The notes under the pieces are model-generated. The model was not told where the DNA came from, did not search any database, and was given only the letters and a program-made list of their open reading frames with translations. A program made the translations under genes and the position numbers. DNA of 64,000 nt from Desulfovibrio sp. MES5 (GTDB lineage Bacteria > Desulfobacterota > Desulfovibrionia > Desulfovibrionales > Desulfovibrionaceae), in the NCBI RefSeq assembly GCF_002237645.1, contig NZ_MJUZ01000032.1, positions 1-64,000 of the forward strand, in the 5' to 3' direction. This document shows positions 1 through 64,000 of this stretch, piece by piece. Position 1 is the stretch's first letter. Each line of letters begins with the position of its first letter.

Positions 1-125
1 CCAAAGAGGAGAAATGGGACCAATCTCGCCTCCGCCAGAATTATCAGCTATACAGGCGACAGAAACAGAACCACAAAGAATCTACCACTAACATTTAACC
101 TGGTACAAAAAAACGGGGCTGGTCA
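1..125 (+). mobile_element. Right end of an IS3-like insertion sequence (partial)
   Basis: The adhesin reading frame stops abruptly at 123-125 and the sequence to its left is unrelated to VCBS repeats. Read on the minus strand the junction begins TGACCAGCCCCG followed by a T-run and GTACCA. This resembles IS3-family termini, which start with TG and carry a CCCC block. A plus-strand reading frame runs in from the window edge and stops with TAA at 89-91 (last residues TEPQRIYH), placed as a transposase C-terminus would be relative to the right inverted repeat. The element's terminal TGA supplies the stop codon of the adhesin. The rest of the element lies outside the window, so the family is inferred, not proven. 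Confidence 0.5.
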
Positions 126-3100
126 CACGTCAGGGTGGTCGTTATTCAGGGTGTAGGTATAGCTGCCATCAGGCATAAGGGTGATGGTGCCGTACTTGGT
201 GACAATCATATTGTCAGTGCCCCTGGTGCTTGCGTCTCCGCTATCAGAGGACGTAAAGCCCGTCAGCTTGAGGCCGGCATCGTAGTAGCCATCGCCGCCC
301 ACCTTGCCTTTGGCCGTGTACTCCACATCTTCTTTGACGGAATTGTGCTGATCTTCCAGCCCGGTGCCAGGGTGCCCACCGCCGCCTTCGCCCGGATTGG
401 GATTGGGATCAGGATTGCCCGTACCGCCACCGCCACCGTGGTCCGCATCAGGACCGGCAACCTTGATGACAAGTTTGATGGGGTCTTCAGACGTGGCATT
501 GTGGGGGTCGCGCACATAGACGTCAAAGATTTCTTCCGTAATGGCTTTAGAGTCCCCGTCGACAAGGTCTTTGTAGTTAGCGCCGTACTTGTCCAGAGTA
601 TACTGGTACGAACCATCGCGCTGGATAATAAGCGTGCCGTATTTGCCGACAATCTCCTGCACCAGGTTGCCCTGGGCCTCGCCAGTGGCGGCTTTGCCGT
701 CAACAGCAAAGAAGACGAGTCTGCTCTGATCGCCGTGGTCGACGTCCTTGACGATACTTTGCGATTGGAGCGATCCGTTTACGGTAAGGTTCCCACCATT
801 TGTCCTATCCCAATGGGCCATTTCGTCGCTGTCCACAACAACGGCATGGCCATCCCTCTGGTCAAAAGTGAACTTGGAGGTGACTGTTTTTTCGGTGAGA
901 CTGTTGGTGTAGGTCACCGAAACGCCGCCGGATGTTTCTGAGGTCACCACCGGAGCGTCATTGGTGCCATTGATGGTGATCACCAGATTATCTTTGGTCG
1001 TTTCGCCATCGTGATTTGTTCCCGCACCGGTCACGGTGACAGGCACGGTTATGACTACGGATTCTCCAACGGCAAGGTTGTTTATGGGCGCACCAAGGGC
1101 ATCACCGTCCTTGAGAGGTTCAAACGTGTACTTTCCATCGGGCCAGAGCGTGAGAGTGCCGTAGCCGTTGATGGTGTACACGGAGGAGCCGTTGCTGCCG
1201 GAAACAGGGCCGCTGATGTCGCCGATGTTCGCGCCGTCGTTTTCAGCCGCTGCGGGAAAGCTCACAGTGGGTTTTTCGTACGTATAGGCATCGGAGACGC
1301 CTGAACCGGAACCGGGCCTGTCTGACAAGTCCGGATCGTCCACATGGAGTTGCCCATTGATCACAAAATCTGTATCAGCAGGCCTTCCGTTGTTGGGGTG
1401 GTTCGCGCCAAGGTGGTGCACATGTCCGTGGCTGCTCGTGCCGTCATAATGCAGATAGTAGTAGGTCTCGCCCGGCAGGTCCGAGCCGTCCACGCCGTCT
1501 TCCTTGATACCGCCCTTATTGCCCTCAAGGGTGCCAGGATCATCATTGCCGTTGATGGTGATGACGATGGGCTTTACTTCGGAGTATGCGCCGTTGGGGT
1601 CTTTTACGCGCACGTAAAAGGTATCTTCAGCGGTTTCGTTGTTGTTGAGCCAGGTGAGATCATTGGTGCGGGTATAGGTAAACGCGCCCGTCTGCTGATT
1701 GATTTCAAGAATGCCGAACTTGCCCTGGACAATAAATGTGTCGCTTTTGAGGTCAAAGTTGGCTTCATCGGACAGATCATCACCACGCAGAGCGTCGTTG
1801 GAAACGGATTTTCCGGGCAGCAGGTTGACCAGCGAGAAAGTAAAGCCGTCACCGGCAGATACAACTTCAGAATGCCATGTCTGGTCTGTCGGGTCGTACG
1901 TGCCGGCATCCTCATAGTCTGTAATGGCAATTTGCCCCTTGAGAATCTTGCCTTCGCCGTCAAATCCACTGCCAGTATTCTTGCCATAGTGTTCTTCCAT
2001 GGACATATCAAGAGTGCCAAGGTCAATGATGGGTCTGTCATTGGTGCCTTGCACTGTGACATCGGCAGGCGTCGTGTTCACAGGCGGGCCTGTGATGACA
2101 TGATTGCTGTCGGTTTCATACACCCGCACTTCAAAGTCGTCAGACAGCTTTTCGTTGAAGTTCAGCTTCTGCACATCGGGGTTATCGTTGTTGAGTTCAT
2201 ACGTATACTTGAACGGAGGAGTGTCGTCGGTCGCTCCGTCCGCCTTGGTGCGCTCGATAATGAGCTTTCCGTATTTGAGCTCGATTTCGATGGAGTCCTT
2301 CCCGCTCATGAGCGTGTTGACGTCATGAAGGCCGCCGTCGCCGTCTGCGATAACGTAGTGCATCTTGGCATCTGCGCCGGGATTGTTCAGGGCTTCCTGG
2401 TCGCTCTTGTCAACATCGTGGGCGTAGATTTTGCCGGTGGATTCGGGCTGTCCCTTTTCTTCGTTCTGGTACTGCGCCTTGTACACCGTGTCCTGACTGT
2501 CGGTAGCCCGCACAAATCCGGCAGGCATAACGCCGTTTTCCACAACAATGCCACGGCCGCCGGAAAGCCCGGTGCTGGTGGGATCATCACTGCCGACCAC
2601 TTCAAAAATCAGCTGTTTTTCATCATACGCGCCAAACTGGTCACGGATGGTGAGGGTGAAGTCATCCTTGCCAATTTCATTTTTGCCCACAGCGGCGGCG
2701 CGTATGGGATCTATCACATAGCGGTAAGTGTAGGTGTCGTTGGTATGGTCACTACCTGAGGAGGTGCGCACAACATACAGGTCGCCGTACAATCCGCTGA
2801 CCTTGATGGTGTTGTCGGATGTGCTGCTGGCCAGATCAATGCCATCGGCGTGAGTGGTATTGTTTTCTACCTTGATGTCGAGGCCGTTCTTCATGTCCAG
2901 CGCATCCACATCGTGGATGGTCAGCTTGCCAGTGGCCGTCTGGACACTCTTGTCATCCTGGAAAATGCCGCCCACATCGCCGGTCATGGCGGCATTGTCG
3001 TGCGCGATGGTGAGTTCGGGAACGTCGTTGGTGCCGACAATGGTAATGACAATCTGGCCATTGCCCACTGTGGTGTCCTGTCCGTCGCTTACCGTGGGCG

Positions 3101-5519
3101 AAAGGGTTATGACCTTTTGTTCACCTTCGCTCAGTCTGTCTGCGGGGCCGCCGGATGCATTATTGAGAGTAAATGTAAAGGTTCCATCGGCATTCATGAC
3201 CAGAGTGCCATAGTAATTGTCATTGCCGGGAGCCTGGTCGGTAACGGTGCCGTTGGCAAGATAATAGACAGTGGTCGAGCCGTCCGCAGCCGCAGCAATG
3301 GGCGATCCGCTTGAATTGGCCATGCCGTAAGTCAGCTTGGCGTCGTCGCCGAAGTCCACGTCATCAGCCTTGACGTGACCGTTAAAGGTCAGTTTGTGCT
3401 GCTCATTGCGCGTGGCGTCGTCAGCCAGACTGGCATCACCGACATCCTTGGTGGGAGTTTTTTCCGCGACATTGGGGAAGAGGTCATTGTCATTGGGCGC
3501 GAACACGCCGCTTTCCTTAACAGTGCCCTTGCTGCCTTCAGTAAAATAAGGAGCGTCATTCGCGCCAACAATCTGAAGTTTCAAATGAATATCGTTCCAT
3601 GCGCCGAATTCGTCCTTAACAACGACGTCAACTCCCACAAGCAGGGTGTCGCCCTCGTTCATGCCCTGAACGCAGGTGGAACTGTTCTTGAGGGTAAAGG
3701 AGTAGGAGGCGCCGTTGGATCCGCTGTTGGTGGTAATCGCCAGCGTGCCGTAATAGTCTGTGGTGTTCAGTGCATGAAAGTCCGCTTCGGTAAGCAGAAC
3801 ATAACCATCAGCGCCGTTGGGCACGACATAAAGCTTGCTGACCATCTCCTCCTGGCCAGAAGAAGACGTCACCTTGAAGCCATAGCGCAGCTGAGCGTCA
3901 TTGTCGTAGTCCGTGGCGGTTATCGAGCCTGTGACTTTGACGTTGTCGTTGGCGCCGCTGGCATCATTGGCCTTGCCGGATTCCTTGATGCTTTCATGGT
4001 TCACGCCATTTTCGTCGGGCAACATCTGCGCGTTGTTCCAGTGTGCGGCATCGTCGGTGAAAATCGGGCGGTCATTGGTGCCAATGATATTTACGTCAAT
4101 GGTGTTGTCTCCGCCCACAGGGATGCTGCCGTCACGCAGGTGGTCGACATCATAGTCCTTCAGGCCATACTCGTCCTGCACTGAAGGCCTGAATTGCAAG
4201 TGCACTTCCTGGCCTTCAGCAAGAGCGTTGGTTTTGCCGCCAGACTCAGTGCCGGTAAGGGTAAACGTATAGCTGCCTGATGAAGTATCAAGGCTGAGGT
4301 CGCCATATTCAGTGTGGTAAATGGTGATGTTGGGATTGGCGGAGTCAACTTCAATGCCTGTGACTGTTACGGGCAGTGTTCCATCAACAAAGCCCACAAC
4401 ACTGCCGACAGCCAGGGCGTTGCCAGAATTGTCAGCGATGCCGTAGGTCAGTACGCTGTCGTGATCAGGATCGCGCGCGATGATCTGGCCTTCAATGGCG
4501 GTTCTGTGCTGATCCGGCCCTGTGCCGCCAGCCTGGGTGGAGGCGTTTTCATTGGGATCAAGCGTGTTGGTGGTGTCTTTTTGACCGTAGCTTCCCGCAA
4601 AGACGCCGTCCTCTTTCAGCACAACGTCATCAACCCTGATAATGTCGGGTGCGTCATTGGTGCCTTCAATTACGACATTGATGGGTTGTGTTATGCCGGT
4701 ATTGATGCCGTCAGTGACGGAGACAACAATGCTGTCAGTGTGGATTTCGCCCTGTTTCAGCGAGTCTGCGTTACCGTAGTCTTCATTGTTCAGGGTGTAG
4801 GTATAGTCGTAGGTCACATTTGAACCGGTGTTGGAAGGCGTAATGGTAAATGTGCCGTAATCGGTGGTTATGGTGGTGGTGCCTGTGGCATTAACGGCAT
4901 AGGAGGTCCCGTTAATGACGACAGAGGCGCTGAGGGAATCGCCGTCAGGATCATTGGCTGTAAAGCTGCCGCTCATGGTGGGCACGCCAGGCTCAGGAAC
5001 AAAGTTTCCAGAGGGGGTTTTAGCCCAGCCGGATTCCTTGAGCGAAAGGGTAATCAATTCGCCATTGGTATTCAGAATAGGGGACAGGTTGGGCACCGGC
5101 GCACTCAAAAGGTTTTCAGAATCGGCAGTGCCGAGGGAAAAACCATAGTCAAGCCCGCCAAGATGGTCCAGGCCGCCTTGCAGGTCGCTATTGACGTATT
5201 CGCTGTAGTGGCTGTCGCGCCCCGTGGTTGCAGGGCCAGCCGCAGGCATGAGGTCCGGGCCCATGGCGGCAAAAAAGTCGGCGCTGCTGACGAGCTGACC
5301 GTCAACTTCGAAATTTGGGGCAGTGTCCTTGGTATATTCTGTGTAGAAATTTTCAACACGGACGCTGGAGCCGTCGTCAAAGCGGAACAAAAGGTCATTG
5401 CCAGAACGCTCAAGGGTTGCTTCGTCAGCAGGGAAGTTCAAAGCAATTCGCGCATCGGCTTCCGCTGACACAAGGGCCTGCTGCGAAGCCGCTGGACGGG
5501 TAATAGTAACAGTACGCAT
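123..5519 (-). CDS. Giant LapA/BapA-type VCBS-repeat adhesin, truncated by IS
   Basis: Predicted biofilm adhesin of 1798 residues. Start ATG at 5519 follows GGAGG by 5 nt; an upstream in-frame TTG is less likely. Residues 1-95 form the N-terminal retention-type module found in type I secreted adhesins, ending in PAAG (about 92-95), which fits the di-alanine site cut by LapG periplasmic proteases. From about residue 145 there are eight VCBS units, each closing with a GTNDAP-like motif (GTNDAP, GTNDRP, GANDAP, GTNDVP, GSDDPT, GTNDRP, GNDDPG, GTNDAP). A glycine/proline/asparagine linker and a further, incomplete unit follow. The frame ends inside that unit (LNNDHPDV then TGA) at a probable IS end. 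The C-terminal RTX/type I secretion signal expected for the family is therefore missing, and the product is probably not exported. The N-terminal half is intact, so the disruption looks recent. Confidence 0.85.
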   Translation of the reverse strand: MRTVTITRPAASQQALVSAEADARIALNFPADEATLERSGNDLLFRFDDGSSVRVENFYTEYTKDTAPNFEVDGQLVSSADFFAAMGPDLMPAAGPATTGRDSHYSEYVNSDLQGGLDHLGGLDYGFSLGTADSENLLSAPVPNLSPILNTNGELITLSLKESGWAKTPSGNFVPEPGVPTMSGSFTANDPDGDSLSASVVINGTSYAVNATGTTTITTDYGTFTITPSNTGSNVTYDYTYTLNNEDYGNADSLKQGEIHTDSIVVSVTDGINTGITQPINVVIEGTNDAPDIIRVDDVVLKEDGVFAGSYGQKDTTNTLDPNENASTQAGGTGPDQHRTAIEGQIIARDPDHDSVLTYGIADNSGNALAVGSVVGFVDGTLPVTVTGIEVDSANPNITIYHTEYGDLSLDTSSGSYTFTLTGTESGGKTNALAEGQEVHLQFRPSVQDEYGLKDYDVDHLRDGSIPVGGDNTIDVNIIGTNDRPIFTDDAAHWNNAQMLPDENGVNHESIKESGKANDASGANDNVKVTGSITATDYDNDAQLRYGFKVTSSSGQEEMVSKLYVVPNGADGYVLLTEADFHALNTTDYYGTLAITTNSGSNGASYSFTLKNSSTCVQGMNEGDTLLVGVDVVVKDEFGAWNDIHLKLQIVGANDAPYFTEGSKGTVKESGVFAPNDNDLFPNVAEKTPTKDVGDASLADDATRNEQHKLTFNGHVKADDVDFGDDAKLTYGMANSSGSPIAAAADGSTTVYYLANGTVTDQAPGNDNYYGTLVMNADGTFTFTLNNASGGPADRLSEGEQKVITLSPTVSDGQDTTVGNGQIVITIVGTNDVPELTIAHDNAAMTGDVGGIFQDDKSVQTATGKLTIHDVDALDMKNGLDIKVENNTTHADGIDLASSTSDNTIKVSGLYGDLYVVRTSSGSDHTNDTYTYRYVIDPIRAAAVGKNEIGKDDFTLTIRDQFGAYDEKQLIFEVVGSDDPTSTGLSGGRGIVVENGVMPAGFVRATDSQDTVYKAQYQNEEKGQPESTGKIYAHDVDKSDQEALNNPGADAKMHYVIADGDGGLHDVNTLMSGKDSIEIELKYGKLIIERTKADGATDDTPPFKYTYELNNDNPDVQKLNFNEKLSDDFEVRVYETDSNHVITGPPVNTTPADVTVQGTNDRPIIDLGTLDMSMEEHYGKNTGSGFDGEGKILKGQIAITDYEDAGTYDPTDQTWHSEVVSAGDGFTFSLVNLLPGKSVSNDALRGDDLSDEANFDLKSDTFIVQGKFGILEINQQTGAFTYTRTNDLTWLNNNETAEDTFYVRVKDPNGAYSEVKPIVITINGNDDPGTLEGNKGGIKEDGVDGSDLPGETYYYLHYDGTSSHGHVHHLGANHPNNGRPADTDFVINGQLHVDDPDLSDRPGSGSGVSDAYTYEKPTVSFPAAAENDGANIGDISGPVSGSNGSSVYTINGYGTLTLWPDGKYTFEPLKDGDALGAPINNLAVGESVVITVPVTVTGAGTNHDGETTKDNLVITINGTNDAPVVTSETSGGVSVTYTNSLTEKTVTSKFTFDQRDGHAVVVDSDEMAHWDRTNGGNLTVNGSLQSQSIVKDVDHGDQSRLVFFAVDGKAATGEAQGNLVQEIVGKYGTLIIQRDGSYQYTLDKYGANYKDLVDGDSKAITEEIFDVYVRDPHNATSEDPIKLVIKVAGPDADHGGGGGTGNPDPNPNPGEGGGGHPGTGLEDQHNSVKEDVEYTAKGKVGGDGYYDAGLKLTGFTSSDSGDASTRGTDNMIVTKYGTITLMPDGSYTYTLNNDHPDV

Positions 5520-5660
5520 GAATGCCTCCAAAAAGCTTTTTCGCGAACTGAAAAACAGCTCAAGCGAAAAGGCTAGCTGTTCGCACAGAAATAGTGCGAA
5601 AGTTGGTTGCCCGAATCGGGCCTAAGTAGGGGATAAATAGGGAGCAGGCGGTACCTGCTC
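5520..5660 (-). promoter_or_regulatory. Structured 5' leader of the adhesin gene
   Basis: About 140 nt upstream of the adhesin start contain three compact inverted repeats: GAGCAGG/CCTGCTC near 5642-5660, GCCCGA/TCGGGC near 5609-5622, and TTCGCAC/GTGCGAA near 5580-5600. These would form consecutive hairpins in the leader RNA. The function is unknown and the sequence does not match the c-di-GMP GEMM consensus as I recall it. Confidence 0.35.
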
Positions 5661-6810
5661 AAGGCTGCATGCCAATTAAAGACGGCATAGCCTCGTGCTC
5701 GTCAGGTGTGCATTGGCAGATTGACGCGCGCAGTGAAAAACGTGGACAGTGAAAAAAACGTGGGTAGTAAATAGAAGTTATTATCAAATGCTGATTCAAA
5801 TATACGTAGTTTAATGAGCTAGTCAAGGCATACACTTCATTAATTTGCCACGGGCTAATAGAAAACGCCATGCGTAAAGGTATTTTTTAATTGTCACATT
5901 TAGTATTTTAAAAAAGCATTTTGATATATTTGAAGCGTGTTTTTATTTATAATGTAATATTGTTTTTTTGTAAAAAAATAACAAGGAAGCCAATTTTTTT
6001 TAGAGTTCTGAAATGAGGTTTAGTATAATAATGCATGAAGATGTGTCATATGAATGTCCTGGCAGGCTTAAAAAAATTATCTTTGAGAAAAGATATCAAT
6101 TTGAACCACAGGTCGCCGGACTGCGAAAAACGCAGCTGGTGTAGGTGTTCCTCCAGGCAGAATGTGGGATGTTTGCGGTAATCATCTATAACAATCACTG
6201 AATATTTTATGGAGGATGCGGCATCGGGCAACCCCGTGGGGCCATCGAGTCGCGATTTCGGTACATATGTGAACACCCATAAACAAAGCAGCTTGGTAGC
6301 GTGTGGTAGATCCCTTTTTTTCAGATCTGCCGCTTTTTTGTTGTGGCAGGTTTTTCTCGCGGTCATTGGGCAGTTGCAGAGTATGTTTCATAAATATCTA
6401 CTTGTTGGGGACGAGAACACGCTTGTTCGGTACTATCATTATTATTTGCTGATAACTCAGTATGTTAAATATATTTCGGGGGTTATTCCTTTAATATTTA
6501 GCAGCAAATGTAGTTTGCCCTGAGCATAGTTTTAATGTTCCTGGTTTAATAACTAGCTGTATTGTTACTATATTTTAAGGTGCTTTTAGTATGTTATAAT
6601 CTTCACATTTTGTAGGAATAAAATTGACCAAAATGCTAGGTATATTGCTGAGAACATATGAATGCACTTAAGATCAATCCCATGAAAACGGGTCAGGAAA
6701 TCACAAAAAAGCCGCGGGTCGGGTCGTGATGTGGTGATGGGGCAATCGGCTGAGTAGCAGAACGCGGCTTTACGCTCCAACGGCCCATCCCCCACACAAA
6801 ACAGCCAACC
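5661..6810. other. Long AT-rich non-coding stretch upstream of the adhesin
   Basis: No open frame here has a good ribosome site and a protein-like composition. The stretch is distinctly AT-rich around 5760-6060 and 6400-6640. It holds a tandem repeat with unit CAGTGAAAAACGTGG at about 5730-5763. A long-range stem (GCCGCG at 6711 with CGCGGC at 6763) is followed on the minus strand by a T-run, which looks like a terminator for a minus-strand transcript. The rest is probably regulatory DNA for the adhesin. Confidence 0.4.
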
Positions 6811-6827
6811 TTGTGGGAGGTTCTGTT

Positions 6828-7034
6828 ATGGAAAGCTTAAAGAATGCCTTGTCTGCTGCTGTTGAATTTGGCGAATGCGTTTTTGTTACTGAAAAAGAAC
6901 GCGGAAATATCGGAATCATCCCCAGAGGCATAACCACCGATTGCGTTTTGTGTGATATCGTATCAGTTTCGCGCTCCTGCGATATGCCAAAGAGAAGGGT
7001 AAAGCTGGATCTTGGGGATCTTCAGCTGGTTTAA
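6828..7034 (+). CDS. Small hypothetical protein (68 aa)
   Basis: Start ATG at 6828 follows GGGAGG by 7 nt. The product (MESLKNALSAAVEFGECVFV...) has an alternating beta-like pattern and four cysteines, with no signal peptide or membrane segment. I do not recognise the family. The ribosome site lies in the 3' arm of an inverted repeat (CCCACA near 6791, TGTGGG near 6812), so translation could be controlled by RNA folding. A strong terminator lies about 260 nt downstream. It may be a real small gene or a remnant. Confidence 0.4.
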   Translation: MESLKNALSAAVEFGECVFVTEKERGNIGIIPRGITTDCVLCDIVSVSRSCDMPKRRVKLDLGDLQLV

Positions 7035-7291
7035 GCACCTGCACTTGGCAACGCAACCGACTGCAAAGAAAAGGGGCGCGCCCGAGCCACATTCTCGAGT
7101 TGCCTGCCGCTCCAACGGTGATGCTTCGCGACATACTGCCTGTGTGCAGTCATGGCTCTGGTGTTGACCACGGCGCCTACTCGGCCAAACACGGCGCTAT
7201 GAGGTTGCGTAACTACCTACATGAAAGAGTTGCTGGTCACATGCCTGTGGCCTCATTAATAGCGAAATCCTATGAGCTGTTACTGTCCGCT

Positions 7292-7339
7292 AACAAGGCT
7301 CATGACCAGGAAAAATGGTCGTGGGCCTTGTTCTTTTTG
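7292..7339 (+). terminator. Strong Rho-independent terminator
   Basis: A 17-bp stem (7292-7308 with 7316-7332, two G-U pairs), loop GGAAAAA and tail CTTTTTG. It must end a plus-strand transcript, but only the 68-residue ORF lies upstream. It also lies inside the longest local plus-strand frame (7100-7354), which argues that frame is not a gene. Confidence 0.75.
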
Positions 7340-7511
7340 TCAGCACAAGGATAAAAAAATCGAAAATAGCGACTATTCCATTTGCAGCGTCATGCATTCC
7401 TGTGTGGAGGGCAGGCCCGTGAGCCCGCATGCTTTCCTGACAATGATACGCCCCCTCGAACCGCGCCGGATAAGCCTGTTGACCTTAACTGACTACACTG
7501 TATTGCATGAA

Positions 7512-7668
7512 AATTTATCCAATATTGTGATTGAAAGCGGAAGGCGGTGTAAACCAGCCGAGGACGCGCCACTGTAACCGAAAATCGCAACCACTGTTGC
7601 GACAAACAACGGGAGGGTCAGGCGTCATGTTCAGTCATGAAGACCGGAAGATAGGAGATGGCTACTCA
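7512..7668 (+). promoter_or_regulatory. Cobalamin (B12) riboswitch, apparently orphan
   Basis: The conserved core is easy to see: GGAAGGCGGTGTAAACC at about 7539, then CGCGCCACTGTAACCG at about 7564 (the B12-box region). The 3' half has AGGGTCAGG and ATGAAGACCGGAAGA at 7614-7652. Order and spacing match class I cobalamin riboswitches. Downstream there is no recognisable cobalamin synthesis or transport gene on the plus strand. The next plus-strand frame (7681-8007) has no protein-like features and runs through a hairpin terminator. The regulated gene may have been deleted or decayed, or the switch may control a non-coding transcript. Confidence 0.8.
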
Positions 7669-7891
7669 TAATTACCGAGATTGGCGGGGCGCAGGCAGTA
7701 CTGTCCGCGTATAGCGCCGGAGTTGTTCGGCAGGGCCAAGCTGGACGGCTTTTTTGTGACTACGATTTGGAAAGGGGCCGTGACTTTTCGCCGCTACGCC
7801 ATATCCAGAATCAACTGGTTGTGTGCTTGGCCTCTTTTTTACCAGAACCGGCGAGCTGGAAACAAGCGCGCTTCAAAAGCGCGTGGTGCCG

Positions 7892-7950
7892 AAGCCGAAC
7901 AACTTGTTCAGCTGCATCAGCTTTGTTGTGTCCGCAGTTCGGCTTTTACT
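7892..7950 (+). terminator. Terminator-like hairpin downstream of the riboswitch
   Basis: AAGCCGAA (7892-7899) pairs with TTCGGCTT (7938-7945), with an inner CAGCTG/CAGCT stem and a short TTTTA tail. It would end a transcript that started before the cobalamin riboswitch, giving an RNA of roughly 450 nt. Confidence 0.45.
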
Positions 7951-8041
7951 CTGCTGAAGCGGGAATACGCTGAGCGTAGCAGGACCAGTGGAACTGATCT
8001 CGATTAGTGCTAGAACTCGTCGCTGAAATCTGAAAATGACA

Positions 8042-8077
8042 AAAATACGCCGCGACAGTGCTGCCAAAGTGCGGCGT
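8042..8077 (-). terminator. Hairpin with T-run on the minus strand
   Basis: ACGCCGC (8047-8053) and GCGGCGT (8071-8077) form a stem. On the minus strand it is followed by ATTTTTG. It could terminate the marR/flavin-protein transcript after a roughly 300-nt 3' region. Confidence 0.4.
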
Positions 8078-8151
8078 CTTCATGCAGGTTGGCCTTGCGG
8101 TAAGTATGGATGCAATTTTGTTGTAGCGCGTCCGTTTTGGTATGTAACGTG

Positions 8152-8183
8152 ACGCCCGGCCAGAGCAAGTCGTGGCCGGGCGT
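8152..8183. repeat. Perfect 11-bp inverted repeat
   Basis: ACGCCCGGCCA and TGGCCGGGCGT flank a 10-nt loop. There is no T-run on either side, so it is a stable hairpin of unknown role in the gene-free stretch 7670-8381. Confidence 0.4.
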
Positions 8184-8381
8184 TAAACAAATCTGCTGCG
8201 TAGCGCGAAAGGGGAGTCGGGCAACCTTGGAGCGGGTAGCATAATACCTTGGAGAGTCTCTATCCGCATCCGTAAGGTTTGGAGGCGTCCGGTTTGCGCG
8301 TTACGGCAAATAGTCTGCACTATGCCTTACAACGTGCGTCTGCGTATACAGCCGCCTGGGAAACCAAACTTTTAGATTGCT

Positions 8382-8795
8382 CTAAAAGGAACCTTTACGG
8401 GGCGGATTGCCGGAAAAATCAGCAATGATGTAGCCGCCATGCTCAATACAGAATGTGGTAAAATCCGGATTGTCCGCTGAGCCGTAAATGCCTTTGATCA
8501 GCGGCTGCTCGGACAATATACGCTCTTTTACGGCATGGCTGTCTTCAAAAGAGACCTTTCCAGTTATGCGAACCCAGGTCATGCTTGGGTTGACTGCGCA
8601 AATTTCAACTGCGGGATTCATCTGAAGCTGTTTGAACACATCTTTGCTTCTGGATGTGCAGAACCACAACTTGCCAGCCTCCTCAAACTGATACTGAAAC
8701 GCTCGTACATGCGGCTCATTATTGCAGGACGTGGCAATAAAGCACATGGGCGATTCGGACATAATATCGGAAATTTCTTTTACTGCATTGCTCAT
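8382..8795 (-). CDS. Pyridoxamine 5'-phosphate oxidase-like flavin-binding protein
   Basis: A 137-residue single-domain protein of the split-barrel PNPOx-like family. The N-terminal ESPMCFIATSCNNEPHVRAF and the central GKLWFCTSRSKDVFKQLQMNP are typical of the small FMN- or F420-binding members. The C-terminus (SGNPPRKGSF) resembles family members that end with a conserved basic tail. The usual role is binding a flavin and reducing or sensing small molecules; the substrate is unknown. It lies 26 nt behind the MarR-type gene on the same strand and is probably co-transcribed, which suggests redox or xenobiotic stress. The stop codon lies inside an inverted repeat (CTTTTAGA/TCTAAAAG, 8369-8388). 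Confidence 0.75.
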   Translation of the reverse strand: MSNAVKEISDIMSESPMCFIATSCNNEPHVRAFQYQFEEAGKLWFCTSRSKDVFKQLQMNPAVEICAVNPSMTWVRITGKVSFEDSHAVKERILSEQPLIKGIYGSADNPDFTTFCIEHGGYIIADFSGNPPRKGSF

Positions 8796-8821
8796 GGTAA
8801 TCCTCGGTTGTCTTGTTGGTT

Positions 8822-9265
8822 TTAGTTGTTTGTCAGGTTTTGGAGAATTGTTTCAAGGCATTGAATGCACTCTATTTGCTTTTGAGTTTCGATGCCGGTC
8901 CAGATTTTTTGCAAAAGCTCAACGGAAACTTCATCTTGCACCTGGCGCATGGCCTCTCCCTTTTCTGACAGGAATACCAGCTGGGCTCGGGCGTCTTGCG
9001 GATCGGATTCGCGGCGGCAATACCCTCTGTCTTCAAGAGTGGCTATCAGTCCCGTAACCGTGTTCTTTTTTCTGCCGATGTGCTCCGCCAGTTCGTTCAT
9101 TTGCATAGGACTTTGCTTGAACAGAGCGTTCAAAACAGCGCCGTGAGCCGGGAGTATGTCGGTGATGCCGCGTTCAGACAGAGAGCTGAGAATCAGGGTG
9201 TTTGCCTGCTCACGAATGGCAGCAGCCAGGGCGACAATCGCGCCGGGATTGTTTTGTTTTTTCAT
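8822..9265 (-). CDS. MarR-family transcriptional regulator
   Basis: 147 residues with a winged-helix MarR core. The helix-turn-helix falls in MQMNELAEHIGRKKNTVTGLIATLEDRGY (about 54-82), followed by the wing RRESDPQDARAQLVFLSEKGE, with the DxRA motif typical of the family. It acts as a dimer on palindromic DNA. Start ATG at 9265 follows GGGGAG. The promoter region carries two copies of a GTTCGC-NN-GCGAAC palindrome, so autoregulation is likely. The downstream flavin-type protein is probably in the same operon; the ligand is unknown. Confidence 0.85.
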   Translation of the reverse strand: MKKQNNPGAIVALAAAIREQANTLILSSLSERGITDILPAHGAVLNALFKQSPMQMNELAEHIGRKKNTVTGLIATLEDRGYCRRESDPQDARAQLVFLSEKGEAMRQVQDEVSVELLQKIWTGIETQKQIECIQCLETILQNLTNN

Positions 9266-9279
9266 GGCTCCCCATGTTT

Positions 9280-9326
9280 GTTCGCAGGCGAACTATTGCG
9301 GGTTTCTTTTTAGTTCGCCCGCGAAC
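9280..9326 (-). promoter_or_regulatory. Paired palindromic operators upstream of marR
   Basis: Two 14-bp inverted repeats share GTTCGC-NN-GCGAAC: 9280-9293 (centre AG) and 9313-9326 (centre CC). They are 33 bp apart, about three helical turns, immediately upstream of the MarR-type start. Their symmetry and place fit binding sites for the MarR dimer. Confidence 0.65.
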
Positions 9327-9664
9327 ATAAGTCAACAATTTTCTCAAAAAGAATGACATGTGCCACTACAGGCTGTAATTCATAACATTTTGTGGCGCAA
9401 TCTGACCATTTGTTCTTGGCTCCGCTTTTCAATCGCATCAGGCATGGCATGGCAACTTGCTGGACGCTTTAGGGGATTCCAAAAAGTTTAATATTGTCAC
9501 GCGGGTGCGTCTGGCGCATCCGAACGCCAGATGATTTATGGACGCAGGGCCGTCGTGGTAAAAAATCATGGGGCTGTTCGTTAAAGCTCACTTAAAGCTG
9601 TGACTGGGACAGGAATGCAGCGGACGAGATATGCGCTGATATGCGACGGCAAATATTTAACCAG

Positions 9665-9704
9665 CGAAAAAAGGCTCATGAGTCCTTACCAGGCATCATG
9701 AGCC
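9665..9704 (-). terminator. Rho-independent terminator next to candidate att site A
   Basis: Minus-strand stem GGCTCATGA/TCATGAGCC (9696-9704 with 9673-9681) followed by TTTTTTCG. It sits 15 nt beyond a sequence ending in CACCA that resembles the 3' end of tmRNA, so it may be the original ssrA terminator displaced by island insertion. Confidence 0.6.
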
Positions 9705-9719
9705 GTGCAGAAAAATTTG

Positions 9720-9735
9720 ATGGTGTAGGCGGGGG
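9720..9735 (-). repeat. Candidate att site A (diverged ssrA 3' end)
   Basis: ATGGTGTAGGCGGGGG matches 15 of 16 bases of the tmRNA 3' end at 13565-13580, in the same orientation and likewise followed by a terminator. It is interpreted as the distal attachment site of the island inserted at ssrA. Confidence 0.5.
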
Positions 9736-9894
9736 CTAAGGAACGGGGTTCTTCAGACGAAGTTATGATGAAAGAGGTTGTAGAGATGGCGGCTTAATGT
9801 CTCTTCCATCTGCTTATATGTCTTTGAAGGAGTCCAAAGAGGGTGCCGTCAACTGCCTCCTTATTATGTCAGCAGTTGGCAACACTGCAAATCA
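9736..9894. other. Gap without a recognisable gene
   Basis: The sequence between candidate att site A and the IS200/IS605 element has no coding frame that looks real. I see nothing specific in it. Confidence 0.3.
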
Positions 9895-10470
9895 GCACCA
9901 CCCGCATAGCGGGTGGTTTGCTCTGGCCCTGTAAGGGCCTGTTGCCGGCTGCGCCTAAAGACGCTGGCTTTCACTGCGTTCAAGCCCAGTGCCATTGTCG
10001 CTTTGGCTACCCCTTGAAGGGGTTTGATACTCGCGCGTACTCAACTTATCTTGCAAAATGTCATGCTTCTCCTGCTGCTGGATATATTTTTTGATCGTTG
10101 CCTCGTTGAGTCCGACTGTGCTGACATAGTATCCTTCGGCTCAAAACTTTCTGTTGCCGAACTTGTACTTAAGGTTTGCGTGGTTATCAAAGATCATCAG
10201 TGAGCTTTTGACTTTCAAATACCCCATAAAACTCGATACGCTGATCTTTGGCGGGATACTCACCAGCATGTGTATATGGTCTGGCATCAAATGTCCTTTT
10301 AAAATCTCTACCCCTTTGTACTTACAAAGACTCTGCATGATTTCTTTTATACTATCGCGCAGTTGTGCGAATATTATTTTTCTTCGATACTTAGGGGTAA
10401 ACACGATCAGGAAGGGTGTTTTTATGTGTATAACACTTTGTCCCCACCCGCATAGCGGGTGGTTCTCTGT
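9895..10470 (-). mobile_element. IS200/IS605-type element (degenerate)
   Basis: A single Y1-transposase reading frame on the minus strand is flanked by two identical hairpins, CCACCCGCATAGCGGGTGG, at 9898-9916 and 10444-10462. Subterminal imperfect palindromes of this kind are the recognition structures of IS200/IS605 elements. Exact ends cannot be fixed, as the family makes no target duplication. Confidence 0.75.
9955..10440 (-). pseudogene. tnpA: IS200/IS605 TnpA transposase with internal stop
   Basis: The first part reads IVFTPKYRRKIIFAQLRDSI and MPDHIHMLVSIPPK, containing the HUH-type HIH metal site of Y1 transposases. At 10141-10143 a TGA replaces the tryptophan codon of the conserved FW-x-x-GYY motif. 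Reading through gives AEGYYVSTVGLNEATIKKYI and about 62 further codons to a TAG at 9955. The catalytic tyrosine helix (IKKYI) lies after the stop, so the truncated product cannot carry out the nicking reaction. No convincing start codon is visible at the N-terminus. Confidence 0.8.
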
Positions 10471-10512
10471 TTCGCGCGCTGGCGCGCTCAACTGGCTAAA
10501 GCCATAAAAGAA

Positions 10513-10534
10513 AGGGCCGGGGGATCCCGGCCCT
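10513..10534 (-). terminator. Terminator downstream of the short amber-containing ORF
   Basis: AGGGCCGGG and CCCGGCCCT form a 9-bp stem with a 4-nt loop. On the minus strand it is followed by TTCTTTT. It lies 18 nt after the second stop of the small ORF at 10553-10687. Confidence 0.6.
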
Positions 10535-10552
10535 GAATGTTAATGTTTTCCA

Positions 10553-10687
10553 CTACTGTGGTGTACGGCCATGGCTGAATAGCCTAGGCATAGAGAGCTT
10601 CTCATCGGCATTGTTCGCCAAGTTTCGTGGCTATAAGCCTGAATAGCAGGGTGGACTTTCCTCATCTTGGGAGATGTTCTTGCACAT
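10553..10687 (-). CDS. Short ORF with strong ribosome site and in-frame amber
   Basis: ATG at 10687 lies 8 nt after a perfect AAGGAGG. It encodes an 18-residue peptide, MCKNISQDEESPPCYSGL, ending at a TAG (10631-10633). The same frame stays open for 25 more codons (PRNLANNADEKLSMPRLFSH...) to a second TAG at 10553, directly before a terminator. Either the 18-residue peptide is the product, or a 44-residue gene has been broken by a nonsense mutation. It lies on the same strand as the radical SAM operon about 1.5 kb away, but nothing shows that it is a substrate. I do not recognise the sequence. Confidence 0.35.
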
Positions 10688-11002
10688 AGCTGAATCCTCC
10701 TTGTGATGTATGAGGATGCTCTAGAGCTTGATTAATTCATGCAGAAAATCATTACAAAATGCAAGTAAAATAAATTTAGTAATTATATATAGTTGAATAG
10801 AATATGCTGTTTTAACTTGTAAAAAAGTACGCAGTAGTCGCAGAGGTCTGGTTCAGCAATGGATTATGTGGAGGTTTTGCCGCTGTGGCATGTCAAAAGA
10901 TGGTGGCGTCCGATCCTGATCGCGGTGGAGTGTAACCCCACGTCAATAAGCTGGAAGATAAGGTCATGTTCAGGAAAGACCTTCAACATAGCCAAAACAA
11001 AA

Positions 11003-11034
11003 GCCTCACGAGCCTTTGTGAGACATCGTGAGCC
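11003..11034 (-). terminator. Terminator-like hairpin next to candidate att site B
   Basis: CTCACGA/TCGTGAG stem (about 11005-11032). On the minus strand it is followed by GCTTTTGTTTTG. As at sites A and C, it lies just beyond a sequence ending in CACCA. Confidence 0.5.
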
Positions 11035-11050
11035 TTGCTGAAATTGTTTG

Positions 11051-11066
11051 ATGGTGGAAGGGATGG
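11051..11066 (-). repeat. Candidate att site B (weak ssrA 3'-end match)
   Basis: On the minus strand the sequence around here ends in CCCTTCCACCATCAAA. It aligns with the tmRNA 3' end at about 15 of 19 positions and shares CACCATCAAA with site A. It may be the junction of a second island or an internal scar. Confidence 0.3.
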
Positions 11067-11096
11067 GAATAATACGATTAGCATAATAAGCTGTAT

Positions 11097-11450
11097 TTAT
11101 TTGGTGTGCTGCAAGGTGATATCAATTTTTGCCTCCAATTTTACCCCCCTCGCTTTGAAAATTGGGAACAGAAAGAGCGCCCCGTTTTGAGCGCCTGTAC
11201 TGTTCTTACATAGCTTCATTAAGGGGGCTGTGGAAAGAGCACCGAGCGCCTTAGCAATCTTCATTATGGTGTCAAAGCGCTGCATTGCACTGGGGGGTAA
11301 GGCTTTTGCAAAGGTTCTCACCACAAGTCCGTATCCAGAAAGCTAAGCGATATCTTGGGCTGCCACGTCAGAGAGAGTGGCTATAAGGGAGACATCAGGA
11401 TATTCGCCGGGTACGCCGCCTCTTCTGACATTTTAGCCTTCAAAATATGC
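11097..11450 (-). pseudogene. Remnant resembling a HigA-2-type antidote (COG3636-like)
   Basis: The frame contains RTFAKALPPSAMQRFDTIMK followed by IAKALG. This resembles the C-terminal half of addiction-module antidote proteins (typically LYKALS..GNPRFDTIMKIAKALG). Upstream the frame reads SDVAAQDIA and then meets an in-frame stop at about 11343, so the N-terminal half is broken. No matching toxin gene is visible. The match is from memory of the family pattern and needs a profile search. Confidence 0.35.
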
Positions 11451-11515
11451 AGAGGGATAAAGGGATGTGGCAACTATACTTCATTTATCAAAAAAATAGT
11501 GTATAAAGATATTGC

Positions 11516-12160
11516 TTACGATGTAGAATCGCCATTTACAAGACTAGCCGCATAGTGTTCATATTTTTCATATAAGAAAATTTCTAGCTCATTTATTTCT
11601 TTAAACAATGTTGGAATATAAAAACCAGCTGATATAAAGATAAGCACAGCAAACAAGATTATCCAACATACTGAAAATATGGGGTCAGGCTTTAAAAAGG
11701 ACCAATTTGATTTTTCGGCTAAATATAAAGTGCAATTTGATAAAATATAGCCGAATAGCGGTGCAAAAAATCCATTATCTATTCTTACGTAGTAATATGA
11801 ATATCTATTGGTAATTTCGTCAACAATATATTCGATTTTGTAATCATCAACAGCCTTCATTGGTAGGGATTTTGACAGTACATATTTTGCGTTAGAGAAA
11901 TTATCTTTGAATGTTACTTCTCTTTTAAAGAGAAATAATCTTTTCTTTCTAAATGGCGATGCTATTGATATTGATATCTGATGAAGAAGTATGCCAATTG
12001 GAGATGAGAGTCCTACTGAAGTTAATAAGGCGAAAAAAGTATCAAAACCCTTACCATTCTCTTGTGTGAGAGATACATTATTAAAATATGGAATCAAAAA
12101 TAAAGCCATCCAAAAGAAAAATGTCATTCCTACAATTTGAAATCTCAAGAATTGCTTCAT
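11516..12160 (-). CDS. Four-helix membrane protein paired with a radical SAM gene
   Basis: 214 residues; I do not recognise the family. Hydrophobic segments fall at about 6-26, 40-67, 131-148 and 160-182, with a basic loop after the second (RKKRLFLFKREVTF). A charged, tyrosine-rich stretch of about 60 residues (70-130) lies between the two pairs of helices. The start ATG overlaps the stop of the radical SAM gene by 4 nt, so the two are probably translated together. Base composition is far more AT-rich than the surrounding chromosome, indicating horizontal gain. It could be a transporter or immunity-type partner, an effector, or a membrane anchor for the enzyme; the sequence does not decide. 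Confidence 0.75.
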   Translation of the reverse strand: MKQFLRFQIVGMTFFFWMALFLIPYFNNVSLTQENGKGFDTFFALLTSVGLSSPIGILLHQISISIASPFRKKRLFLFKREVTFKDNFSNAKYVLSKSLPMKAVDDYKIEYIVDEITNRYSYYYVRIDNGFFAPLFGYILSNCTLYLAEKSNWSFLKPDPIFSVCWIILFAVLIFISAGFYIPTLFKEINELEIFLYEKYEHYAASLVNGDSTS

Positions 12161-13071
12161 GCTTGTCCCCTACTTTGTCCAGGACAGTTAAAAATATCAG
12201 TAAGTTGTTCTTTATCTCTGTTGAATGATTTAATAGAGGCAAATAAGTTTTCAATAATGTCGATTGTTGTGTATGAGAACATAGTTTTCTGCTTAACCGA
12301 TGGGCAGGGGAGGATGTTTCCCCAAAAATCTATATGGAAAAATTTTGTTCCAGAGTCGCATCTAGCGCTACTATGCAAAGAAGAGCGACATTTGCATATA
12401 GATGGAAAGCCTTCAAAGTGAACCTTGCCTGCATATTTTTTCAAGAGGAGAGGAGCAGATGCTATAATTTTATTGTTTTCAGGAGCAAGAAATTTCTCTT
12501 CTCCCTTTGCACGTCCTTGTCCTACAAGTCGAAGCATTCTCACTTTATCTACATTTAGTTCATTAATTAAAAAATCAAGAGTTGTTTCTATATTTCTGTA
12601 TGTTTTGTCAAACATTACACAGTTAATTTCGACTTTCAAGTCAATTGATTTTGATTTTTTTATTTCATCAATAATTCTTTTTGTTATTTCTCTTCTCAAT
12701 AAACTATCATTTATACACTCATCAGAAGAGTGGAGACTAAAAACAACTTTCTCAAGTCCGTTATTTTTAAGTAAATCCCAATCTGGATGTTTTTTTCCAT
12801 CTAGACTCATTATTCCCGTGGTAAACATTGTCGTCAAATATGTATTTTTAGATAAATATTCAACAATTTCGTATATATTTTTATGCAATAAAGGCTCTCC
12901 TCCAGTTAATACCACTTCAACATTAGAGTTTGTTTTAAGTTTATCTATTCTGTTTTTTACTAAATAAAATTCTAATTCATCCCTTGTATTGTCAGAAAGA
13001 CTTGAACAGTGAATACATTCCATGAGGCATTGCAGATTTATTTCAAAATGAACTTCGTAATCTACACGCAT
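12157..13071 (-). CDS. Radical SAM protein with a twitch-type C-terminal Fe-S domain
   Basis: 304 residues. ATG at 13071 (MRVDYEVHFE) lies 8 nt after GAGAGG; a GTG three codons upstream is also possible. The radical SAM cluster motif is C15-x3-C19-x2-C22 (QCLMECIHC) and GGEP is at about 57-60. Near the C-terminus RC-DSGTKFFHIDFWGNILPC fits C-x12-G-x4-C, the signature of SPASM/twitch auxiliary cluster domains, preceded by CKC and followed by NCPGQ. Such enzymes modify peptides, proteins or sugars, or build cofactors, using S-adenosylmethionine. The gene is AT-rich and overlaps the membrane-protein gene. It lies directly behind an integrase remnant, within the ssrA island. The substrate is unknown. 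Confidence 0.85.
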   Translation of the reverse strand: MRVDYEVHFEINLQCLMECIHCSSLSDNTRDELEFYLVKNRIDKLKTNSNVEVVLTGGEPLLHKNIYEIVEYLSKNTYLTTMFTTGIMSLDGKKHPDWDLLKNNGLEKVVFSLHSSDECINDSLLRREITKRIIDEIKKSKSIDLKVEINCVMFDKTYRNIETTLDFLINELNVDKVRMLRLVGQGRAKGEEKFLAPENNKIIASAPLLLKKYAGKVHFEGFPSICKCRSSLHSSARCDSGTKFFHIDFWGNILPCPSVKQKTMFSYTTIDIIENLFASIKSFNRDKEQLTDIFNCPGQSRGQA

Positions 13072-13108
13072 ACTGCTCACCTCTCGTATTCTCCGTTAAA
13101 ATGTTGGC

Positions 13109-13439
13109 TCACTCCACATGCTCAAGAGCAATATCCTGAAAAGTCGGAGCCTCCCGTTCGGCCTTGGCTTTCTTCTTCTTCTTCTTCTTCTTCTTCTTCT
13201 TCTTCTTCGTGCCGGGGGCACAGCTTTCACGCAGCATTCTTTGGCGTCATCCTGTTTATCACGGGCTTTCAAAAGCAAAACGGTAGGCCATGCGCCGAAG
13301 GAGAGACGTTTCTCCTTGCCGTCAGCGGGAACTCCGTGCGCCAATGTTTGCCGCCCGCTACGGACACTTCAAGATACAGTCCGCCGACATCGGCATAGCG
13401 CTCGATTTTGCCGTTGGACTTTATATTCTTGATTTTGAC
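13109..13439 (-). pseudogene. Degraded P4-type (DUF4102) tyrosine integrase, N-terminal part
   Basis: Three successive minus-strand frames together spell an integrase arm-binding domain. Frame one gives NGKIERYADVGGLYLEVSVA up to HWRTEF, frame two gives DGKEKRLSFGAWPTV and KARDKQDDAKE, and frame three gives KAKAEREAPTFQDIALEHVE then TGA at 13109. There is no start codon in the first frame (TAA just upstream), at least two frameshifts, and the catalytic domain is absent. A GAA repeat sits at the second frame change. It lies next to the 3' end of ssrA, where integrases of this family are commonly found. Confidence 0.8.
13170..13208 (-). repeat. (GAA)13 microsatellite inside the integrase remnant
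   Basis: Thirteen uninterrupted TTC units on the plus strand (GAA on the minus strand). They occupy the lysine/glutamate-rich linker that follows the DUF4102 domain in intact integrases, so slippage expansion in a dead gene is the simplest explanation. Confidence 0.9.
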
Positions 13440-13516
13440 TTAAATTTGCCCCCATGATGAGCGGGATGTCAAGGGTAGAAGTGGCTCCTTGCGAAACGCC
13501 AATCACCATAAAAGCC

Positions 13517-13555
13517 AAGTCCCACAATGCTTATGAAACATTGTGGGACTTTTTG
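13517..13555 (-). terminator. ssrA terminator: Bidirectional terminator beyond ssrA
   Basis: A perfect 13-bp stem (13517-13529 with 13539-13551) with T-runs on both sides (TTTTT on plus, GGCTTTT on minus). It lies 15 nt past the tmRNA 3' end. Confidence 0.75.
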
Positions 13556-13565
13556 AAAAGGCTAA

Positions 13566-13943
13566 TGGTGGAGGCGGGGGGAATCGAACCCCCGTCCGAG
13601 AACATTCCACTCGAAGCATCTACAGGTTTAGTTCAGGAATAGATTTCACCACGTTGTTGGCCCCTGAACAGGCGCAACGCAGCAATCTCGCCGGTAACCT
13701 CCTCGCGGAAAACCCCGGTGAGCTCCGGTCTCCGCCAGCCTGATAAGTGTCGCCATCCAGGGTTATCAGGCATGGCCCTGGACGACGTGACCGTTAAACG
13801 GTCGTTGCCTCGCTGTTATTAGGCAGCGTAAGCGTAGTCGTAATCGTTGTTGGCAATTACTTTTGTGCCGCTTTTTACGAGGCCAGCGGCGCCTCGACCT
13901 GCCGCTAAGGCTTCCACGTCCCCGTCGAAACCAGTGCGCCCCC
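13566..13943 (-). ncRNA. ssrA: Transfer-messenger RNA (tmRNA)
   Basis: The RNA rescues ribosomes stalled on broken mRNAs. The 5' end GGGGGCG pairs with CGCCTCC just before the 3' ACCA, making a 7-bp tRNA-like acceptor stem with one G-U pair. The T-arm GGGGGTTCGATTCCCCC is intact. The resume codon and tag read ANNDYDYAYAA followed by TAA at about 13818-13850, a tag typical of Desulfovibrio. At 378 nt including CCA the length fits one-piece tmRNA. The 3' end is the probable integration site of the neighbouring island. Confidence 0.97.
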
Positions 13944-13960
13944 ATATATGGTGGAAAAGG

Positions 13961-13989
13961 AATATAAGACTGTTATGCCCAATTGGCAA
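13961..13989 (-). promoter_or_regulatory. Sigma70-type promoter of ssrA
   Basis: Minus-strand TTGCCA (13984-13989) and TATATT (13961-13966) are separated by exactly 17 nt, about 18 nt upstream of the mature tmRNA 5' end. Confidence 0.65.
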
Positions 13990-13991
13990 GC

Positions 13992-14525
13992 TCAGCGTAT
14001 ATAGAAATGTGAAAGCGGGCCTTTGAGGCACATATGGTATCGGCTGAACAGAGAGGCTTCCTGTGTTTCGTCCTGCGCTGCCAGCGCTTGCTGGGCCTGT
14101 GAAGCCACTGAGAGACCGTGGGACAACAGGGCCGCATGAGCCATTTGCTGAAAAAGCCGCTGCAGACTGGGTTGTTGGGCGATAATGCGACATAACCCTT
14201 CCGCATCCGCATCGTTGCCTTCAACTACAAGCTTTCCCTCAGGAGACAGGTACAGCAGCAGCCGACTTTCAAGCTTCAGGCCAACTTGTTCAACCTGGCT
14301 GTGGATATGCGCCATAAAGGCTTCCTGCATGATCTCAAGTCGGGTTTCCAGAGCCTCAACAAGGCTGTCACCCGAGCGCTCAAGCTCGCGCAGAATTTGC
14401 AGAGTTGTTTCATCAAGGGCAGACAGGGGGGAGTCTTGGTACATCCCAAGGTGCTGATTGGATGAAACTTTGCCGGACTGCACGTGGAGCATGCTGTTTA
14501 TCTGGTTTTGGCTTTCAGGTGTCAC
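13992..14525 (-). CDS. Hypothetical protein (177 aa)
   Basis: The start is GTG at 14525 behind GGGG. The product looks mainly helical and soluble: a heptad-like stretch (ALDETTLQILRELERSGDSL onward) leads into LESRLLLYLSPEGKLVVEGNDADAEGLC, which may be a small sheet. There is no signal peptide or membrane segment. I do not recognise the family. It lies between ssrA and recN on the same strand, and its end abuts the ssrA promoter. Confidence 0.6.
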   Translation of the reverse strand: MTPESQNQINSMLHVQSGKVSSNQHLGMYQDSPLSALDETTLQILRELERSGDSLVEALETRLEIMQEAFMAHIHSQVEQVGLKLESRLLLYLSPEGKLVVEGNDADAEGLCRIIAQQPSLQRLFQQMAHAALLSHGLSVASQAQQALAAQDETQEASLFSRYHMCLKGPLSHFYIR

Positions 14526-14821
14526 AGGCTACCCCGCATATGCTTATGGTCATTTTTTCCGTGTAAAGTCACAGTGCCATATATAAAGCAAGATGGGTGC
14601 CACACCGACCAGAAATAGCCACTGTCAGAAAATATTCTAGAAAATATTAAGAATATCTTCAAAGTACAATCTGTCGTTGAGATATCATTACCGAAAAAGG
14701 GGGAAGGGGGCGGAGCAGGGCGCCAAAAAATGAGCGCTTTTGAGCTGCAATAAACAGCGGCAAAATCTTCCGGCAGCTTTCAGTCTTTGCGGAACCCTGG
14801 CGACCAGGGCATTGATGCCGG

Positions 14822-16420
14822 CTATTGCGCCTCAAGGCTGTGGGCTAAGGCCTCGCCCTGTGCGCCTCCACCGGCCATACGGGCCAGTTCTTCATGGCGG
14901 GCCGCCTTGTCCAGTGGCAGGCAAAGTGTGAAGGTGGCGTTGTCACGTATGGTTTTGCTGATCTGAAAATGCTTGCGTGCCCTGGCCGCGAGCTGTGGCC
15001 AATGCGTTATAAGAAGCATCTGGCGACTGCTTGCCAGTGCGTACAGTTTCTCAGCCAGTTTGTTGAGCGTAAGTCCGCCTACGCCAGCGTCAACTTCATC
15101 AAAAATAAAAATGGCGCTTCCTTCATCTTGCCGTACGCTAGCCAAAGCCAGCAAAAAGCGCGAAAGCTCGCCACCCGAGGCTATTTTATCCAGAGGTTGC
15201 GGAGGTTGGCCTGGGTTGGGCGCCCACAGGATGCGCCCTCGCTCATCCATTATGCCTGGCCAGATTTCATGCTGTTCGAAATGAGGAATGACGCGCACCT
15301 GTTCTGAAAAGCCCAGCTGCCGCAGTTCCTCTTCAAGCGCATTGGCCATGTTGGCTGCCGCGCTGCGGCGCAGGGGAAGGATTTGCGCTACAATGCCAGT
15401 AAGCTGCTCTGCCAGTGTTTCTTCTTCTCTGCCAAGGCGGGCAAGATCAAGAGCGCAAATGTCAAGAAATGAAAGATTTTCGACGATTTCTTCACGCAAG
15501 GATAGTATCTGCGGCAAAGTGCGGTGCAGTTTACGCTTGAGTTGGGCCAGAGCAAAAAGACGTTCTTCAACCTGATCCATATCAGGCAGGTCTTCCATTT
15601 GCGGAGGACGGCGCAGACGGCCACCCAGGTGGAACAGTTGCTGGCGAAGTGCGGTAACAGCATCAGCATCGCTTTGCAGGCTGTCGTCATCCCTGGCCAT
15701 ACGTGTGAGGACTTTTTCAAAGTGACTGAGCATGTCCAGCAGGCCTTCAGCATCATCACCGTGCAGAAGGGCCAGAGCCTGCTCATAATTTTCGCGCACA
15801 TGCTCAAGAGAACGGGCCTTGGCCCGGGTTTCTTCCAGCCGTTCCTCTTCATTTTCTTCTGGAGCGACCTTGTCGATTTCCTGCTGCTGCATTTCAAGCA
15901 GTTCGCGCTTTTCAGCCAGCCCGGCCTGACGCTCCAGCAGCGCCTTGCGTTGGGCCGAGGTTTCATTCAGGCGGGCGAGCAGGGCGTCACGTTCTCGCAA
16001 GAGTTCCGGTTTGCCAAGGCCACTTTCAAGAAGGCGCGCCTGAAATGCAGGCTGTAAAAGCTTTTGCTGCGCATGCTGGCTGGTGTGCGCTACCAGACGG
16101 GGGCGTAAATCACGCAGGCTGTCCTGCGAACGCAGTTCGTCGTTGATGTACAGGCGGCTGCGGCCACTTTCTGCCAGAATCTCGCGGCGCAGAACCATGT
16201 CTTCACCATCAAGGGTAAAAAGAGCCTCAACCTGGGCGCGTTCTGTTCCTGCGCGCACCATATCCGCAGACAATCTGTCGCCCAGCAAAAAACCAAGAGC
16301 TTTAAGAATAAAGCTCTTGCCGGCTCCGGTTTCACCGGTAAGCACGTTCATGCCCGGTTCGAACTCCAGCTGCATATCTTCGATGAGGGCGAGATTGCGG
16401 ATGCGCAGGTATTCCAGCAT
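14822..16420 (-). CDS. recN: DNA repair protein RecN
   Basis: An SMC-like ATPase used in double-strand break repair, 532 residues, close to the family length. The N-terminal head has MLEYLRIRNLALIEDMQLEF and Walker A GETGAGKS (about 30-37). A long coiled-coil middle (about 150-350) is followed by the C-terminal head with the signature SGGELSRFLLAL, Walker B IFIFDEVDAGVGG and the ITHWPQLAARA switch. It is last in a minus-strand run behind two peptide-type permease genes, 65 nt downstream of them. No LexA-type box is visible, but a perfect palindrome lies just upstream of the start. Confidence 0.95.
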   Translation of the reverse strand: MLEYLRIRNLALIEDMQLEFEPGMNVLTGETGAGKSFILKALGFLLGDRLSADMVRAGTERAQVEALFTLDGEDMVLRREILAESGRSRLYINDELRSQDSLRDLRPRLVAHTSQHAQQKLLQPAFQARLLESGLGKPELLRERDALLARLNETSAQRKALLERQAGLAEKRELLEMQQQEIDKVAPEENEEERLEETRAKARSLEHVRENYEQALALLHGDDAEGLLDMLSHFEKVLTRMARDDDSLQSDADAVTALRQQLFHLGGRLRRPPQMEDLPDMDQVEERLFALAQLKRKLHRTLPQILSLREEIVENLSFLDICALDLARLGREEETLAEQLTGIVAQILPLRRSAAANMANALEEELRQLGFSEQVRVIPHFEQHEIWPGIMDERGRILWAPNPGQPPQPLDKIASGGELSRFLLALASVRQDEGSAIFIFDEVDAGVGGLTLNKLAEKLYALASSRQMLLITHWPQLAARARKHFQISKTIRDNATFTLCLPLDKAARHEELARMAGGGAQGEALAHSLEAQ

Positions 16421-16444
16421 ATTATTTACGCCATCGATGATTTA

Positions 16445-16461
16445 AAGTTAATCTTTAACTT
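16445..16461. promoter_or_regulatory. Palindrome between oppC and recN
   Basis: AAGTTAA-TCT-TTAACTT, a perfect 7-bp inverted repeat centred about 33 nt upstream of the recN start. It could be an operator or part of a transcript end. No T-run follows it. Confidence 0.3.
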
Positions 16462-16485
16462 GAAGTCTTTGACTTGCGCAGTGTA

Positions 16486-17322
16486 TCAGCGCCGCAGCCG
16501 GGGGTCAAAAATATCGCGCAGGCTTTCACCAAGCAGGTTGTAGCCAAGCACCGTTATGAGGATAGCCAGACCGGGATAAACCGACAGCCACGGGGCGCTT
16601 TCGATTACGGCCTTTCCTTCCATAAGCATATTACCCCAGCTGGCAGTGGGGGGCTGGACGCCAAGACCAAGAAAACTCAGGCTCGATTCAACCAGAATGG
16701 CCCCGGCAACGCCTAATGTAGCGGTAATAAGCACAGGGGCCAAGGCGTTGGGCAAAATGTGACGTATTAGAATCTTGCCTGTTGGCGTGCCCGCAAGGCG
16801 TGCAGCGTCAACAAATTCGCGCTCGCGCAAGCTGAGGGTCTCAGCGCGTACAAGTCGCGTTACGCCCATCCACGAGGTGAGCCCGATGACTATCATTATA
16901 TTGGTAAGGTCCGGTTCCAGAAAAGCAATGACTGCCAGGATAAGAAAAAATGAAGGAAAACAGAGCATCACATCAACAGCGCGCATGATGGCCTCATCCA
17001 CCCATCGTCTAAAATAGCCGCTGATGAGCCCCAGCGTGGTGCCAATGCTGATGGATATGCCCACAGCCACAAAACCAACCCAAAGCGATATGCGTCCGCC
17101 ATAAAGCAGACGGGAAAAAACGTCGCGCCCCAGTCTGTCGGTTCCAAGCCAGAAAAGAGAAGAGGGCGGCTCCAGAATATGATCAAGGTGCAGTGTGTCC
17201 GGGTGGTAGGGAGCAATGGCTGGCGCAAGCAGGGCCGCGAGCGACATGCCCAAAACAATGATAAGGCCGAGCAGCAGCATGATATGGCGGCCAAGCAGCT
17301 TTTTGAGGGTGTTGGGCAACAT
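16486..17322 (-). CDS. Peptide/nickel-type ABC transporter permease (OppC/DppC family)
   Basis: 278 residues with six predicted membrane helices. The N-terminal OppC-like segment is followed by LGTDRLGRDVFSRLLYGGRI, a family hallmark. The EAA loop (SLREREFVDAARLAGTPTGKILIRHILPNA) contacts the ATPases. It forms a heteromeric channel with the preceding permease, sharing a TGATG junction (1-nt overlap). Neither an ATP-binding nor a substrate-binding subunit is encoded in this operon, so those parts must come from elsewhere. Substrate (di/oligopeptide, nickel or other) cannot be told. Confidence 0.9.
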   Translation of the reverse strand: MLPNTLKKLLGRHIMLLLGLIIVLGMSLAALLAPAIAPYHPDTLHLDHILEPPSSLFWLGTDRLGRDVFSRLLYGGRISLWVGFVAVGISISIGTTLGLISGYFRRWVDEAIMRAVDVMLCFPSFFLILAVIAFLEPDLTNIMIVIGLTSWMGVTRLVRAETLSLREREFVDAARLAGTPTGKILIRHILPNALAPVLITATLGVAGAILVESSLSFLGLGVQPPTASWGNMLMEGKAVIESAPWLSVYPGLAILITVLGYNLLGESLRDIFDPRLRR

Positions 17323-18353
17323 CAGGCATCGTCCTTTGCGTTTCTGATGCGCGGATCAGCCAGACCGTAACACACATCGGCAAGCAGGTTGCCAAACAAG
17401 GTGAGTACCGCGCCCAGAACAAGATTGCCCATTATCATTGTGTAGTCGCGGGCCATGACCGCGGCGTAAAAAAGCTGTCCAAGGCCCGGCAAGGCAAAAA
17501 TCGATTCAATGATGACGCTGCCGCCGATGAGGCCGGGCACGGAAAGCCCAAGGAGCGTGATGACGGGCAACAAGGCATTACGCAGCGCGTGGCGTCTGAT
17601 GATGGTTCCTTCGCTCAGCCCCTTTGCTCTGGCCGTGAGGATATAATCCTGACGCAGCACTTCAAGCATGCAGGCGCGCATATAACGCGACATGCTGGCA
17701 AGGCCGCCAACAGTATACACGAGGATGGGCAAAGCCAGGTGTTTGGCCAGATCACAGAGCTTTCCCCACAAGCTCAACTGCTCATAGTTCATGGATGTCA
17801 GACCGGAAATGGGCAACCACTGCAACTCGATGCCGAAAAACATCATGAGCAGCAGGGCCAGCCAAAAGGACGGCATGGCAAAACCCAAAAAAACCAAAAC
17901 CGTGACAGAGCGGTCAAAAAGCGAGTTCTGGCGGCACGCCGAGGCTATGCCGACGGGAATGGCAATAAGCAGCGTAAGAAGCATTGCCGTAACATTCATG
18001 CCCACGGTGAGGGGCAAACGTTCCATAATCTTTGTCAGTACCGGGCGGGAATCCGCCGACATGGAGTTGCCAAAATCAAAATGCAGCAGCCGCAGCAGCC
18101 AGTCCCAGTATTGCACATAGATGGGGCGGTCGAGGCCGTACAGAACCTCAAGCCTTTGCCGGGCGGCTTCACCAGCCAGGGGGTTCAGGGTGGTTTCCAT
18201 ATCCGTGGGTGAACCCGGAGCCAGGTGTATGACCCAAAAACTGATAAGCGTAATGCCCCATAACACCAGAAGCATCCAGAGCGTTTTGCGCAGGATGCCA
18301 GCTGCTATGTCGGCCAGTCTGGCACGGCGGTTATGTGAGGGCAGGGGAGGCAT
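17322..18353 (-). CDS. Peptide/nickel-type ABC transporter permease (OppB/DppB family)
   Basis: 343 residues. The first membrane helix ([27 protein letters not shown]) and [20 protein letters not shown] are typical of DppB/OppB. The EAA loop is [33 protein letters not shown] and the C-terminus has [22 protein letters not shown]. Its stop overlaps the start of the OppC-type gene. It begins 9 nt after an unrelated hypothetical gene, which puts the transporter inside the rdgC operon. Confidence 0.9.
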
Positions 18354-18362
18354 GGCGGCTCT

Positions 18363-18890
18363 CTATTCGGTACGGGTCATCCACTGGCGCATGTCTTCCA
18401 CTTCTTTCTGCCATTGAGAGGAAAGCCGCAGGCCAAGAAAGCGGGCATACAGCGCATCGAGAAGGTTGGTGCATACTTCCATAAGGTAAAACTTTTCAAG
18501 CAGCAGGGCGTCAGGGTCATCATCGCTGTCGCCCTTGTCGAGCTTGGGGGTTTTCAGGCTGTTAAGGCAAAAATCTTCAGCTTTGAGCGATACCTGAAAT
18601 GCCAGTTCTTCTTTTTCAAGGCGAATCAAGGCGCGGCTGACTTTTTTGCCTGTGCCAAGGCCAAAGCGCGCCTCACGCAGGGGAGAGAGCGAACCGGAAA
18701 CTGAGGCGGTTTCACGAGCATCGCCTTCTCCACCCTGAACCACAATTCTCTGTTCCATAGAGACGGAAAAGGGGGCTCCTTCCTTATCAGTGAACGCGCC
18801 AGGAGCCGTGTCGCTCTGATACCAGAGCCAGGTCAGAAATTCTTGACCAAGAACAATGTCGGTGGATTCTCCAAGATAGGGCATACTCAT
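18363..18890 (-). CDS. Hypothetical protein downstream of rdgC (175 aa)
   Basis: The start ATG (MSMPYLGEST) follows GGAG by 7 nt. The product has mixed charge and a predicted alpha/beta pattern (EEELAFQVSLKAEDFCL, then LLEKFYLMEVCTNLLDALYARFLGLRLS). It has no signal peptide or membrane segment. I do not recognise the family. It starts 12 nt after the rdgC stop, so it is very likely co-transcribed and may act with RdgC. Confidence 0.7.
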   Translation of the reverse strand: MSMPYLGESTDIVLGQEFLTWLWYQSDTAPGAFTDKEGAPFSVSMEQRIVVQGGEGDARETASVSGSLSPLREARFGLGTGKKVSRALIRLEKEELAFQVSLKAEDFCLNSLKTPKLDKGDSDDDPDALLLEKFYLMEVCTNLLDALYARFLGLRLSSQWQKEVEDMRQWMTRTE

Positions 18891-18902
18891 GTACTGGCTC
18901 CG

Positions 18903-19526
18903 CTAAGACAGGGGGGCAAATTGTGTGGCTTCAAGCTGATCAAGACGCGTAAGGCCTTCCTCATCAAGCATAGAATCCGCCAGATTGTAGGGCGTCAACT
19001 GTTCAAGCTTCAGTTCAAAGGTTTTGAGGAACTCCTCAATAAAAAGGTCGATCATCTTGCTCTGGGTGGAAGCAAACCAGACCTCATTTCTGTCAATGGA
19101 CCAAAGCACATTGAACTCACTGGGGATGGGCAAAAAGCGCATCCGCAGCCTGAGCATTACCTGCTCCTTAAGTTCTTTTTTGCGTTCACGCGAAATGAAG
19201 GTCTTTCCCTGTTCGTGCATGCGGTTTTTCTCGTCGCGCAGGGCCACGGCCAGATGCTTTTTGACAACGCCCGCAGGAATACGCCGGATATCAAGGCGTA
19301 AGGAAAAAACGATATATGCGCCTTTTTGCGGCGGGGCTGTGACCCATTCGGTATCCAGCATGTCTTCATAGCAAACCCAGCCTTGGGCCTGCATTTCAGG
19401 AATATCGTCAATATCCCGAAAAGCGAACTGCTTCAGCTTGTCGGGAATCTGTGCCCATAGATCATTGGGGACCGGATCAAGTATGCGAAAGCGGGTAAAG
19501 CTGCACGCACTGTTGGCAAAGCCCAT
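18903..19526 (-). CDS. rdgC: Recombination-associated protein RdgC
   Basis: 207 residues from ATG at 19526, which follows AAGGAG by 5 nt; the longer frame upstream lacks a ribosome site. RdgC forms a ring around double-stranded DNA and limits RecA-dependent events in other bacteria. Family traits visible here are FANSACSFTRFRI at the N-terminus, the paired basic segment RKKELKEQVMLRLRMRFLP, and NVLWSIDRNEVWFASTQ with the C-terminal FEEFLKTFELKLEQLTPY-type region. The protein is shorter than the roughly 300-residue proteobacterial RdgC. It opens a five-gene minus-strand run that ends with recN. Confidence 0.75.
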   Translation of the reverse strand: MGFANSACSFTRFRILDPVPNDLWAQIPDKLKQFAFRDIDDIPEMQAQGWVCYEDMLDTEWVTAPPQKGAYIVFSLRLDIRRIPAGVVKKHLAVALRDEKNRMHEQGKTFISRERKKELKEQVMLRLRMRFLPIPSEFNVLWSIDRNEVWFASTQSKMIDLFIEEFLKTFELKLEQLTPYNLADSMLDEEGLTRLDQLEATQFAPLS

Positions 19527-19738
19527 GAAAACTCCTTGATTGGAAACATCGCCGAATATTGGTTGGCGCTGGTTTGTGTTGTACGTCAGAGCCGCCTTGT
19601 GAGCAAGTCTGCCATATGTGGCTAAAAGCATCGACCTTCATCTGATTGGAGGGGCGTATTTTAGTCTGTGTATCTCAGGACTCAAATTGGGGCCGCTCGG
19701 GGGAAAACCCACTCTCGCGCCTGCTTGCGGCAATGTCT

Positions 19739-19754
19739 CATAATGATAATTATG
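19739..19754. promoter_or_regulatory. Candidate Fur-like box
   Basis: CATAATGATAATTATG is a perfect CATAAT-N4-ATTATG inverted repeat. It resembles the Fur consensus GATAATGATAATCATTATC and lies in the divergent region between rdgC and the pseudouridine synthase gene. It is pattern-based only. Confidence 0.3.
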
Positions 19755-19856
19755 TAAACTTTTGTATAAAAAAGCTCCATCGGATGCGATCAGTCCTTGA
19801 CCTCTCCCCCTCTCCCTTGCACCATGCCTTACAGCATTTACTGCAAGGAGAAGACT

Positions 19857-20840
19857 GTGGCATCTCACAACCGTTCGCAACAGCCGGATAAAAAACGTCC
19901 AGCATCACGCCCAGCATCCGGGGCCCGCAAAGATTTTTCGCGTGCTGCGCGCGCTGATATAAAAAAAGGTAGCGCGTCTGAGCCATCCCCAATGGGCGGC
20001 AAAACCCCTTCACAATCCAGGCATGTTGACCATGACCGCGCCACTGGCGGAAAAAACACTGGCAACCCACTGCCCGCGCTCGAACCTGTTTCTGGTTCTG
20101 ATTCCGGCTTAGAAAGCTCTATGCGTTTAAACAAAGCCATCGCTGCCTCGGGGCTGTGTTCACGTCGAAAAGCTGATGAATTTATTCTTGCTGGCCGTGT
20201 TGTTGTTAATGGCGTGCCCGAGGTCAACCCTGGCCGTCAGGTGCAGCCGCATGATGCCGTCGCTGTTGATGGCCGGCTGCTTAACGGCGCGCAAACTTTT
20301 TGTTACCTCATGCTCTACAAGCCTGTGCAGGTTGTTTGTACCGTCAGTGACCCCGAGGGACGCCCTACTGTTATGGACTATCTGCCGGAGGACGTGCGCA
20401 AGCTTCGCCTATACCCTGTCGGGCGTCTTGATTATTTTTCGGAAGGCTTGCTGCTGCTGACCAATGATGGCCAGCTTGCCCAACGGCTCACGCACCCCCG
20501 ACACCACCAACCTAAAATCTATGAAGTTCTTGTGCGGGGTGCTGTGCCTGGTGCGGCATTGACTGCCATGCGACGCGGCATGGTGCTGGCTGAGGGGGAA
20601 AAGCTCATGCCTGTGGAAGTTGATGCACGTTCTTCTGAAAATGGAACCCTGATGCGCATGGTTCTGCATCAAGGGATCAATCGCCAGATTCGCCGCATGT
20701 GCCGTGATTTTGGACTGACCATTCTGCGTCTGAAGCGCGTTGCGCAGGGGCCACTGGAACTGGGGAGGCTTGCACCGGGGATGGCACGCCATCTGACCAC
20801 AGCGGAGGTTGCTGCTTTGAAAAAAAGTGTTGATATATAA
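19857..20840 (+). CDS. rRNA pseudouridine synthase (RsuA/RluB family)
   Basis: Likely start GTG at 19857, 6 nt after AAGGAG, giving 327 residues. About 85 residues of basic, low-complexity N-terminal tail precede an S4 RNA-binding domain (MRLNKAIAASGLCSRRKADE). The synthase core carries GRLDYFSEGLLLLTNDG with the catalytic aspartate, and later NRQIRRMCRDFGL. The enzyme isomerises a uridine in rRNA, most likely 23S (RluB-like), though RsuA specificity cannot be excluded. A DUF4019 gene follows 10 nt downstream. Confidence 0.9.
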   Translation: MASHNRSQQPDKKRPASRPASGARKDFSRAARADIKKGSASEPSPMGGKTPSQSRHVDHDRATGGKNTGNPLPALEPVSGSDSGLESSMRLNKAIAASGLCSRRKADEFILAGRVVVNGVPEVNPGRQVQPHDAVAVDGRLLNGAQTFCYLMLYKPVQVVCTVSDPEGRPTVMDYLPEDVRKLRLYPVGRLDYFSEGLLLLTNDGQLAQRLTHPRHHQPKIYEVLVRGAVPGAALTAMRRGMVLAEGEKLMPVEVDARSSENGTLMRMVLHQGINRQIRRMCRDFGLTILRLKRVAQGPLELGRLAPGMARHLTTAEVAALKKSVDI

Positions 20841-20850
20841 GGAGGCTGAA

Positions 20851-21270
20851 ATGCGGAAGTTTGTTTTGTGCTCTTTGATTGCTTTTGCCATATGCGTCAG
20901 CACTTCAACCGCTTTCGGCGCAAGCGCGCCAGACAAGGCAATGGAGGCGGCGAGCGTCTGGCTTGCCCTGGCCGACAAAGGCGATGTTCAGGCGACGTGG
21001 AATCAGGCCGCCGAAGCATTTAAGACTGGCATAGAATTGAAGGAATGGGAAAAAAAACTGCCCAAAGCCCGGCAACCTTTCGGTGATGTCATAACCAGAA
21101 AGGCATCGTCTTCAGAAACAACCACGACTCTGCCTGGCGTTCCTGATGGGGAATATGCGATTTTTCGTTTTCAAACTGCCTTTGCCCACAAAAAAAACGC
21201 AGTGGAAACTTTGCTGATGCAAAAGGAAAAAGACGGCGGCTGGCGCACCATAGGCTACTTTATCAAGTAG
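20851..21270 (+). CDS. Secreted DUF4019-type protein
   Basis: 139 residues from ATG at 20851, 5 nt after AAGGAGG. Residues 1-24 are a signal peptide ending ...STSTAFGA. The mature part (KAMEAASVWLALADKGDVQA, WEKKLPKARQPFG, YAIFRFQTAFAHKKNAVETL, DGGWRTIGYFIK) matches the DUF4019 pattern of small periplasmic proteins of unknown role. It is probably in one transcript with the pseudouridine synthase. Confidence 0.75.
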   Translation: MRKFVLCSLIAFAICVSTSTAFGASAPDKAMEAASVWLALADKGDVQATWNQAAEAFKTGIELKEWEKKLPKARQPFGDVITRKASSSETTTTLPGVPDGEYAIFRFQTAFAHKKNAVETLLMQKEKDGGWRTIGYFIK

Positions 21271-21280
21271 CGCTTTATTA

Positions 21281-21309
21281 AAAAAATTCCGGCTCCTTAC
21301 GGAGCCGGA
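21281..21309 (-). terminator. Terminator shared by pgm and the DUF4019 gene
   Basis: TCCGGCTCC (21288-21296) and GGAGCCGGA (21301-21309) with loop TTAC. On the minus strand it is followed by ATTTTTTT, an ideal terminator for pgm. It may also end the plus-strand transcript. Confidence 0.8.
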
Positions 21310-21346
21310 CAGGAAATATTTCGGCAAAGATTACCGGTTCTTCGGT

Positions 21347-22990
21347 TCAGGATTTGAGCAGTCGATCCAGAAAATCAATGGCATCCTTCTGCATGTCGCA
21401 CAAATGTTCTTCACCCTTAAAGCTTTCAGTGTAAACCTTGCAAATAGGCTCGGTTCCCGATGGGCGCACCGCAAACCAGCCATCAGCGCTGGAAACCTTT
21501 ACGCCGCCTATGGCCGCATCGTTTCCTGGCGCCCTGGTGATGACCTCTGTAACCGGCGAACCGCCAAGCTCTTTCATATCTACACTTTCCGGCGTCAGCG
21601 CCTTCAGTTTGGCGCGCACATGATCATCCGCCGGGGCATCCAGCCGTTGGTATATGGGGCTGCCCAAGCGCGCGGTGAGTTTTTCATACAGCTCGCTAGG
21701 GGACGCCTGCTCAACTGCCATCATCTCGGCAGCCAGCAGACACATGAGGGGGCCGTCCTTGTCGGTGCTCCAGGGGCTGCCGTCAAAGCACAGGAAAGAT
21801 GCCCCTGCGCTTTCTTCACATCCCAGGCCGCAACGGCCGTTCAGAAGATATGGCACAAACCATTTGAAGCCCACGGGCACTTCCACCACCGGGAGCTTCA
21901 TGTCCTGCCCCACCCTGTCCAGCAGGGCGCTGGTGACAAGGGTTTTGCCAATGCCTGCATCAGCCGGCCAGGCAGTACGCGTGCGGAACAGATACCAGGC
22001 GGCTACTGACAAAAAGTGGTTGGGGTTCATGAGTTCCTGACGGGTGACGATGCCATGTCGATCTGAATCCGGATCGCAGGCCACGGCCAGGTCGAAGCGA
22101 TCGCGCATGTTCAAAAGACCGCTCATGGCATAGGGTGAAGAACAGTCCATGCGGATTTTTCCGTCTTTGTCAAAAGGCACAAAGCGGAATGTAGGGTCTA
22201 CTGCTTTATTGACTACAGTAATTTCAATGCCATAAGTTTCAGCTATGGGTTCCCACATTTGCAGGCTTGCCCCGCCCAGCGGATCCACGCCAAGGCGCAG
22301 CCCGGATGCCGCAATAGCCTTCATGTCCAGGACTTTGCTCAGATTTCCAACATAGGCGCCGATGAAGTCGTATTCTTTTACCAACGGCGAACTGAGCGCT
22401 GCACGAAGATGGGTCAGTTGTATGCCACGATTGCCTTTTTCAAGGTACTCATTGGCGTTTTTTTCTATCAGATCAGTAACGTGCGTTTCTGCCGGGCCGC
22501 CATGTGGCGGATTATATTTGAAGCCGCCGTCGCGCGGAGGGTTATGTGAAGGAGTGATGACTATGCCGTCAGCAAGGCCCGTAGTGCGCCCGGCATTCCA
22601 GCTCAGGATGGCGTGCGAAATGGCCGGGGTCGCTGTGTACATTCCGGCGGGAGCGATGCGGATCTGCACGTCATTGGCCACCAGCACCTCAAGGGCCGAA
22701 CGAAAGGCTGCCTCCGACAGAGCATGGGTATCGCCACCCAAAAAGAGCGGCCCGTCGATGCCATTGGCCTTGCGGTAGTCACACACGGCTTGGGTGATGG
22801 CATAGATATGTTCTTCATTAAAGGTCTGCAGCAGCGAAGAGCCGCGATGCCCGGATGTGCCAAACGACACCCGCTGTGCCGGAACGGCGGGATTGGGAAA
22901 TTCAGTAAAATAGGCGCTGACTAGAACAGGAATATTTTCAAGATCTTCCGGCGTAGGGAATTCTCCGGCCCTGGCATGAACTACAGGCAT
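21347..22990 (-). CDS. pgm: Phosphoglucomutase (alpha-D-glucose phosphate-specific)
   Basis: Interconverts glucose 1-phosphate and glucose 6-phosphate, feeding glycogen and envelope sugar synthesis. 547 residues, the usual length of the bacterial Pgm group. SFGTSGHRG is at 42-50, the phosphoserine loop VITPSHNPP has Ser148, the metal loop is ACDPDSDRHG, the sugar loop is GCEESAGASF, and the phosphate-binding RPSGTEP lies near the C-terminus. It is a single gene with its own terminator. Confidence 0.96.
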   Translation of the reverse strand: MPVVHARAGEFPTPEDLENIPVLVSAYFTEFPNPAVPAQRVSFGTSGHRGSSLLQTFNEEHIYAITQAVCDYRKANGIDGPLFLGGDTHALSEAAFRSALEVLVANDVQIRIAPAGMYTATPAISHAILSWNAGRTTGLADGIVITPSHNPPRDGGFKYNPPHGGPAETHVTDLIEKNANEYLEKGNRGIQLTHLRAALSSPLVKEYDFIGAYVGNLSKVLDMKAIAASGLRLGVDPLGGASLQMWEPIAETYGIEITVVNKAVDPTFRFVPFDKDGKIRMDCSSPYAMSGLLNMRDRFDLAVACDPDSDRHGIVTRQELMNPNHFLSVAAWYLFRTRTAWPADAGIGKTLVTSALLDRVGQDMKLPVVEVPVGFKWFVPYLLNGRCGLGCEESAGASFLCFDGSPWSTDKDGPLMCLLAAEMMAVEQASPSELYEKLTARLGSPIYQRLDAPADDHVRAKLKALTPESVDMKELGGSPVTEVITRAPGNDAAIGGVKVSSADGWFAVRPSGTEPICKVYTESFKGEEHLCDMQKDAIDFLDRLLKS

Positions 22991-23070
22991 GACGTACCTC
23001 CGCTTGTTTTAACAAATTAGCATAGTGGATTAGGGCTTGTCACGCGAAGGACAGGCGGAAACACGGGCGT

Positions 23071-23102
23071 AAAAAGGGGTCGCCCCGTTGTGAGGCGACC
23101 CC
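23071..23102 (-). terminator. Terminator of the S1/degP transcript
   Basis: GGGGTCGCC (23076-23084) pairs with GGCGACCCC (23094-23102). The minus strand continues TTTTTACG. Confidence 0.85.
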
Positions 23103-23131
23103 AAAATCAAGGGGTGGCGTAAGGGCCGTCC

Positions 23132-24562
23132 CTATTTTCCGAGAGGCACAGTGCGGAAGGCAACATCACCACGCCGCGAAATTTGCAGCATGATGGCTCC
23201 GCGCTTGACGCCCTCTTCGTTCACAATTTTTGACAGCGCTGCAGACGTGTTCACGGGCTTCAGATTCGCCTTGAGAATTATGTCTCCGGGGCGCAGGTCA
23301 GCCTCAGCGGCAGGCTTGTTGGCAGCCACATCAACGATGAGCAGGCCTTCGTTCTTGTCAATCTTCATATCGCGGCGTTCGGCGTCACTCAGGGGGCGCA
23401 CCGAAATGCCGAGCAACCCTTCGCTTTGCTTGGCTTCACCCTTGCTTCCGGTTGCGGCCTGTGAAGTGGACTGGCGTTCGCCCAAGGTGACCGTAAGATC
23501 CACGGTCTTGCCGTCGCGCCAAACCTTGATGACAGCCTGGCTGCCGGGAGCTTTTTCGGCAATGGCGCGCAGCAGGGCTGATGCGTCATCAATATCCTTG
23601 CCGTCCACGGCCACGATTACGTCGCCGTCCTTCATGCCGCCCTTGGCCGCAGGCTCATTTTCCATAACGCTGCCGATAAGAGCGCCCTTGGCGTCCTTCA
23701 TACCCAAAGCTTTGGCCGCGTTTTCTTCAACATCCTGAATGGTTACGCCGATCCAGCCGCGGCTGACTTTTTTGCCGCTCTTGATCTGGTCGATGATTTT
23801 TGCGGCCATGTTGCTGGGAATGGCAAAGCCAATACCCTGCCCGCTGGCAATAATAGCCGTATTGATGCCTACAACCTGCCCCTGCATGTTCAGCAGCGGG
23901 CCGCCACTGTTGCCGGGGTTGATGGAGGCGTCAGTCTGAAGGAAGTTGTCAAAAGGACCAGCGTGTATATTACGGTTTTTGGCAGACAAAATGCCAGCAG
24001 TTACCGTGTGATCCAGCCCAAAGGGGTTGCCGATGGCCAGCAGCCATTCGCCGACATTCAGGTCGTCGGAATTGCCAAAAACCAGGAACGGCAGTTCTTT
24101 TTTTACATCGACCTTCAGGAGGGCCAGATCTGTTTCTTCATCAGCCCCAATAAGGGTAGCCGTAAAGGACTCGCTTTTACCGTTTTTTTGATCCAGCGTA
24201 ACACGAATGACATCGGCATCGGCCACCACATGGTTGTTGGTGACTATATAGCCGTCAGCCGACACCAAAAAGCCTGAGCCAAGCGATTTTTGCTTGGATT
24301 GGGGCCTTTTGCCATCGCGCCTACCGCCAAACTGATCAAAAAATTTATCAAAACCAGGGGGCATGTTGCGGAACATCTCGCCGAAAAGTTCTTCAGAGCC
24401 TCCACCGCTGGCAGCCATTTTTTCAGTATTGATATTGACGACTGCAGGGCCGCTTTTGGCGGCCAGTTCGCTGAAGTCCGGCAGGTTTACTGCCTGGGCA
24501 AAATGAGCCGTCACCACAAAGGTAACGGCCAGCAGCCCTGTTAAACATCTTTTTATAAACAT
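23132..24562 (-). CDS. degP: Do-family periplasmic serine protease/chaperone (DegP/HtrA)
   Basis: 476 residues. The signal peptide ends near residue 24 (TAHFAQA). The trypsin-like domain has the triad His in TNNHVV, Asp in ETDLALL and Ser in GNSGGPL. Two PDZ domains follow (GWIGVTIQDV... and LLGISVRPLS...). The enzyme degrades or refolds damaged envelope proteins. Start ATG follows AGGAG. The gene lies 14 nt behind the S1-domain protein gene and is followed by a terminator. DegQ or MucD naming is equally possible. Confidence 0.95.
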   Translation of the reverse strand: MFIKRCLTGLLAVTFVVTAHFAQAVNLPDFSELAAKSGPAVVNINTEKMAASGGGSEELFGEMFRNMPPGFDKFFDQFGGRRDGKRPQSKQKSLGSGFLVSADGYIVTNNHVVADADVIRVTLDQKNGKSESFTATLIGADEETDLALLKVDVKKELPFLVFGNSDDLNVGEWLLAIGNPFGLDHTVTAGILSAKNRNIHAGPFDNFLQTDASINPGNSGGPLLNMQGQVVGINTAIIASGQGIGFAIPSNMAAKIIDQIKSGKKVSRGWIGVTIQDVEENAAKALGMKDAKGALIGSVMENEPAAKGGMKDGDVIVAVDGKDIDDASALLRAIAEKAPGSQAVIKVWRDGKTVDLTVTLGERQSTSQAATGSKGEAKQSEGLLGISVRPLSDAERRDMKIDKNEGLLIVDVAANKPAAEADLRPGDIILKANLKPVNTSAALSKIVNEEGVKRGAIMLQISRRGDVAFRTVPLGK

Positions 24563-24576
24563 GGAAAAACTCCTAG

Positions 24577-26046
24577 TTACTTGTTTTGCATAGCCTTATG
24601 CAAAGCTTGTGCCAGTGTGTTTATCCCGGTGTTTTCAGTAGCTCTGCCAAGATTGGCGTGCTGTTTCCAAGCCTTGTCGTCCACTGTTGCCGTGGCATCG
24701 GAGCCTTCAGGAGCAAGGCTGATGCGACGCGCAGTGGTATCGAGATTTTGTACCATTAGGGTGACGCTGTCGCCCTTGTCCAATTTGCTGTACTGACCGG
24801 AATTTTTGGCGTTCTTGATGACGCCTGCTGGCAAAAGACCGGTAATGCCGGGTGCGAGCGCGATGAAGAGTCCATGCGGGCTGCGCCCGTCGACCGTTCC
24901 CTGCACAAGTGATCCTACGGCAAAGCGCTGGGCTGCGTCCTGCCAGGGGTCACCCTCGGCTTCGCGCAAACTCAGTGAAATACGGCGGGATTCGCTGTTG
25001 ATGTCTTTGATTTTCACGGCGACACAGTCGCCAACTTGAACTATTTCTTCAGGTTTTGTGATACGTTTGGTCCACGACAATTCAGAAATGTGCGCAAGAC
25101 CTTCAATCCCAGGCAGAATTTCAACAAACACGCCAAAGGGAGCCAGGCGCACTACCCGCCCCTGCACAATGGACCCGGACTCAAGCTTCTGGTCCACATC
25201 CTGCCAGGGGTCGCCTTGGGCCTGTTTGCGTGAAAGGGAGATGCGCACTTGTCCTTTATCATTCTTACTGATGGAAAGAACCTTGGCGCGCACAGTGTCT
25301 CCCAGAGAAACTGCTTCGTCAGGAGCGCCCACGCGCGACCAGGAAAGCTCTGAAAGATGGATCATGCCTTCAACAGCCGAATCCAGCTCCATAAAAGCGC
25401 CAAAAGGTGCAAATCGGGATATTTTGCCTTCAACGGTGTCGCCAACGTTGAGTTTTTCAAGCAATACTTCAAGTTGCTCCTGCCGTTCGCGGTCAAGGAG
25501 GGCCCTGCGGGAAACGACAATATTGCGCCCCCTGTTCTCAACCCTGATGACGAGGAACTGCAGAGTGCGCCCCACAAGGGATTCCGCTTCTTCAGTGGCG
25601 GCAAGGCCAATCTGGCTGCCGGGACAGAAAGCGGTTTTACCCATAACTTCAACGGAATAGCCGCCCTTGCAGGTTCCAGCGATGCGGCCTTCAACGGGCA
25701 GCGCCGCGTCACGCGCTTCTTCCAGCGCAGCCACTCCGCTGCCGCTCATGGAGCGGGAAAGGCGGATTTCTTGTGATGAAACACCGATCACCCATGCCTC
25801 CACGGTGTCTCCGGGGCCCGCGGTTTCCTTGCCTTCTGCGTCAAGGATGTCTTTTCGTTCCATAATGCCGTCAACCTTTATGCCCACGTCAACAAACACG
25901 CTGTCGCCCGTAATGGCGATAACGGTGCCTGTCACTTTCTGGCCAGTCTGAAGACGATGTCCAGAAGTTTCATGGGCTGCCAGCATGGCGGCAAAATCCT
26001 CAACGCCTTCCTCCTGCATGGAGGCCGCGAACTTTTCCTCGGTCAT
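24577..26046 (-). CDS. S1 RNA-binding domain protein (ribosomal protein S1-like)
   Basis: 489 residues with five S1 OB-fold repeats at about 35-104, 115-180, 200-275, 287-362 and 375-445. The third and fourth have the classic pattern (VEGKISRFAPFGAFMEL, GMIHLSELSW; VQGRVVRLAPFGVFVEI, GLAHISELSW). The family binds mRNA at the ribosome or in RNA turnover. It is shorter than the six-repeat S1 and may be a second S1-like protein, as is common in deltaproteobacteria. ATG at 26046 follows AAGGAG by 8 nt. It is probably co-transcribed with degP. Confidence 0.85.
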   Translation of the reverse strand: MTEEKFAASMQEEGVEDFAAMLAAHETSGHRLQTGQKVTGTVIAITGDSVFVDVGIKVDGIMERKDILDAEGKETAGPGDTVEAWVIGVSSQEIRLSRSMSGSGVAALEEARDAALPVEGRIAGTCKGGYSVEVMGKTAFCPGSQIGLAATEEAESLVGRTLQFLVIRVENRGRNIVVSRRALLDRERQEQLEVLLEKLNVGDTVEGKISRFAPFGAFMELDSAVEGMIHLSELSWSRVGAPDEAVSLGDTVRAKVLSISKNDKGQVRISLSRKQAQGDPWQDVDQKLESGSIVQGRVVRLAPFGVFVEILPGIEGLAHISELSWTKRITKPEEIVQVGDCVAVKIKDINSESRRISLSLREAEGDPWQDAAQRFAVGSLVQGTVDGRSPHGLFIALAPGITGLLPAGVIKNAKNSGQYSKLDKGDSVTLMVQNLDTTARRISLAPEGSDATATVDDKAWKQHANLGRATENTGINTLAQALHKAMQNK

Positions 26047-26286
26047 ATTTCCTGCTCCTTAAAGCTGGGCTTATTTGCTCAAGTTAACAATTATACTTCA
26101 TACGGTTGCAGAAAACAACGATGTTTTGCTTGCTCCGGCACAAAAATACTCAATTATATTATGTTGATAAATTTTTTCTTAGGGGTTGGGTTGGTCGTGG
26201 TCAGTTGTGGGCCGTAAGGGGCGCTGCCCGGCCAGGGGCAGAGCAGGTCTCACGCTGCAGTGCTCAGACGATATGCTTTGTGTACC

Positions 26287-26320
26287 AAAGGCCGCATCGC
26301 ACGCATGCGACACGGCCTTT
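26287..26320 (-). terminator. Terminator-like hairpin downstream of lolA
   Basis: AAAGGCCG (26287-26294) and CGGCCTTT (26313-26320) enclose a second small stem, TCGCA/TGCGA. It would end the efp-ftsK-lolA transcript. Confidence 0.55.
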
Positions 26321-26364
26321 GCCCTTGTCATCTGTAACTGGCAGAAATTATTACGAGGAGCGTG

Positions 26365-27042
26365 CTACTGAAACAGCTCTTTTTCCGGCACGGCATGTTC
26401 AATGCGGTCTTCAACTTCAATGCCTTTTGGGGGCGTGAAAGAAAATTCCGAAGCCTTTATGTTTACATCAGGCGCAAAACTGGTGAAGCGGATCTCATTA
26501 CCGTTGCCGTAGAAATCCAGTATATTTGCTCTCTTGATATATCCCGTGTCGGGCTCAACCCAGATGATGGCCTCAACCATTTGCGGAGCTGGTTCTTTGG
26601 GAAAAAGGCGCAGCTTGGCCAGGCCGTCTTCCTTGCCCTCGGACTTAACGTCAAAGTCCTTGGTCAGGGCGGCCTGCCCCGTAATCACCTGAATAATGCT
26701 ACGTGAATCTTGCACCAAGGTAAGGGGGTAGCGGTAAGCGACCTCTTCATCCGGCAGGTAGTTCCAGATTTCCTTGCCAGTGACCACGAGCGTTTCTTCG
26801 TGGGGTTTGGCAGTCTGCCAGCGGATAAGCAGAGGCTTTTTGAACAGTAGTTTACCCTGCCGTTTTTCTACAGAACCGCTTTCCTTGTGGGTGAGGGTCT
26901 GCTCAAAATCGGCTGAAAATGAGCCGGTTTTTTCGTAGCGGGCCTGAATGGCTGCGGCCATATCAGCAGCAAATACCGGCGCAGCCGGAACTAGGGAAAA
27001 ACTCAGGGCCAGGGCGACCACCAGTGCGCATATCTTACGCAT
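26365..27042 (-). CDS. lolA: Outer-membrane lipoprotein carrier protein LolA
   Basis: 225 residues from ATG at 27042, 4 nt after GGAGG; the longer frame overlaps ftsK and has no ribosome site. The signal peptide is about 25 residues (VPAAPVFA). The mature part matches the LolA fold: ARYEKTGSFSADFEQTLTHK, GKLLFKKPLLIRWQTAKPHE, VTGKEIWNYLPDEEVAYRYP, and a C-terminal FTPPKGIEV. It carries lipoproteins across the periplasm to the outer membrane, and so would serve the BamD lipoprotein encoded nearby. Confidence 0.92.
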   Translation of the reverse strand: MRKICALVVALALSFSLVPAAPVFAADMAAAIQARYEKTGSFSADFEQTLTHKESGSVEKRQGKLLFKKPLLIRWQTAKPHEETLVVTGKEIWNYLPDEEVAYRYPLTLVQDSRSIIQVITGQAALTKDFDVKSEGKEDGLAKLRLFPKEPAPQMVEAIIWVEPDTGYIKRANILDFYGNGNEIRFTSFAPDVNIKASEFSFTPPKGIEVEDRIEHAVPEKELFQ

Positions 27043-27107
27043 ACAACCTCCACAGCCCACCAGGGCTTTGACCACATGGCAAGAAACTGTAATAAGAATT
27101 TTTACCG

Positions 27108-29705
27108 TCATTTTACAACCGCGCGGGGCTTGCTGCCGTCCGCCGGGCCAATGATGCCGTCGTGTTCCAACTGCTCCACCAGACGCGCCGCCCGGTTGAA
27201 GCCGATTTTGAAGCGGCGCTGCACAAGGGATATGGACGCCCGGCCCTGCTCGCTTACAAAAATCTGTACTTCGCCATACAACGGGTCCTGGGCTGCGTCG
27301 CCACCACCGCCGTTTGCGCCCCCCATGGCGGCATCAAGCCCCCATTGAGCGAAATCCACCTTATAGGACGGGCTTAAGTGGCGCTTCCAGTGATTCACGA
27401 CGTCTTGCACTTCTTCATCACTCAAGAAGGGGCCGTGCAGACGTTGCAGCCGTCCACCGCTGGGCTTGAACAGCATGTCCCCACGGCCAAGAAGATGTTC
27501 GGCCCCCACCTGATCAAGGATGGTGCGCGAGTCATGCTTGGAGGTCACCTGAAAGGATATGCGGCAGGGAAAGTTTGCCTTGATCAGGCCCGTGACGACG
27601 TCCACGCTTGGCCGTTGCGTCGCCAGAATCAGGTGGATGCCAGCGGCGCGAGCCAGTTGCGCCAGACGTACGATGCTGGTTTCCACCTCGCGGGCGGCCG
27701 TCATCATGAGGTCAGCGAGTTCGTCAATGACAATGACCAGATAGGGCAAAGGCTCCAGGTCTGAAAAATCAGGGGGCAAGTCGTCCTTGTAGGCGGAAAG
27801 CTTTTGATTAAAGCCCGCGACGTTGCGTACGCCAAGACGCGCCATGGCCGCATAGCGGCGGTCCATTTCATGAACGGCCCAATCCAGGGCGTTCTTGGCC
27901 TCGTTCATTTCAGTAACAACAGGATGCACCAAGTGGGGCGCATCCGCATAAACAGCCATTTCAATGCGCTTGGGATCGATAAGCAGAAGTTGCATGTCCT
28001 GCGGCTGGGTACGGTAGAGCAGACTGACGAGGATGCCGTTAAGGCATACGCTTTTTCCCGCGCCTGTGGCTCCGGCCACAAGCAGGTGAGGCATGCGGGT
28101 CAGATCGGCCATAAATGGCTTGCCGGCAATGTCCTTGCCAAGAATCATGGTCAGGGGACCGCAGCCTGTGCGGAAGGCCTCGCAGGAGGCAAGCTCGCGA
28201 AAGTTTACGGTTTCGCGTTGTTCATTGGGGATTTCAATGCCAACGGTATCAGAACCGGGAATGGGCGCCTGAATGCGAATGGCCACCGCCTTGAGGGCCA
28301 GCGCAAGGTCATCGGTCAGGTTGGCGATGCGGCTTACGCGGATGCCGGGAGCCGGGCGAACTTCAAACATGGTAACCACCGGCCCGGGGGTTATGCGCAC
28401 AAGTTCGCTTTGAATGTCAAAATCAGTGAGGCAGGCCATGAGCGTCTGCCCTCTTGCCTGAAGATCTTCACGGCTGAGCCCGCCCGCCTGGGGCGATGGA
28501 GGAGCCAGCAGGTCAAGACCGGGAAGCGGGATGGCGGCTTTTTTACGAAATGGCGCAGTAATTTTGTCCACAAGCCCGGTCTTTGCGGAAGAGTCCTGGG
28601 CGCGAGACGCTGCAGCCCTTTCTTTGGCCGCTGACGGTGCGGATGCAGGTCCAGCCTCGCTGGACGTGTCGTCTATAGTGCTGCCGTAATCATCAGCAGT
28701 GGGGCCATAGTGAGACGACTGGGCCGCCGAAGGAGCCTTGCCGGAGCGGCTTGCTCCCTTTACCAGCGGCTGACCATTGAGGTCCTGCGCGATTGCAAAT
28801 GGATCGTCTTCATGATCTTCACTTGCGGCCACAAGCGGAGCCGCCGGTTCGGGGGTGTTCCCCGCTACCTTGTCTGAAGCGGAAGTTTTTTCGCTATTGA
28901 CGTCATAGACATCCGGCAGCGAGTCCGCAGTTGGGTGAATATCGCCCAATTTGTCGCGCCACCGGGCCAAAAACGACCAGTCGGGCCAGGAAAATTTGAA
29001 TTTTGATGCGGCAGCCGTTTTTTCTTCCTGCACAGGAGTCAGGGTGTGCTGCACTATTTCAGGCTGCACCTGTTGGCGGGCGGACTGCACAGATCCCGAC
29101 TTGCCAGCCTTGCTTACATTCTTGCCAGCGGCTTCAGGCTGGGAAGCCCCGTCGGCGGCGGCCAATCGGGCTTCCAGGCGTTCGCGCAAGGCGTGAAGCA
29201 ACCGCCCGCCCAAACTGAACCAGGAGATGTTCCAGGCCAGTTGCAGCCCGGCGAGAAAAATAAAAATCCAGACAATGGCTGAGCCGCCAGGGCTGAGGTA
29301 GAGGCTGGCATTGCGGTGCAGAGCGCTGCCAACCATGCCGCCGCCCCACACGTCGCCGAAGGAAAAATCCCAGGCAGCGCCAGTGACAAGCAGGCAGATC
29401 GTCAGCAGAAAGAAGCCGCACCAGCGCCACCAGTGCATGCCATAGGCAGGAGAAACGTAGGCCGCTCCCAGTGCGCCAAAAACCAATGGGCACAGGAAGG
29501 CGGCCACGCCAAATACATCGTTAAGAAAACCCGCAGTGTACGCGCCAAAAAGGCCCGCCTTGTTGTGCACTTCAACTGTTCCACTGACCACATGGTTAAG
29601 GCTGGGGTCATTGGCGTCAAAGCTGAGCAGGCTGAGCAAAAGCAGCAGCGCCCAGAAGAGCAGAAAAAGGCCAAGAAGTTCGCGGCTAAATTTATGGGCG
29701 TCCGT
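27108..29705 (-). CDS. ftsK: DNA translocase FtsK
   Basis: Moves chromosome ends to the septum and activates XerCD at dif. Four N-terminal membrane helices are followed by a long low-complexity linker, then the motor with Walker A GATGAGKSVCLN and Walker B YLVIVIDELADLMM, and the C-terminal gamma winged helix (FKIGFNRAARLVEQLEHDGI). About 865 residues if translation begins at 29705. The first membrane helix (RELLGLFLLFWALLLLLSLL) lies upstream of any ATG, GTG or TTG start that would keep it whole. The best-placed codon is ACG at 29705, 7 nt after GGGAGGG. The gene is flanked by efp and lolA. Confidence 0.93.
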   Translation of the reverse strand, partial: TDAHKFSRELLGLFLLFWALLLLLSLLSFDANDPSLNHVVSGTVEVHNKAGLFGAYTAGFLNDVFGVAAFLCPLVFGALGAAYVSPAYGMHWWRWCGFFLLTICLLVTGAAWDFSFGDVWGGGMVGSALHRNASLYLSPGGSAIVWIFIFLAGLQLAWNISWFSLGGRLLHALRERLEARLAAADGASQPEAAGKNVSKAGKSGSVQSARQQVQPEIVQHTLTPVQEEKTAAASKFKFSWPDWSFLARWRDKLGDIHPTADSLPDVYDVNSEKTSASDKVAGNTPEPAAPLVAASEDHEDDPFAIAQDLNGQPLVKGASRSGKAPSAAQSSHYGPTADDYGSTIDDTSSEAGPASAPSAAKERAAASRAQDSSAKTGLVDKITAPFRKKAAIPLPGLDLLAPPSPQAGGLSREDLQARGQTLMACLTDFDIQSELVRITPGPVVTMFEVRPAPGIRVSRIANLTDDLALALKAVAIRIQAPIPGSDTVGIEIPNEQRETVNFRELASCEAFRTGCGPLTMILGKDIAGKPFMADLTRMPHLLVAGATGAGKSVCLNGILVSLLYRTQPQDMQLLLIDPKRIEMAVYADAPHLVHPVVTEMNEAKNALDWAVHEMDRRYAAMARLGVRNVAGFNQKLSAYKDDLPPDFSDLEPLPYLVIVIDELADLMMTAAREVETSIVRLAQLARAAGIHLILATQRPSVDVVTGLIKANFPCRISFQVTSKHDSRTILDQVGAEHLLGRGDMLFKPSGGRLQRLHGPFLSDEEVQDVVNHWKRHLSPSYKVDFAQWGLDAAMGGANGGGGDAAQDPLYGEVQIFVSEQGRASISLVQRRFKIGFNRAARLVEQLEHDGIIGPADGSKPRAVVK

Positions 29706-29729
29706 GGGGCTACCCTCCCGAACCGGTCA

Positions 29730-30287
29730 TTATTCCCGGCCCAGGTATTCCTTGGAGCGGGTGTCCACTTTAACGCGGTCACCTTCGTTAACAAAAATGG
29801 GAACCTGAACAACAAGGCCAGTTTCGAGCTTGGCGGGCTTGGTGACATTGCTGACAGTGTCGCCCTTGGCGCCCGGCTCGGTTTCCACAACAGTCAGCAC
29901 CATGCTTACCGGAATGTCAATGTCCAACGGGCTGCCCTTGTACAGCAGCACGCGGCATTCCTGACCGTCCTTCAAAAAACCCTCTTTGCCGTCAGTCGTT
30001 GCGAGGGACATTTGCAGCTGCTCGTATGTGGTCATATCCATAAAAATAAGCTCGTCATCCTGGCGATACAGGAACTGCATGTCACGGGTTTCAAGATCGG
30101 GCTTGCCGACCTTTTCACCGGAGCGGAAGGTGATGTCCTGCATGCGGCCGGTGAGGATGTTACGCAGCTTGGTGCGTACCATAGCGCCGCCCTTGCCGGG
30201 CTTGAAGTGCTGAAAGTCCACAATTTCGTAAGGGATGCCTTCTACTTCAATTTTAAGACCCTTGCGAAAATCCGTGGTTGAATACAT
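29730..30287 (-). CDS. efp: Translation elongation factor P
   Basis: 185 residues, full length, three beta-barrel domains. EF-P relieves ribosome stalling at proline runs. The loop [13 protein letters not shown] places the modifiable lysine at about 32. No EpmA/EpmB genes are seen nearby. ATG at 30287 follows AGGAGG. ftsK starts about 25 nt downstream. Confidence 0.97.
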
Positions 30288-30475
30288 AGTTACCTCCTAC
30301 TTGTCGCCGCTTATCGGCATAAACTGGCATTAAGGCCGGTCATTTGCCAACTGGGGCAAGAGCGGCTACCTTGTACGGAAGTGCTTTGAAGGAAATCACG
30401 TTTCCGAACTGTAAATTTTTGCCGAAAATTGAGCACTTGTCAATACTCAACTCTCAAGCATCACATGAGGTTTTT

Positions 30476-31075
30476 ATGGCTGTCAGCCTTACGCTGGAAA
30501 GCACGGCTTATACACTGGATCAGCTCACCACCCGGCCTGAAGCGCAGATAGCCCTTGCTGGCCGTTCCAATGTCGGCAAATCTTCTCTTATCAATGCGTT
30601 GGCTGGCAGAAAAAAACTGGCCAAGGTCAGCTCCACGCCCGGTAAAACCCGCTCTGTCAATTTTTACCTGGTGGAACCATTGAGTTTTTATCTTGTGGAC
30701 CTGCCCGGCTACGGATATGCCCGAGCCAGCCATAGTGAACGCGAAAAGTGGGCCAAACTGTTGGAACGGTACCTCGTCGAGTGCGCCAGTCTCAAAGCGC
30801 TTGCCCTGTTGCTTGACTGCCGCCTGACACCCCAGCAGCTTGACCTGAATCTTGCCTCGTTTGCGCAGAGAAACCGCCTTTCCCTGGTGCCCATACTGAC
30901 GAAAGCCGACAAATGCAATCAGCGTGAACGCTCGGCGCGGCAAAAGGAATGGCAGGATATACTGGGCATCTGCCCCGTGCTGACCTCATCCAGCAGCCGA
31001 CTGGGCATTGACGCCTTATGGCGCGCGCTGGCGCAGGCCGCCGGAGTTGAAGCGCCAATCATCAAGGCTCCATAG
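30476..31075 (+). CDS. engB: Ribosome biogenesis GTPase EngB (YsxC/YihA)
   Basis: 199 residues from ATG at 30476, 5 nt after GAGG. G1 is [15 protein letters not shown]2/switch I is [14 protein letters not shown]3 is DLPGYGYA, G4 is TKADK, and G5 falls near TSSSSRLG. It helps assemble the large ribosomal subunit. Divergent from efp and convergent with the CDF transporter gene, so it is probably monocistronic. Confidence 0.96.
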
Positions 31076-31101
31076 TATCCTGGCGAAAAAAACGTGACGG
31101 T

Positions 31102-32550
31102 CTACTCCGCCGCTTTTACGCCCGGCTCCATGTGGATAATGATACGCCCCAGTTGCGGAATACCCAGCCGTAGTTGTTTTTCCAGGCGCATACAAACCGT
31201 ATGCGCCTCTTCAACATTCAATGCTGGCGCTATATCACAATGAAAGCAGATGCAGACGCCCTGTTCCGGCAATTCGTAGACTGAAAATTTGTGAGGTTTT
31301 GTGACCAGCGGCTCCTTGGCAATGGCGATTTCAATTTCACGCCAGGCCATTTCCGCATATGACAACGATACAGAGGCTCCATAGGCCAGGGCGCAGGCTG
31401 CTCCTTCCGGCTCAAGGTGGCTCACCACCTCCATTTGCGGAATTGCGGCATGCAAGGCTTTTTCAAAATTCTTGACCCTTTCGTAGGCCTGAACAAAAGG
31501 CAAGTCGCCGGGAAGCTCCACGTGCAGGTCTATATGGCAGACCTCAGCCGCGCGAAGAATATGCACGTTATGCACGGCAAGGCCATGGTTCCAGGCTGTA
31601 TACTGCACCTGCGCAAAAGGATCGCAGTGCCTGTCGGCATCGCCGCTGTGCGGTTCCACATGGACGGTCACGTCCGCACCTTCCAGCACAAGCGCCACGG
31701 CCTGCTCCGCTTCATGAGCCAGGCGGTGGCCTTCACTGACCTTTATGCCCGGCTCCACGCCGACAGTCAGGTCCACAAAGCTGGTGGGGCCGCTGGTGCG
31801 CAGGCGCACATCACGGACATCAGTGATGCCCTTTACCCTGGTTACAGCCGCAATGACGGCCTGCTGTTCGCGTGTGGAGCCGGTATCCATCAGCGTGTCG
31901 ACAGCCTGCATGGCCATGCGAACACTGGCGCGAAAGATTATCGCTGCCACCAGCAGTGCGGCCACAGTGTCAGCCTGAACCAGAATTTGGTGCAGAGGGT
32001 CTGGCAGGCTGAGAACTGAAGCCACCCATACTGCGAGAACCCCTGCCAACACCACTGCCGAAGACAGGATATCAGTGGAAAAATGCAGGGCGTCCGCTTC
32101 AAGCGCCTGGCTTTTATATTTTTTGGCCACCTGACGCAGTATGCGTACCCTGTTCACATCAATGATTATGGAAAGAGCCATGACGCCAACGCCCCATAAA
32201 GATGGCGTCACAGGGCTTTCACCAGTCATCAGACGTTGCACGCCCTCGTACACAACCCAGAAGCAGGTCAGAAACAAAAGCAGCGTTTCGGCCAGGGCTG
32301 AAAGATTTTCAATTTTGCCATGGCCGTAGGGGTGACGCGCATCGGCCGGCTTGGAGGCTATGCGTACCGCCGCCAGAGTCATGGCCGCTGCCAGAAGATC
32401 CAGACCACTGTGCAATGCTTCGGACAAAATGCCGAGGCTGTTGGTGTGCAAACCGACAATGAGCTTGATGGACGTCAGGGCAAAGGCGGCCCACAGCGAT
32501 GCAAGCGCTGCACGATTTTTTTCAGTACTGGCTTCCGAGGGCACGGCCAT
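31102..32550 (-). CDS. Cation diffusion facilitator (CDF) metal efflux protein, extended C-terminus
   Basis: 482 residues, against about 300 for usual CDF proteins. Six membrane helices in residues 15-215 carry the metal site H47-x3-D51 (EALHSGLDLLAA) and H156-x3-D160 (DALHFSTDIL). The HD-HD arrangement suggests zinc-type rather than manganese-type selectivity. After the first cytoplasmic domain (about 220-300, ending DVTVHVEP) come two more ferredoxin-like modules (ending VVSHLEP and IIIHMEP). These contain several His and Cys residues (CICFHCD). The extra modules may sense or buffer metal. It is a single gene following the bamD terminator. Confidence 0.9.
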   Translation of the reverse strand: MAVPSEASTEKNRAALASLWAAFALTSIKLIVGLHTNSLGILSEALHSGLDLLAAAMTLAAVRIASKPADARHPYGHGKIENLSALAETLLLFLTCFWVVYEGVQRLMTGESPVTPSLWGVGVMALSIIIDVNRVRILRQVAKKYKSQALEADALHFSTDILSSAVVLAGVLAVWVASVLSLPDPLHQILVQADTVAALLVAAIIFRASVRMAMQAVDTLMDTGSTREQQAVIAAVTRVKGITDVRDVRLRTSGPTSFVDLTVGVEPGIKVSEGHRLAHEAEQAVALVLEGADVTVHVEPHSGDADRHCDPFAQVQYTAWNHGLAVHNVHILRAAEVCHIDLHVELPGDLPFVQAYERVKNFEKALHAAIPQMEVVSHLEPEGAACALAYGASVSLSYAEMAWREIEIAIAKEPLVTKPHKFSVYELPEQGVCICFHCDIAPALNVEEAHTVCMRLEKQLRLGIPQLGRIIIHMEPGVKAAE

Positions 32551-32565
32551 GATGACTCCACTGGT

Positions 32566-32590
32566 AAAAAAAAGCCCCCGAAGGGGCTTT
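32566..32590 (-). terminator. Terminator of the trxA-trxB-bamD operon
   Basis: AAAGCCCC-CGAA-GGGGCTTT hairpin. The minus strand ends in a T-run of eight. Confidence 0.85.
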
Positions 32591-32598
32591 AATTTTTG

Positions 32599-33330
32599 TT
32601 ACAACCACTTAAACCATTCTCGCCAAGAGCCTTGACGCTTTTGCCGCGTTTCTACAGCCTGTTCTTCTTTATAGTTGTGGTAGGCTGCCAGGCTTTTTTC
32701 TTTGGCGTGTTCTGACACTTCTGGCACGTCCTGGAAATTCTTTATGATGAATTCATAACGGTGCCAGGCAGGGCCATATTTCTTCATGTGCCAGAAGACG
32801 TCGGCGATGTAGAGTTCATGCTCAGCCATAAGCTTGCGGCAGGTAAGCATGTGCTCTTCGGCGCCCTTGGCGTACGGAGAATCAGGATACATCTGGTGCA
32901 GCCTGTTGAAGTAATCGTAGGCTTCCTGAAGCTCGGTGGTCGCTCTGTCAACGGAGCGGAACTGCTTCATCAGGGACATGCCCGTCTGATACAGCACGTA
33001 AGGTATGGCCTCATGCCTTGGGTGCAGGGATTCAAAGTCCTTGTAGCTTTCAGTGGCCAGTTCGTATTCCTCATCGAGGAAGTAGGCGTCGCCCAATGAC
33101 AGCTCTGCATCAATGGTATAAGGGCTGAATGGATACGTATCGCGCAGTTTATTGTACAGCTCCACGGCACGCACATAGTTTTTTTCACTCATGGCGTCGT
33201 TGGCGGCCTCAAAGATTTCTTGCGCGGTGTCTTCGGCTGGCGGAAGATAGATCATATCAATGATGCCGCAACCGGAAACCATGAGCATACTCATGGCAAG
33301 CAAAATGGAGCGTAGCAGTTTTTTATGCAT
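32599..33330 (-). CDS. bamD: Outer-membrane assembly lipoprotein BamD
   Basis: 243 residues from ATG at 33330; the longer frame reads back through trxB. A lipoprotein signal ends in LMVSGC (Cys21). TPR-like repeats follow: [55 protein letters not shown] and [20 protein letters not shown]. It is part of the BAM complex that inserts beta-barrel proteins. The start overlaps the trxB stop by 8 nt (ATGCATAA), an unusual link between redox and envelope genes. Confidence 0.9.
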
Positions 33331-34249
33331 GGAGCTGTTCCAGGAAGACAAATGCCGCTTGTGCGGCGGTTGCGCCATCGCCGGCGGCAGTGATGACCTG
33401 GCGGCAAAGCTTGGAGCGAATGTCGCCAGCGGCAAAAATGCCGGGGATATTGGTGCGCATTTCCGTATCAGTCACAATAAAACCCTGTTCGTCAAGCTCA
33501 ATGCCTTGTGGCAAAAAGTTTGTCACAGGAGCAAAGCCTACATAAATAAAAAGCCCATCGACTGCCAACAATTTTTCTTGGCCAGTCTGGAGGTTTTTAA
33601 CGGTAAGACCAGTCAGGTGGTCTTCGCCGTGCAACTGGGTAATGATGGAACTGCGTAAAAGGTCTATCTTGTCGGGCATGCTTTCAAGCCTGTCCTGATA
33701 AACCTTGAGTCCGCGGAAACTGTCACGCCTGTGAATGAGATGAAGCTTGCTTACTACTTTGGAAAGATACAGGCTTTCTTCCATTGCCGCGTTACCGCCG
33801 CCAACCACAGCTACTGTCTGGTTGCGAAAGAAGTTGCCGTCACAAAGGGCGCAGTACGAAACCCCACGCCCGCGCAGCCTGTCTTCACCTTCAAGGCCAA
33901 GTTGGCGGTGTTTGGCGCCAGAGCACACAAGCACCGTTTTGCACAAATAGTCTTCTTCAGCAGTATGCACGGTAAACTGACCCGCCGAACCGGAAATGGA
34001 TTCAACCACTATGGCGGGTCGGTCTACCGTCAAACCTTCAAGATGCGCAGTAAAAAGGTCGGCAAGCTCGTAGCCCTTGATGCCTTTGGGAAAGCCCGGA
34101 TAGTTCTCCAGCGCCTCAGTCTGCAGCAGTTGCCCACCGGAGGTCAGCTGCTCAGGCAAAAGGACGCTGCAACCGGACCGCGCCAGATACATGGCTGCGG
34201 TAACGCCGGCAGGACCGCCGCCGATCACAACGGCATCATAGGATTTCAT
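33323..34249 (-). CDS. trxB: Thioredoxin reductase
   Basis: 308 residues. Transfers electrons from NADPH through FAD to thioredoxin. The FAD motif is [19 protein letters not shown], the redox pair sits in [10 protein letters not shown] (the more usual form is CATCDG or CAVCDG), the NADPH motif is [16 protein letters not shown], and the second FAD motif is [10 protein letters not shown]. The start overlaps the trxA stop by 4 nt. Confidence 0.96.
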
Positions 34250-34569
34250 GCCAGAGCCTTATTGTCGAGCAGGTCTTTCATGGCGGCCTTGGTTACAGCG
34301 CCAGTGATCTGTTCGATGGTTTCGCCATTCTTAAAAAGCACCAGCGTGGGGATAGCCCGGATGCCGAACTTCGTGGGGGTAGCGGGATTTTCATCCACGT
34401 TCATCTTAACGATGCGCACCTTGCCCGCATACTCGGTGGAAAGCTCATCAATAATGGGGCCAACAGCACGGCAGGGGCCGCACCAGGGAGCCCAGAAGTC
34501 AAGCAGAACCGGCAGATCGGACTCGAGGACAACACTCTCAAAGGTGGCATCAGTGACCTGTTCAGCCAT
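34246..34569 (-). CDS. trxA: Thioredoxin
   Basis: 107 residues from ATG at 34569, 7 nt after AAGGAG. The active site is FWAPWCGPC (Cys30, Cys33). [25 protein letters not shown] carries the cis-proline. A complete, standard thioredoxin, first in the trxA-trxB-bamD operon. Confidence 0.97.
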
Positions 34570-34679
34570 TACTATACTCCTTAGGTTGCTATGTGTCGCC
34601 CTGCATGCCTGTAAGGCAGCGTGCAGAAGCGGAAAACTAGGGTCCGGGGTGAAAAAACCCAAGACCTTTGTATTGACTA

Positions 34680-34708
34680 AGAGTAGTTTCCAACGACCTG
34701 ACTGTCAA
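34680..34708 (-). promoter_or_regulatory. Sigma70-type promoter upstream of trxA
   Basis: Minus-strand TTGACA (34703-34708), a 17-nt spacer and TACTCT (34680-34685), about 110 nt upstream of the trxA start. The -35 box is consensus; the -10 box is weak. Confidence 0.5.
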
Positions 34709-34745
34709 GACAATCTCATGTTTCTGACTGGTTGTTGGCGGACTT

Positions 34746-35801
34746 TCAGCAGCGCAGCATATCATCCGGGACAGTACGCCCGCGCGGGATGGTTTCCATC
34801 TGTAAGGTATGAAAATACCCTTCTTTTCCAATCAGCCATCCGGCGTAGGCGATCATGGCCGCGTTGTCAGTACAAAGGTGGGGACTCGGAAAAATAGCCC
34901 TGCCTCCCCTGCTTTCCATTAGATCCGCAATACGCTGGCGTAACAGCGAGTTGCAGGCCACCCCGCCCGCCAGAACCAGCGTGCTCAGTTGCGGGTTGTT
35001 GTCCAGAGCTCTTTTGGTTTTCACGCAGAGCGTATCCACAACCGCCGCATTAAAGGCGGCGCAGCAGTCTTTCAGCGCCTGGGGGGCATCGGCCACCGAG
35101 CATAGGGGAAGCGGCCAGGCGGCAGGTTGCAGCTTCTGCTGGATGTAGCTGCTGGCTGCCGTTTTCAGGCCGCTGAAACTGAAGTCCAGATTGTCGTTAT
35201 CAAGGTAGGGGCGCGGAAAGATCACAGCGTCTGGATTGCCTTCACGCGCCAGCGCGTCCATGAGCCGCCCTCCAGGGTAAGCCAAGCCAAGTACTTTGCC
35301 CACTTTGTCAAAAGCCTCGCCAGCGGCGTCGTCCAGCGTGCGCCCAAGAGTGACGCATTTCCAGGGGGCTTCCATGCGATAAAGATGGGTATGACCGCCG
35401 GAAACAAGCAGCCCCAGGGCAGGAAAAGCCAAAGGGTGCTCCAGTCCGACCGCAAGCAGGTGGGCATGAAGGTGATTGACGCCAAGCAGGCGCACCCCAA
35501 GGCCCAGAGCGAGCCCTTTGGCAAAGGCTACCCCCACCAGCAGGCTGCCCAGCAGCCCAGGCCCCCGTGCCACAGCCACCAGATCAATCTCTGAGGGCTT
35601 TTTGCCACTCCGGCGCATCAATGCGTCAAACAAAGAGCCAACGTAGCGGTAGTGTTCACGCGAGGCCAATTCTGGCACCACGCCGCCAAACAGGGCATGC
35701 ATGTCCGCCTGGGTGGCCAAAACGGAATCCACCAGCCGCCCATCTTCTACCAGAGCTAATGCAGTTTCATCACAGGAGCTTTCAACTCCAAGGCAAAGCA
35801 T
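34746..35801 (-). CDS. tsaD: tRNA threonylcarbamoyladenosine synthase subunit TsaD
   Basis: 351 residues. With TsaB and TsaE it puts t6A on tRNAs that read ANN codons. The N-terminus is [20 protein letters not shown]. Metal ligands are His110 and His114 in [11 protein letters not shown], and [11 protein letters not shown] and [10 protein letters not shown] are present. The C-terminal motif is [12 protein letters not shown]. TsaB and TsaE are not in the window. Confidence 0.97.
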
Positions 35802-35821
35802 TATATGATCTCGCTTTTACA

Positions 35822-35857
35822 ATAAAAGCCGGAGCCGCGGCAGGCGCGGCTCCGGCG
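35822..35857 (-). terminator. Terminator of fbp
   Basis: GCCGGAGCCGCG and CGCGGCTCCGGC form a 12-bp stem. The minus strand continues TTTTATT. Confidence 0.85.
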
Positions 35858-35870
35858 TCACGACCATTTA

Positions 35871-36887
35871 CTAGAAAGCAGCCAGGTTGGCATGCCGGGC
35901 ATAAATATTTTCCACAGCCTCTACATCCTTTGCGGAGCCGATGAACAGGGGCGTGCGCGCGTGCAGACGGTCCGGCACCCTTTCAAGAATGCGCCCCCTG
36001 CCGTCACTGGCCTTGCCTCCGGCCTGTTCAGCAAGAAAGGCCAGAGGGGCGGCTTCACACATAAGACGCAACTTGCCGTTGGGCTTATGAATGTTTGGCG
36101 GGTACATGTAAATGCCGCCATTAATGAGGGTTCGATGAAAATCGGCAACAAGCGCTCCCACATAACGGGAAGAATAAGGCGTGCCGTCCGAAGTTTCACA
36201 CCCGTGGAACCAGTTGACGGCTTCGCGCGCGGGCGCGTCCCAATTCTTCCAGTTGCCCTCGTTGACGGAATAGATGGAACCCTGTTTGGGGATGCACATA
36301 TTGGGGTGCGAAAGCAGAAATTCTCCCACCCCCGGGTCAAGGGTGAAGCCGTGCACGCCCTGCCCCGTGCTGAGCACCAGCATGGTGGAGGGGCCATAGA
36401 GGATATACCCCGCAGCCACCTGCTTGAGGCCCGGTTGCAGCACCTCATCCAGGGTCACTTCACCAGAATGCCCCTCTGGACGCCGCAAAATGGAAAAGAT
36501 GGTGCCCACGTTGATATTCACGTCAATATTGGACGAACCGTCAAGAGGGTCAAAGATGAGAATGTAATCGCCCCGTGGGAATTCCGGGCTGACGCGAATA
36601 AGCTCAGCTTCTTCTTCAGAACTCATCGCGCATAAAGCGCCGCAGCGCTCCATCCGGTACAGCATGATGCGGTTGGCGATGGTGTCCAGCTTTTGCACGT
36701 TCTCGCCCTGCACGTTAACTTCTCCCGTGCCGCCGAGAATATCCAGAAGTCCGGCTTTGTTGATGCGGCGTGAGATGCTTTTCCCCGAAAGGATGAGGTC
36801 GTAGAGCAACCCGGTAAATTGTCCGGTGGCCTGTGGAGTGCGCTTTTGGTGCAGCAGCAGATGTTCCGTGACCGTGATGTCAGCCAT
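35871..36887 (-). CDS. fbp: Fructose-1,6-bisphosphatase class I
   Basis: 338 residues from ATG at 36887, 4 nt after AGGAGG. Hydrolyses fructose 1,6-bisphosphate in gluconeogenesis. Metal and substrate residues lie in [46 protein letters not shown] and [24 protein letters not shown] are standard class I segments. Monocistronic with its own terminator. Pgm and TpiA in the same window complete a sugar-phosphate theme. Confidence 0.97.
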
Positions 36888-36925
36888 ATGGCCTCCTGCA
36901 ACAGAAAAATAGTTCTGAGAACATA

Positions 36926-36957
36926 AAACTTGCGCCGCCCCGGGGCGGCGCAAGTTT
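36926..36957 (-). terminator. Perfect palindromic terminator after the lipoprotein gene
   Basis: A 32-nt perfect inverted repeat, half-site AAACTTGCGCCGCCCC. It lies 14 nt past the lipoprotein stop and ends in a short T-run on the minus strand. Confidence 0.75.
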
Positions 36958-36970
36958 GTATTGATATGCG

Positions 36971-38458
36971 TCAGTTCCGAGGCCCAAAGGGACTTGGCCG
37001 TCCGCCTGGCAAAACATCCGGCGCGGCTGGGGCGCCCGATGATTCTTCGGACTTGGCCGGGGCCGCGCTTTCAGCGGGCGCAGACGACTCCTGCTTTTGA
37101 GGCTGGGCTTTCTCTGCCTGCGCTTCCGGCTTGGCAGCCGCCTCTGCAGGCTGGTTTTGAGTGGAACCGGATGTTAAATCATCTGGCTTCACGTCATCGG
37201 CCTTGCCCTTTGATTCGTCATTATCACGCGGGCCGAAGGGGCTCGGCGCAACAACGCGAGGCTGTTCTTCACGCGGGCCGAAGGGGCTTGGCGCGACGAC
37301 TCTGGGGATATCCGCTTCCGGAGCTCCAAGTCCGCCAGGTCTGGTTTGCGGCGCGGCCTCACGTCTGGGTTTTTGAGCCCTTTCAACGGGGACATTCTCG
37401 CCTTCAAGCTGGCGTTCCTGAACCTTGGCTTTTTCAGATCTTTTGTTTTTGAGCAAAACACTGTCGCCGCTGCCAGGCTGGATGTCGTGGGAAGCTCCGC
37501 CCGCAGTCTGTGCGGACGGCTGCCCCGAAGCGTTGACGGCATCAGCGGGGGTGGGCATGGCGACGGCGTCCGGGCCCAGTTTTTTGCTCTTGCGCTCAGG
37601 CTGGGGCGGCGGAGGAAGCTTGGGGCGTTCCTTGGGGAAGAAGGCCAGGCCTTGCTCCACACTGCCGCTGCCTTCAGGGAAATTGCCCTTTTCAGCCACA
37701 GCGAAAATCAGAGGCAAATTACCAAGATAACGCACCATGTAATAGAAGGTGCCGTTTACGTTGGTGCACGTGCCGGAAGAGCTTTTTGTAACAACCTCTT
37801 CCCAGTTCACGCCTGCCAAGGGGGTGGCGGCAAAATCATACTTTCCTGGCCACAACAGCGCGTTGGGGGAAAGGATGACCACATTTTCCGAGCTGCTGGA
37901 GTACTGCATGAGGGCGCGCATATCGAAGTAGGTCGCAACCACGCCAAGAAAGTCGACGCCGTCATACAGGGGAGCAGCAAGCAAAATCTCCGGTCCCAGC
38001 GGCGAGGGCTGAACATCGGCGCGGAGAGCACGGCTGCTCTGCTTTTTGTCTTCGTAAAGCAAAGGGATGAAATCCAGCTGCTTCATTGGATTGGCAGGTT
38101 CCTGACCAAGGATGGTGCCGTCGTATTTTACGCCGGCAAAACCGCTGACCCAGGGGAAATTGGTGAAAAATGCAGAGATCCAGTCACGAGTCGGGGGCTT
38201 GTCGGCATTGAGCATGACGCGTTCAAGGCGGTTCAGCTCCACGTCAATCCCCATCATGCTGTGGGTCAGAGCCAGAGCCTGCGGTGAAAGTTCGCCTTTT
38301 TCGTCATAGTCCACCGATGCTGGCGGGCTGACATAGGTGTTCCAGAAGCCCTTGGTGGACTTCCACACATTTTTGGTTGGCTGGTATGAACTGCATCCTG
38401 TAACCAGAAATGCAGCGGTAACCAGCATGAGTATGGTCCGCAGATATGATTTGAACAC
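36971..38458 (-). CDS. Lipoprotein with a PAS/Cache-like domain and SPFGPR-repeat tail
   Basis: 495 residues from GTG at 38458, 6 nt after GAGGGAG. The lipobox is LVTGC (Cys21). Residues about 40-290 are globular: [20 protein letters not shown], then [25 protein letters not shown], a pattern like periplasmic Cache sensors. The C-terminal 200 residues are proline/alanine/glutamate-rich and disordered, with [10 protein letters not shown] twice and [11 protein letters not shown] at the extreme end. The family is not recognised. Envelope location is certain from the lipobox; the sensor-like fold is inferred. Confidence 0.75.
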
Positions 38459-38592
38459 CGTATTCTCCCTCAGCTTTAGAACAGTCCGCAAGAAATCGTC
38501 ATCTGTCCTGCGCGAATGGTAAAAGCCACCAGACAAAGATCAGCTGCTTTGCCTCTGGCTGCATATAATGCGAAATCGGCCTTGATAATGGT

Positions 38593-39825
38593 TTAGCTGT
38601 GCGCCCTGGCCTCAACCCGTTCGGCCAAGGCCTCAAGCATGCTTATAAGCTTATCCTTGCCGGTGGATCCCCCAGTTTCGGCGGGCTCCTGCGTCTGCTC
38701 CACAGGCGGCGCGCTGCCCAGACGCGCGTTCAGTGTGGCTATACGCTGCCGCAGATCGGCACTCTCTTCCGGTGCGGTGGCCGCAGCGGCCAGCTCATGA
38801 TAAATATCCAGCGCCCCCTTGATGTCCCCCTGTTCTGCCAGCACTTCAGCCATTGAGCGCGTCCGCAGAGAAAAACGCTCCTCAGTGTCGTCAGCCTCTT
38901 CACCGGTATGCGCGGCTCCGTCAGTTGCGTTTTCCGCAGTTGAAGCTTCATCATGGGCAAAGGGGCTCTGTGAGGGCGCATCCACAGCGTCATGGCCGAA
39001 AGAGCGTGCAGTTTTGGAATGCAGGGGCACTGCCAGAGGCGCGGCGTCCTCGTCTTCATCCGGATCAAACGCATCCAGTTTTTCATGAACCAGATGGTCA
39101 GCAACCTCTGAATCTGTGCCGAGGTCTTCATGCGTCAGATGCCCGTGGGCCTGCCGGACGGCAGAGAATGCGTCTTCATCCGTTCCCGCGATATGGGCAG
39201 CAGTGGCATCCTGCGATTGAGCGGGTGCGTGGTGCTCCTGCTGAGCGGGAATATCCTGTTGTCCGGGAGGAGACGACAGTGCAGCTGATCCGGACGATGG
39301 CGATGCTTCACGTTCGGGCGCATGTGTACTGGTAGAATCTTCATGTGAAACTTGAAGATTTTTCGATTCATCCAGTGCCGAGTGGCGTGTGTCGGGCCCT
39401 GCTGCTGGCGCATCGTGCCCGATCAGGCTGGTGACGCCCTGATTCAGCACCTCGCGCAACGACACTGGCCCTTTTGCAAAATTGAGAGCCAGAAACCGCA
39501 TAACGGCAGCCGTGTCCGGGGACTGGCCCGAGGTCAGAGTAGTGGCGGCCCACGCCTGCCAGAACCCCGAATAGGCCGTGAACATGCGGCTGAGCCTTTC
39601 TACCTGGGCCTCGCAAGCGTTTTGCTGGCCCGTTTTATAAAGCAGTTCTATCAGAAAGAGTCGCGCTTCAAGAAACTCGTCGTGTCGCGCCAGCCCCTGC
39701 TCCAAAACGGCCACAGCCTCTTCGGAATGCCCTTCTTCCACCAACAGGCGCGCCAGAGGAAAAAAAACCTTGGAGTTGGGTTCGAGTTCCAGAACTTCTT
39801 TATACCATTCTATTTTTTCCGTCAT
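38593..39825 (-). CDS. TPR-containing protein (410 aa)
   Basis: The N-terminal 150 residues hold TPR-like helices (VFFPLARLLVEEGHSEEAVAVLEQGLARHDEFLEARLFLIELLYKTGQ). A long acidic, alanine-rich, probably disordered middle follows (about 150-315). Another TPR pair precedes the end (SMAEVLAEQGDIKGALDIYHELAAA). Cytoplasmic, no signal peptide. It begins 3 nt before the end of the ftsB spacing, in the pgsA-orf-ftsB operon, so a role near cell division or the envelope is possible but unproven. Confidence 0.75.
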   Translation of the reverse strand: MTEKIEWYKEVLELEPNSKVFFPLARLLVEEGHSEEAVAVLEQGLARHDEFLEARLFLIELLYKTGQQNACEAQVERLSRMFTAYSGFWQAWAATTLTSGQSPDTAAVMRFLALNFAKGPVSLREVLNQGVTSLIGHDAPAAGPDTRHSALDESKNLQVSHEDSTSTHAPEREASPSSGSAALSSPPGQQDIPAQQEHHAPAQSQDATAAHIAGTDEDAFSAVRQAHGHLTHEDLGTDSEVADHLVHEKLDAFDPDEDEDAAPLAVPLHSKTARSFGHDAVDAPSQSPFAHDEASTAENATDGAAHTGEEADDTEERFSLRTRSMAEVLAEQGDIKGALDIYHELAAAATAPEESADLRQRIATLNARLGSAPPVEQTQEPAETGGSTGKDKLISMLEALAERVEARAHS

Positions 39826-39828
39826 ATA

Positions 39829-40131
39829 TTACGGCTCCCGATGGGGTTTGGCCGATGCGTCAAAGAGGTAGAGCACCTCGTTATCTCGCACATAGTGCAG
39901 GCGCTGCCGGATCACTTTTTCCACATATTGGTTGTCGGACTGCAGGAGGCGGATTTCACGGCTGAGGGCCATGTTTTCCTTATCCAGGTCAGCTATCTGT
40001 TTTTCCAGGTCGGCATATTGTTTTTTGAGTTCACGGTATTCAATCAAGCCCGTAGGCCCCCATACCGTTCGGCTAAAAAGCACGATGCTTATGAGACCAA
40101 GCACTACAAGAATAAAAGAGCGCCAGAACAT
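39829..40131 (-). CDS. ftsB: Septum formation initiator, FtsB/DivIC family
   Basis: 100 residues. One membrane helix (about 4-22) is followed by a coiled coil (YRELKKQYADLEKQIADLDKENMALSREIRLL) and the short globular end VEKVIRQRLHYVRDNEVLYLF. Bridges divisome proteins FtsL and FtsQ. Its start shares one base with the stop of the preceding small gene. Confidence 0.88.
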   Translation of the reverse strand: MFWRSFILVVLGLISIVLFSRTVWGPTGLIEYRELKKQYADLEKQIADLDKENMALSREIRLLQSDNQYVEKVIRQRLHYVRDNEVLYLFDASAKPHREP

Positions 40132-40385
40132 TACTGCAACAGCCGCTTATTTTGGGGCTTTCCTTTGCGGGAAAGCTTGAGTTCAGCCAAAAAGGTCGCT
40201 GTGGCGTTTTCAAGTCGTCGCACGTCCTCTTCGGCCAGTTTCATCTGATCCACCTGTGCAAGGTAATCCTTTAGCGAATTGAGTTCCATATCAAAGTAAC
40301 GCCCCCAGACCCCGGCGCGCATGTCGGGTTCCAATTCCAGAATGGTCTGGATGCAGTTTTTGAGGCGTATCTGCAACGTGCTCAT
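40131..40385 (-). CDS. Small helical hypothetical protein (84 aa)
   Basis: Predicted all-helical and cytoplasmic (LKNCIQTILELEPDMRAGVW, KDYLAQVDQMKLAEEDVRRLENATATFLAEL). Family not recognised. It overlaps pgsA by 4 nt and ftsB by 1 nt, so it is a real, translationally coupled operon member. Confidence 0.75.
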   Translation of the reverse strand: MSTLQIRLKNCIQTILELEPDMRAGVWGRYFDMELNSLKDYLAQVDQMKLAEEDVRRLENATATFLAELKLSRKGKPQNKRLLQ

Positions 40386-40942
40386 ACTTTGTCGGAATCC
40401 TTACGCGCCTGTGTCCGGCGGTAAAAATCATAGCAGTAATTGGAGCCTGAGATGAGGGCCAACGCCAGAGCTGCATACAAGAGCCACTCGCCAATGGGGC
40501 TGAGGTCCATACCCCATAGTGGATAATGCAGTATGAGCGGCACGATGGCAAAAATTTGCAGAATGGTTTTGGCCTTGCCGAACTTGTCGGCGGCAAGCAC
40601 TATGCCTTCGTCAATGGCGATGGTGCGCAGGCCGGTGACCACCAGTTCACGGCAGACCATAATGATGACAACCCAGGCCGGAGCCCAGCCAAGCTTAACA
40701 AACATGATGAGAACGGAACAGATCAGTACTTTATCAGCCAAGGGGTCCAGAAACTTGCCCATGCTTGTGACCATGTTGGAACGGCGGGCAACATAGCCAT
40801 CGGCCCAGTCGGTCAGCGAAGCAAAAATAAAGGCCAAGGTAGCGAGTTTACAGGTAACCGGCCCCTCAAAATACAGTAGCAAAACTACCAGAGGGGTCAT
40901 AAGAATACGTAATAGCGTAATTTTATTAGCAAGATTAAGCAT
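40382..40942 (-). CDS. pgsA: CDP-diacylglycerol-glycerol-3-phosphate 3-phosphatidyltransferase
   Basis: 186 residues from ATG at 40942; an ATG 45 nt upstream lacks a ribosome site. The CDP-alcohol phosphotransferase motif is complete: D-W-A-DG-YVAR-R...GKFLDPLADK. Five to six membrane helices. Makes phosphatidylglycerol phosphate, the committed step to phosphatidylglycerol and cardiolipin. First gene of the pgsA-orf-ftsB-TPR operon. Confidence 0.93.
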   Translation of the reverse strand: MLNLANKITLLRILMTPLVVLLLYFEGPVTCKLATLAFIFASLTDWADGYVARRSNMVTSMGKFLDPLADKVLICSVLIMFVKLGWAPAWVVIIMVCRELVVTGLRTIAIDEGIVLAADKFGKAKTILQIFAIVPLILHYPLWGMDLSPIGEWLLYAALALALISGSNYCYDFYRRTQARKDSDKV

Positions 40943-41010
40943 GTAGTTCTTTCTGACGCTCCCCAAGATTTTTTGTCCAAATAACATAAAAGCAAATAGG
41001 AGAAAAGAAG

Positions 41011-41056
41011 AAAAAAACTCCCCTGCCGGGGCACTTAAAGCCCGGCAGGGGAGTTT
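41011..41056 (-). terminator. Terminator of the pcm-mrp transcript
   Basis: A 14-bp stem, ACTCCCCTGCCGGG (41017-41030) with CCCGGCAGGGGAGT (41041-41054). On the minus strand it is followed by TTTTTT. Confidence 0.85.
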
Positions 41057-41189
41057 AGCTTTTTTGCGCTAAAGGCTCAATGGGGTTTCGCACGTATCAA
41101 AAATGCGAAAAATCCCGCACTGAACGCAGTAAGTTGGCCTGCGCGTCATCAGTCAGCCGTTGAATGTTTCAGGCAGCGGTTTTCCGGGG

Positions 41190-42104
41190 CTACGCATGCG
41201 TGGAGGCCAGGGCTTCCAGGCTGGTGTCGCAGGCAGAAGCGATGGCGTCGGCCAGTTGCAGAAATGCTGTCTTGGCCGGGCTGTCTGCTTCAAGATACAC
41301 AACAGGCACGCCGCGATCGGCCGCCACCACGGTAGTCGGATCCAGGGGCACAGCGCCCAGAAACTTCAGCGCATACTTCTTGGCAAGTTCTTCTCCGCCG
41401 CCCTTTTTGAAAATGTCTATTTCCTGATGGCAATGCGGGCAGACCAGGCCGCTCATGTTTTCCACTACGCCCAGCACGTTTGAATTGGTGTACTGAAGAA
41501 AATTGATGGCCTTGCGTACGTCGGCCAGTGAAATTTCCTGGGGCGTCGTCACTACCACGCACAGCGCATCGGGGATGGACTGCATAACGGTCATGTGCTC
41601 GTCGCCAGTTCCTGGAGGCGAGTCAATGAGCAGAAAGTCGAGATCCCCCCACTTAACGTCCGAAATGAACTGGCGTATGGCGGCCGTCTTTTTGGGGCCG
41701 CGCCACAGGATTGCCTGATCCTTATCCTGAAGCAGGGAGTCCATTGAGATGACGGAGAGATTTTCATTATAGACCGCAGGCAGCATGAGTTCGCCAGCCG
41801 GATCCATTTCAACCGTGCTGGTGAGGCCAAGAAGATTGGGCACGCTCGGCCCGTGCATATCAACATCAAGGATGCCGACCTTGAAACCACGACGGGCCAA
41901 AGCGGCTGCCGTATTAACGGTAACCGAACTCTTGCCTACCCCGCCCTTGCCGCTCATGACAAAAATCTTGTGCCGGATGTGGCCTAGCCTGTCGGCTATA
42001 ACCTTGTCCTGCAGAGCTGCAGGATCATTGCACTTTCCATCGCCCCCCTTGCCCGTTGAACTTGGGCAGGAAGAAGACGAGGAACAGGAGGAACAGGAAG
42101 CCAT
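41190..42104 (-). CDS. mrp: Mrp/NBP35-type P-loop ATPase, Fe-S cluster carrier
   Basis: 304 residues. The N-terminus is serine/cysteine-rich (MASCSSCSSSSSCPSS), as in Desulfovibrio Mrp proteins. The deviant Walker A is MSGKGGVGKSSVTVNTA; DVDMHGPSVPNLLGL and LLIDSPPGTGDEHMTV follow. A C-terminal CPHC pair (LVCPHCHQEIDIF) can hold a bridging cluster. It assembles and hands over Fe-S clusters. It lies 34 nt behind pcm. Confidence 0.92.
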   Translation of the reverse strand: MASCSSCSSSSSCPSSTGKGGDGKCNDPAALQDKVIADRLGHIRHKIFVMSGKGGVGKSSVTVNTAAALARRGFKVGILDVDMHGPSVPNLLGLTSTVEMDPAGELMLPAVYNENLSVISMDSLLQDKDQAILWRGPKKTAAIRQFISDVKWGDLDFLLIDSPPGTGDEHMTVMQSIPDALCVVVTTPQEISLADVRKAINFLQYTNSNVLGVVENMSGLVCPHCHQEIDIFKKGGGEELAKKYALKFLGAVPLDPTTVVAADRGVPVVYLEADSPAKTAFLQLADAIASACDTSLEALASTHA

Positions 42105-42138
42105 GATATCTCCTTATTTTTGACGGGCACCTGTATGG

Positions 42139-42834
42139 CTACCAGCCGTGGTCGCCCACCAGGTCCACAAAAATGGCGGGGCCCATATCTTCACTCAGCA
42201 TGCGTCCCTGCTCTTTGCGCAGGCGCATAAGCCTTTGCGCGCGAGGACGCGGCCCCACAGGAATAAGCAAAATGCCGCCTTCATCAAGCTGATCCGTCAG
42301 GGGACGCGGCACCTCCGGTCCACCTGCCGTAACAATAATACGGTCAAACGGCGCAGCCTCGGGCATCCCCAGGGTGCCGTCACGCCGCTGCATGTGAATG
42401 CCGCGCAGTCCCAGCTGCCGTAAGAGGCTTGCAGTGCTTTGATAGAGTTCGCGCAGCCGTTCCACCGTAAAAACCGTGCAGCCCATAGTCGCCAGTATCG
42501 CGGCCTGATAGCCCGAGCCCGTGCCGATTTCCAGCACCCGCATGCCTCTGCGTACTTCCAGAAGCTGGCTCATCAGAGCCACAACATAAGGCTGTGAGAT
42601 GGTTTGTCCATAGCCTATGGGAAGGGGCGTATCTTCATAGGCCTGCGCCCGCAGGGCCTCCTGCACAAAAAGATGCCGCGGGACGGCGCCCATGGCGGCC
42701 AAGACCTCCGCGTCAGTAATGCCTCTGGCTTCAAGTTGCTCGCGCACCATGCGCCTCCGCAGACGTTTGGGGTCCACTGGGGAGGCTGCCGCGCGCTCTG
42801 GCGCTCTTATGCCTGGATGTCTGCTGTTTTGCAT
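42139..42834 (-). CDS. pcm: Protein-L-isoaspartate O-methyltransferase
   Basis: 231 residues if started at the ATG of MQNSRHPG; a later ATG ([10 protein letters not shown]) behind GGAGG is also possible, so the start is unsure. [46 protein letters not shown] and the SAM-binding [15 protein letters not shown] are standard. Repairs isoaspartyl residues in ageing proteins. Probably co-transcribed with mrp. Confidence 0.93.
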
Positions 42835-42976
42835 ACTGCGGAAGTGAAAACAGATTTTTACCCTCAAGTCAATGCACGCCACCGCGCCGCGAGACTTTAT
42901 AAATCTTCCAGACTTTTCCTTGAAAATTGGCGGTCTTTATGCAAGGCTTTTTCTCGAGCTTAATGAGGAGCCTGCA

Positions 42977-44305
42977 ATGCGAAAGAAAAGTATGTTTTCA
43001 ACTGTGCTTGGAGTTCTGGTGTTGGTCGTTCTAGGAGTGGGCGGCTATACTTTTTTCAAGGACCTTGAAGGTCCCATTATTGAAGTTTCTCCCAACACAG
43101 GCAGAGTTTCCCCCGCCAGTGTGCTTAAGATCAACATGCAGGATGTTTCAGGAATCAGGTCTGTTACAGTGGGCGTGAAAAAAAATAACGTGCTTAACGT
43201 TATTTTTAACAAACATTTTGATCAATACCTGCCTGAACGTACTGTTGAAGTTTCCCTCAAGGACGCTAACCTTCGCGAAGGCGCCTTTGACCTTGAAATA
43301 CGCGCCACTGACGGCTCGCTTGCCGGTTTTGGCCAGGGCAATACCCGTACGTTGCAGCTTCCCATGCGCCTTGACACACAGCCCCCGCGTATTTCGGTCA
43401 AAACACTGCCTCCCAACGTGCGCCGTGGCGGCGCTGCCGTTGTGCGCTACACCATTGATGAAGAGGTGACCACCAGCGGCGTCCTTGTGGCCGGTTATTT
43501 TGTTCCCGGCTACCTGCAAAAAGACGGCAGCTACATCTGCTTTTTCCCCTACCCGTACACTATGACGGCCAAAGATTTCAAAAACAGTGTGGAAATCACT
43601 GCCACCGACCTTGCGGGCAACGTGACCAAGAGCCGTTTGACCGTCATGGCCTTTGAACGGACTTTCAAAGGCGACAGCCTGGAACTGACCGACAATTTTT
43701 TGCTGACCGTGGAGGGCAAGTTGCGCCATCTGGCTCCCAATGCAGCCAACCCTCTTGAATGCTATCTGTATATCAATAATCAGGTGCGGGCCGCCAACGT
43801 CGAGGAACTGCGCAATATAAGCAAAGATACTGCCTCGGCCATGCTGTGGAGCGGCGTTTTTACACGCTTGCCCCGCTCCGCGCCGCGCGCGGGTTTTGCT
43901 GACCATCGCTTTTACAGTTACCAGGGCAAACAGGTTGGCGAATCCTATCATCTTGGCTTTGACCTTGCATCAATACGTAATGCCGAAGTGCCCGCCGCCA
44001 ACAGCGGTCGGGTCATTTTCAGCGGCGATCTCGGCATCTATGGCAATATAGTTGTGATTGATCACGGTCTGGGGCTTATGTCCCTCTACTCTCACCTCAA
44101 TGATTTTGTGGTCAACGCTGGCGATGTGGTGCAGAAGGGGCAGCTTCTTGGCCATACGGGCACCACAGGGCTTGCGTTTGGCGACCACCTGCACTTTGGA
44201 ATTATGGTGGGCGGCGTTGAGGTCACCCCGCTGGAGTGGCTTGACCCGAAGTGGATACGCGACAATATCACCGACAGACTTGATGCCTCAATGGCTCAAC
44301 AATAA
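42977..44305 (+). CDS. M23-family (LytM) peptidoglycan endopeptidase
   Basis: 442 residues from ATG at 42977, 6 nt after GAGGAG. One N-terminal membrane anchor (about 7-28), then Ig-like or beta-rich segments (about 35-270), then a C-terminal LytM domain: GESYHLGFDLAS (His and Asp zinc ligands), IYGNIVVIDHGLGLMSLYSHL, and GDHLHFGI. Both zinc motifs are intact, so it should be an active cell-wall hydrolase facing the periplasm. Followed by a strong terminator. Confidence 0.9.
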   Translation: MRKKSMFSTVLGVLVLVVLGVGGYTFFKDLEGPIIEVSPNTGRVSPASVLKINMQDVSGIRSVTVGVKKNNVLNVIFNKHFDQYLPERTVEVSLKDANLREGAFDLEIRATDGSLAGFGQGNTRTLQLPMRLDTQPPRISVKTLPPNVRRGGAAVVRYTIDEEVTTSGVLVAGYFVPGYLQKDGSYICFFPYPYTMTAKDFKNSVEITATDLAGNVTKSRLTVMAFERTFKGDSLELTDNFLLTVEGKLRHLAPNAANPLECYLYINNQVRAANVEELRNISKDTASAMLWSGVFTRLPRSAPRAGFADHRFYSYQGKQVGESYHLGFDLASIRNAEVPAANSGRVIFSGDLGIYGNIVVIDHGLGLMSLYSHLNDFVVNAGDVVQKGQLLGHTGTTGLAFGDHLHFGIMVGGVEVTPLEWLDPKWIRDNITDRLDASMAQQ

Positions 44306-44320
44306 CCCTCTGCTAGTGTT

Positions 44321-44382
44321 GCGCCGTGCCCTTTTTTTCAACAAAGCAAAGTTTGAAAAATGTGCACGGCGCTTCTTTTTTG
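44321..44382 (+). terminator. Terminator of the M23 peptidase gene
   Basis: GCGCCGTGC (44321-44329) pairs with GCACGGCGC (44364-44372), with inner T/A pairing, then TTCTTTTTT. Confidence 0.8.
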
Positions 44383-44533
44383 TAACCTGGGGCTTGTCTT
44401 TGTCGCCCCTTGCGGTATATCCTGAATCTATAGCTAGAAAATATTTCGCTTTTCCTTTAAACAGGAATCATTATTCGATGAAAGGCGATATCTTGTCCCT
44501 CCTACAAACACACAGAAATGTGAGGACTTATTT

Positions 44534-47500
44534 GTGTCTCCACATCCTGCGGCATTTCTTGGTCTGGACATAGGCTCCACCACTGTCAAGCTGGCGCTCC
44601 TTGATGCCGAGGGCATGGTTATTGAAACCATGTACCGTCGTCACGGAACTGCTGTTCGAGCCACGTTATCCGCTCTTCTGGATGAACTGGCACAAAAATA
44701 TCCTCTTTTGCCGGTACGTTGCGCCATCACCGGATCTGGCGCGCTGGACCTTGGCGAAGCCCTTTCTTTGCCTTTTGAACAGGAGCTGCTGGCCACGGCC
44801 CGCGCGGTATCGGCAGCTGCCCCGCAAACCAGCGTCGCTGTCGAGCTTGGTGGCGAAGACGCCAAACTGCTGTATCTTGGGCAGGATGTGGAACTGCGCA
44901 TGAACGAATCCTGCGCGGGGGGAACCGGGGCTTTCATCGACCAGATGGCCCGCCTGCTCAGCACCGACGCGCAAGGGCTCAATGAGCTGGCCGCGCGGCA
45001 CACCACCCTCTACCCCATTGCTTCACGTTGCGGCGTGTTCGCCAAAACAGATATTGTGCCTCTGCTGAATGGCGGCGTAGCGCGGGAAGACATCGCGGCC
45101 TCCATATTTCAGGCCGTGGTTGAGCAGACCATTGGCGGCCTGGCTTGTGGTCGCCCCATTGAAGGCACAGTGGCTTTTCTTGGTGGGCCATTGCACTTTT
45201 TGCCAGAGCTGAAAAAACTTTTTATAGCGGCACTGCAACTGGAAGATGACGAAATCGCCTGCCTGCCGCATGCCCAGTGTGCCGCTGCCCACGGTGCGGC
45301 TTTGTGCATGAAGGACAGGCTGGGTGAAACGCCGCTGGTCCGTCTGGACGAACTGGCCCGTCAGGCCCGCAGTTTGGCGAGCGAAGCGCTCCCGCCACTG
45401 ACCAAGGCGCTGCCGCGTTTTTTCCGTGACTCCGCTGAATATGAAACCTTCAGAAAACGGCACTCCGACGACCGCCTCCCCCGACGTGACCTGAGCAAGG
45501 CGACCGGTCCCCTGTATCTTGGGCTCGACCTCGGTTCCACCACGGTCAAGGCCGCGCTCATAGACGCGCAACAACGCATGCTGGCATCGTGCTACGTATC
45601 CAACGGGGGCAACCCGTTGCAGGTTCTTTTGCCGCCGCTTGCCGACATGCTTGAGCAGATTCCTCCGCAGGCCTGGCTTGCAGGCACGGCCGCCACCGGC
45701 TACGGGGCGCAGCTTGCCGAGGCGGCGCTGAAGCTTGACTGCGTAACAGTGGAAACTCTGGCGCACTTCAAAGCCGCACACCGTATTGTGCCTGAAGTGA
45801 GCTATGTCATAGACATCGGCGGTCAGGACATGAAGTGCCTCAAGGCCGAAAACGGCGTTATCGCGGATGTGAGCCTTAACGAGGCCTGTTCCGCAGGTTG
45901 CGGGGCTTTTCTTGAAAGCTTCGCCTTGGGGCTTGGCATGACTATGGAGGAATTTGTCGAGGCGGCCCTTTATGCCGAGCATCCGGCAGACCTTGGCTCA
46001 CGCTGTACGGTGTTCATGAATTCAAAAGTCACGCAAGCCCAGAAAGAAGGCATGAAAGCGGCCGATATTGCGGCTGGCCTCTGCTATTCTGTTGTTCGCA
46101 ACGCTCTGGACAAGGTGCTGCGCATCAAAAATACCGATGAACTGGGGCAGCATGTGGTCGTGCAGGGAGGCTCGTTCCTCAATGACGCATTGCTTTGCGC
46201 CATGGAGCGCACCTTGGGGCATAGCGTGCACCGTCCGGCCTCCTCGGGGCTTATGGGGGCTTACGGGGCTGCCCTGACGGCGCTTGAATCCTCCCCTGCC
46301 AATGAAGTGCGCTATTCCCCCCTGACAGCCGAGGGCCTTCGTAATTTTGAGATGCGCAGCCGCAGCTTCCGTTGCCGCGACTGCGGGAACAACTGCCTGT
46401 TGACTGAAACGCGCTTCTCGCATGGAACACGCCATTTTTCAGGCAACCGCTGTGACAAGTTCGCCAATACAAATGGCAAAAAAACGACCGCCGGACAAAA
46501 TCTTTATGATTGGAAGCGCCAGCGGCTCTTCCGCTATGCCCCGTTGCCCCTTGAGCGTGCGCCAAGGGGTGTCCTGGGCATACCGAGGGTGCTGACCGTA
46601 TATTCGCACTATCCCTTCTGGTTCACCCTTTTCTCCAGTCTTGGCTTCAGGGTTGAACTTTCACCGCCGACCAGCCGTGCGCTCTTTGCCCGGGGCCTGG
46701 CCTCCGTGCCATCACAAAGCGTCTGCTATCCTGCCAAGCTGGCCCATGGTCATGTGCTTTCGCTTGTTGAAAAAGGAATCTCGCGCATATTCATGCCCTG
46801 CATCCCCCGTGAATCCAAAGAATTTAAGGAAATGTGCGACGCGTTTTCCTGCCCGGTGGCCTGCGGTTATCCACAGGTGGTACGCGAAAACCTGCCGGAA
46901 CTGGTCAATGGCAAAGCCTTTATGTACACGCCTTTTGTGAACCTCAACCACACGGCATCCCTGGTGCGGAATCTTTGTCAGGAAATGGATCTGCCCAAGG
47001 GGGAAGTGCGCGCCGCCGTTCGCGTGGCTCGGCAGGAGCAGGAAAACTATCTGCGCGAACTGCGGGATGAAGCCGAAAAGCTCTATGCCGCAACGCTCCG
47101 TCAGGGCGGAACGCTGGTGGTGCTGGCTGGTCGTCCCTACCATGCCGACCCTCAAGTGCATCACGGACTGCCGGATTTTATCGCTTCGCTTGGCGCCACG
47201 GTGTTAAGTGAAGACGCCCTGCCGCATCGCTGGCTACGCAAAATCCCCGTGCCGGGGCTGCGCGTCCGCAACCAGTGGACGTACCCTGCCAGGCTTTACC
47301 GGGCCGCAGCATGGGCTGCTCAAGGCGACCACGGCAAATGCAGGGTTGAACTTGTGCAGCTTACCTCATTTGGCTGCGGCCTTGACGCCATTACCTCCGA
47401 CCAGGTACGTGAGCAGCTGCACAATCATGGCAAGCTGTATACCCTCATCAAGATGGATGAAGGCAACGCGCTTGCTTCGGCCCGTATTCGGATCCGTTCA

Positions 47501-48868
47501 TTGCTGGCCGTATCAGAAGGGCGCGGCAAGGGCGTACAGACGGTCATCCCGCCCCCCACGGCTCCCGTTTTTTCCAAAAAAAACGCCCGCTCCCACCTGA
47601 TTCTTGTCCCACAAATGGCTCCGCTGCATTTTCCCTTGATCACAGAGGGCATTGTGGGCAGTGGACACATGGTAAAACTGTTGCCCACGGTAAATTCTGA
47701 AGCCATCAGCATAGGCCAGGCCTATGTAAACAACGACGCCTGCTATCCGGCCATTGTGGCCATCGGCCAACTCCTGCACGCGCTGCAAAGCGGCGAGCAT
47801 GATCCTCACCGTACAGCGCTGCTGCTTTCACAGACCTGTGGGCCATGCCGCGCCAGCAATTATCCGGCCTTATTGCGTAAAGCCTTGATTGAATGCGGCT
47901 TCGCATCGGTTCCAATACTCACCATGAGCACATCCGGGGGTGACAGCCATCCGGGCTTTAGCCCCAACCGCGCCATGCTGCACAAAATGGTGCTGGGCAT
48001 GCTGGCCGGAGACATGCTGCAACGCCTGTCTCTGCATACGCAGACCTATGAGCGCCGTGCTGGAGACACAGCCGAAAGGATTGATCATTGGGTGCGCACA
48101 CTGGCCCCCATTGTGCGGCATGGCGATGATCTGGCCTTCCGCCGCAGTATGGAGCGCCTTGTGCGGGACTTTGAGCAGATCGGCTGCGATGTGGACCGTA
48201 GGCCGCGCGTCGCTGTGGTCGGCGAAATTCTTCTGACCTATCATCCTGACGCCAACCGACATATTGTGGATATCATCAGACAGGAGGGGGGCGAACCCCT
48301 GCTGCCCGACATCACAAATTTCATGCTGTATTGCCTGCGGGATTCCATCTACGACTGGCAGCGTCAGGGCGGCAGCGCTCTGGGTGCGCTGGGCAGCACT
48401 CTGGCTATCAAGAAAGTGGAAAATTTGCGCAAAAGCATGCGGGAGGCTCTGGCCCGATCTCCCCTTGCGGAGAGGGTCATGCCCGTGGCCCATCTGGACA
48501 CGCTGGCCCAAATGGGCGAGAGCATGCTGTCGCTGGGCAACGCTGCTGGCGAAGGCTGGCTTTTGCCGGCAGAAATGCTGGAATTTCTGAACCACGGGGC
48601 AAAGGACATCCTGTGTCTTCAGCCTTTCGGCTGCCTTCCCAATCATGTGGTAGGCCGTGGAGCGTTCAAGACTGTGCGCCGTGCGGCCCCTCAGGCCAAT
48701 ATCATGGCCATTGACTATGATCCGGGCAGCAGCGAGGCCAACCAGCTGAATCGCATACGTCTGTTTATGGCCATTGCCAGGGACATGGCGCGCCAGCAGG
48801 GTTTTTTACGGCTGGGCGATCTTCAGGATCAGTCAGATTTCGCCAAAAAACTTTGCGGCGTAAGGTAA
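44534..48868 (+). CDS. Giant acyl-CoA dehydratase activase-like protein (double BadF/HgdC plus DUF2229)
   Basis: 1444 residues from GTG at 44534, 7 nt after TGAGGA. Two ASKHA ATPase domains of the BadF/BadG/HgdC type: the first has GLDIGSTTVKLALLD (about 9-23) and NESCAGGTGAFIDQMA, the second GLDLGSTTVKAALID (about 330) and NEACSAGCGAFLESFA (about 450). The CxGGTG/CSAGCG cysteines ligate the bridging [4Fe-4S] cluster in HgdC. A DUF2229 domain starts near 678 (GIPRVLTVYSHYPFWFTLFS). The last third resembles 2-hydroxyacyl-CoA dehydratase subunits (QTCGPCRASNYPALLRKAL at about 1104). Such fusions are widespread in anaerobes and their substrate is unknown. No separate dehydratase genes are nearby. 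Confidence 0.9.
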   Translation: MSPHPAAFLGLDIGSTTVKLALLDAEGMVIETMYRRHGTAVRATLSALLDELAQKYPLLPVRCAITGSGALDLGEALSLPFEQELLATARAVSAAAPQTSVAVELGGEDAKLLYLGQDVELRMNESCAGGTGAFIDQMARLLSTDAQGLNELAARHTTLYPIASRCGVFAKTDIVPLLNGGVAREDIAASIFQAVVEQTIGGLACGRPIEGTVAFLGGPLHFLPELKKLFIAALQLEDDEIACLPHAQCAAAHGAALCMKDRLGETPLVRLDELARQARSLASEALPPLTKALPRFFRDSAEYETFRKRHSDDRLPRRDLSKATGPLYLGLDLGSTTVKAALIDAQQRMLASCYVSNGGNPLQVLLPPLADMLEQIPPQAWLAGTAATGYGAQLAEAALKLDCVTVETLAHFKAAHRIVPEVSYVIDIGGQDMKCLKAENGVIADVSLNEACSAGCGAFLESFALGLGMTMEEFVEAALYAEHPADLGSRCTVFMNSKVTQAQKEGMKAADIAAGLCYSVVRNALDKVLRIKNTDELGQHVVVQGGSFLNDALLCAMERTLGHSVHRPASSGLMGAYGAALTALESSPANEVRYSPLTAEGLRNFEMRSRSFRCRDCGNNCLLTETRFSHGTRHFSGNRCDKFANTNGKKTTAGQNLYDWKRQRLFRYAPLPLERAPRGVLGIPRVLTVYSHYPFWFTLFSSLGFRVELSPPTSRALFARGLASVPSQSVCYPAKLAHGHVLSLVEKGISRIFMPCIPRESKEFKEMCDAFSCPVACGYPQVVRENLPELVNGKAFMYTPFVNLNHTASLVRNLCQEMDLPKGEVRAAVRVARQEQENYLRELRDEAEKLYAATLRQGGTLVVLAGRPYHADPQVHHGLPDFIASLGATVLSEDALPHRWLRKIPVPGLRVRNQWTYPARLYRAAAWAAQGDHGKCRVELVQLTSFGCGLDAITSDQVREQLHNHGKLYTLIKMDEGNALASARIRIRSLLAVSEGRGKGVQTVIPPPTAPVFSKKNARSHLILVPQMAPLHFPLITEGIVGSGHMVKLLPTVNSEAISIGQAYVNNDACYPAIVAIGQLLHALQSGEHDPHRTALLLSQTCGPCRASNYPALLRKALIECGFASVPILTMSTSGGDSHPGFSPNRAMLHKMVLGMLAGDMLQRLSLHTQTYERRAGDTAERIDHWVRTLAPIVRHGDDLAFRRSMERLVRDFEQIGCDVDRRPRVAVVGEILLTYHPDANRHIVDIIRQEGGEPLLPDITNFMLYCLRDSIYDWQRQGGSALGALGSTLAIKKVENLRKSMREALARSPLAERVMPVAHLDTLAQMGESMLSLGNAAGEGWLLPAEMLEFLNHGAKDILCLQPFGCLPNHVVGRGAFKTVRRAAPQANIMAIDYDPGSSEANQLNRIRLFMAIARDMARQQGFLRLGDLQDQSDFAKKLCGVR

Positions 48869-48900
48869 TTGCCGGAACACAACAAACCATGACAAAAACA

Positions 48901-48933
48901 GGTGGGATATGGCCGTACTGGCGCATTCCCACC
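48901..48933. terminator. Hairpin between converging genes
   Basis: GGTGGGA (48901-48907) and TCCCACC (48927-48933) with a 19-nt loop, in the 93-nt gap between the activase gene and the converging small gene. No clear T-run. Confidence 0.35.
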
Positions 48934-48961
48934 CGTTATGATTTTGCGTATTGCCGAACGG

Positions 48962-49255
48962 CTATTCGCGCGGGGGCAGTTCGCGACCGCCTTCTTCCAG
49001 ACGTTGCAAAAATTTGTCGCGGCATTCATAGCTGCAAAAATGGTGGACAATTTCACCATCACGCACAGAGATATTGCCTTCGGCAGAAACATAGGTCCCA
49101 CATTCCGGGTCTTTGACCATTTCTCCGGCAGCTATCTTGCGTTCCATTTCGGCCGCGTTTTCTTCTTTGTTTTCTTTTTGCTTTTTCTGCACATCATTGG
49201 CGAAAAGACGATACAGGGCGTAGACCGCCAATATCAAAATAAGCCATTTCCACAT
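48962..49255 (-). CDS. Membrane-anchored small protein with a YHS/TRASH-like metal site
   Basis: 97 residues. An N-terminal membrane helix (WKWLILILAVYALYRLFA) is followed by a charged linker. The domain DPECGTYVSAEGNISVRDGEIVHHFCSYECRDKFLQR has Cys, His-His, Cys and Cys placed like YHS/TRASH metal-binding folds and the PP0621 group. ATG follows AAGGAG by 8 nt. It probably binds a metal ion; its role is unknown. Same strand as folK, 111 nt downstream. Confidence 0.7.
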   Translation of the reverse strand: MWKWLILILAVYALYRLFANDVQKKQKENKEENAAEMERKIAAGEMVKDPECGTYVSAEGNISVRDGEIVHHFCSYECRDKFLQRLEEGGRELPPRE

Positions 49256-49366
49256 CTGTCGTGCTCCTTAGGCTCATGCCGGGCATCGGGCCAAAAAATC
49301 TGGAGTGTGCGGCTGGGCAACCTGCCTGCAAGCCGAGGAAGACCCTACCACAGAGAGTTCTTCCCG

Positions 49367-49876
49367 TCACTGAGAAATTCTTTGGCCATCTTTTTCAAAT
49401 TTCAGTCGCGAAAGCCAGTCCGCAGCAGAAACCCCGTCAATGCGAACTCCGGGGGCAATGTCCAGCAGGGGTACCAGCGCAAAAGCGCGTTGCGTAAGCC
49501 TGGGGTGCGGCACAAGGCAGCGCGCATCGTCGCTGTGCTGCTGGCCAAAAAGCAATAAATCCGCATCAATGGTTCTGGGCCCAAAGCGAAGGGCAGGATC
49601 AGCGCTGCGTACGCGGCCAAGACCGGTTTCCATTTCCAGCAAGGCCTCCACAAATGAGCAAGGCTGCCAGCAGGATGCAACAACAAGTTCAACCACCTGG
49701 TTTAAAAACCACGGTTGATCGGCAAAGCCTTGGGGTTCAGTCGTGTATATGAGCGATACTGCGCCAAGGCGCGCATGGGGCAGGTGACTTAGGGCCTCGC
49801 GAGCCAGCTGAAGCATGCGTTCCGCGTTCGCGCTGTTTGAGCCCAGGCTCACGTATGTCTGGATTTCTTCATGCAT
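49367..49876 (-). CDS. folK: 2-amino-4-hydroxy-6-hydroxymethyldihydropteridine pyrophosphokinase
   Basis: 169 residues, the usual HPPK length. TYVSLGSNSANAERMLQLAR at the N-terminus, then SLIYTTEPQGFADQPWFLNQVVEL, and the catalytic FGPRTIDADLLLFG followed by LVPHPRLTQRAFALVPL. It transfers pyrophosphate from ATP to the pterin in folate synthesis. Other folate genes are not in the window. Confidence 0.95.
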   Translation of the reverse strand: MHEEIQTYVSLGSNSANAERMLQLAREALSHLPHARLGAVSLIYTTEPQGFADQPWFLNQVVELVVASCWQPCSFVEALLEMETGLGRVRSADPALRFGPRTIDADLLLFGQQHSDDARCLVPHPRLTQRAFALVPLLDIAPGVRIDGVSAADWLSRLKFEKDGQRISQ

Positions 49877-50311
49877 GGCTGAAGCTGTCCTTTTTCAGTG
49901 TGGAATTGAGCACGTTCTCATTGAGCAGGTTTCCGATGAAACTGTTCTGGCAACTGGGTGAACAGGCATCCACCACCAGCGTATGCGTGGCTTCCGCGTG
50001 TTATTATGGGCCGAAGCGGGCGCGTCGATGCCATTACAGGTGTATACGCAACGGTGCTCTGTTTTTGAGGCAGAAAGGGGCCCATGGCAACAATTTTTGG
50101 CAAGTTCCCTTTCGGCTTGATTTACTCGGGCCGCTGCAAATGCTGACCCCGCCAGAACCAGCGAGTGCGCCCGTTGCAATTGGGTATCCGCATCAATGAT
50201 CAGCACTGGTAGCACGCGCCCATACGGATTAAAAGCGACTTTTGGCATGTATCCAGCCGCAGCGTCTGTAAAAAACTTGCTCGCGGGGCCTAAGGCGGCT
50301 AGCATGCTCAC
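49877..50311. other. Gap between folK and xerD, doubtful minus-strand frame
   Basis: A 150-residue minus-strand frame (49895-50347) overlaps the xerD start. It has an odd Cys/His/Trp-rich second half, while a neighbouring frame in the same half (49918-50103, LPKIVAMGPFLPQKQSTVAY) looks more protein-like. A decayed or frameshifted gene is possible. I cannot name it and no ribosome site is convincing. Confidence 0.25.
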
Positions 50312-51247
50312 ATGACTGAACCCGAAGCATCCGCCACCGCATCTCACTGCCCCCTGGCCGCTCTTCTGCCTTTATGGCAGGACCATCTGTTGGCCCAGCG
50401 CGGCCTGTCGCAGCAGACCGTTCTTTCCTACAGCCAGGATCTCGAGAATTTTTTTCTCTTTCGGCAGGAGCTCTCTGGCGGCGGCGCCATGGGTGCGCAA
50501 CCCGACGAGCAGGAGGTCTTCCTTTACCTTGCATGGCTGCGCGCACGCCAGAATACAGGAAGAACGCTGGCGCGGCGCTTGTCCGCATTGCGGGCTTTTT
50601 TCGATTTTGCCATGCAGGAAGGCGTCGTCAAGACCAATCCCGCACAGTTGATGGATAACCCCAAGCTGCCGCAACACCTGCCCGAAGTGCTGACCCGCGA
50701 TGAAATGGAAAAAATGCTGTCGCAGCCCGACATGCGCGAAAGAGGCGGCCAACGCGACCGCTGTATGCTTGAGCTGCTTTATGCGGCTGGTTTGCGCGTG
50801 TCCGAACTCTGTGATCTTTGCCTGCCGGATCTGGACCTGCAGCGTGGTCTGGTGCGTGTTTTCGGCAAGGGAGCCAAGGAGCGGCTCGTGCCCCTGCACG
50901 ACTTCATGCAGCGCATGCTTGAAAATTATATCAGCCATTGGCGGCCCGCTTTTTCTCCCACAGGCAACCAGCTTTTCGTCAACCGGTCCGGCAATGCGCT
51001 CACACGCCAGTATATCTGGAAAATGGTTAAAAAATATGCGCTTGCAGCCGACATACGCCGCCCCATTTCGCCGCACACCTTCAGGCATTCCTTTGCAACG
51101 CATTTGCTTGAAGGCGGAGCTGACCTGAGAGCGGTGCAGCTGCTGCTGGGGCATGCCGATATCAGCGCCACAGAAATTTATACTCATGTTCAGGCCGAGC
51201 GTCTGCGCGGCATTCACCGCCAATTCCATCCCCGGAGCCAGATGTGA
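50312..51247 (+). CDS. xerD: Tyrosine recombinase XerD/XerC
   Basis: 311 residues. The N-terminal SAM-like domain (LLPLWQDHLLAQRGLSQQTVLSYSQDLENFF) is followed by a catalytic domain with Arg in AAGLRVSELCDL, Lys in GKGAKERLVPL, HTFRHSFATHLLEGGADLRAVQLLLGHADISAT and the nucleophile Tyr in EIYTHVQ. Resolves chromosome dimers at dif with FtsK. XerD fits better than XerC from the HTFRHSFATHLLEGGADLR segment, but a second Xer gene would be needed to decide. Its stop overlaps the next gene's GTG start. Confidence 0.92.
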   Translation: MTEPEASATASHCPLAALLPLWQDHLLAQRGLSQQTVLSYSQDLENFFLFRQELSGGGAMGAQPDEQEVFLYLAWLRARQNTGRTLARRLSALRAFFDFAMQEGVVKTNPAQLMDNPKLPQHLPEVLTRDEMEKMLSQPDMRERGGQRDRCMLELLYAAGLRVSELCDLCLPDLDLQRGLVRVFGKGAKERLVPLHDFMQRMLENYISHWRPAFSPTGNQLFVNRSGNALTRQYIWKMVKKYALAADIRRPISPHTFRHSFATHLLEGGADLRAVQLLLGHADISATEIYTHVQAERLRGIHRQFHPRSQM

Positions 51248-53940
51248 CAGCCGCCAAAGCAACCTTGATCACCTGCCATGCCAATGCGGATTTCGATGCC
51301 TTTGCCGCCATGCTTGCTGCCCGTCACCTGTACAGCCCACACGTTCTGCTTTTTCCCGGCAGCCAGGAACGAGGCCTGCAAAAACTCTACGCCAGCATTG
51401 ATACAAAGGCATACAGCTTTGCCGACAACAGCGACCTTGACTGGGAATCCTTTGACCGCCTGGTAATTGTCGACACGCGCCAGCGTAGCCGGGTGAGCCA
51501 TGTAGCGCCCCTGCTGGAGCGTCTCGACGTGGCTGTCGAGATGTGGGACCATCATCCCGATTCCGGAGACGACATACAATTTGGCACAGTGCATCTGGCC
51601 CATATTGGCTCGGTTACTAGCCTTATCGTACAGCACCTGCGCGAGCGCGGGGTGCGTCTTGAAGCTGCGGATGCCACCCTGTTGGGCCTGGGCATCTACG
51701 GCGATACGGGTTCATTCACCTATTCTTCAACCACTCCTGCAGACTTTGAAGCGGCTGCATGGCTGCTTGGCCAGGGTATGGACGTAAACCGCATAAATGA
51801 CCTGGCCGCGCATGAACTTACCAGTATGCATATCCAGGCCCTCAATAGCCTGCTCGAATCTGCCGAGTCCTTTACCATCAACCGCACACAGGTGGTGCTC
51901 GCCGAAGCGGCCATGGAACACTATCTTGGCGACTTTGCCTATCTGGCGCACCGCCTGATCGAGATGGAGAAGTTTACTGTTCTTTTTGCCATAGGTCTTA
52001 TGGGCGACCGCATTCAGGTGGTGGCCCGCAGTCGCAGCGAAAAGATCAACGTGGGGGATATCTGCGCTGCGCTGGGTGGGGGCGGTCATGCCTACGCGGC
52101 CTCTGCCTCCATCCGTCACATGACCCTGCATGAAGTTCGAGACGCCATTTTACGCCAGTTGTACGAGCAGGCCCACCCTGACAAGACGGCACGCGAGTAC
52201 ATGTCCTCCCCTGCCGTGGGTGTCGAGTCCACGGCCACCATCCGCGAGGCGGATGAACTCATGCTGCATTTCGGGCTCAAGGCTGTGCCTGTTTTTTCGC
52301 CGGGCACCAGAACCTGCAAGGGGCTGCTTGACGCTCAGACTGCCTCTCGTGCCAGCGCGCACGGCCTTGGCGAGGCTCTGGTTGAGGACTATATGCAGGG
52401 CTCCGTGCAAACTTTGCCGCCTGAAGCCGTCCTCAAGGATCTTACGGCCATCATTGTCGGAGCGCGGCAGCGCCTTGTGCCCATTGTTGAGACAGACCGC
52501 GTGATCGGCGTCGTAACCCGTACAGACCTTATTAATGTCTTTGCCCATGAGCAGGACAGCCTGCCGGTGCTCAAGCACTCCCCAAGCAAGGAGCGGCACG
52601 TGGGCAAGCTCATACAGGACCGTCTGCCCTCTGCCGTCAAAGACCTTTTACAGCTGGCAGGAAAGCTCGGCAGGGACCTCGGGTTGCCCGTGTACGCAGT
52701 GGGCGGTTTTGTGAGGGATTTGCTGCTGAACAGGCCCAATCAGGATATCGACCTTGTGGTCGAGGGCAACGGCATCACGCTTGCCAAAGCTCTGGCCGTG
52801 GAACTTGGCGGAAGAGTGCGCGAACACCAGGAATTCTTGACCTCCGTGGTCATTTTCAAGGATGAAAAAGGACAGGAATCGCGCATAGATGTGGCGACAG
52901 CCCGTCTGGAATACTATGAATACCCCGCAGCACTGCCGACTGTGGAACTTTCGTCCATAAAGATGGATCTTTTTCGGCGTGATTTTTCCATCAATGCCCT
53001 TGCGGTGCGGCTGGACAGTACGCCCTTCGGGCAATTGATCGATTTTTTCGGCGGGCAACGCGATATCAAGGAGCGCGTCATCAGGGTGCTGCATACCTTG
53101 AGCTTTGTTGAAGACCCCACGCGCTGTCTGCGGGCCGTGCGCTTTGAACAGCGCTACGATTTTCGCATCGGCGCTGGAGCGGAAAGGCTCATTAAAAACG
53201 CCCTGGGCCTCAAGCTTATGGACAAGCTCGCAGGGCCGCGTCTTTTCAGTGAGTTCAGGCATATCTGTGATGAGGACAATCCGCTGGCCTGTTTCGTACG
53301 GCTCGACCAACTGGGTATTTTGCCCGCCATCGCGCCGCAACTTGCGCTTATACCGACCCGCAGGGGGCTGCTGCAGGAGCTTCAGGATATGCTGTCCTGG
53401 TATCACCTGCTGTATTTTGAAAAAAAACCGCAAGACTGGCTGGTATATTTTCTGGGCCTCAGTCACGGTCTGCCCTATGCGGAAACATCCGACCTGTACC
53501 GTCGGCTGGGGCTGCCGGAGAATAAAAGGGCTGAAATCCTGAACCAGCGGGAGCAAATGCGCACAGTTCGGGGCCGCCTTGAAGCCTGGCAGCGGCGGCA
53601 AGACGGGCAGGCTCCCAAAATCAGCGCTTTGTGCGAGGTTTTGGCTCCCCTGTCGCTGGAGTCGCTGCTCTACCTCATGGCAGAAACAGAGAATGAGTTC
53701 CTGCAAAAAAGCCTGTCGCGCTACATCACCCAGTGGCAGTACGAAAAGGCCGACATCACGGGTGATGACCTCAAAGCTCTGGGCTTGCCCCCCGGCCCCC
53801 TGTACAGCCATATTTTGCGTACCGCGCTGAAGGCCAAGCTGGATGGCGAAACGCAAGGGCGCGAAGCGCAGCTTGGCCTTGCGCATGCGCTTATGCGACA
53901 GGAACAGGAGCGAAAAGCCAGGCATCCGTCAAAGGATTGA
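51244..53940 (+). CDS. DHH phosphoesterase-CBS-poly(A) polymerase/CCA-adding fusion
   Basis: 898 residues from GTG at 51244 (4-nt overlap with xerD). Order: DHH phosphoesterase domain (CHANADFDAFAAM at about 11, DHHP at about 102), DHHA1-like GGGGHAYAASASI at about 279, a CBS pair (about 316-440), then a class II poly(A) polymerase/tRNA nucleotidyltransferase head (VGGFVRDLLLNRPNQDIDLVVEG at about 485, RRDFSINALAVRL, RCLRAVRFEQRYDFRI). This architecture is known in deltaproteobacteria and cyanobacteria, where it serves as A-adding or CCA-adding enzyme. Which activity cannot be told here. Confidence 0.93.
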   Translation: MTAAKATLITCHANADFDAFAAMLAARHLYSPHVLLFPGSQERGLQKLYASIDTKAYSFADNSDLDWESFDRLVIVDTRQRSRVSHVAPLLERLDVAVEMWDHHPDSGDDIQFGTVHLAHIGSVTSLIVQHLRERGVRLEAADATLLGLGIYGDTGSFTYSSTTPADFEAAAWLLGQGMDVNRINDLAAHELTSMHIQALNSLLESAESFTINRTQVVLAEAAMEHYLGDFAYLAHRLIEMEKFTVLFAIGLMGDRIQVVARSRSEKINVGDICAALGGGGHAYAASASIRHMTLHEVRDAILRQLYEQAHPDKTAREYMSSPAVGVESTATIREADELMLHFGLKAVPVFSPGTRTCKGLLDAQTASRASAHGLGEALVEDYMQGSVQTLPPEAVLKDLTAIIVGARQRLVPIVETDRVIGVVTRTDLINVFAHEQDSLPVLKHSPSKERHVGKLIQDRLPSAVKDLLQLAGKLGRDLGLPVYAVGGFVRDLLLNRPNQDIDLVVEGNGITLAKALAVELGGRVREHQEFLTSVVIFKDEKGQESRIDVATARLEYYEYPAALPTVELSSIKMDLFRRDFSINALAVRLDSTPFGQLIDFFGGQRDIKERVIRVLHTLSFVEDPTRCLRAVRFEQRYDFRIGAGAERLIKNALGLKLMDKLAGPRLFSEFRHICDEDNPLACFVRLDQLGILPAIAPQLALIPTRRGLLQELQDMLSWYHLLYFEKKPQDWLVYFLGLSHGLPYAETSDLYRRLGLPENKRAEILNQREQMRTVRGRLEAWQRRQDGQAPKISALCEVLAPLSLESLLYLMAETENEFLQKSLSRYITQWQYEKADITGDDLKALGLPPGPLYSHILRTALKAKLDGETQGREAQLGLAHALMRQEQERKARHPSKD

Positions 53941-54121
53941 ACCTGGGCAATGTTGAGTTTTTTACTTGTCATTGGCGGCATTTCCCATTTTTTTAATTGC
54001 AGGTAATCAGGGATTGTTTATTTAACATTATAAAATTTCTGATGATTTTTGTGTCACTATCGTGCGGGCTGGCGGCTTGCCTCTTGCTCCCGATGGTCAA
54101 GCGGTGTATAGAAAAAAAATT

Positions 54122-54655
54122 ATGAAACAATTATGGGCACCTTGGCGTATCGAATACATTCTTGGACCAAAACCAGATTCCTGTGTGTTCTGCCTTTCCG
54201 CCGACGGGTTGGATGACGAAGAACGCCTTGTTCTTTACAGAGGGCGTAACGCCTTTGTCATCATGAATAAATTCCCGTACAACAACGGCCACATCATGGT
54301 CTGCCCTTACAGGCACGTCATGAATCTTGCCGACCTGACCACTGAAGAGGCCCATGAAGCTATGGATCTTCTGCAGGTATGCGCCGCAATTTTGAAAAAG
54401 CATTTTAAGTGTGAAGGCATCAACGTCGGCCTCAATCAGGGTGAGGCCGCGGGCGCGGGCATCAGGGAGCATTTGCATTTTCATCTGGTGCCGCGTTGGA
54501 CCGGAGATTCTTCATTTATGGCAGTCTTCAATGAAGTGCGCACCATGCCTGAACATCTGAGCCGCAGCTACGCTGCGTTAAAACCTTATTTCACGAAGGA
54601 CGCCATGGCTGGGGAGCCATGTAGCGCCGGTTCCTTGCCCCATCAGGAAGGTTGA
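54122..54655 (+). CDS. HIT-family hydrolase/Ap4A phosphorylase-like protein
   Basis: 177 residues from ATG at 54122 (MKQLWAPWRIEYI). CVFC near residue 20 is the first half of a zinc site typical of this bacterial HIT group. The HIT motif HLHFHLVPRW is at about 121, and KFPYNNGHIMVCPYRH precedes it. Acts on dinucleoside polyphosphates or nucleotidyl conjugates. No clear ribosome site. The AT-rich DNA just upstream (53985-54060) may hold its promoter. Confidence 0.88.
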   Translation: MKQLWAPWRIEYILGPKPDSCVFCLSADGLDDEERLVLYRGRNAFVIMNKFPYNNGHIMVCPYRHVMNLADLTTEEAHEAMDLLQVCAAILKKHFKCEGINVGLNQGEAAGAGIREHLHFHLVPRWTGDSSFMAVFNEVRTMPEHLSRSYAALKPYFTKDAMAGEPCSAGSLPHQEG

Positions 54656-54820
54656 GATCAACGCCGGAATGGTTGATGAAGGAGTGGAGGAAGTTTTTTT
54701 GCGCCGCGGCGGCGTGAAGAAACCGGCTGGAGAGCGCAGGCTGTGCCCCACGGGGCGGGCGGCATTCTCAAAAAGCCCGTGAAGATTTTTTGAGATAGCT
54801 TTAGCCTGAGGAGTGTGTCT

Positions 54821-55252
54821 ATGCGGTATATCAAGGTTCTCTTGCTGGCCGTCGTTTTCTTTCTTGCTCTCGTATTCTTTTTTCAGAATCAGGGGCCTCT
54901 TTCACAAGACATGGTGCTCACGCTCCATCTTTTCTTTATCCCGCCAATGCATTCCATTCCCCTGCCCTTCTATTTTCTGGTGATCGCGGCCTTTGCGCTT
55001 GGTTCATTACTCACCCTGAGCTTCCTTGTGTGGGACAAGCTGAACCTCTCTGCCCGCCTCATGAAGCACAAGTGGCACATCAGCAATCTTGAGCGCGAAA
55101 TGGCCAAACTGAAAAAGAAGTCAGACGTCGAAGCCTCGAAGATCAGCTTTCTTCAAAAGAGCAAGGAAAAGACCGAAGGCGCTCAGGCTGCGGAAACCAA
55201 GCCAGTGCAGACTGTTGACGCTTCCCTCGTGCCTGATCCCGACAAGCCGTAG
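54821..55252 (+). CDS. LapA-domain inner-membrane protein
   Basis: 143 residues from ATG at 54821, 7 nt after GAGGAG. Two membrane helices (about 4-22 and 46-68) flank a short periplasmic loop. A coiled-coil tail follows (HISNLEREMAKLKKKSDVEASKISFLQKSKEK). The pattern matches the LapA (DUF1049) family linked to lipopolysaccharide assembly. It is unrelated to the LapA adhesin named elsewhere in this record. Confidence 0.75.
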   Translation: MRYIKVLLLAVVFFLALVFFFQNQGPLSQDMVLTLHLFFIPPMHSIPLPFYFLVIAAFALGSLLTLSFLVWDKLNLSARLMKHKWHISNLEREMAKLKKKSDVEASKISFLQKSKEKTEGAQAAETKPVQTVDASLVPDPDKP

Positions 55253-55273
55253 AAATTTTGCCATCAGCCTTAC

Positions 55274-55303
55274 GGCGCTGCCCGATGCGCATCGGGCAGC
55301 GCC
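55274..55303 (+). terminator. Perfect 15-bp inverted repeat after the LapA-domain gene
   Basis: GGCGCTGCCCGATGC followed directly by its reverse complement. No T-run, but a very stable hairpin between two plus-strand genes. Confidence 0.55.
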
Positions 55304-55356
55304 AACCGTTAATAATTTTACAGCAGTACAACAATTATTGCCCATGAAGCACCACC

Positions 55357-58146
55357 ATGTCTGAGCCCACTTTTAAAATGACTCCCATGTTTGAGCATTA
55401 CATGAGCATCAAGGCTGACTACCCTGATGCTCTGCTTTTTTATCGTATGGGCGATTTTTATGAGCTTTTTTTCAGTGACGCCGAAGTGGCCGCCCGCGAG
55501 CTTCAGATAACGCTCACGAGCCGCAGCAAGGATACGCAAAATCCCGTTCCCATGTGCGGGGTGCCCTGGCACGCCGTGGACGCTTACGTGGCCCAGCTTG
55601 TGGACAAGGGCTATCACATCGCCATTTGTGATCAGATTGAAGACCCAAAAACGGCCAAGGGCCTTGTTAAAAGAGCCGTAACCTGCGTCAAGACTCCCGG
55701 AACCGTGGTGGATGACGCCAACCTCAACACCAAAAGCCATAATTATCTTGGCGCGCTTTGCCCTTGCGCAGACAGCGAGGGCGGCGGTTTCGCCTGGGTG
55801 GACGTATCAACCGGACAGTGGAGCGGCGTAGATTTCAAGCGCCAGGCAGAGCTGTGGCAATGGGTGCAAAAAATGGCGCCACGCGAACTGCTGGTGCCTG
55901 AAGGTGTTCAGCCGCCGTCCCGCACCCTGCTTGAGGGCATTCGTCTGGTGCGTCAGCCTGCAAGCATTTTTGAACTCAAGCGCGCCACGGAGCGGGTGTT
56001 GTCGGCCCAGGGCGTGCGGGAACCGGGTGCTCTCGGCCTTGCCGGGCACAATGAAATCATGCGGGCCTGCGGTGCGCTGCTTGCATACCTTGCGCAAACG
56101 CAGATGCGCAGCCCCGAGCACCTCAAACCTTTTCAGCGTCTTGATCTCAGTCGCCGCCTTGTGGTTGACGAAGTAACGGAACGCAACCTGGAAATTTTTA
56201 CGCGCCTGAATGGCCGTAAGGGAAAAGGCACCCTGCGTCATGTGATCGATGATACCATGACGCCCATGGGGGGGCGGCTGCTTGAAGACATGCTGCGCCA
56301 TCCGTGGCGTGAAGTCTCTCCCATTACGCGCATCCAGGACGCAGTAGCCTGGTTTTATGCAGACGACGGCCGCCGCTCCGCCTTGCGGGACGCGCTTAAC
56401 AACGTGTACGACATGGAGCGTCTGTCCACACGCATCAGCCTGAATCAGGGCAGTCCCCGCGATTTTATTGCCCTGCGCAACAGCCTGGCGGCATTGCCGC
56501 AGGTGTATGCTGTGCTGACGGGCGATCCCGCGCCGTCAATTCTCCAGCGGCCCGATCAGGATGATGCGGCACAGGCTGCCGACCCCGCAACCGCGCCTCC
56601 CGGTGCTGTGGCCGACATCATCAAAACCTGGGACGCCATGGAAGACTGCACGGCGCTTTTGCTGAGCGCGCTTGTGGACAACCCCCCGCCGGTTATTACC
56701 GATGGCGGCCTTTTTAAAAGCGGCTACAACGCTGAACTGGACAGGCTGCTTGATCTCGCTGAACACGGTGAACAAAAATTGCAGGCCATGCTCACCGAAG
56801 AGCAGACCACCACAGGCATCGCCAAACTCAAACTGGGATATAACCGTGTATTCGGTTACTATTTCGAAGTGTCGCGCGCTGCGCACTCCGGCGCAGTACC
56901 CTATCACTTCATTCGCCGCCAGAGCCTTGCCAATGCCGAACGTTTTACCACTGAAGAGCTCAAGAGCCTTGAAGATGAGCTGCTTTCAGCATCAGACAAA
57001 CGCAAGGCGCTTGAGTACAGCCTTTTTCAGGATCTGCGTCAGCACATGGCGCAGCAGCGTGAACGCATCAACCACATGGCCCAACTGATCGGGCATCTGG
57101 ATTACTGGCAAAGCCTTGCCCAGGTCGGACGCATCAATAACTGGTGCCGCCCCGAACTGACAGCGGACGCAAATCTGACCATTCGCGAGGGCCGTCACCC
57201 CGTGGTGGAGGCCATGCTTGGCCGCGCCAATTTTGTGCCCAATGATTTTCGCCTGGATGACAAGCGCCGTCTGTGCCTGCTTACCGGCCCCAATATGGCA
57301 GGCAAATCAACCGTGTTGCGCCAGGTGGCCATCATCTGCCTGCTCGCGCAGATGGGGGCAATGGTTCCAGCTACTTCCGCGCGACTTGGCCTTGTGGACA
57401 GATTATTCTCGCGCGTGGGGGCTTCTGACAATCTGGCCCAGGGGCAAAGCACCTTTATGGTCGAAATGATGGAGACAGCGCGTATCTTGCGTCAGGCGAC
57501 ACGTCGCAGTCTTATCATTCTGGATGAAATCGGACGCGGCACCAGCACCTATGATGGCGTGGCCCTGGCCTGGGCCATGGTCGAAGACCTGTCCAGACGC
57601 GCTCAGGGCGAGCTGCGCACGCTCTTTGCCACGCATTATCATGAGCTTACGGCGCTCGAAGGCCGCGTTGACGGTGTTTTTACAATGAATATAGCCATTA
57701 GCGAGTATGGTGGCGATATTCTTTTTCTACACAAGCTTGTACCTGGCCCTGCTGACAGAAGTTACGGCGTTGAGGTGGCCAGGCTCGCTGGCGTGCCCGG
57801 CCCCGTTGTGCAGCGCGCGAGGGCCATACTGGCCAATCTTGAACGTGGGCGCGATGTTGCGCGCAAGGCGGTAGTCACAGCCGTATGCCTGCCCGGGCTG
57901 GACTTGCCCGAGCCCAAGGCAAAAACGGCGGATGACCTGCCCATTCTTCAAGCGGCTCCCCCGCGTGCGGAGCATCCGGTGGTTGAACTGCTGCGCCATA
58001 TGCAGCCTGAAGAGCTGAGCCCCATTGACGCGCTGAAAACACTGATGGAATGGAAGAGCCTCTGGGGGACAGCCGCTACGTCTTCCGCACAACCACAAGA
58101 CAGCCCGCAGAATGCGCCGGAAGGAGAAGACCATGGCAGGGGCTAA
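55357..58146 (+). CDS. mutS: DNA mismatch repair protein MutS
   Basis: 929 residues. The mismatch-reading Phe-x-Glu is in MGDFYELFFSDAEVAARELQ. The connector, lever and clamp regions follow, then the ATPase with Walker A GPNMAGKSTVLRQVAI (about 644), the Walker B/signature DEIGRGTSTYDGVALAWA (about 722) and FATHYHEL. An insert about 395-415 is rich in alanine and proline. No MutL gene is seen nearby. The stop overlaps the next gene by 14 nt. Confidence 0.97.
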   Translation: MSEPTFKMTPMFEHYMSIKADYPDALLFYRMGDFYELFFSDAEVAARELQITLTSRSKDTQNPVPMCGVPWHAVDAYVAQLVDKGYHIAICDQIEDPKTAKGLVKRAVTCVKTPGTVVDDANLNTKSHNYLGALCPCADSEGGGFAWVDVSTGQWSGVDFKRQAELWQWVQKMAPRELLVPEGVQPPSRTLLEGIRLVRQPASIFELKRATERVLSAQGVREPGALGLAGHNEIMRACGALLAYLAQTQMRSPEHLKPFQRLDLSRRLVVDEVTERNLEIFTRLNGRKGKGTLRHVIDDTMTPMGGRLLEDMLRHPWREVSPITRIQDAVAWFYADDGRRSALRDALNNVYDMERLSTRISLNQGSPRDFIALRNSLAALPQVYAVLTGDPAPSILQRPDQDDAAQAADPATAPPGAVADIIKTWDAMEDCTALLLSALVDNPPPVITDGGLFKSGYNAELDRLLDLAEHGEQKLQAMLTEEQTTTGIAKLKLGYNRVFGYYFEVSRAAHSGAVPYHFIRRQSLANAERFTTEELKSLEDELLSASDKRKALEYSLFQDLRQHMAQQRERINHMAQLIGHLDYWQSLAQVGRINNWCRPELTADANLTIREGRHPVVEAMLGRANFVPNDFRLDDKRRLCLLTGPNMAGKSTVLRQVAIICLLAQMGAMVPATSARLGLVDRLFSRVGASDNLAQGQSTFMVEMMETARILRQATRRSLIILDEIGRGTSTYDGVALAWAMVEDLSRRAQGELRTLFATHYHELTALEGRVDGVFTMNIAISEYGGDILFLHKLVPGPADRSYGVEVARLAGVPGPVVQRARAILANLERGRDVARKAVVTAVCLPGLDLPEPKAKTADDLPILQAAPPRAEHPVVELLRHMQPEELSPIDALKTLMEWKSLWGTAATSSAQPQDSPQNAPEGEDHGRG

Positions 58147-58546
58147 TCCCTGGTCTGTCATCCAGTTCATTGCTGAAAGACGCATTGAAGAGGCCCAGGC
58201 GCAGGGGCTTTTTGACAACTTGCCAGGGCAAGGCAAACCGCTGGAACTGGAAGACACGAGCCATGTGCCCGAGGAATTGCGCATGGCCTACAAGATTTTG
58301 AGCAACGCGGGCTGTCTGCCCCCGGAGTTGGCAGAACGCAAGGAGCTGACCCGCCTTGTGGACATGTTGGACAACTGTGAGGATGAGCAGGAGCGTGTGC
58401 GGCAAATGCAAAAGCTGCGCTTTATGATTGCGCGTGCGAAAATGCGCAGTCAGCGCCATTTGCAGCTTGAGCAGGATGATCCTTACTATGACAGGCTACT
58501 GGACAGGCTGTCCGCATCAGGCAAAAAAAGCCCGCAGTCTGCCTGA
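58133..58546 (+). CDS. DUF1992 (DnaJ homologue subfamily C member 28-like) protein
   Basis: 137 residues from ATG at 58133, 6 nt after GGAAGGAG and inside the end of mutS. VIQFIAERRIEEAQAQGLFDNLPGQGKPLELED is the hallmark of the DUF1992 family. ELRMAYKILSNAGCLPPELA follows. Function unknown. Translationally coupled to mutS. Confidence 0.88.
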   Translation: MAGANPWSVIQFIAERRIEEAQAQGLFDNLPGQGKPLELEDTSHVPEELRMAYKILSNAGCLPPELAERKELTRLVDMLDNCEDEQERVRQMQKLRFMIARAKMRSQRHLQLEQDDPYYDRLLDRLSASGKKSPQSA

Positions 58547-58571
58547 CGCTGTTGCCTTCGGGCAGCCCCTC

Positions 58572-59678
58572 TCAGTAAAGATCGTCATCTGCTGGCGTGC
58601 GTTCCCAATAAACCCGCCCCTTTTTCTTGTACTTGCGCAGTAATACGTAGACGCTCCCTGGCCCTCCATCGTGGGGCTGCGCAGTGCAGAAGGCCAACAC
58701 GACCCTTTTGAAGGGGTCCTGAGTCAGCCAGTTTTGCAGCTTTTCACGCAAGATGCCTATCCCGTCCGGGGAGTTGCGTCCCCGACCCGGCACCACCAGC
58801 ACGGTGCGCAATCCTTTATACCAACTGCCGCGTAAAAAACCACGCAAGGCCTCAAAAGCCTGAAGAGCATTGAGCCCGTGCAGGTCCAGATGCGCTTCGG
58901 GGCTGAAGGCGCCTGCCCGCAGCTTGTTTATGGTCATCTGATCAAGCCCCACCACATGGCCTTCAAGGTATTCGTCTGAAAATGACAAGGCAAATTCCAA
59001 CTTGCCATCCATGAAATCCTGAAGGCTGATCTCACCGTGAGGCGGAGGCGTAGCAGCAGCAGGCACTGGCGCCACATCACGCCCACGCCCCTGAAGAGGA
59101 ACAACCTCACCCATGGCCTGAAGGAAGACGGCGTCGTCTGTATCGGCGTCAGCCAGGGTACTGTCATGGCTTGCCTCGCGCGGGGGTAGTTGTGCCGTAT
59201 CGGAATTTGAACGCTTTTTTGCGCACATACGGAGACCGTCGTGCGCCGCATCAGGCTGGTTTGCCCTTTTGGTCGGCAAAGTGCTGTCCTTCTTTGCTCC
59301 TCCCCTTTCTCCACGTTCAGGCCGGGGGACAGGCATGTTTTTTTTGCCCTTGTTTTGCTTGTTTTTTGCGTCGCCGGAATCAGGGAAACTGGCATGTTCT
59401 TCCAGAAGGAACATTCCCGGGTCGGATTGCTTGTGCGTTCTGTCTGTGCTCTGGGGGGCTTTGGGTGACTGTATTTGTCCAACGGAGCGTAAAAAAAGGT
59501 CGCGCTCTTCCTCGTTAATGCCAGCGTCGCTTCCGGGGGGCGTGGGGTGCGCCTTTTGATATATTTTCGTTTTGGCAGCAGTATGGGATCCCGCAGGCTT
59601 TCCCGCTTTTTTTTCAGGAAGCTTGCCGATATTGAGCGATTTGAAAGGATTTTCACCAAAAGAATCGGAGTCGGACAT
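58572..59678 (-). CDS. Smr-domain protein
   Basis: 368 residues from ATG at 59678, 6 nt after GGGG. About 190 low-complexity, charged residues precede the Smr domain near the C-terminus: LDLHGLNALQAFEALRGFLRG, VVPGRGRNSPDGIGILREKL, and a PHDGGPGSVYVLLRK end. Stand-alone bacterial Smr domains act as endonucleases on RNA or branched DNA. It converges on the mutS-DUF1992 pair. Confidence 0.88.
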   Translation of the reverse strand: MSDSDSFGENPFKSLNIGKLPEKKAGKPAGSHTAAKTKIYQKAHPTPPGSDAGINEEERDLFLRSVGQIQSPKAPQSTDRTHKQSDPGMFLLEEHASFPDSGDAKNKQNKGKKNMPVPRPERGERGGAKKDSTLPTKRANQPDAAHDGLRMCAKKRSNSDTAQLPPREASHDSTLADADTDDAVFLQAMGEVVPLQGRGRDVAPVPAAATPPPHGEISLQDFMDGKLEFALSFSDEYLEGHVVGLDQMTINKLRAGAFSPEAHLDLHGLNALQAFEALRGFLRGSWYKGLRTVLVVPGRGRNSPDGIGILREKLQNWLTQDPFKRVVLAFCTAQPHDGGPGSVYVLLRKYKKKGRVYWERTPADDDLY

Positions 59679-59900
59679 GGTCAACCCCACAGGGAGAGTT
59701 TTGAGCGTTGCTACGCGTATTGTTGCGCCATCCGTGAAGCTTCATTTCGCCAGACGGCTATCGTTTGAATCGCGCGGTGGCTGCATTATTGGGCTCTCGC
59801 CCATAAGGCGCAAGCACGCTGCATCTGCTCGTTGTATACCATAAAGGCGCGCGTGATCTTTGAAAATATACCTTCTCAAAGATGTTTGCTCTGGCTGAAA

Positions 59901-59929
59901 AAAAAGCCGCGGCATGCCGCGGCTTTTTT
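59901..59929 (-). terminator. Bidirectional terminator downstream of secG
   Basis: GCCGCGGCATGCCGCGGC palindrome (59906-59923), with A-run before and T-run after. It ends the rimI-tpiA-secG transcript. Confidence 0.85.
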
Positions 59930-59947
59930 AATCATGAAATCAAAGTG

Positions 59948-60328
59948 CTACTGCCCCGCAGGCGCGGCATCCTGATTGCCAGCCGGAGCAGACTGCTGCC
60001 CGGCGGGGGCCGCTGGTGCGGCCGGAACGGGCGGCGCGGTGTTGGTCTTAGGCGCCACAGGTTCTTCAATCTTTACATTAAGAATGGTAGATTCGCTGCT
60101 GGGCCGCGAACTGGTGACATACGTGTAACTCAAAGAGGTGATAACAAAAATCACCGCCATAAGCGTGGTAAGTTTGGCAAGAATGCCGCCAGCACCACCA
60201 CTGCCGAAAACAGAAGTGTTGCCCCCGCCAAATATGACGCCCATGCCTTCCTTGCCCGATTGCAAAAGTACAAGGATAATAAGCAACACGCATACAATGA
60301 TATGCAGCGTAAGAATGAGAGTCTGCAC
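59948..60328 (-). CDS. secG: Protein translocase subunit SecG
   Basis: 126 residues from GTG at 60328, 5 nt after GAGGAGG. Two membrane helices (LILTLHIIVCVLLIILVLLQSG and GILAKLTTLMAVIFVITSLSY) frame the conserved QSGKEGMGVIFGGGNTSVFGSGGA loop. The C-terminal 50 residues are an Ala/Pro-rich tail, longer than in E. coli. Part of SecYEG. Confidence 0.95.
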   Translation of the reverse strand: MQTLILTLHIIVCVLLIILVLLQSGKEGMGVIFGGGNTSVFGSGGAGGILAKLTTLMAVIFVITSLSYTYVTSSRPSSESTILNVKIEEPVAPKTNTAPPVPAAPAAPAGQQSAPAGNQDAAPAGQ

Positions 60329-60381
60329 GTATTCCTCCTCGCCGTCCGGCCACTGCCCGACGGCGCGCCAGAAGTTGGGCA

Positions 60382-61149
60382 TCAGGCCCCGATAATTTGT
60401 AGGAAGCTTTGCGCCTCTAAAGAGGCTCCTCCTACCAAAAGACCATCCACGTTGTCAAGGGCAATAAGGGCTCCGGCATTGTCTGGCTTGACGCTGCCAC
60501 CATACAGAATAGGCAGTTTTTTGCCGGTTTCACCCATAAATTTTTCAAGCAGGGCACGTGTCACGCCGTGTGCTTCGCGCACTTCACCCGGGCCAGCCAC
60601 CTTGCCGGTGCCAATGGCCCACACAGGTTCGTAGGCAATGGCAAAGCGCTCGGTCAGGGCGTCATCAGCCATTGCATCAGGCTTTGACGAAAAAAAGGCC
60701 GTCAACTGGCGTTCCAGCACTGCATACAGTTGGCCCTGCTCACGCTCTTCAAGTTTTTCGCCAATGCAGAGCATGGTTTTCATGCCGTGGCTTAAGGCAA
60801 ATACTGCCTTGCGCGCGACCATATCATCGCTTTCGCCAAAAATATGCCGCCGTTCGGAGTGTCCGACAAGCACCCACTCCGCGCCCACATCCCGCAGCAT
60901 GCCCACAGAAACTTCCCCTGTGAACGCGCCTTCGGACGCGGGATAAAAATTCTGCGCCCCCACAGTCAGCGATTTTTGCCCGTGAAAGGCCTGGGCCACA
61001 CATTCAATGGCCGTCGCTGGCGGAAAAACAAGAACTTCTCGCCCTTCCGGCAAAACTGCGGGCAGGGCCGCAGCTATTTCAGCAGCGGTGGTTGCAGCCT
61101 CTGTACGGTTTTTGTACATCTTCCAGTTGGCGGCAATGATTTTATGCAT
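60382..61149 (-). CDS. tpiA: Triosephosphate isomerase
   Basis: 255 residues. Active-site Lys in AANWKMYKN, His in VLVGHSERRHIFGE, Glu in AYEPVWAIGTGKVA, and the phosphate loop LYGGSVKPDNA. Interconverts dihydroxyacetone phosphate and glyceraldehyde 3-phosphate. Placed between rimI and secG; tpiA-secG adjacency is common in bacteria. Confidence 0.97.
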   Translation of the reverse strand: MHKIIAANWKMYKNRTEAATTAAEIAAALPAVLPEGREVLVFPPATAIECVAQAFHGQKSLTVGAQNFYPASEGAFTGEVSVGMLRDVGAEWVLVGHSERRHIFGESDDMVARKAVFALSHGMKTMLCIGEKLEEREQGQLYAVLERQLTAFFSSKPDAMADDALTERFAIAYEPVWAIGTGKVAGPGEVREAHGVTRALLEKFMGETGKKLPILYGGSVKPDNAGALIALDNVDGLLVGGASLEAQSFLQIIGA

Positions 61150-61166
61150 ACGTACCCCTTGAGGCG

Positions 61167-61640
61167 TTAAAGCTGACAGGAGTCCAGCTCACATAGGTAG
61201 ATAAGGGCGTCTTCACCCGTGTCGGCATAGTAGTTGCGGCGTCGCCCCACTTTATGGAAGCCGCAGCCTTCGTACAAGGCAATGGCAGCCTTGTTCCCTG
61301 TCCGTACTTCAAGCAAGACTCTATGAATATCCATTTTACGCGCCAGACGCAAGACAGTGCGCAATATGCGTTTTCCGTGTCCAAGACGTCGTATCTTGGG
61401 CCGCACAGCCAGATTGAGTATTTCCAGCTCATCACCGGTATGATAAATGGAAATGTAGCCCGCGAGGCATTCGCCATTGAACAGACCAAAGGCCGCAAAG
61501 GCTTTTTGGGCAAAGGCGGCACGGCATTGCTCTTCAGACCAGGGCAACGTAAAACACTCGCGTTCGATAGCAGACATTTTTTCGGCATGGCATGCTTCAA
61601 GTTGCCGCATGCGCCATGCCTGCCCTGTGGACGTGCTCAT
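61167..61640 (-). CDS. rimI: Ribosomal protein N-acetyltransferase RimI
   Basis: 157 residues. GNAT fold: IERECFTLPWSEEQCRAAF, YHTGDELEILNLAVRPKIRRLGHGKRILRTVL with the acetyl-CoA loop, and LLEVRTGNKAAIALYEGCGFHKVGRRRNYY. Acetylates the N-terminus of ribosomal protein S18. AAGGA lies 9 nt before the start. Its start codon overlaps that of the divergent Nudix-like gene. Confidence 0.93.
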   Translation of the reverse strand: MSTSTGQAWRMRQLEACHAEKMSAIERECFTLPWSEEQCRAAFAQKAFAAFGLFNGECLAGYISIYHTGDELEILNLAVRPKIRRLGHGKRILRTVLRLARKMDIHRVLLEVRTGNKAAIALYEGCGFHKVGRRRNYYADTGEDALIYLCELDSCQL

Positions 61641-62154
61641 GAAAACGTTTCCTTATGAAGGCCTGAAAAATCCGGCACAAAGCCTTGAAGTGGTGGACCG
61701 CAACAATGCGCCCCTGTGCATTATGGCAAAAGAAGATGTTTTGCGCCAAGGTCTGCTGCACCGCGCCGTGGCGCTGCTCGTTCGCGACAGAAGCGGGCGC
61801 GCCCTGCTGACCCTGGGTGAACAGGGCTGGGGATTTTCGTCATACGGCCAGGTTGCAGCCGGGATGCCGTGCGAGAGCAGCGCCCAGGATATCCTGCTCC
61901 AGGAATGGAGCCAGGAGGGCGGCCGCCTTGCCTGCCTGGGCCTCATGCCGCCCTCGGCCAGCAATGGCCTGACCTTTCTTCACCTGTATACGGCCAGTCT
62001 GCCGCGTTCCATCATTAACGCCAAGGCCCTGGCGCGCGACAGGCACCTGCTGGTGGATCAGGATGAGCTGAAAGGACTGGGCGCTCACTTTGGCGATCTG
62101 CTCTCCCCTGTCATGTATGCCGCCCTTGAGGGCGGATACCTCTCGCATTTCTGA
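61639..62154 (+). CDS. Nudix-like protein with degenerate Nudix box
   Basis: 171 residues. The fold pattern fits Nudix hydrolases of the isopentenyl-diphosphate isomerase/YfcD kind (VVDRNNAPLCIMAKEDVLRQGLLHRAVALLVRDRSGRALL). The Nudix box region reads GQVAAGMPCESSAQDILLQEWSQEGG. The consensus RE-x-x-EE-x-G is changed to QEWSQEGG, keeping two glutamates but losing the arginine and one glutamate. Activity may be altered or lost. The ATG overlaps the rimI start codon on the other strand. In-frame GTG codons 6 and 12 nt upstream are other possible starts. Confidence 0.75.
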   Translation: MKTFPYEGLKNPAQSLEVVDRNNAPLCIMAKEDVLRQGLLHRAVALLVRDRSGRALLTLGEQGWGFSSYGQVAAGMPCESSAQDILLQEWSQEGGRLACLGLMPPSASNGLTFLHLYTASLPRSIINAKALARDRHLLVDQDELKGLGAHFGDLLSPVMYAALEGGYLSHF

Positions 62155-62189
62155 GCAACGCAATTTCTGTTGCTGAAACTGGTTTACGC

Positions 62190-62975
62190 TCAGGTCGTGG
62201 GGCTCAGCAAATCAACGGCCAGGGCGTGCAAACGCCCGTTGCTCGCAAGAAGGGGCTCGCCAAAACGCAAGGGCTCGCCGTTCAGGTTGCTGATGCGCCC
62301 CCCCGCCTCTTCCACAAGCAGTATGCCTGCAGCGAAGTCCCACGGTTTGAGCCCGGCTTCGTAAAAAATATCCAGCTTTCCGCTGGCGACATATGCCAGA
62401 TCAATGGAGGCCGCGCCAATGCGTCGCACGCCTTGCGCCATGGGCAGAACCAGGGCAAGCCGCTCCATTATTTCCGGCAGGCGGGTGGCAATGTCATAAG
62501 GGAAACCTGTGCCCACCAGGGCATCATTGAGACTGTCCACACCGCTCACGCTAATGGGCTTGTCATTGCAAAAGGCTCCGTGACCACGAGCCGACCAGTA
62601 GCAGCGCCGCAGCATGGGCACATTGACAATACCAAGCTCAACACGCCCCTTGTGCCACAGGGCCACTGATGTGCCCACCTGTGGGATGCGGTGCACAAAG
62701 TTGGTGGTGCCGTCCACGGGGTCGATGATCCAGCATAGTTCGTCAGGCGCCTGGTCATCGCTGCTGCTTTCCTCTGCGAGAAAACACGCGCCGGGCACGA
62801 GGTCCGCCAGCTTTTCCTTTAAAAATGCTTCTACAGCCAGATCGGTCTGGGTGACCAGATCAATGCTGCCCTTGTGGCGCACGTTGCTGGGCAATTCCCA
62901 GTGTTCGCGTATGATCTCACCGCTTTGCAGGACAATATCCACGCAGTTTTTGAGAATGGAACTGGCATCAATCAT
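62190..62975 (-). CDS. suhB: Inositol-1-monophosphatase family protein (SuhB-like)
   Basis: 261 residues. Metal-binding motifs: LAEESS, WIIDPVDGTTNFVHRIP and PWDFAAGILLVEEAGGRI, all intact. Hydrolyses inositol phosphates or related sugar phosphates; SuhB proteins also bind transcription complexes. Monocistronic, converging with the Nudix-like gene. Confidence 0.92.
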   Translation of the reverse strand: MIDASSILKNCVDIVLQSGEIIREHWELPSNVRHKGSIDLVTQTDLAVEAFLKEKLADLVPGACFLAEESSSDDQAPDELCWIIDPVDGTTNFVHRIPQVGTSVALWHKGRVELGIVNVPMLRRCYWSARGHGAFCNDKPISVSGVDSLNDALVGTGFPYDIATRLPEIMERLALVLPMAQGVRRIGAASIDLAYVASGKLDIFYEAGLKPWDFAAGILLVEEAGGRISNLNGEPLRFGEPLLASNGRLHALAVDLLSPTT

Positions 62976-63254
62976 GAAAAATCCTTTGTTTCAAGTCGAA
63001 GCGCGAAGGGACCCCGCTAAATTCGGCCAGGCAGTAGCCGGACAGACTCAAGCGATCAGATGCATCCCCTGGACTTCAATTTATCCAAACATGTCAGGTT
63101 GGCGACATTCAGAGCAATCACACGTTGCAGTTGACGCATGGCAGCACGAGAGGGTTCACCTGTGGGGCTGAGCGAGACGATGCAATTGCGCTGTGCAGTG
63201 TCGTAACAGGCGTGCTGTCAGCGTTGAGGATACATGTTCGCAAAGAGCATGGGG

Positions 63255-64000
63255 CTAGTTGATAAAGACGGAGCGGTATGTTTCACGGTTAAGCATGGCT
63301 TTGGCTGTGCCGCGCAACACTGTGGTAAGCGGATCTTTATCAACAAAAACCTTGAGGCGGGTTTCTCGGGCGATATACTCATCGAGCCCCTTGAGCAGTG
63401 AGCCTCCACCAGCCATGAGCATGCCATTGCGGTAGATGTCTGCGGCAAGTTCAGGCGGCGTTTTTTCCAGAGCGCGCAATACTACCTCAAGAATGGCCTG
63501 AACTGGCTCTCTCAAGGCTTCACGAATATGGGCTTCTGTTACCTTGACCACGCGGGGGCCGCCGCGAACCATATCCTTGCCCGAAACCTCAAGGATGGGA
63601 GCATTGGGTATGGGCATGGCCGAGCCAATAATCTTTTTTACGTTTTCAGCTGTATTGTCGCCTACTTCCATACGAAACGCGTCACGCATGAACCGCTGTA
63701 CGGCCAGATTCATGGCATCGCCCGCTATACGTACCGACTGGGTATTGGCAACGCCGGACAGAGTGATGACCGCCACCTCGCTGGTGCCGCCGCCAATGTC
63801 CAGAACAAGATTGCCCAAGGGCTCGTGGATGGGTAAATCAGCCCCTATGGCAGCAGCCATAGGCTCTTCGATCATTGAGACGTCTGCCGCTCCGGCCAGC
63901 ATGGCCGCGTCAATGACAGCCCTTTTTTCAACCTGGGTAATGCCGGTGGGGATGCAGATGGACATGGAAGGCCTGACCAGACGAAGCCCCGTGATGGCCT
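63255..64000 (-). CDS. mreB: Rod shape-determining protein MreB (5' end outside window)
   Basis: The C-terminal part is present and the frame stays open to 64000; the first 100 or so residues lie beyond the edge. CIPTGITQVEKRAVIDAAMLAGA, EEPMAAAIGADLPIHEPLGNLVLDIGGGTSEVAVI, GDAMNLAVQRFM and LMAGGGSLLKGLDEYIARET are classic MreB segments. An actin-like filament directing sidewall growth. mreCD would normally follow downstream, but the next gene here is suhB at 62975, so the mre genes may be split. Confidence 0.95.
   Translation of the reverse strand, partial: AITGLRLVRPSMSICIPTGITQVEKRAVIDAAMLAGAADVSMIEEPMAAAIGADLPIHEPLGNLVLDIGGGTSEVAVITLSGVANTQSVRIAGDAMNLAVQRFMRDAFRMEVGDNTAENVKKIIGSAMPIPNAPILEVSGKDMVRGGPRVVKVTEAHIREALREPVQAILEVVLRALEKTPPELAADIYRNGMLMAGGGSLLKGLDEYIARETRLKVFVDKDPLTTVLRGTAKAMLNRETYRSVFIN

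Follow-up and report, generated by a model that had tools for sequence, protein, structure and literature searches.

Cobalamin riboswitches upstream of metE, the gene for the B12-independent methionine synthase, are known from sulfate reducers such as Oleidesulfovibrio alaskensis G20 (accessible part of PMC11124144), and the pairing role of the kissing interaction between their loops L5 and L13 is described for the riboswitch family in the accessible part of PMC9600662. One related case of a riboswitch beside broken genes, in which these are adhesin-like fragments, is found in the portion of PMC9600381 available to us. The locus described here lies in a window of 64,000 nucleotides, the whole stretch of DNA analysed, from Desulfovibrio sp. 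MES5 (genome G000). As far as the available parts of these sources go, it shares with the O. alaskensis switch the riboswitch class and the original target family, metE, but differs in that metE has gone by deletion and nothing more than a 3′ piece of a metE-like gene survives; with the adhesin case it shares the position of a riboswitch next to broken genes, but here the remnant is metE-like and a deletion junction has been identified. The locus is almost certainly an evolutionary relic, a worn B12 riboswitch leader fused to the decayed tail of a metE-like gene, for which the grounds are the homologues of leader and tail in relatives, the breakpoint between them, the lesions in the tail, an intact riboswitch-metE unit elsewhere in the genome and a closest relative at this locus that lacks the segment. 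Its features are:

7074 to 8110, no strand assigned: segment holding the relic, 1,037 bp, represented by about 62 bp at this place in relative G057, with homologous flanks on both sides
7499 to 7676, forward strand: decayed cobalamin riboswitch aptamer (RF00174; cmscan 33.2 bits, model positions 1 to 189), the lowest-scoring of the five RF00174 matches in the genome
7564 to 7568, forward strand: putative L5 kissing-loop bases ACGCG (ACGCG in 6 of 9 aligned relatives, GCGCG in 3 of 9)
7701 to 7714, forward strand: putative P13/L13 hairpin of the expression platform (CTGT-loop-ATAG, with CGCGT in the loop)
7714 to 7720, forward strand: deletion junction between the leader and the 3′ part of the metE-like gene, from blastn breakpoints and junction sequences
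7715 to 8039, forward strand: pseudogene remnant, the last ~30% of a metE-like gene (NF005085-type 5-methyltetrahydropteroyltriglutamate--homocysteine S-methyltransferase), from DNA, protein and codon alignment
7894 to 7947, forward strand: terminator-like hairpin of the first-pass annotation, wholly inside the metE-like remnant

The aptamer matches the full length of the RF00174 model with a score above the gathering score of 31.5 bits (E 1.1e-4), and its L5 and L13 loop sequences are complementary, as in other members of the family; unlike these, it carries altered core positions, has a low score and has lost the gene it regulated. The first-pass annotation, made from the letters alone, had proposed a cobalamin riboswitch with well-conserved core motifs and no B12 gene behind it, followed by an apparently non-coding transcript closed by a terminator-like hairpin. 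The aptamer and the lack of an intact B12-related gene directly 3′ of it, where there is only a frameshifted metE-like remnant, both stand; the conserved core, the non-coding transcript and the terminator are not confirmed.

We searched positions 7450-8100 of the window at the DNA level against 79 genomes of the genus, G000 included; 18 genomes matched, its own among them, and eleven loci around the leader matches were fetched for comparison. In nine of the eleven (G001, G007, G014, G021, G049, G052, G053, G055 and G059) metE lies 3′ of the leader. In G001, metE is followed by a second gene of 377 aa, which belongs to NF005085 (‘metE2’) and carries a PF01717 domain, so that the two families at this locus are NF003556/TIGR01371 for metE and NF005085 for the metE-like gene. 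In G048 a 397-aa metE-like gene of the NF005085 family comes immediately after the leader. At the eleventh locus, on contig C3 of G022, the leader is poor and the stretch fetched shows no match to metE. Since metE, the metE-like gene or both follow the same leader in relatives and a remnant of the tail follows it here, the orphan status of the switch is explained.

Other leaders in the genus were noted along the way. In G008 (L021, 1480-2576), a 78.3-bit cobalamin riboswitch precedes a metE without its middle, matching residues 1-175 and 692-753 only, apparently another riboswitch-metE locus in decay. The G022 leader (L043, 8732-8928, reverse strand; 23.8 bits) is seemingly half an aptamer, and the metE of this genome lies on a different contig, in three pieces; a fluoride riboswitch (RF01734, 52.9 bits) is found at 4176-4234 of the same stretch. 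In G010 (L018, 1491-1683), a 21.4-bit cobalamin leader that is seemingly interrupted in its 3′ half lies upstream of an intact metE, which might thereby be left unregulated.

The leader matches those of relatives up to position 7714, which in G001 corresponds to a point shortly before metE (blastn), and from there on the window matches the 3′ part of the metE-like gene: that of G001 over 7714-7767 (84% identity) and 7891-7994 (71%), that of G048 over 7720-7991 (66%) and that of G059 over 7720-8009 (66%), with E-values of 1.7e-8, 7e-7 and 5e-9 against the fetched G001, G048 and G059 loci. The pieces to the left and right of the junction thus match separately, with a gene lying between them in these three genomes, and the DNA missing between the breakpoints measures about 3.2 kb when compared with G001 and G059, and about 1 kb when compared with G048. 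Among the matches listed, none from the other 78 genomes spans the junction. The exact junction pattern had no match in genome_contigs either, and among the best 80 rows of a scan with the metE-like protein the highest identity was 61%.

At the protein level, the remnant is recognised with an E-value of 5.2e-9 when read through two TGA codons and one TAG, and a codon alignment reaches the stop of the metE-like gene near 8039 with four frame-changing indels of 1-2 bases in about 325 nt. When 7714-8036 was shuffled, 0 of 300 shuffles reached the observed score against each of three targets under two scoring schemes, and the opposite strand, under one of the schemes, scored inside the shuffle range. 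The remnant aligns, through the G001 and G048 members, with the last ~110 codons of NF005085/PRK06520, but is frameshifted, carries stops and lacks the first ~70% of the gene; it is colinear with the 3′ end of the gene in DNA and protein and bears disabling lesions, and as for an intact protein of the family, the ORF at 7681-8004 matches no NCBIfam or Pfam family at E 0.001. The DNA after the riboswitch, first described as apparently non-coding, is therefore a metE-like gene's 3′ end in a decayed state: a normal B12 gene follows the same leader in G001, G048 and G059, and the downstream DNA of the window aligns as its remains. This is the outcome that the first-pass annotation had named as its own refutation, and it makes the locus a simple relic.

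In an alignment to nine relatives, several core positions of the aptamer prove to be worn, and the L5/L13 complementarity has been kept. The aptamer departs from the relatives at 11 of 89 columns that are invariant among them. Where 8 of 9 have (C/T)CAGGAGAC, the window has ATAGGAGAT; GGG(A/C)AGG, found in 9 of 9, is GGGAGGG in the window; and in the (A/G)CGG(A/G)CGCG stretch an invariant C is replaced by A. The core motifs had initially been called well conserved, an impression contradicted by these changes and by a score below 15 of 17 related leaders. These (L007-L023) comprise 15 at 54.3-82.9 bits and two under the 33.2 bits of the window, namely the seemingly half aptamer of G022 and the apparently interrupted leader of G010. 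We rejected a low Rfam score alone as proof of decay because the latter, at 21.4 bits, stands upstream of an intact metE. In matched sets of eight relatives, changed invariant columns number 11-16 in the window and 0-10 in relatives, with two of the high relatives (G048 and G014) affected by alignment gaps or shifts, so that the excess over relatives is only modest; judged by eye, cmscan does not seem to mark more non-standard pairs in the window than in relatives. ACGCG at 7564-7568 can pair with CGCGT at 7706-7710, and all nine aligned relatives have a P13/L13 counterpart with CGCGT, complementary to L5, downstream of the aptamer. Because the aptamer scores above the gathering threshold and this complementarity is kept, residual ligand binding is possible.

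Two functional readings concern the leader. In one, the fused leader has been retained as a B12-responsive small RNA that ends at the hairpin at about 7950, in favour of which one may cite the aptamer score, the preserved L5 and L13 sequences and the presence of a 7-bp stem (7894-7900/7937-7943) followed by TTTT. But stem and T run lie within what was metE-like coding sequence: the 3′ arm with the T run corresponds to codons for Gln-Cys-Gly-Phe (QCGF), CAGTGCGGnTTTT in three aligned relatives. A consensus terminator scan limited to loops of 3-8 bases does not list the hairpin, and the stretch 7499-7960 (462 nt) folds no better than its shuffles (z −0.95, 16 of 100 shuffles at least as stable). 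With core aptamer positions altered, no junction-spanning match among those listed for the other 78 genomes and the segment missing from the closest relative at the locus, we consider this reading very improbable. It is just as hard to credit that the leftover leader is still transcribed, binds B12 and works on its own as a B12 sponge or a small RNA from a dead operon; if it did, it would be a case of a leader captured from such an operon for this role. A structured non-coding RNA downstream of the switch was rejected, the fold being like that of shuffles and the hairpin lying in former coding sequence. A strong 17-pair hairpin followed by CTTTTTG, terminator-like, is seen at 7292-7332 on the forward strand, upstream of the riboswitch and within the segment missing from G057.

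A further reading, that the switch controls a new short protein, has in its favour an open frame of 108 aa at 7681-8007. This ORF has its start inside the leader and runs on across the junction, the metE-like protein match shifts frame within it, and at E 0.001 neither Pfam nor NCBIfam has a family that it matches, on which ground the candidate was rejected; we give the reading practically no credence.

Of the three possibilities raised at first for the locus, a relic of a deleted gene, a B12-controlled regulatory RNA and an attenuator for something not recognised, the relic is thus the one borne out, and can be specified as that of metE and/or the short metE-like gene; the regulatory RNA gains no support from fold or hairpin, and we found nothing in favour of the attenuator.

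How the relic came to its place can be approached through G057, the closest relative at the locus in that it gives the best match to window positions 7990-9300 among the other 78 genomes. Its fetched stretch (L159) is homologous to window positions 126-6130 (87% identity), 6589-7073 (84%) and 8111-9445 (83%; blastn), and since about 62 bases with homologous flanks stand in place of the 1,037, a near relative lacks the segment at this site. The fetched 19.9 kb of G057 contain no metE or metE-like protein match and no RF00174 match; the genome's own metE has a leader of 59.0 bits (L023). The segment was either lost in G057 or gained in G000. A variant compatible with the relic holds that an already broken riboswitch-metE piece was acquired by horizontal transfer rather than inherited vertically. 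The absence from G057 despite flanks of 83-87% identity speaks for it, as does the closeness of the leader to those of G007, G053 and G001 (94.2, 93.3 and 74.3 bits) compared with the leader on contig C4 of its own genome (56.3 bits); a clean loss in G057 fits the former equally well, and reading the sequence by eye brought no mobile-element boundary to notice at 7074 or 8110. We regard this variant as possible, though rather unlikely.

The surroundings hold several other elements: a short ORF of 68 aa (MESLKNALSAAVEFGECVF...) at 6828-7034 on the forward strand, in a stretch 84% conserved in G057; an IS200/IS605-type transposase (NF033573, PF01797) at 10144-10491 on the reverse strand; a tmRNA gene (RF00023, 202.4 bits) at 13566-13943, also reverse; and three short stretches, at 9669-9738, 10994-11058 and 13531-13588, which look like a dispersed repeat since all match one place in the fetched G057 stretch. 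That stretch also carries an sRNA-Xcc1 match (RF02221, 58.2 bits against a gathering score of 53) at 1827-1910 on its reverse strand.

The other four RF00174 matches of the G000 genome (92.3, 86.7, 59.4 and 50.7 bits) precede genes for an anaerobic ribonucleotide reductase (PF13597), a FecCD-type permease (best NCBIfam match BtuC, below the cut-off of that model), metE (PF08267, NF003556) and a CbiK-type cobaltochelatase (PF06180), so that B12-regulated genes of the expected kinds follow all four; three of them (nrdD, btuC-like and cbiK) resemble the Desulfovibrio set in the accessible part of PMC545781, a likeness that is suggestive only. The metE, on C4, is intact and full length, 69% identical to that of G001, and sits behind the 59.4-bit riboswitch. 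A MetH-type protein is also present, scoring below the curated cut-off of its family like all those in the genus. Long MetH matches there extend no further than about positions 840-865 of a model with 1182 positions, and none of the 79 genomes passes the cut-off, from which we take MetH of the genus to be without the C-terminal part; MetH without the reactivation domain is reported for Geobacter and possibly Desulfuromonas, and not for Desulfovibrio (accessible part of PMC545781). With an intact riboswitch-metE unit and a MetH-type protein in the genome, loss of the locus would be tolerable.

For the relic, we infer the following history, in which both the ancestral repression by B12 and the present lack of function are part of the reconstruction. 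The riboswitch would have served as leader to a B12-repressed transcription unit for methionine synthase. This unit would have held either metE with the short metE-like gene behind it, the layout of G001 and G059, or only the metE-like gene, the layout of G048; the arrangement in which metE precedes the metE-like gene or what remains of it occurs in more genomes (G001, G059, G055 and G022) than the one with the metE-like gene by itself (G048). By the mechanism described in the literature for the riboswitch family, B12, when present, would be bound by the aptamer, L5 would kiss L13 and expression of the B12-independent enzyme would be lowered, because the B12-dependent MetH can then take over. 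A deletion then took out all the DNA from the end of P13 (7714) up to the last ~30% of the metE-like gene; leader and tail have both gathered substitutions, and the tail frameshifts as well.

The locus is an ordinary evolutionary leftover and no new regulatory RNA, and it matters little past annotation. It illustrates how aligning the ‘non-coding’ DNA downstream of an orphan riboswitch to the genes that follow the same leader in relatives can resolve such a case. Within the genus, 76 of 79 genomes have a MetH match, and metE is full length in 15 of 79, broken in two more (G008, without its middle, and G022, in three pieces) and represented in three others by short or weak matches only. The metE-like gene occurs in 6 of 79, as one open frame in G001 and G048, split over two frames in G059, interrupted by stops in G022 and G055, and in G000 as the remnant described here, while six further genomes matched the search through metE itself only; where a genome is a draft, some of the breaks could stem from sequencing errors. 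The relic thus adds one more case to the few apparently broken riboswitch/metE loci of a genus in which the MetH type is nearly universal and metE sporadic.
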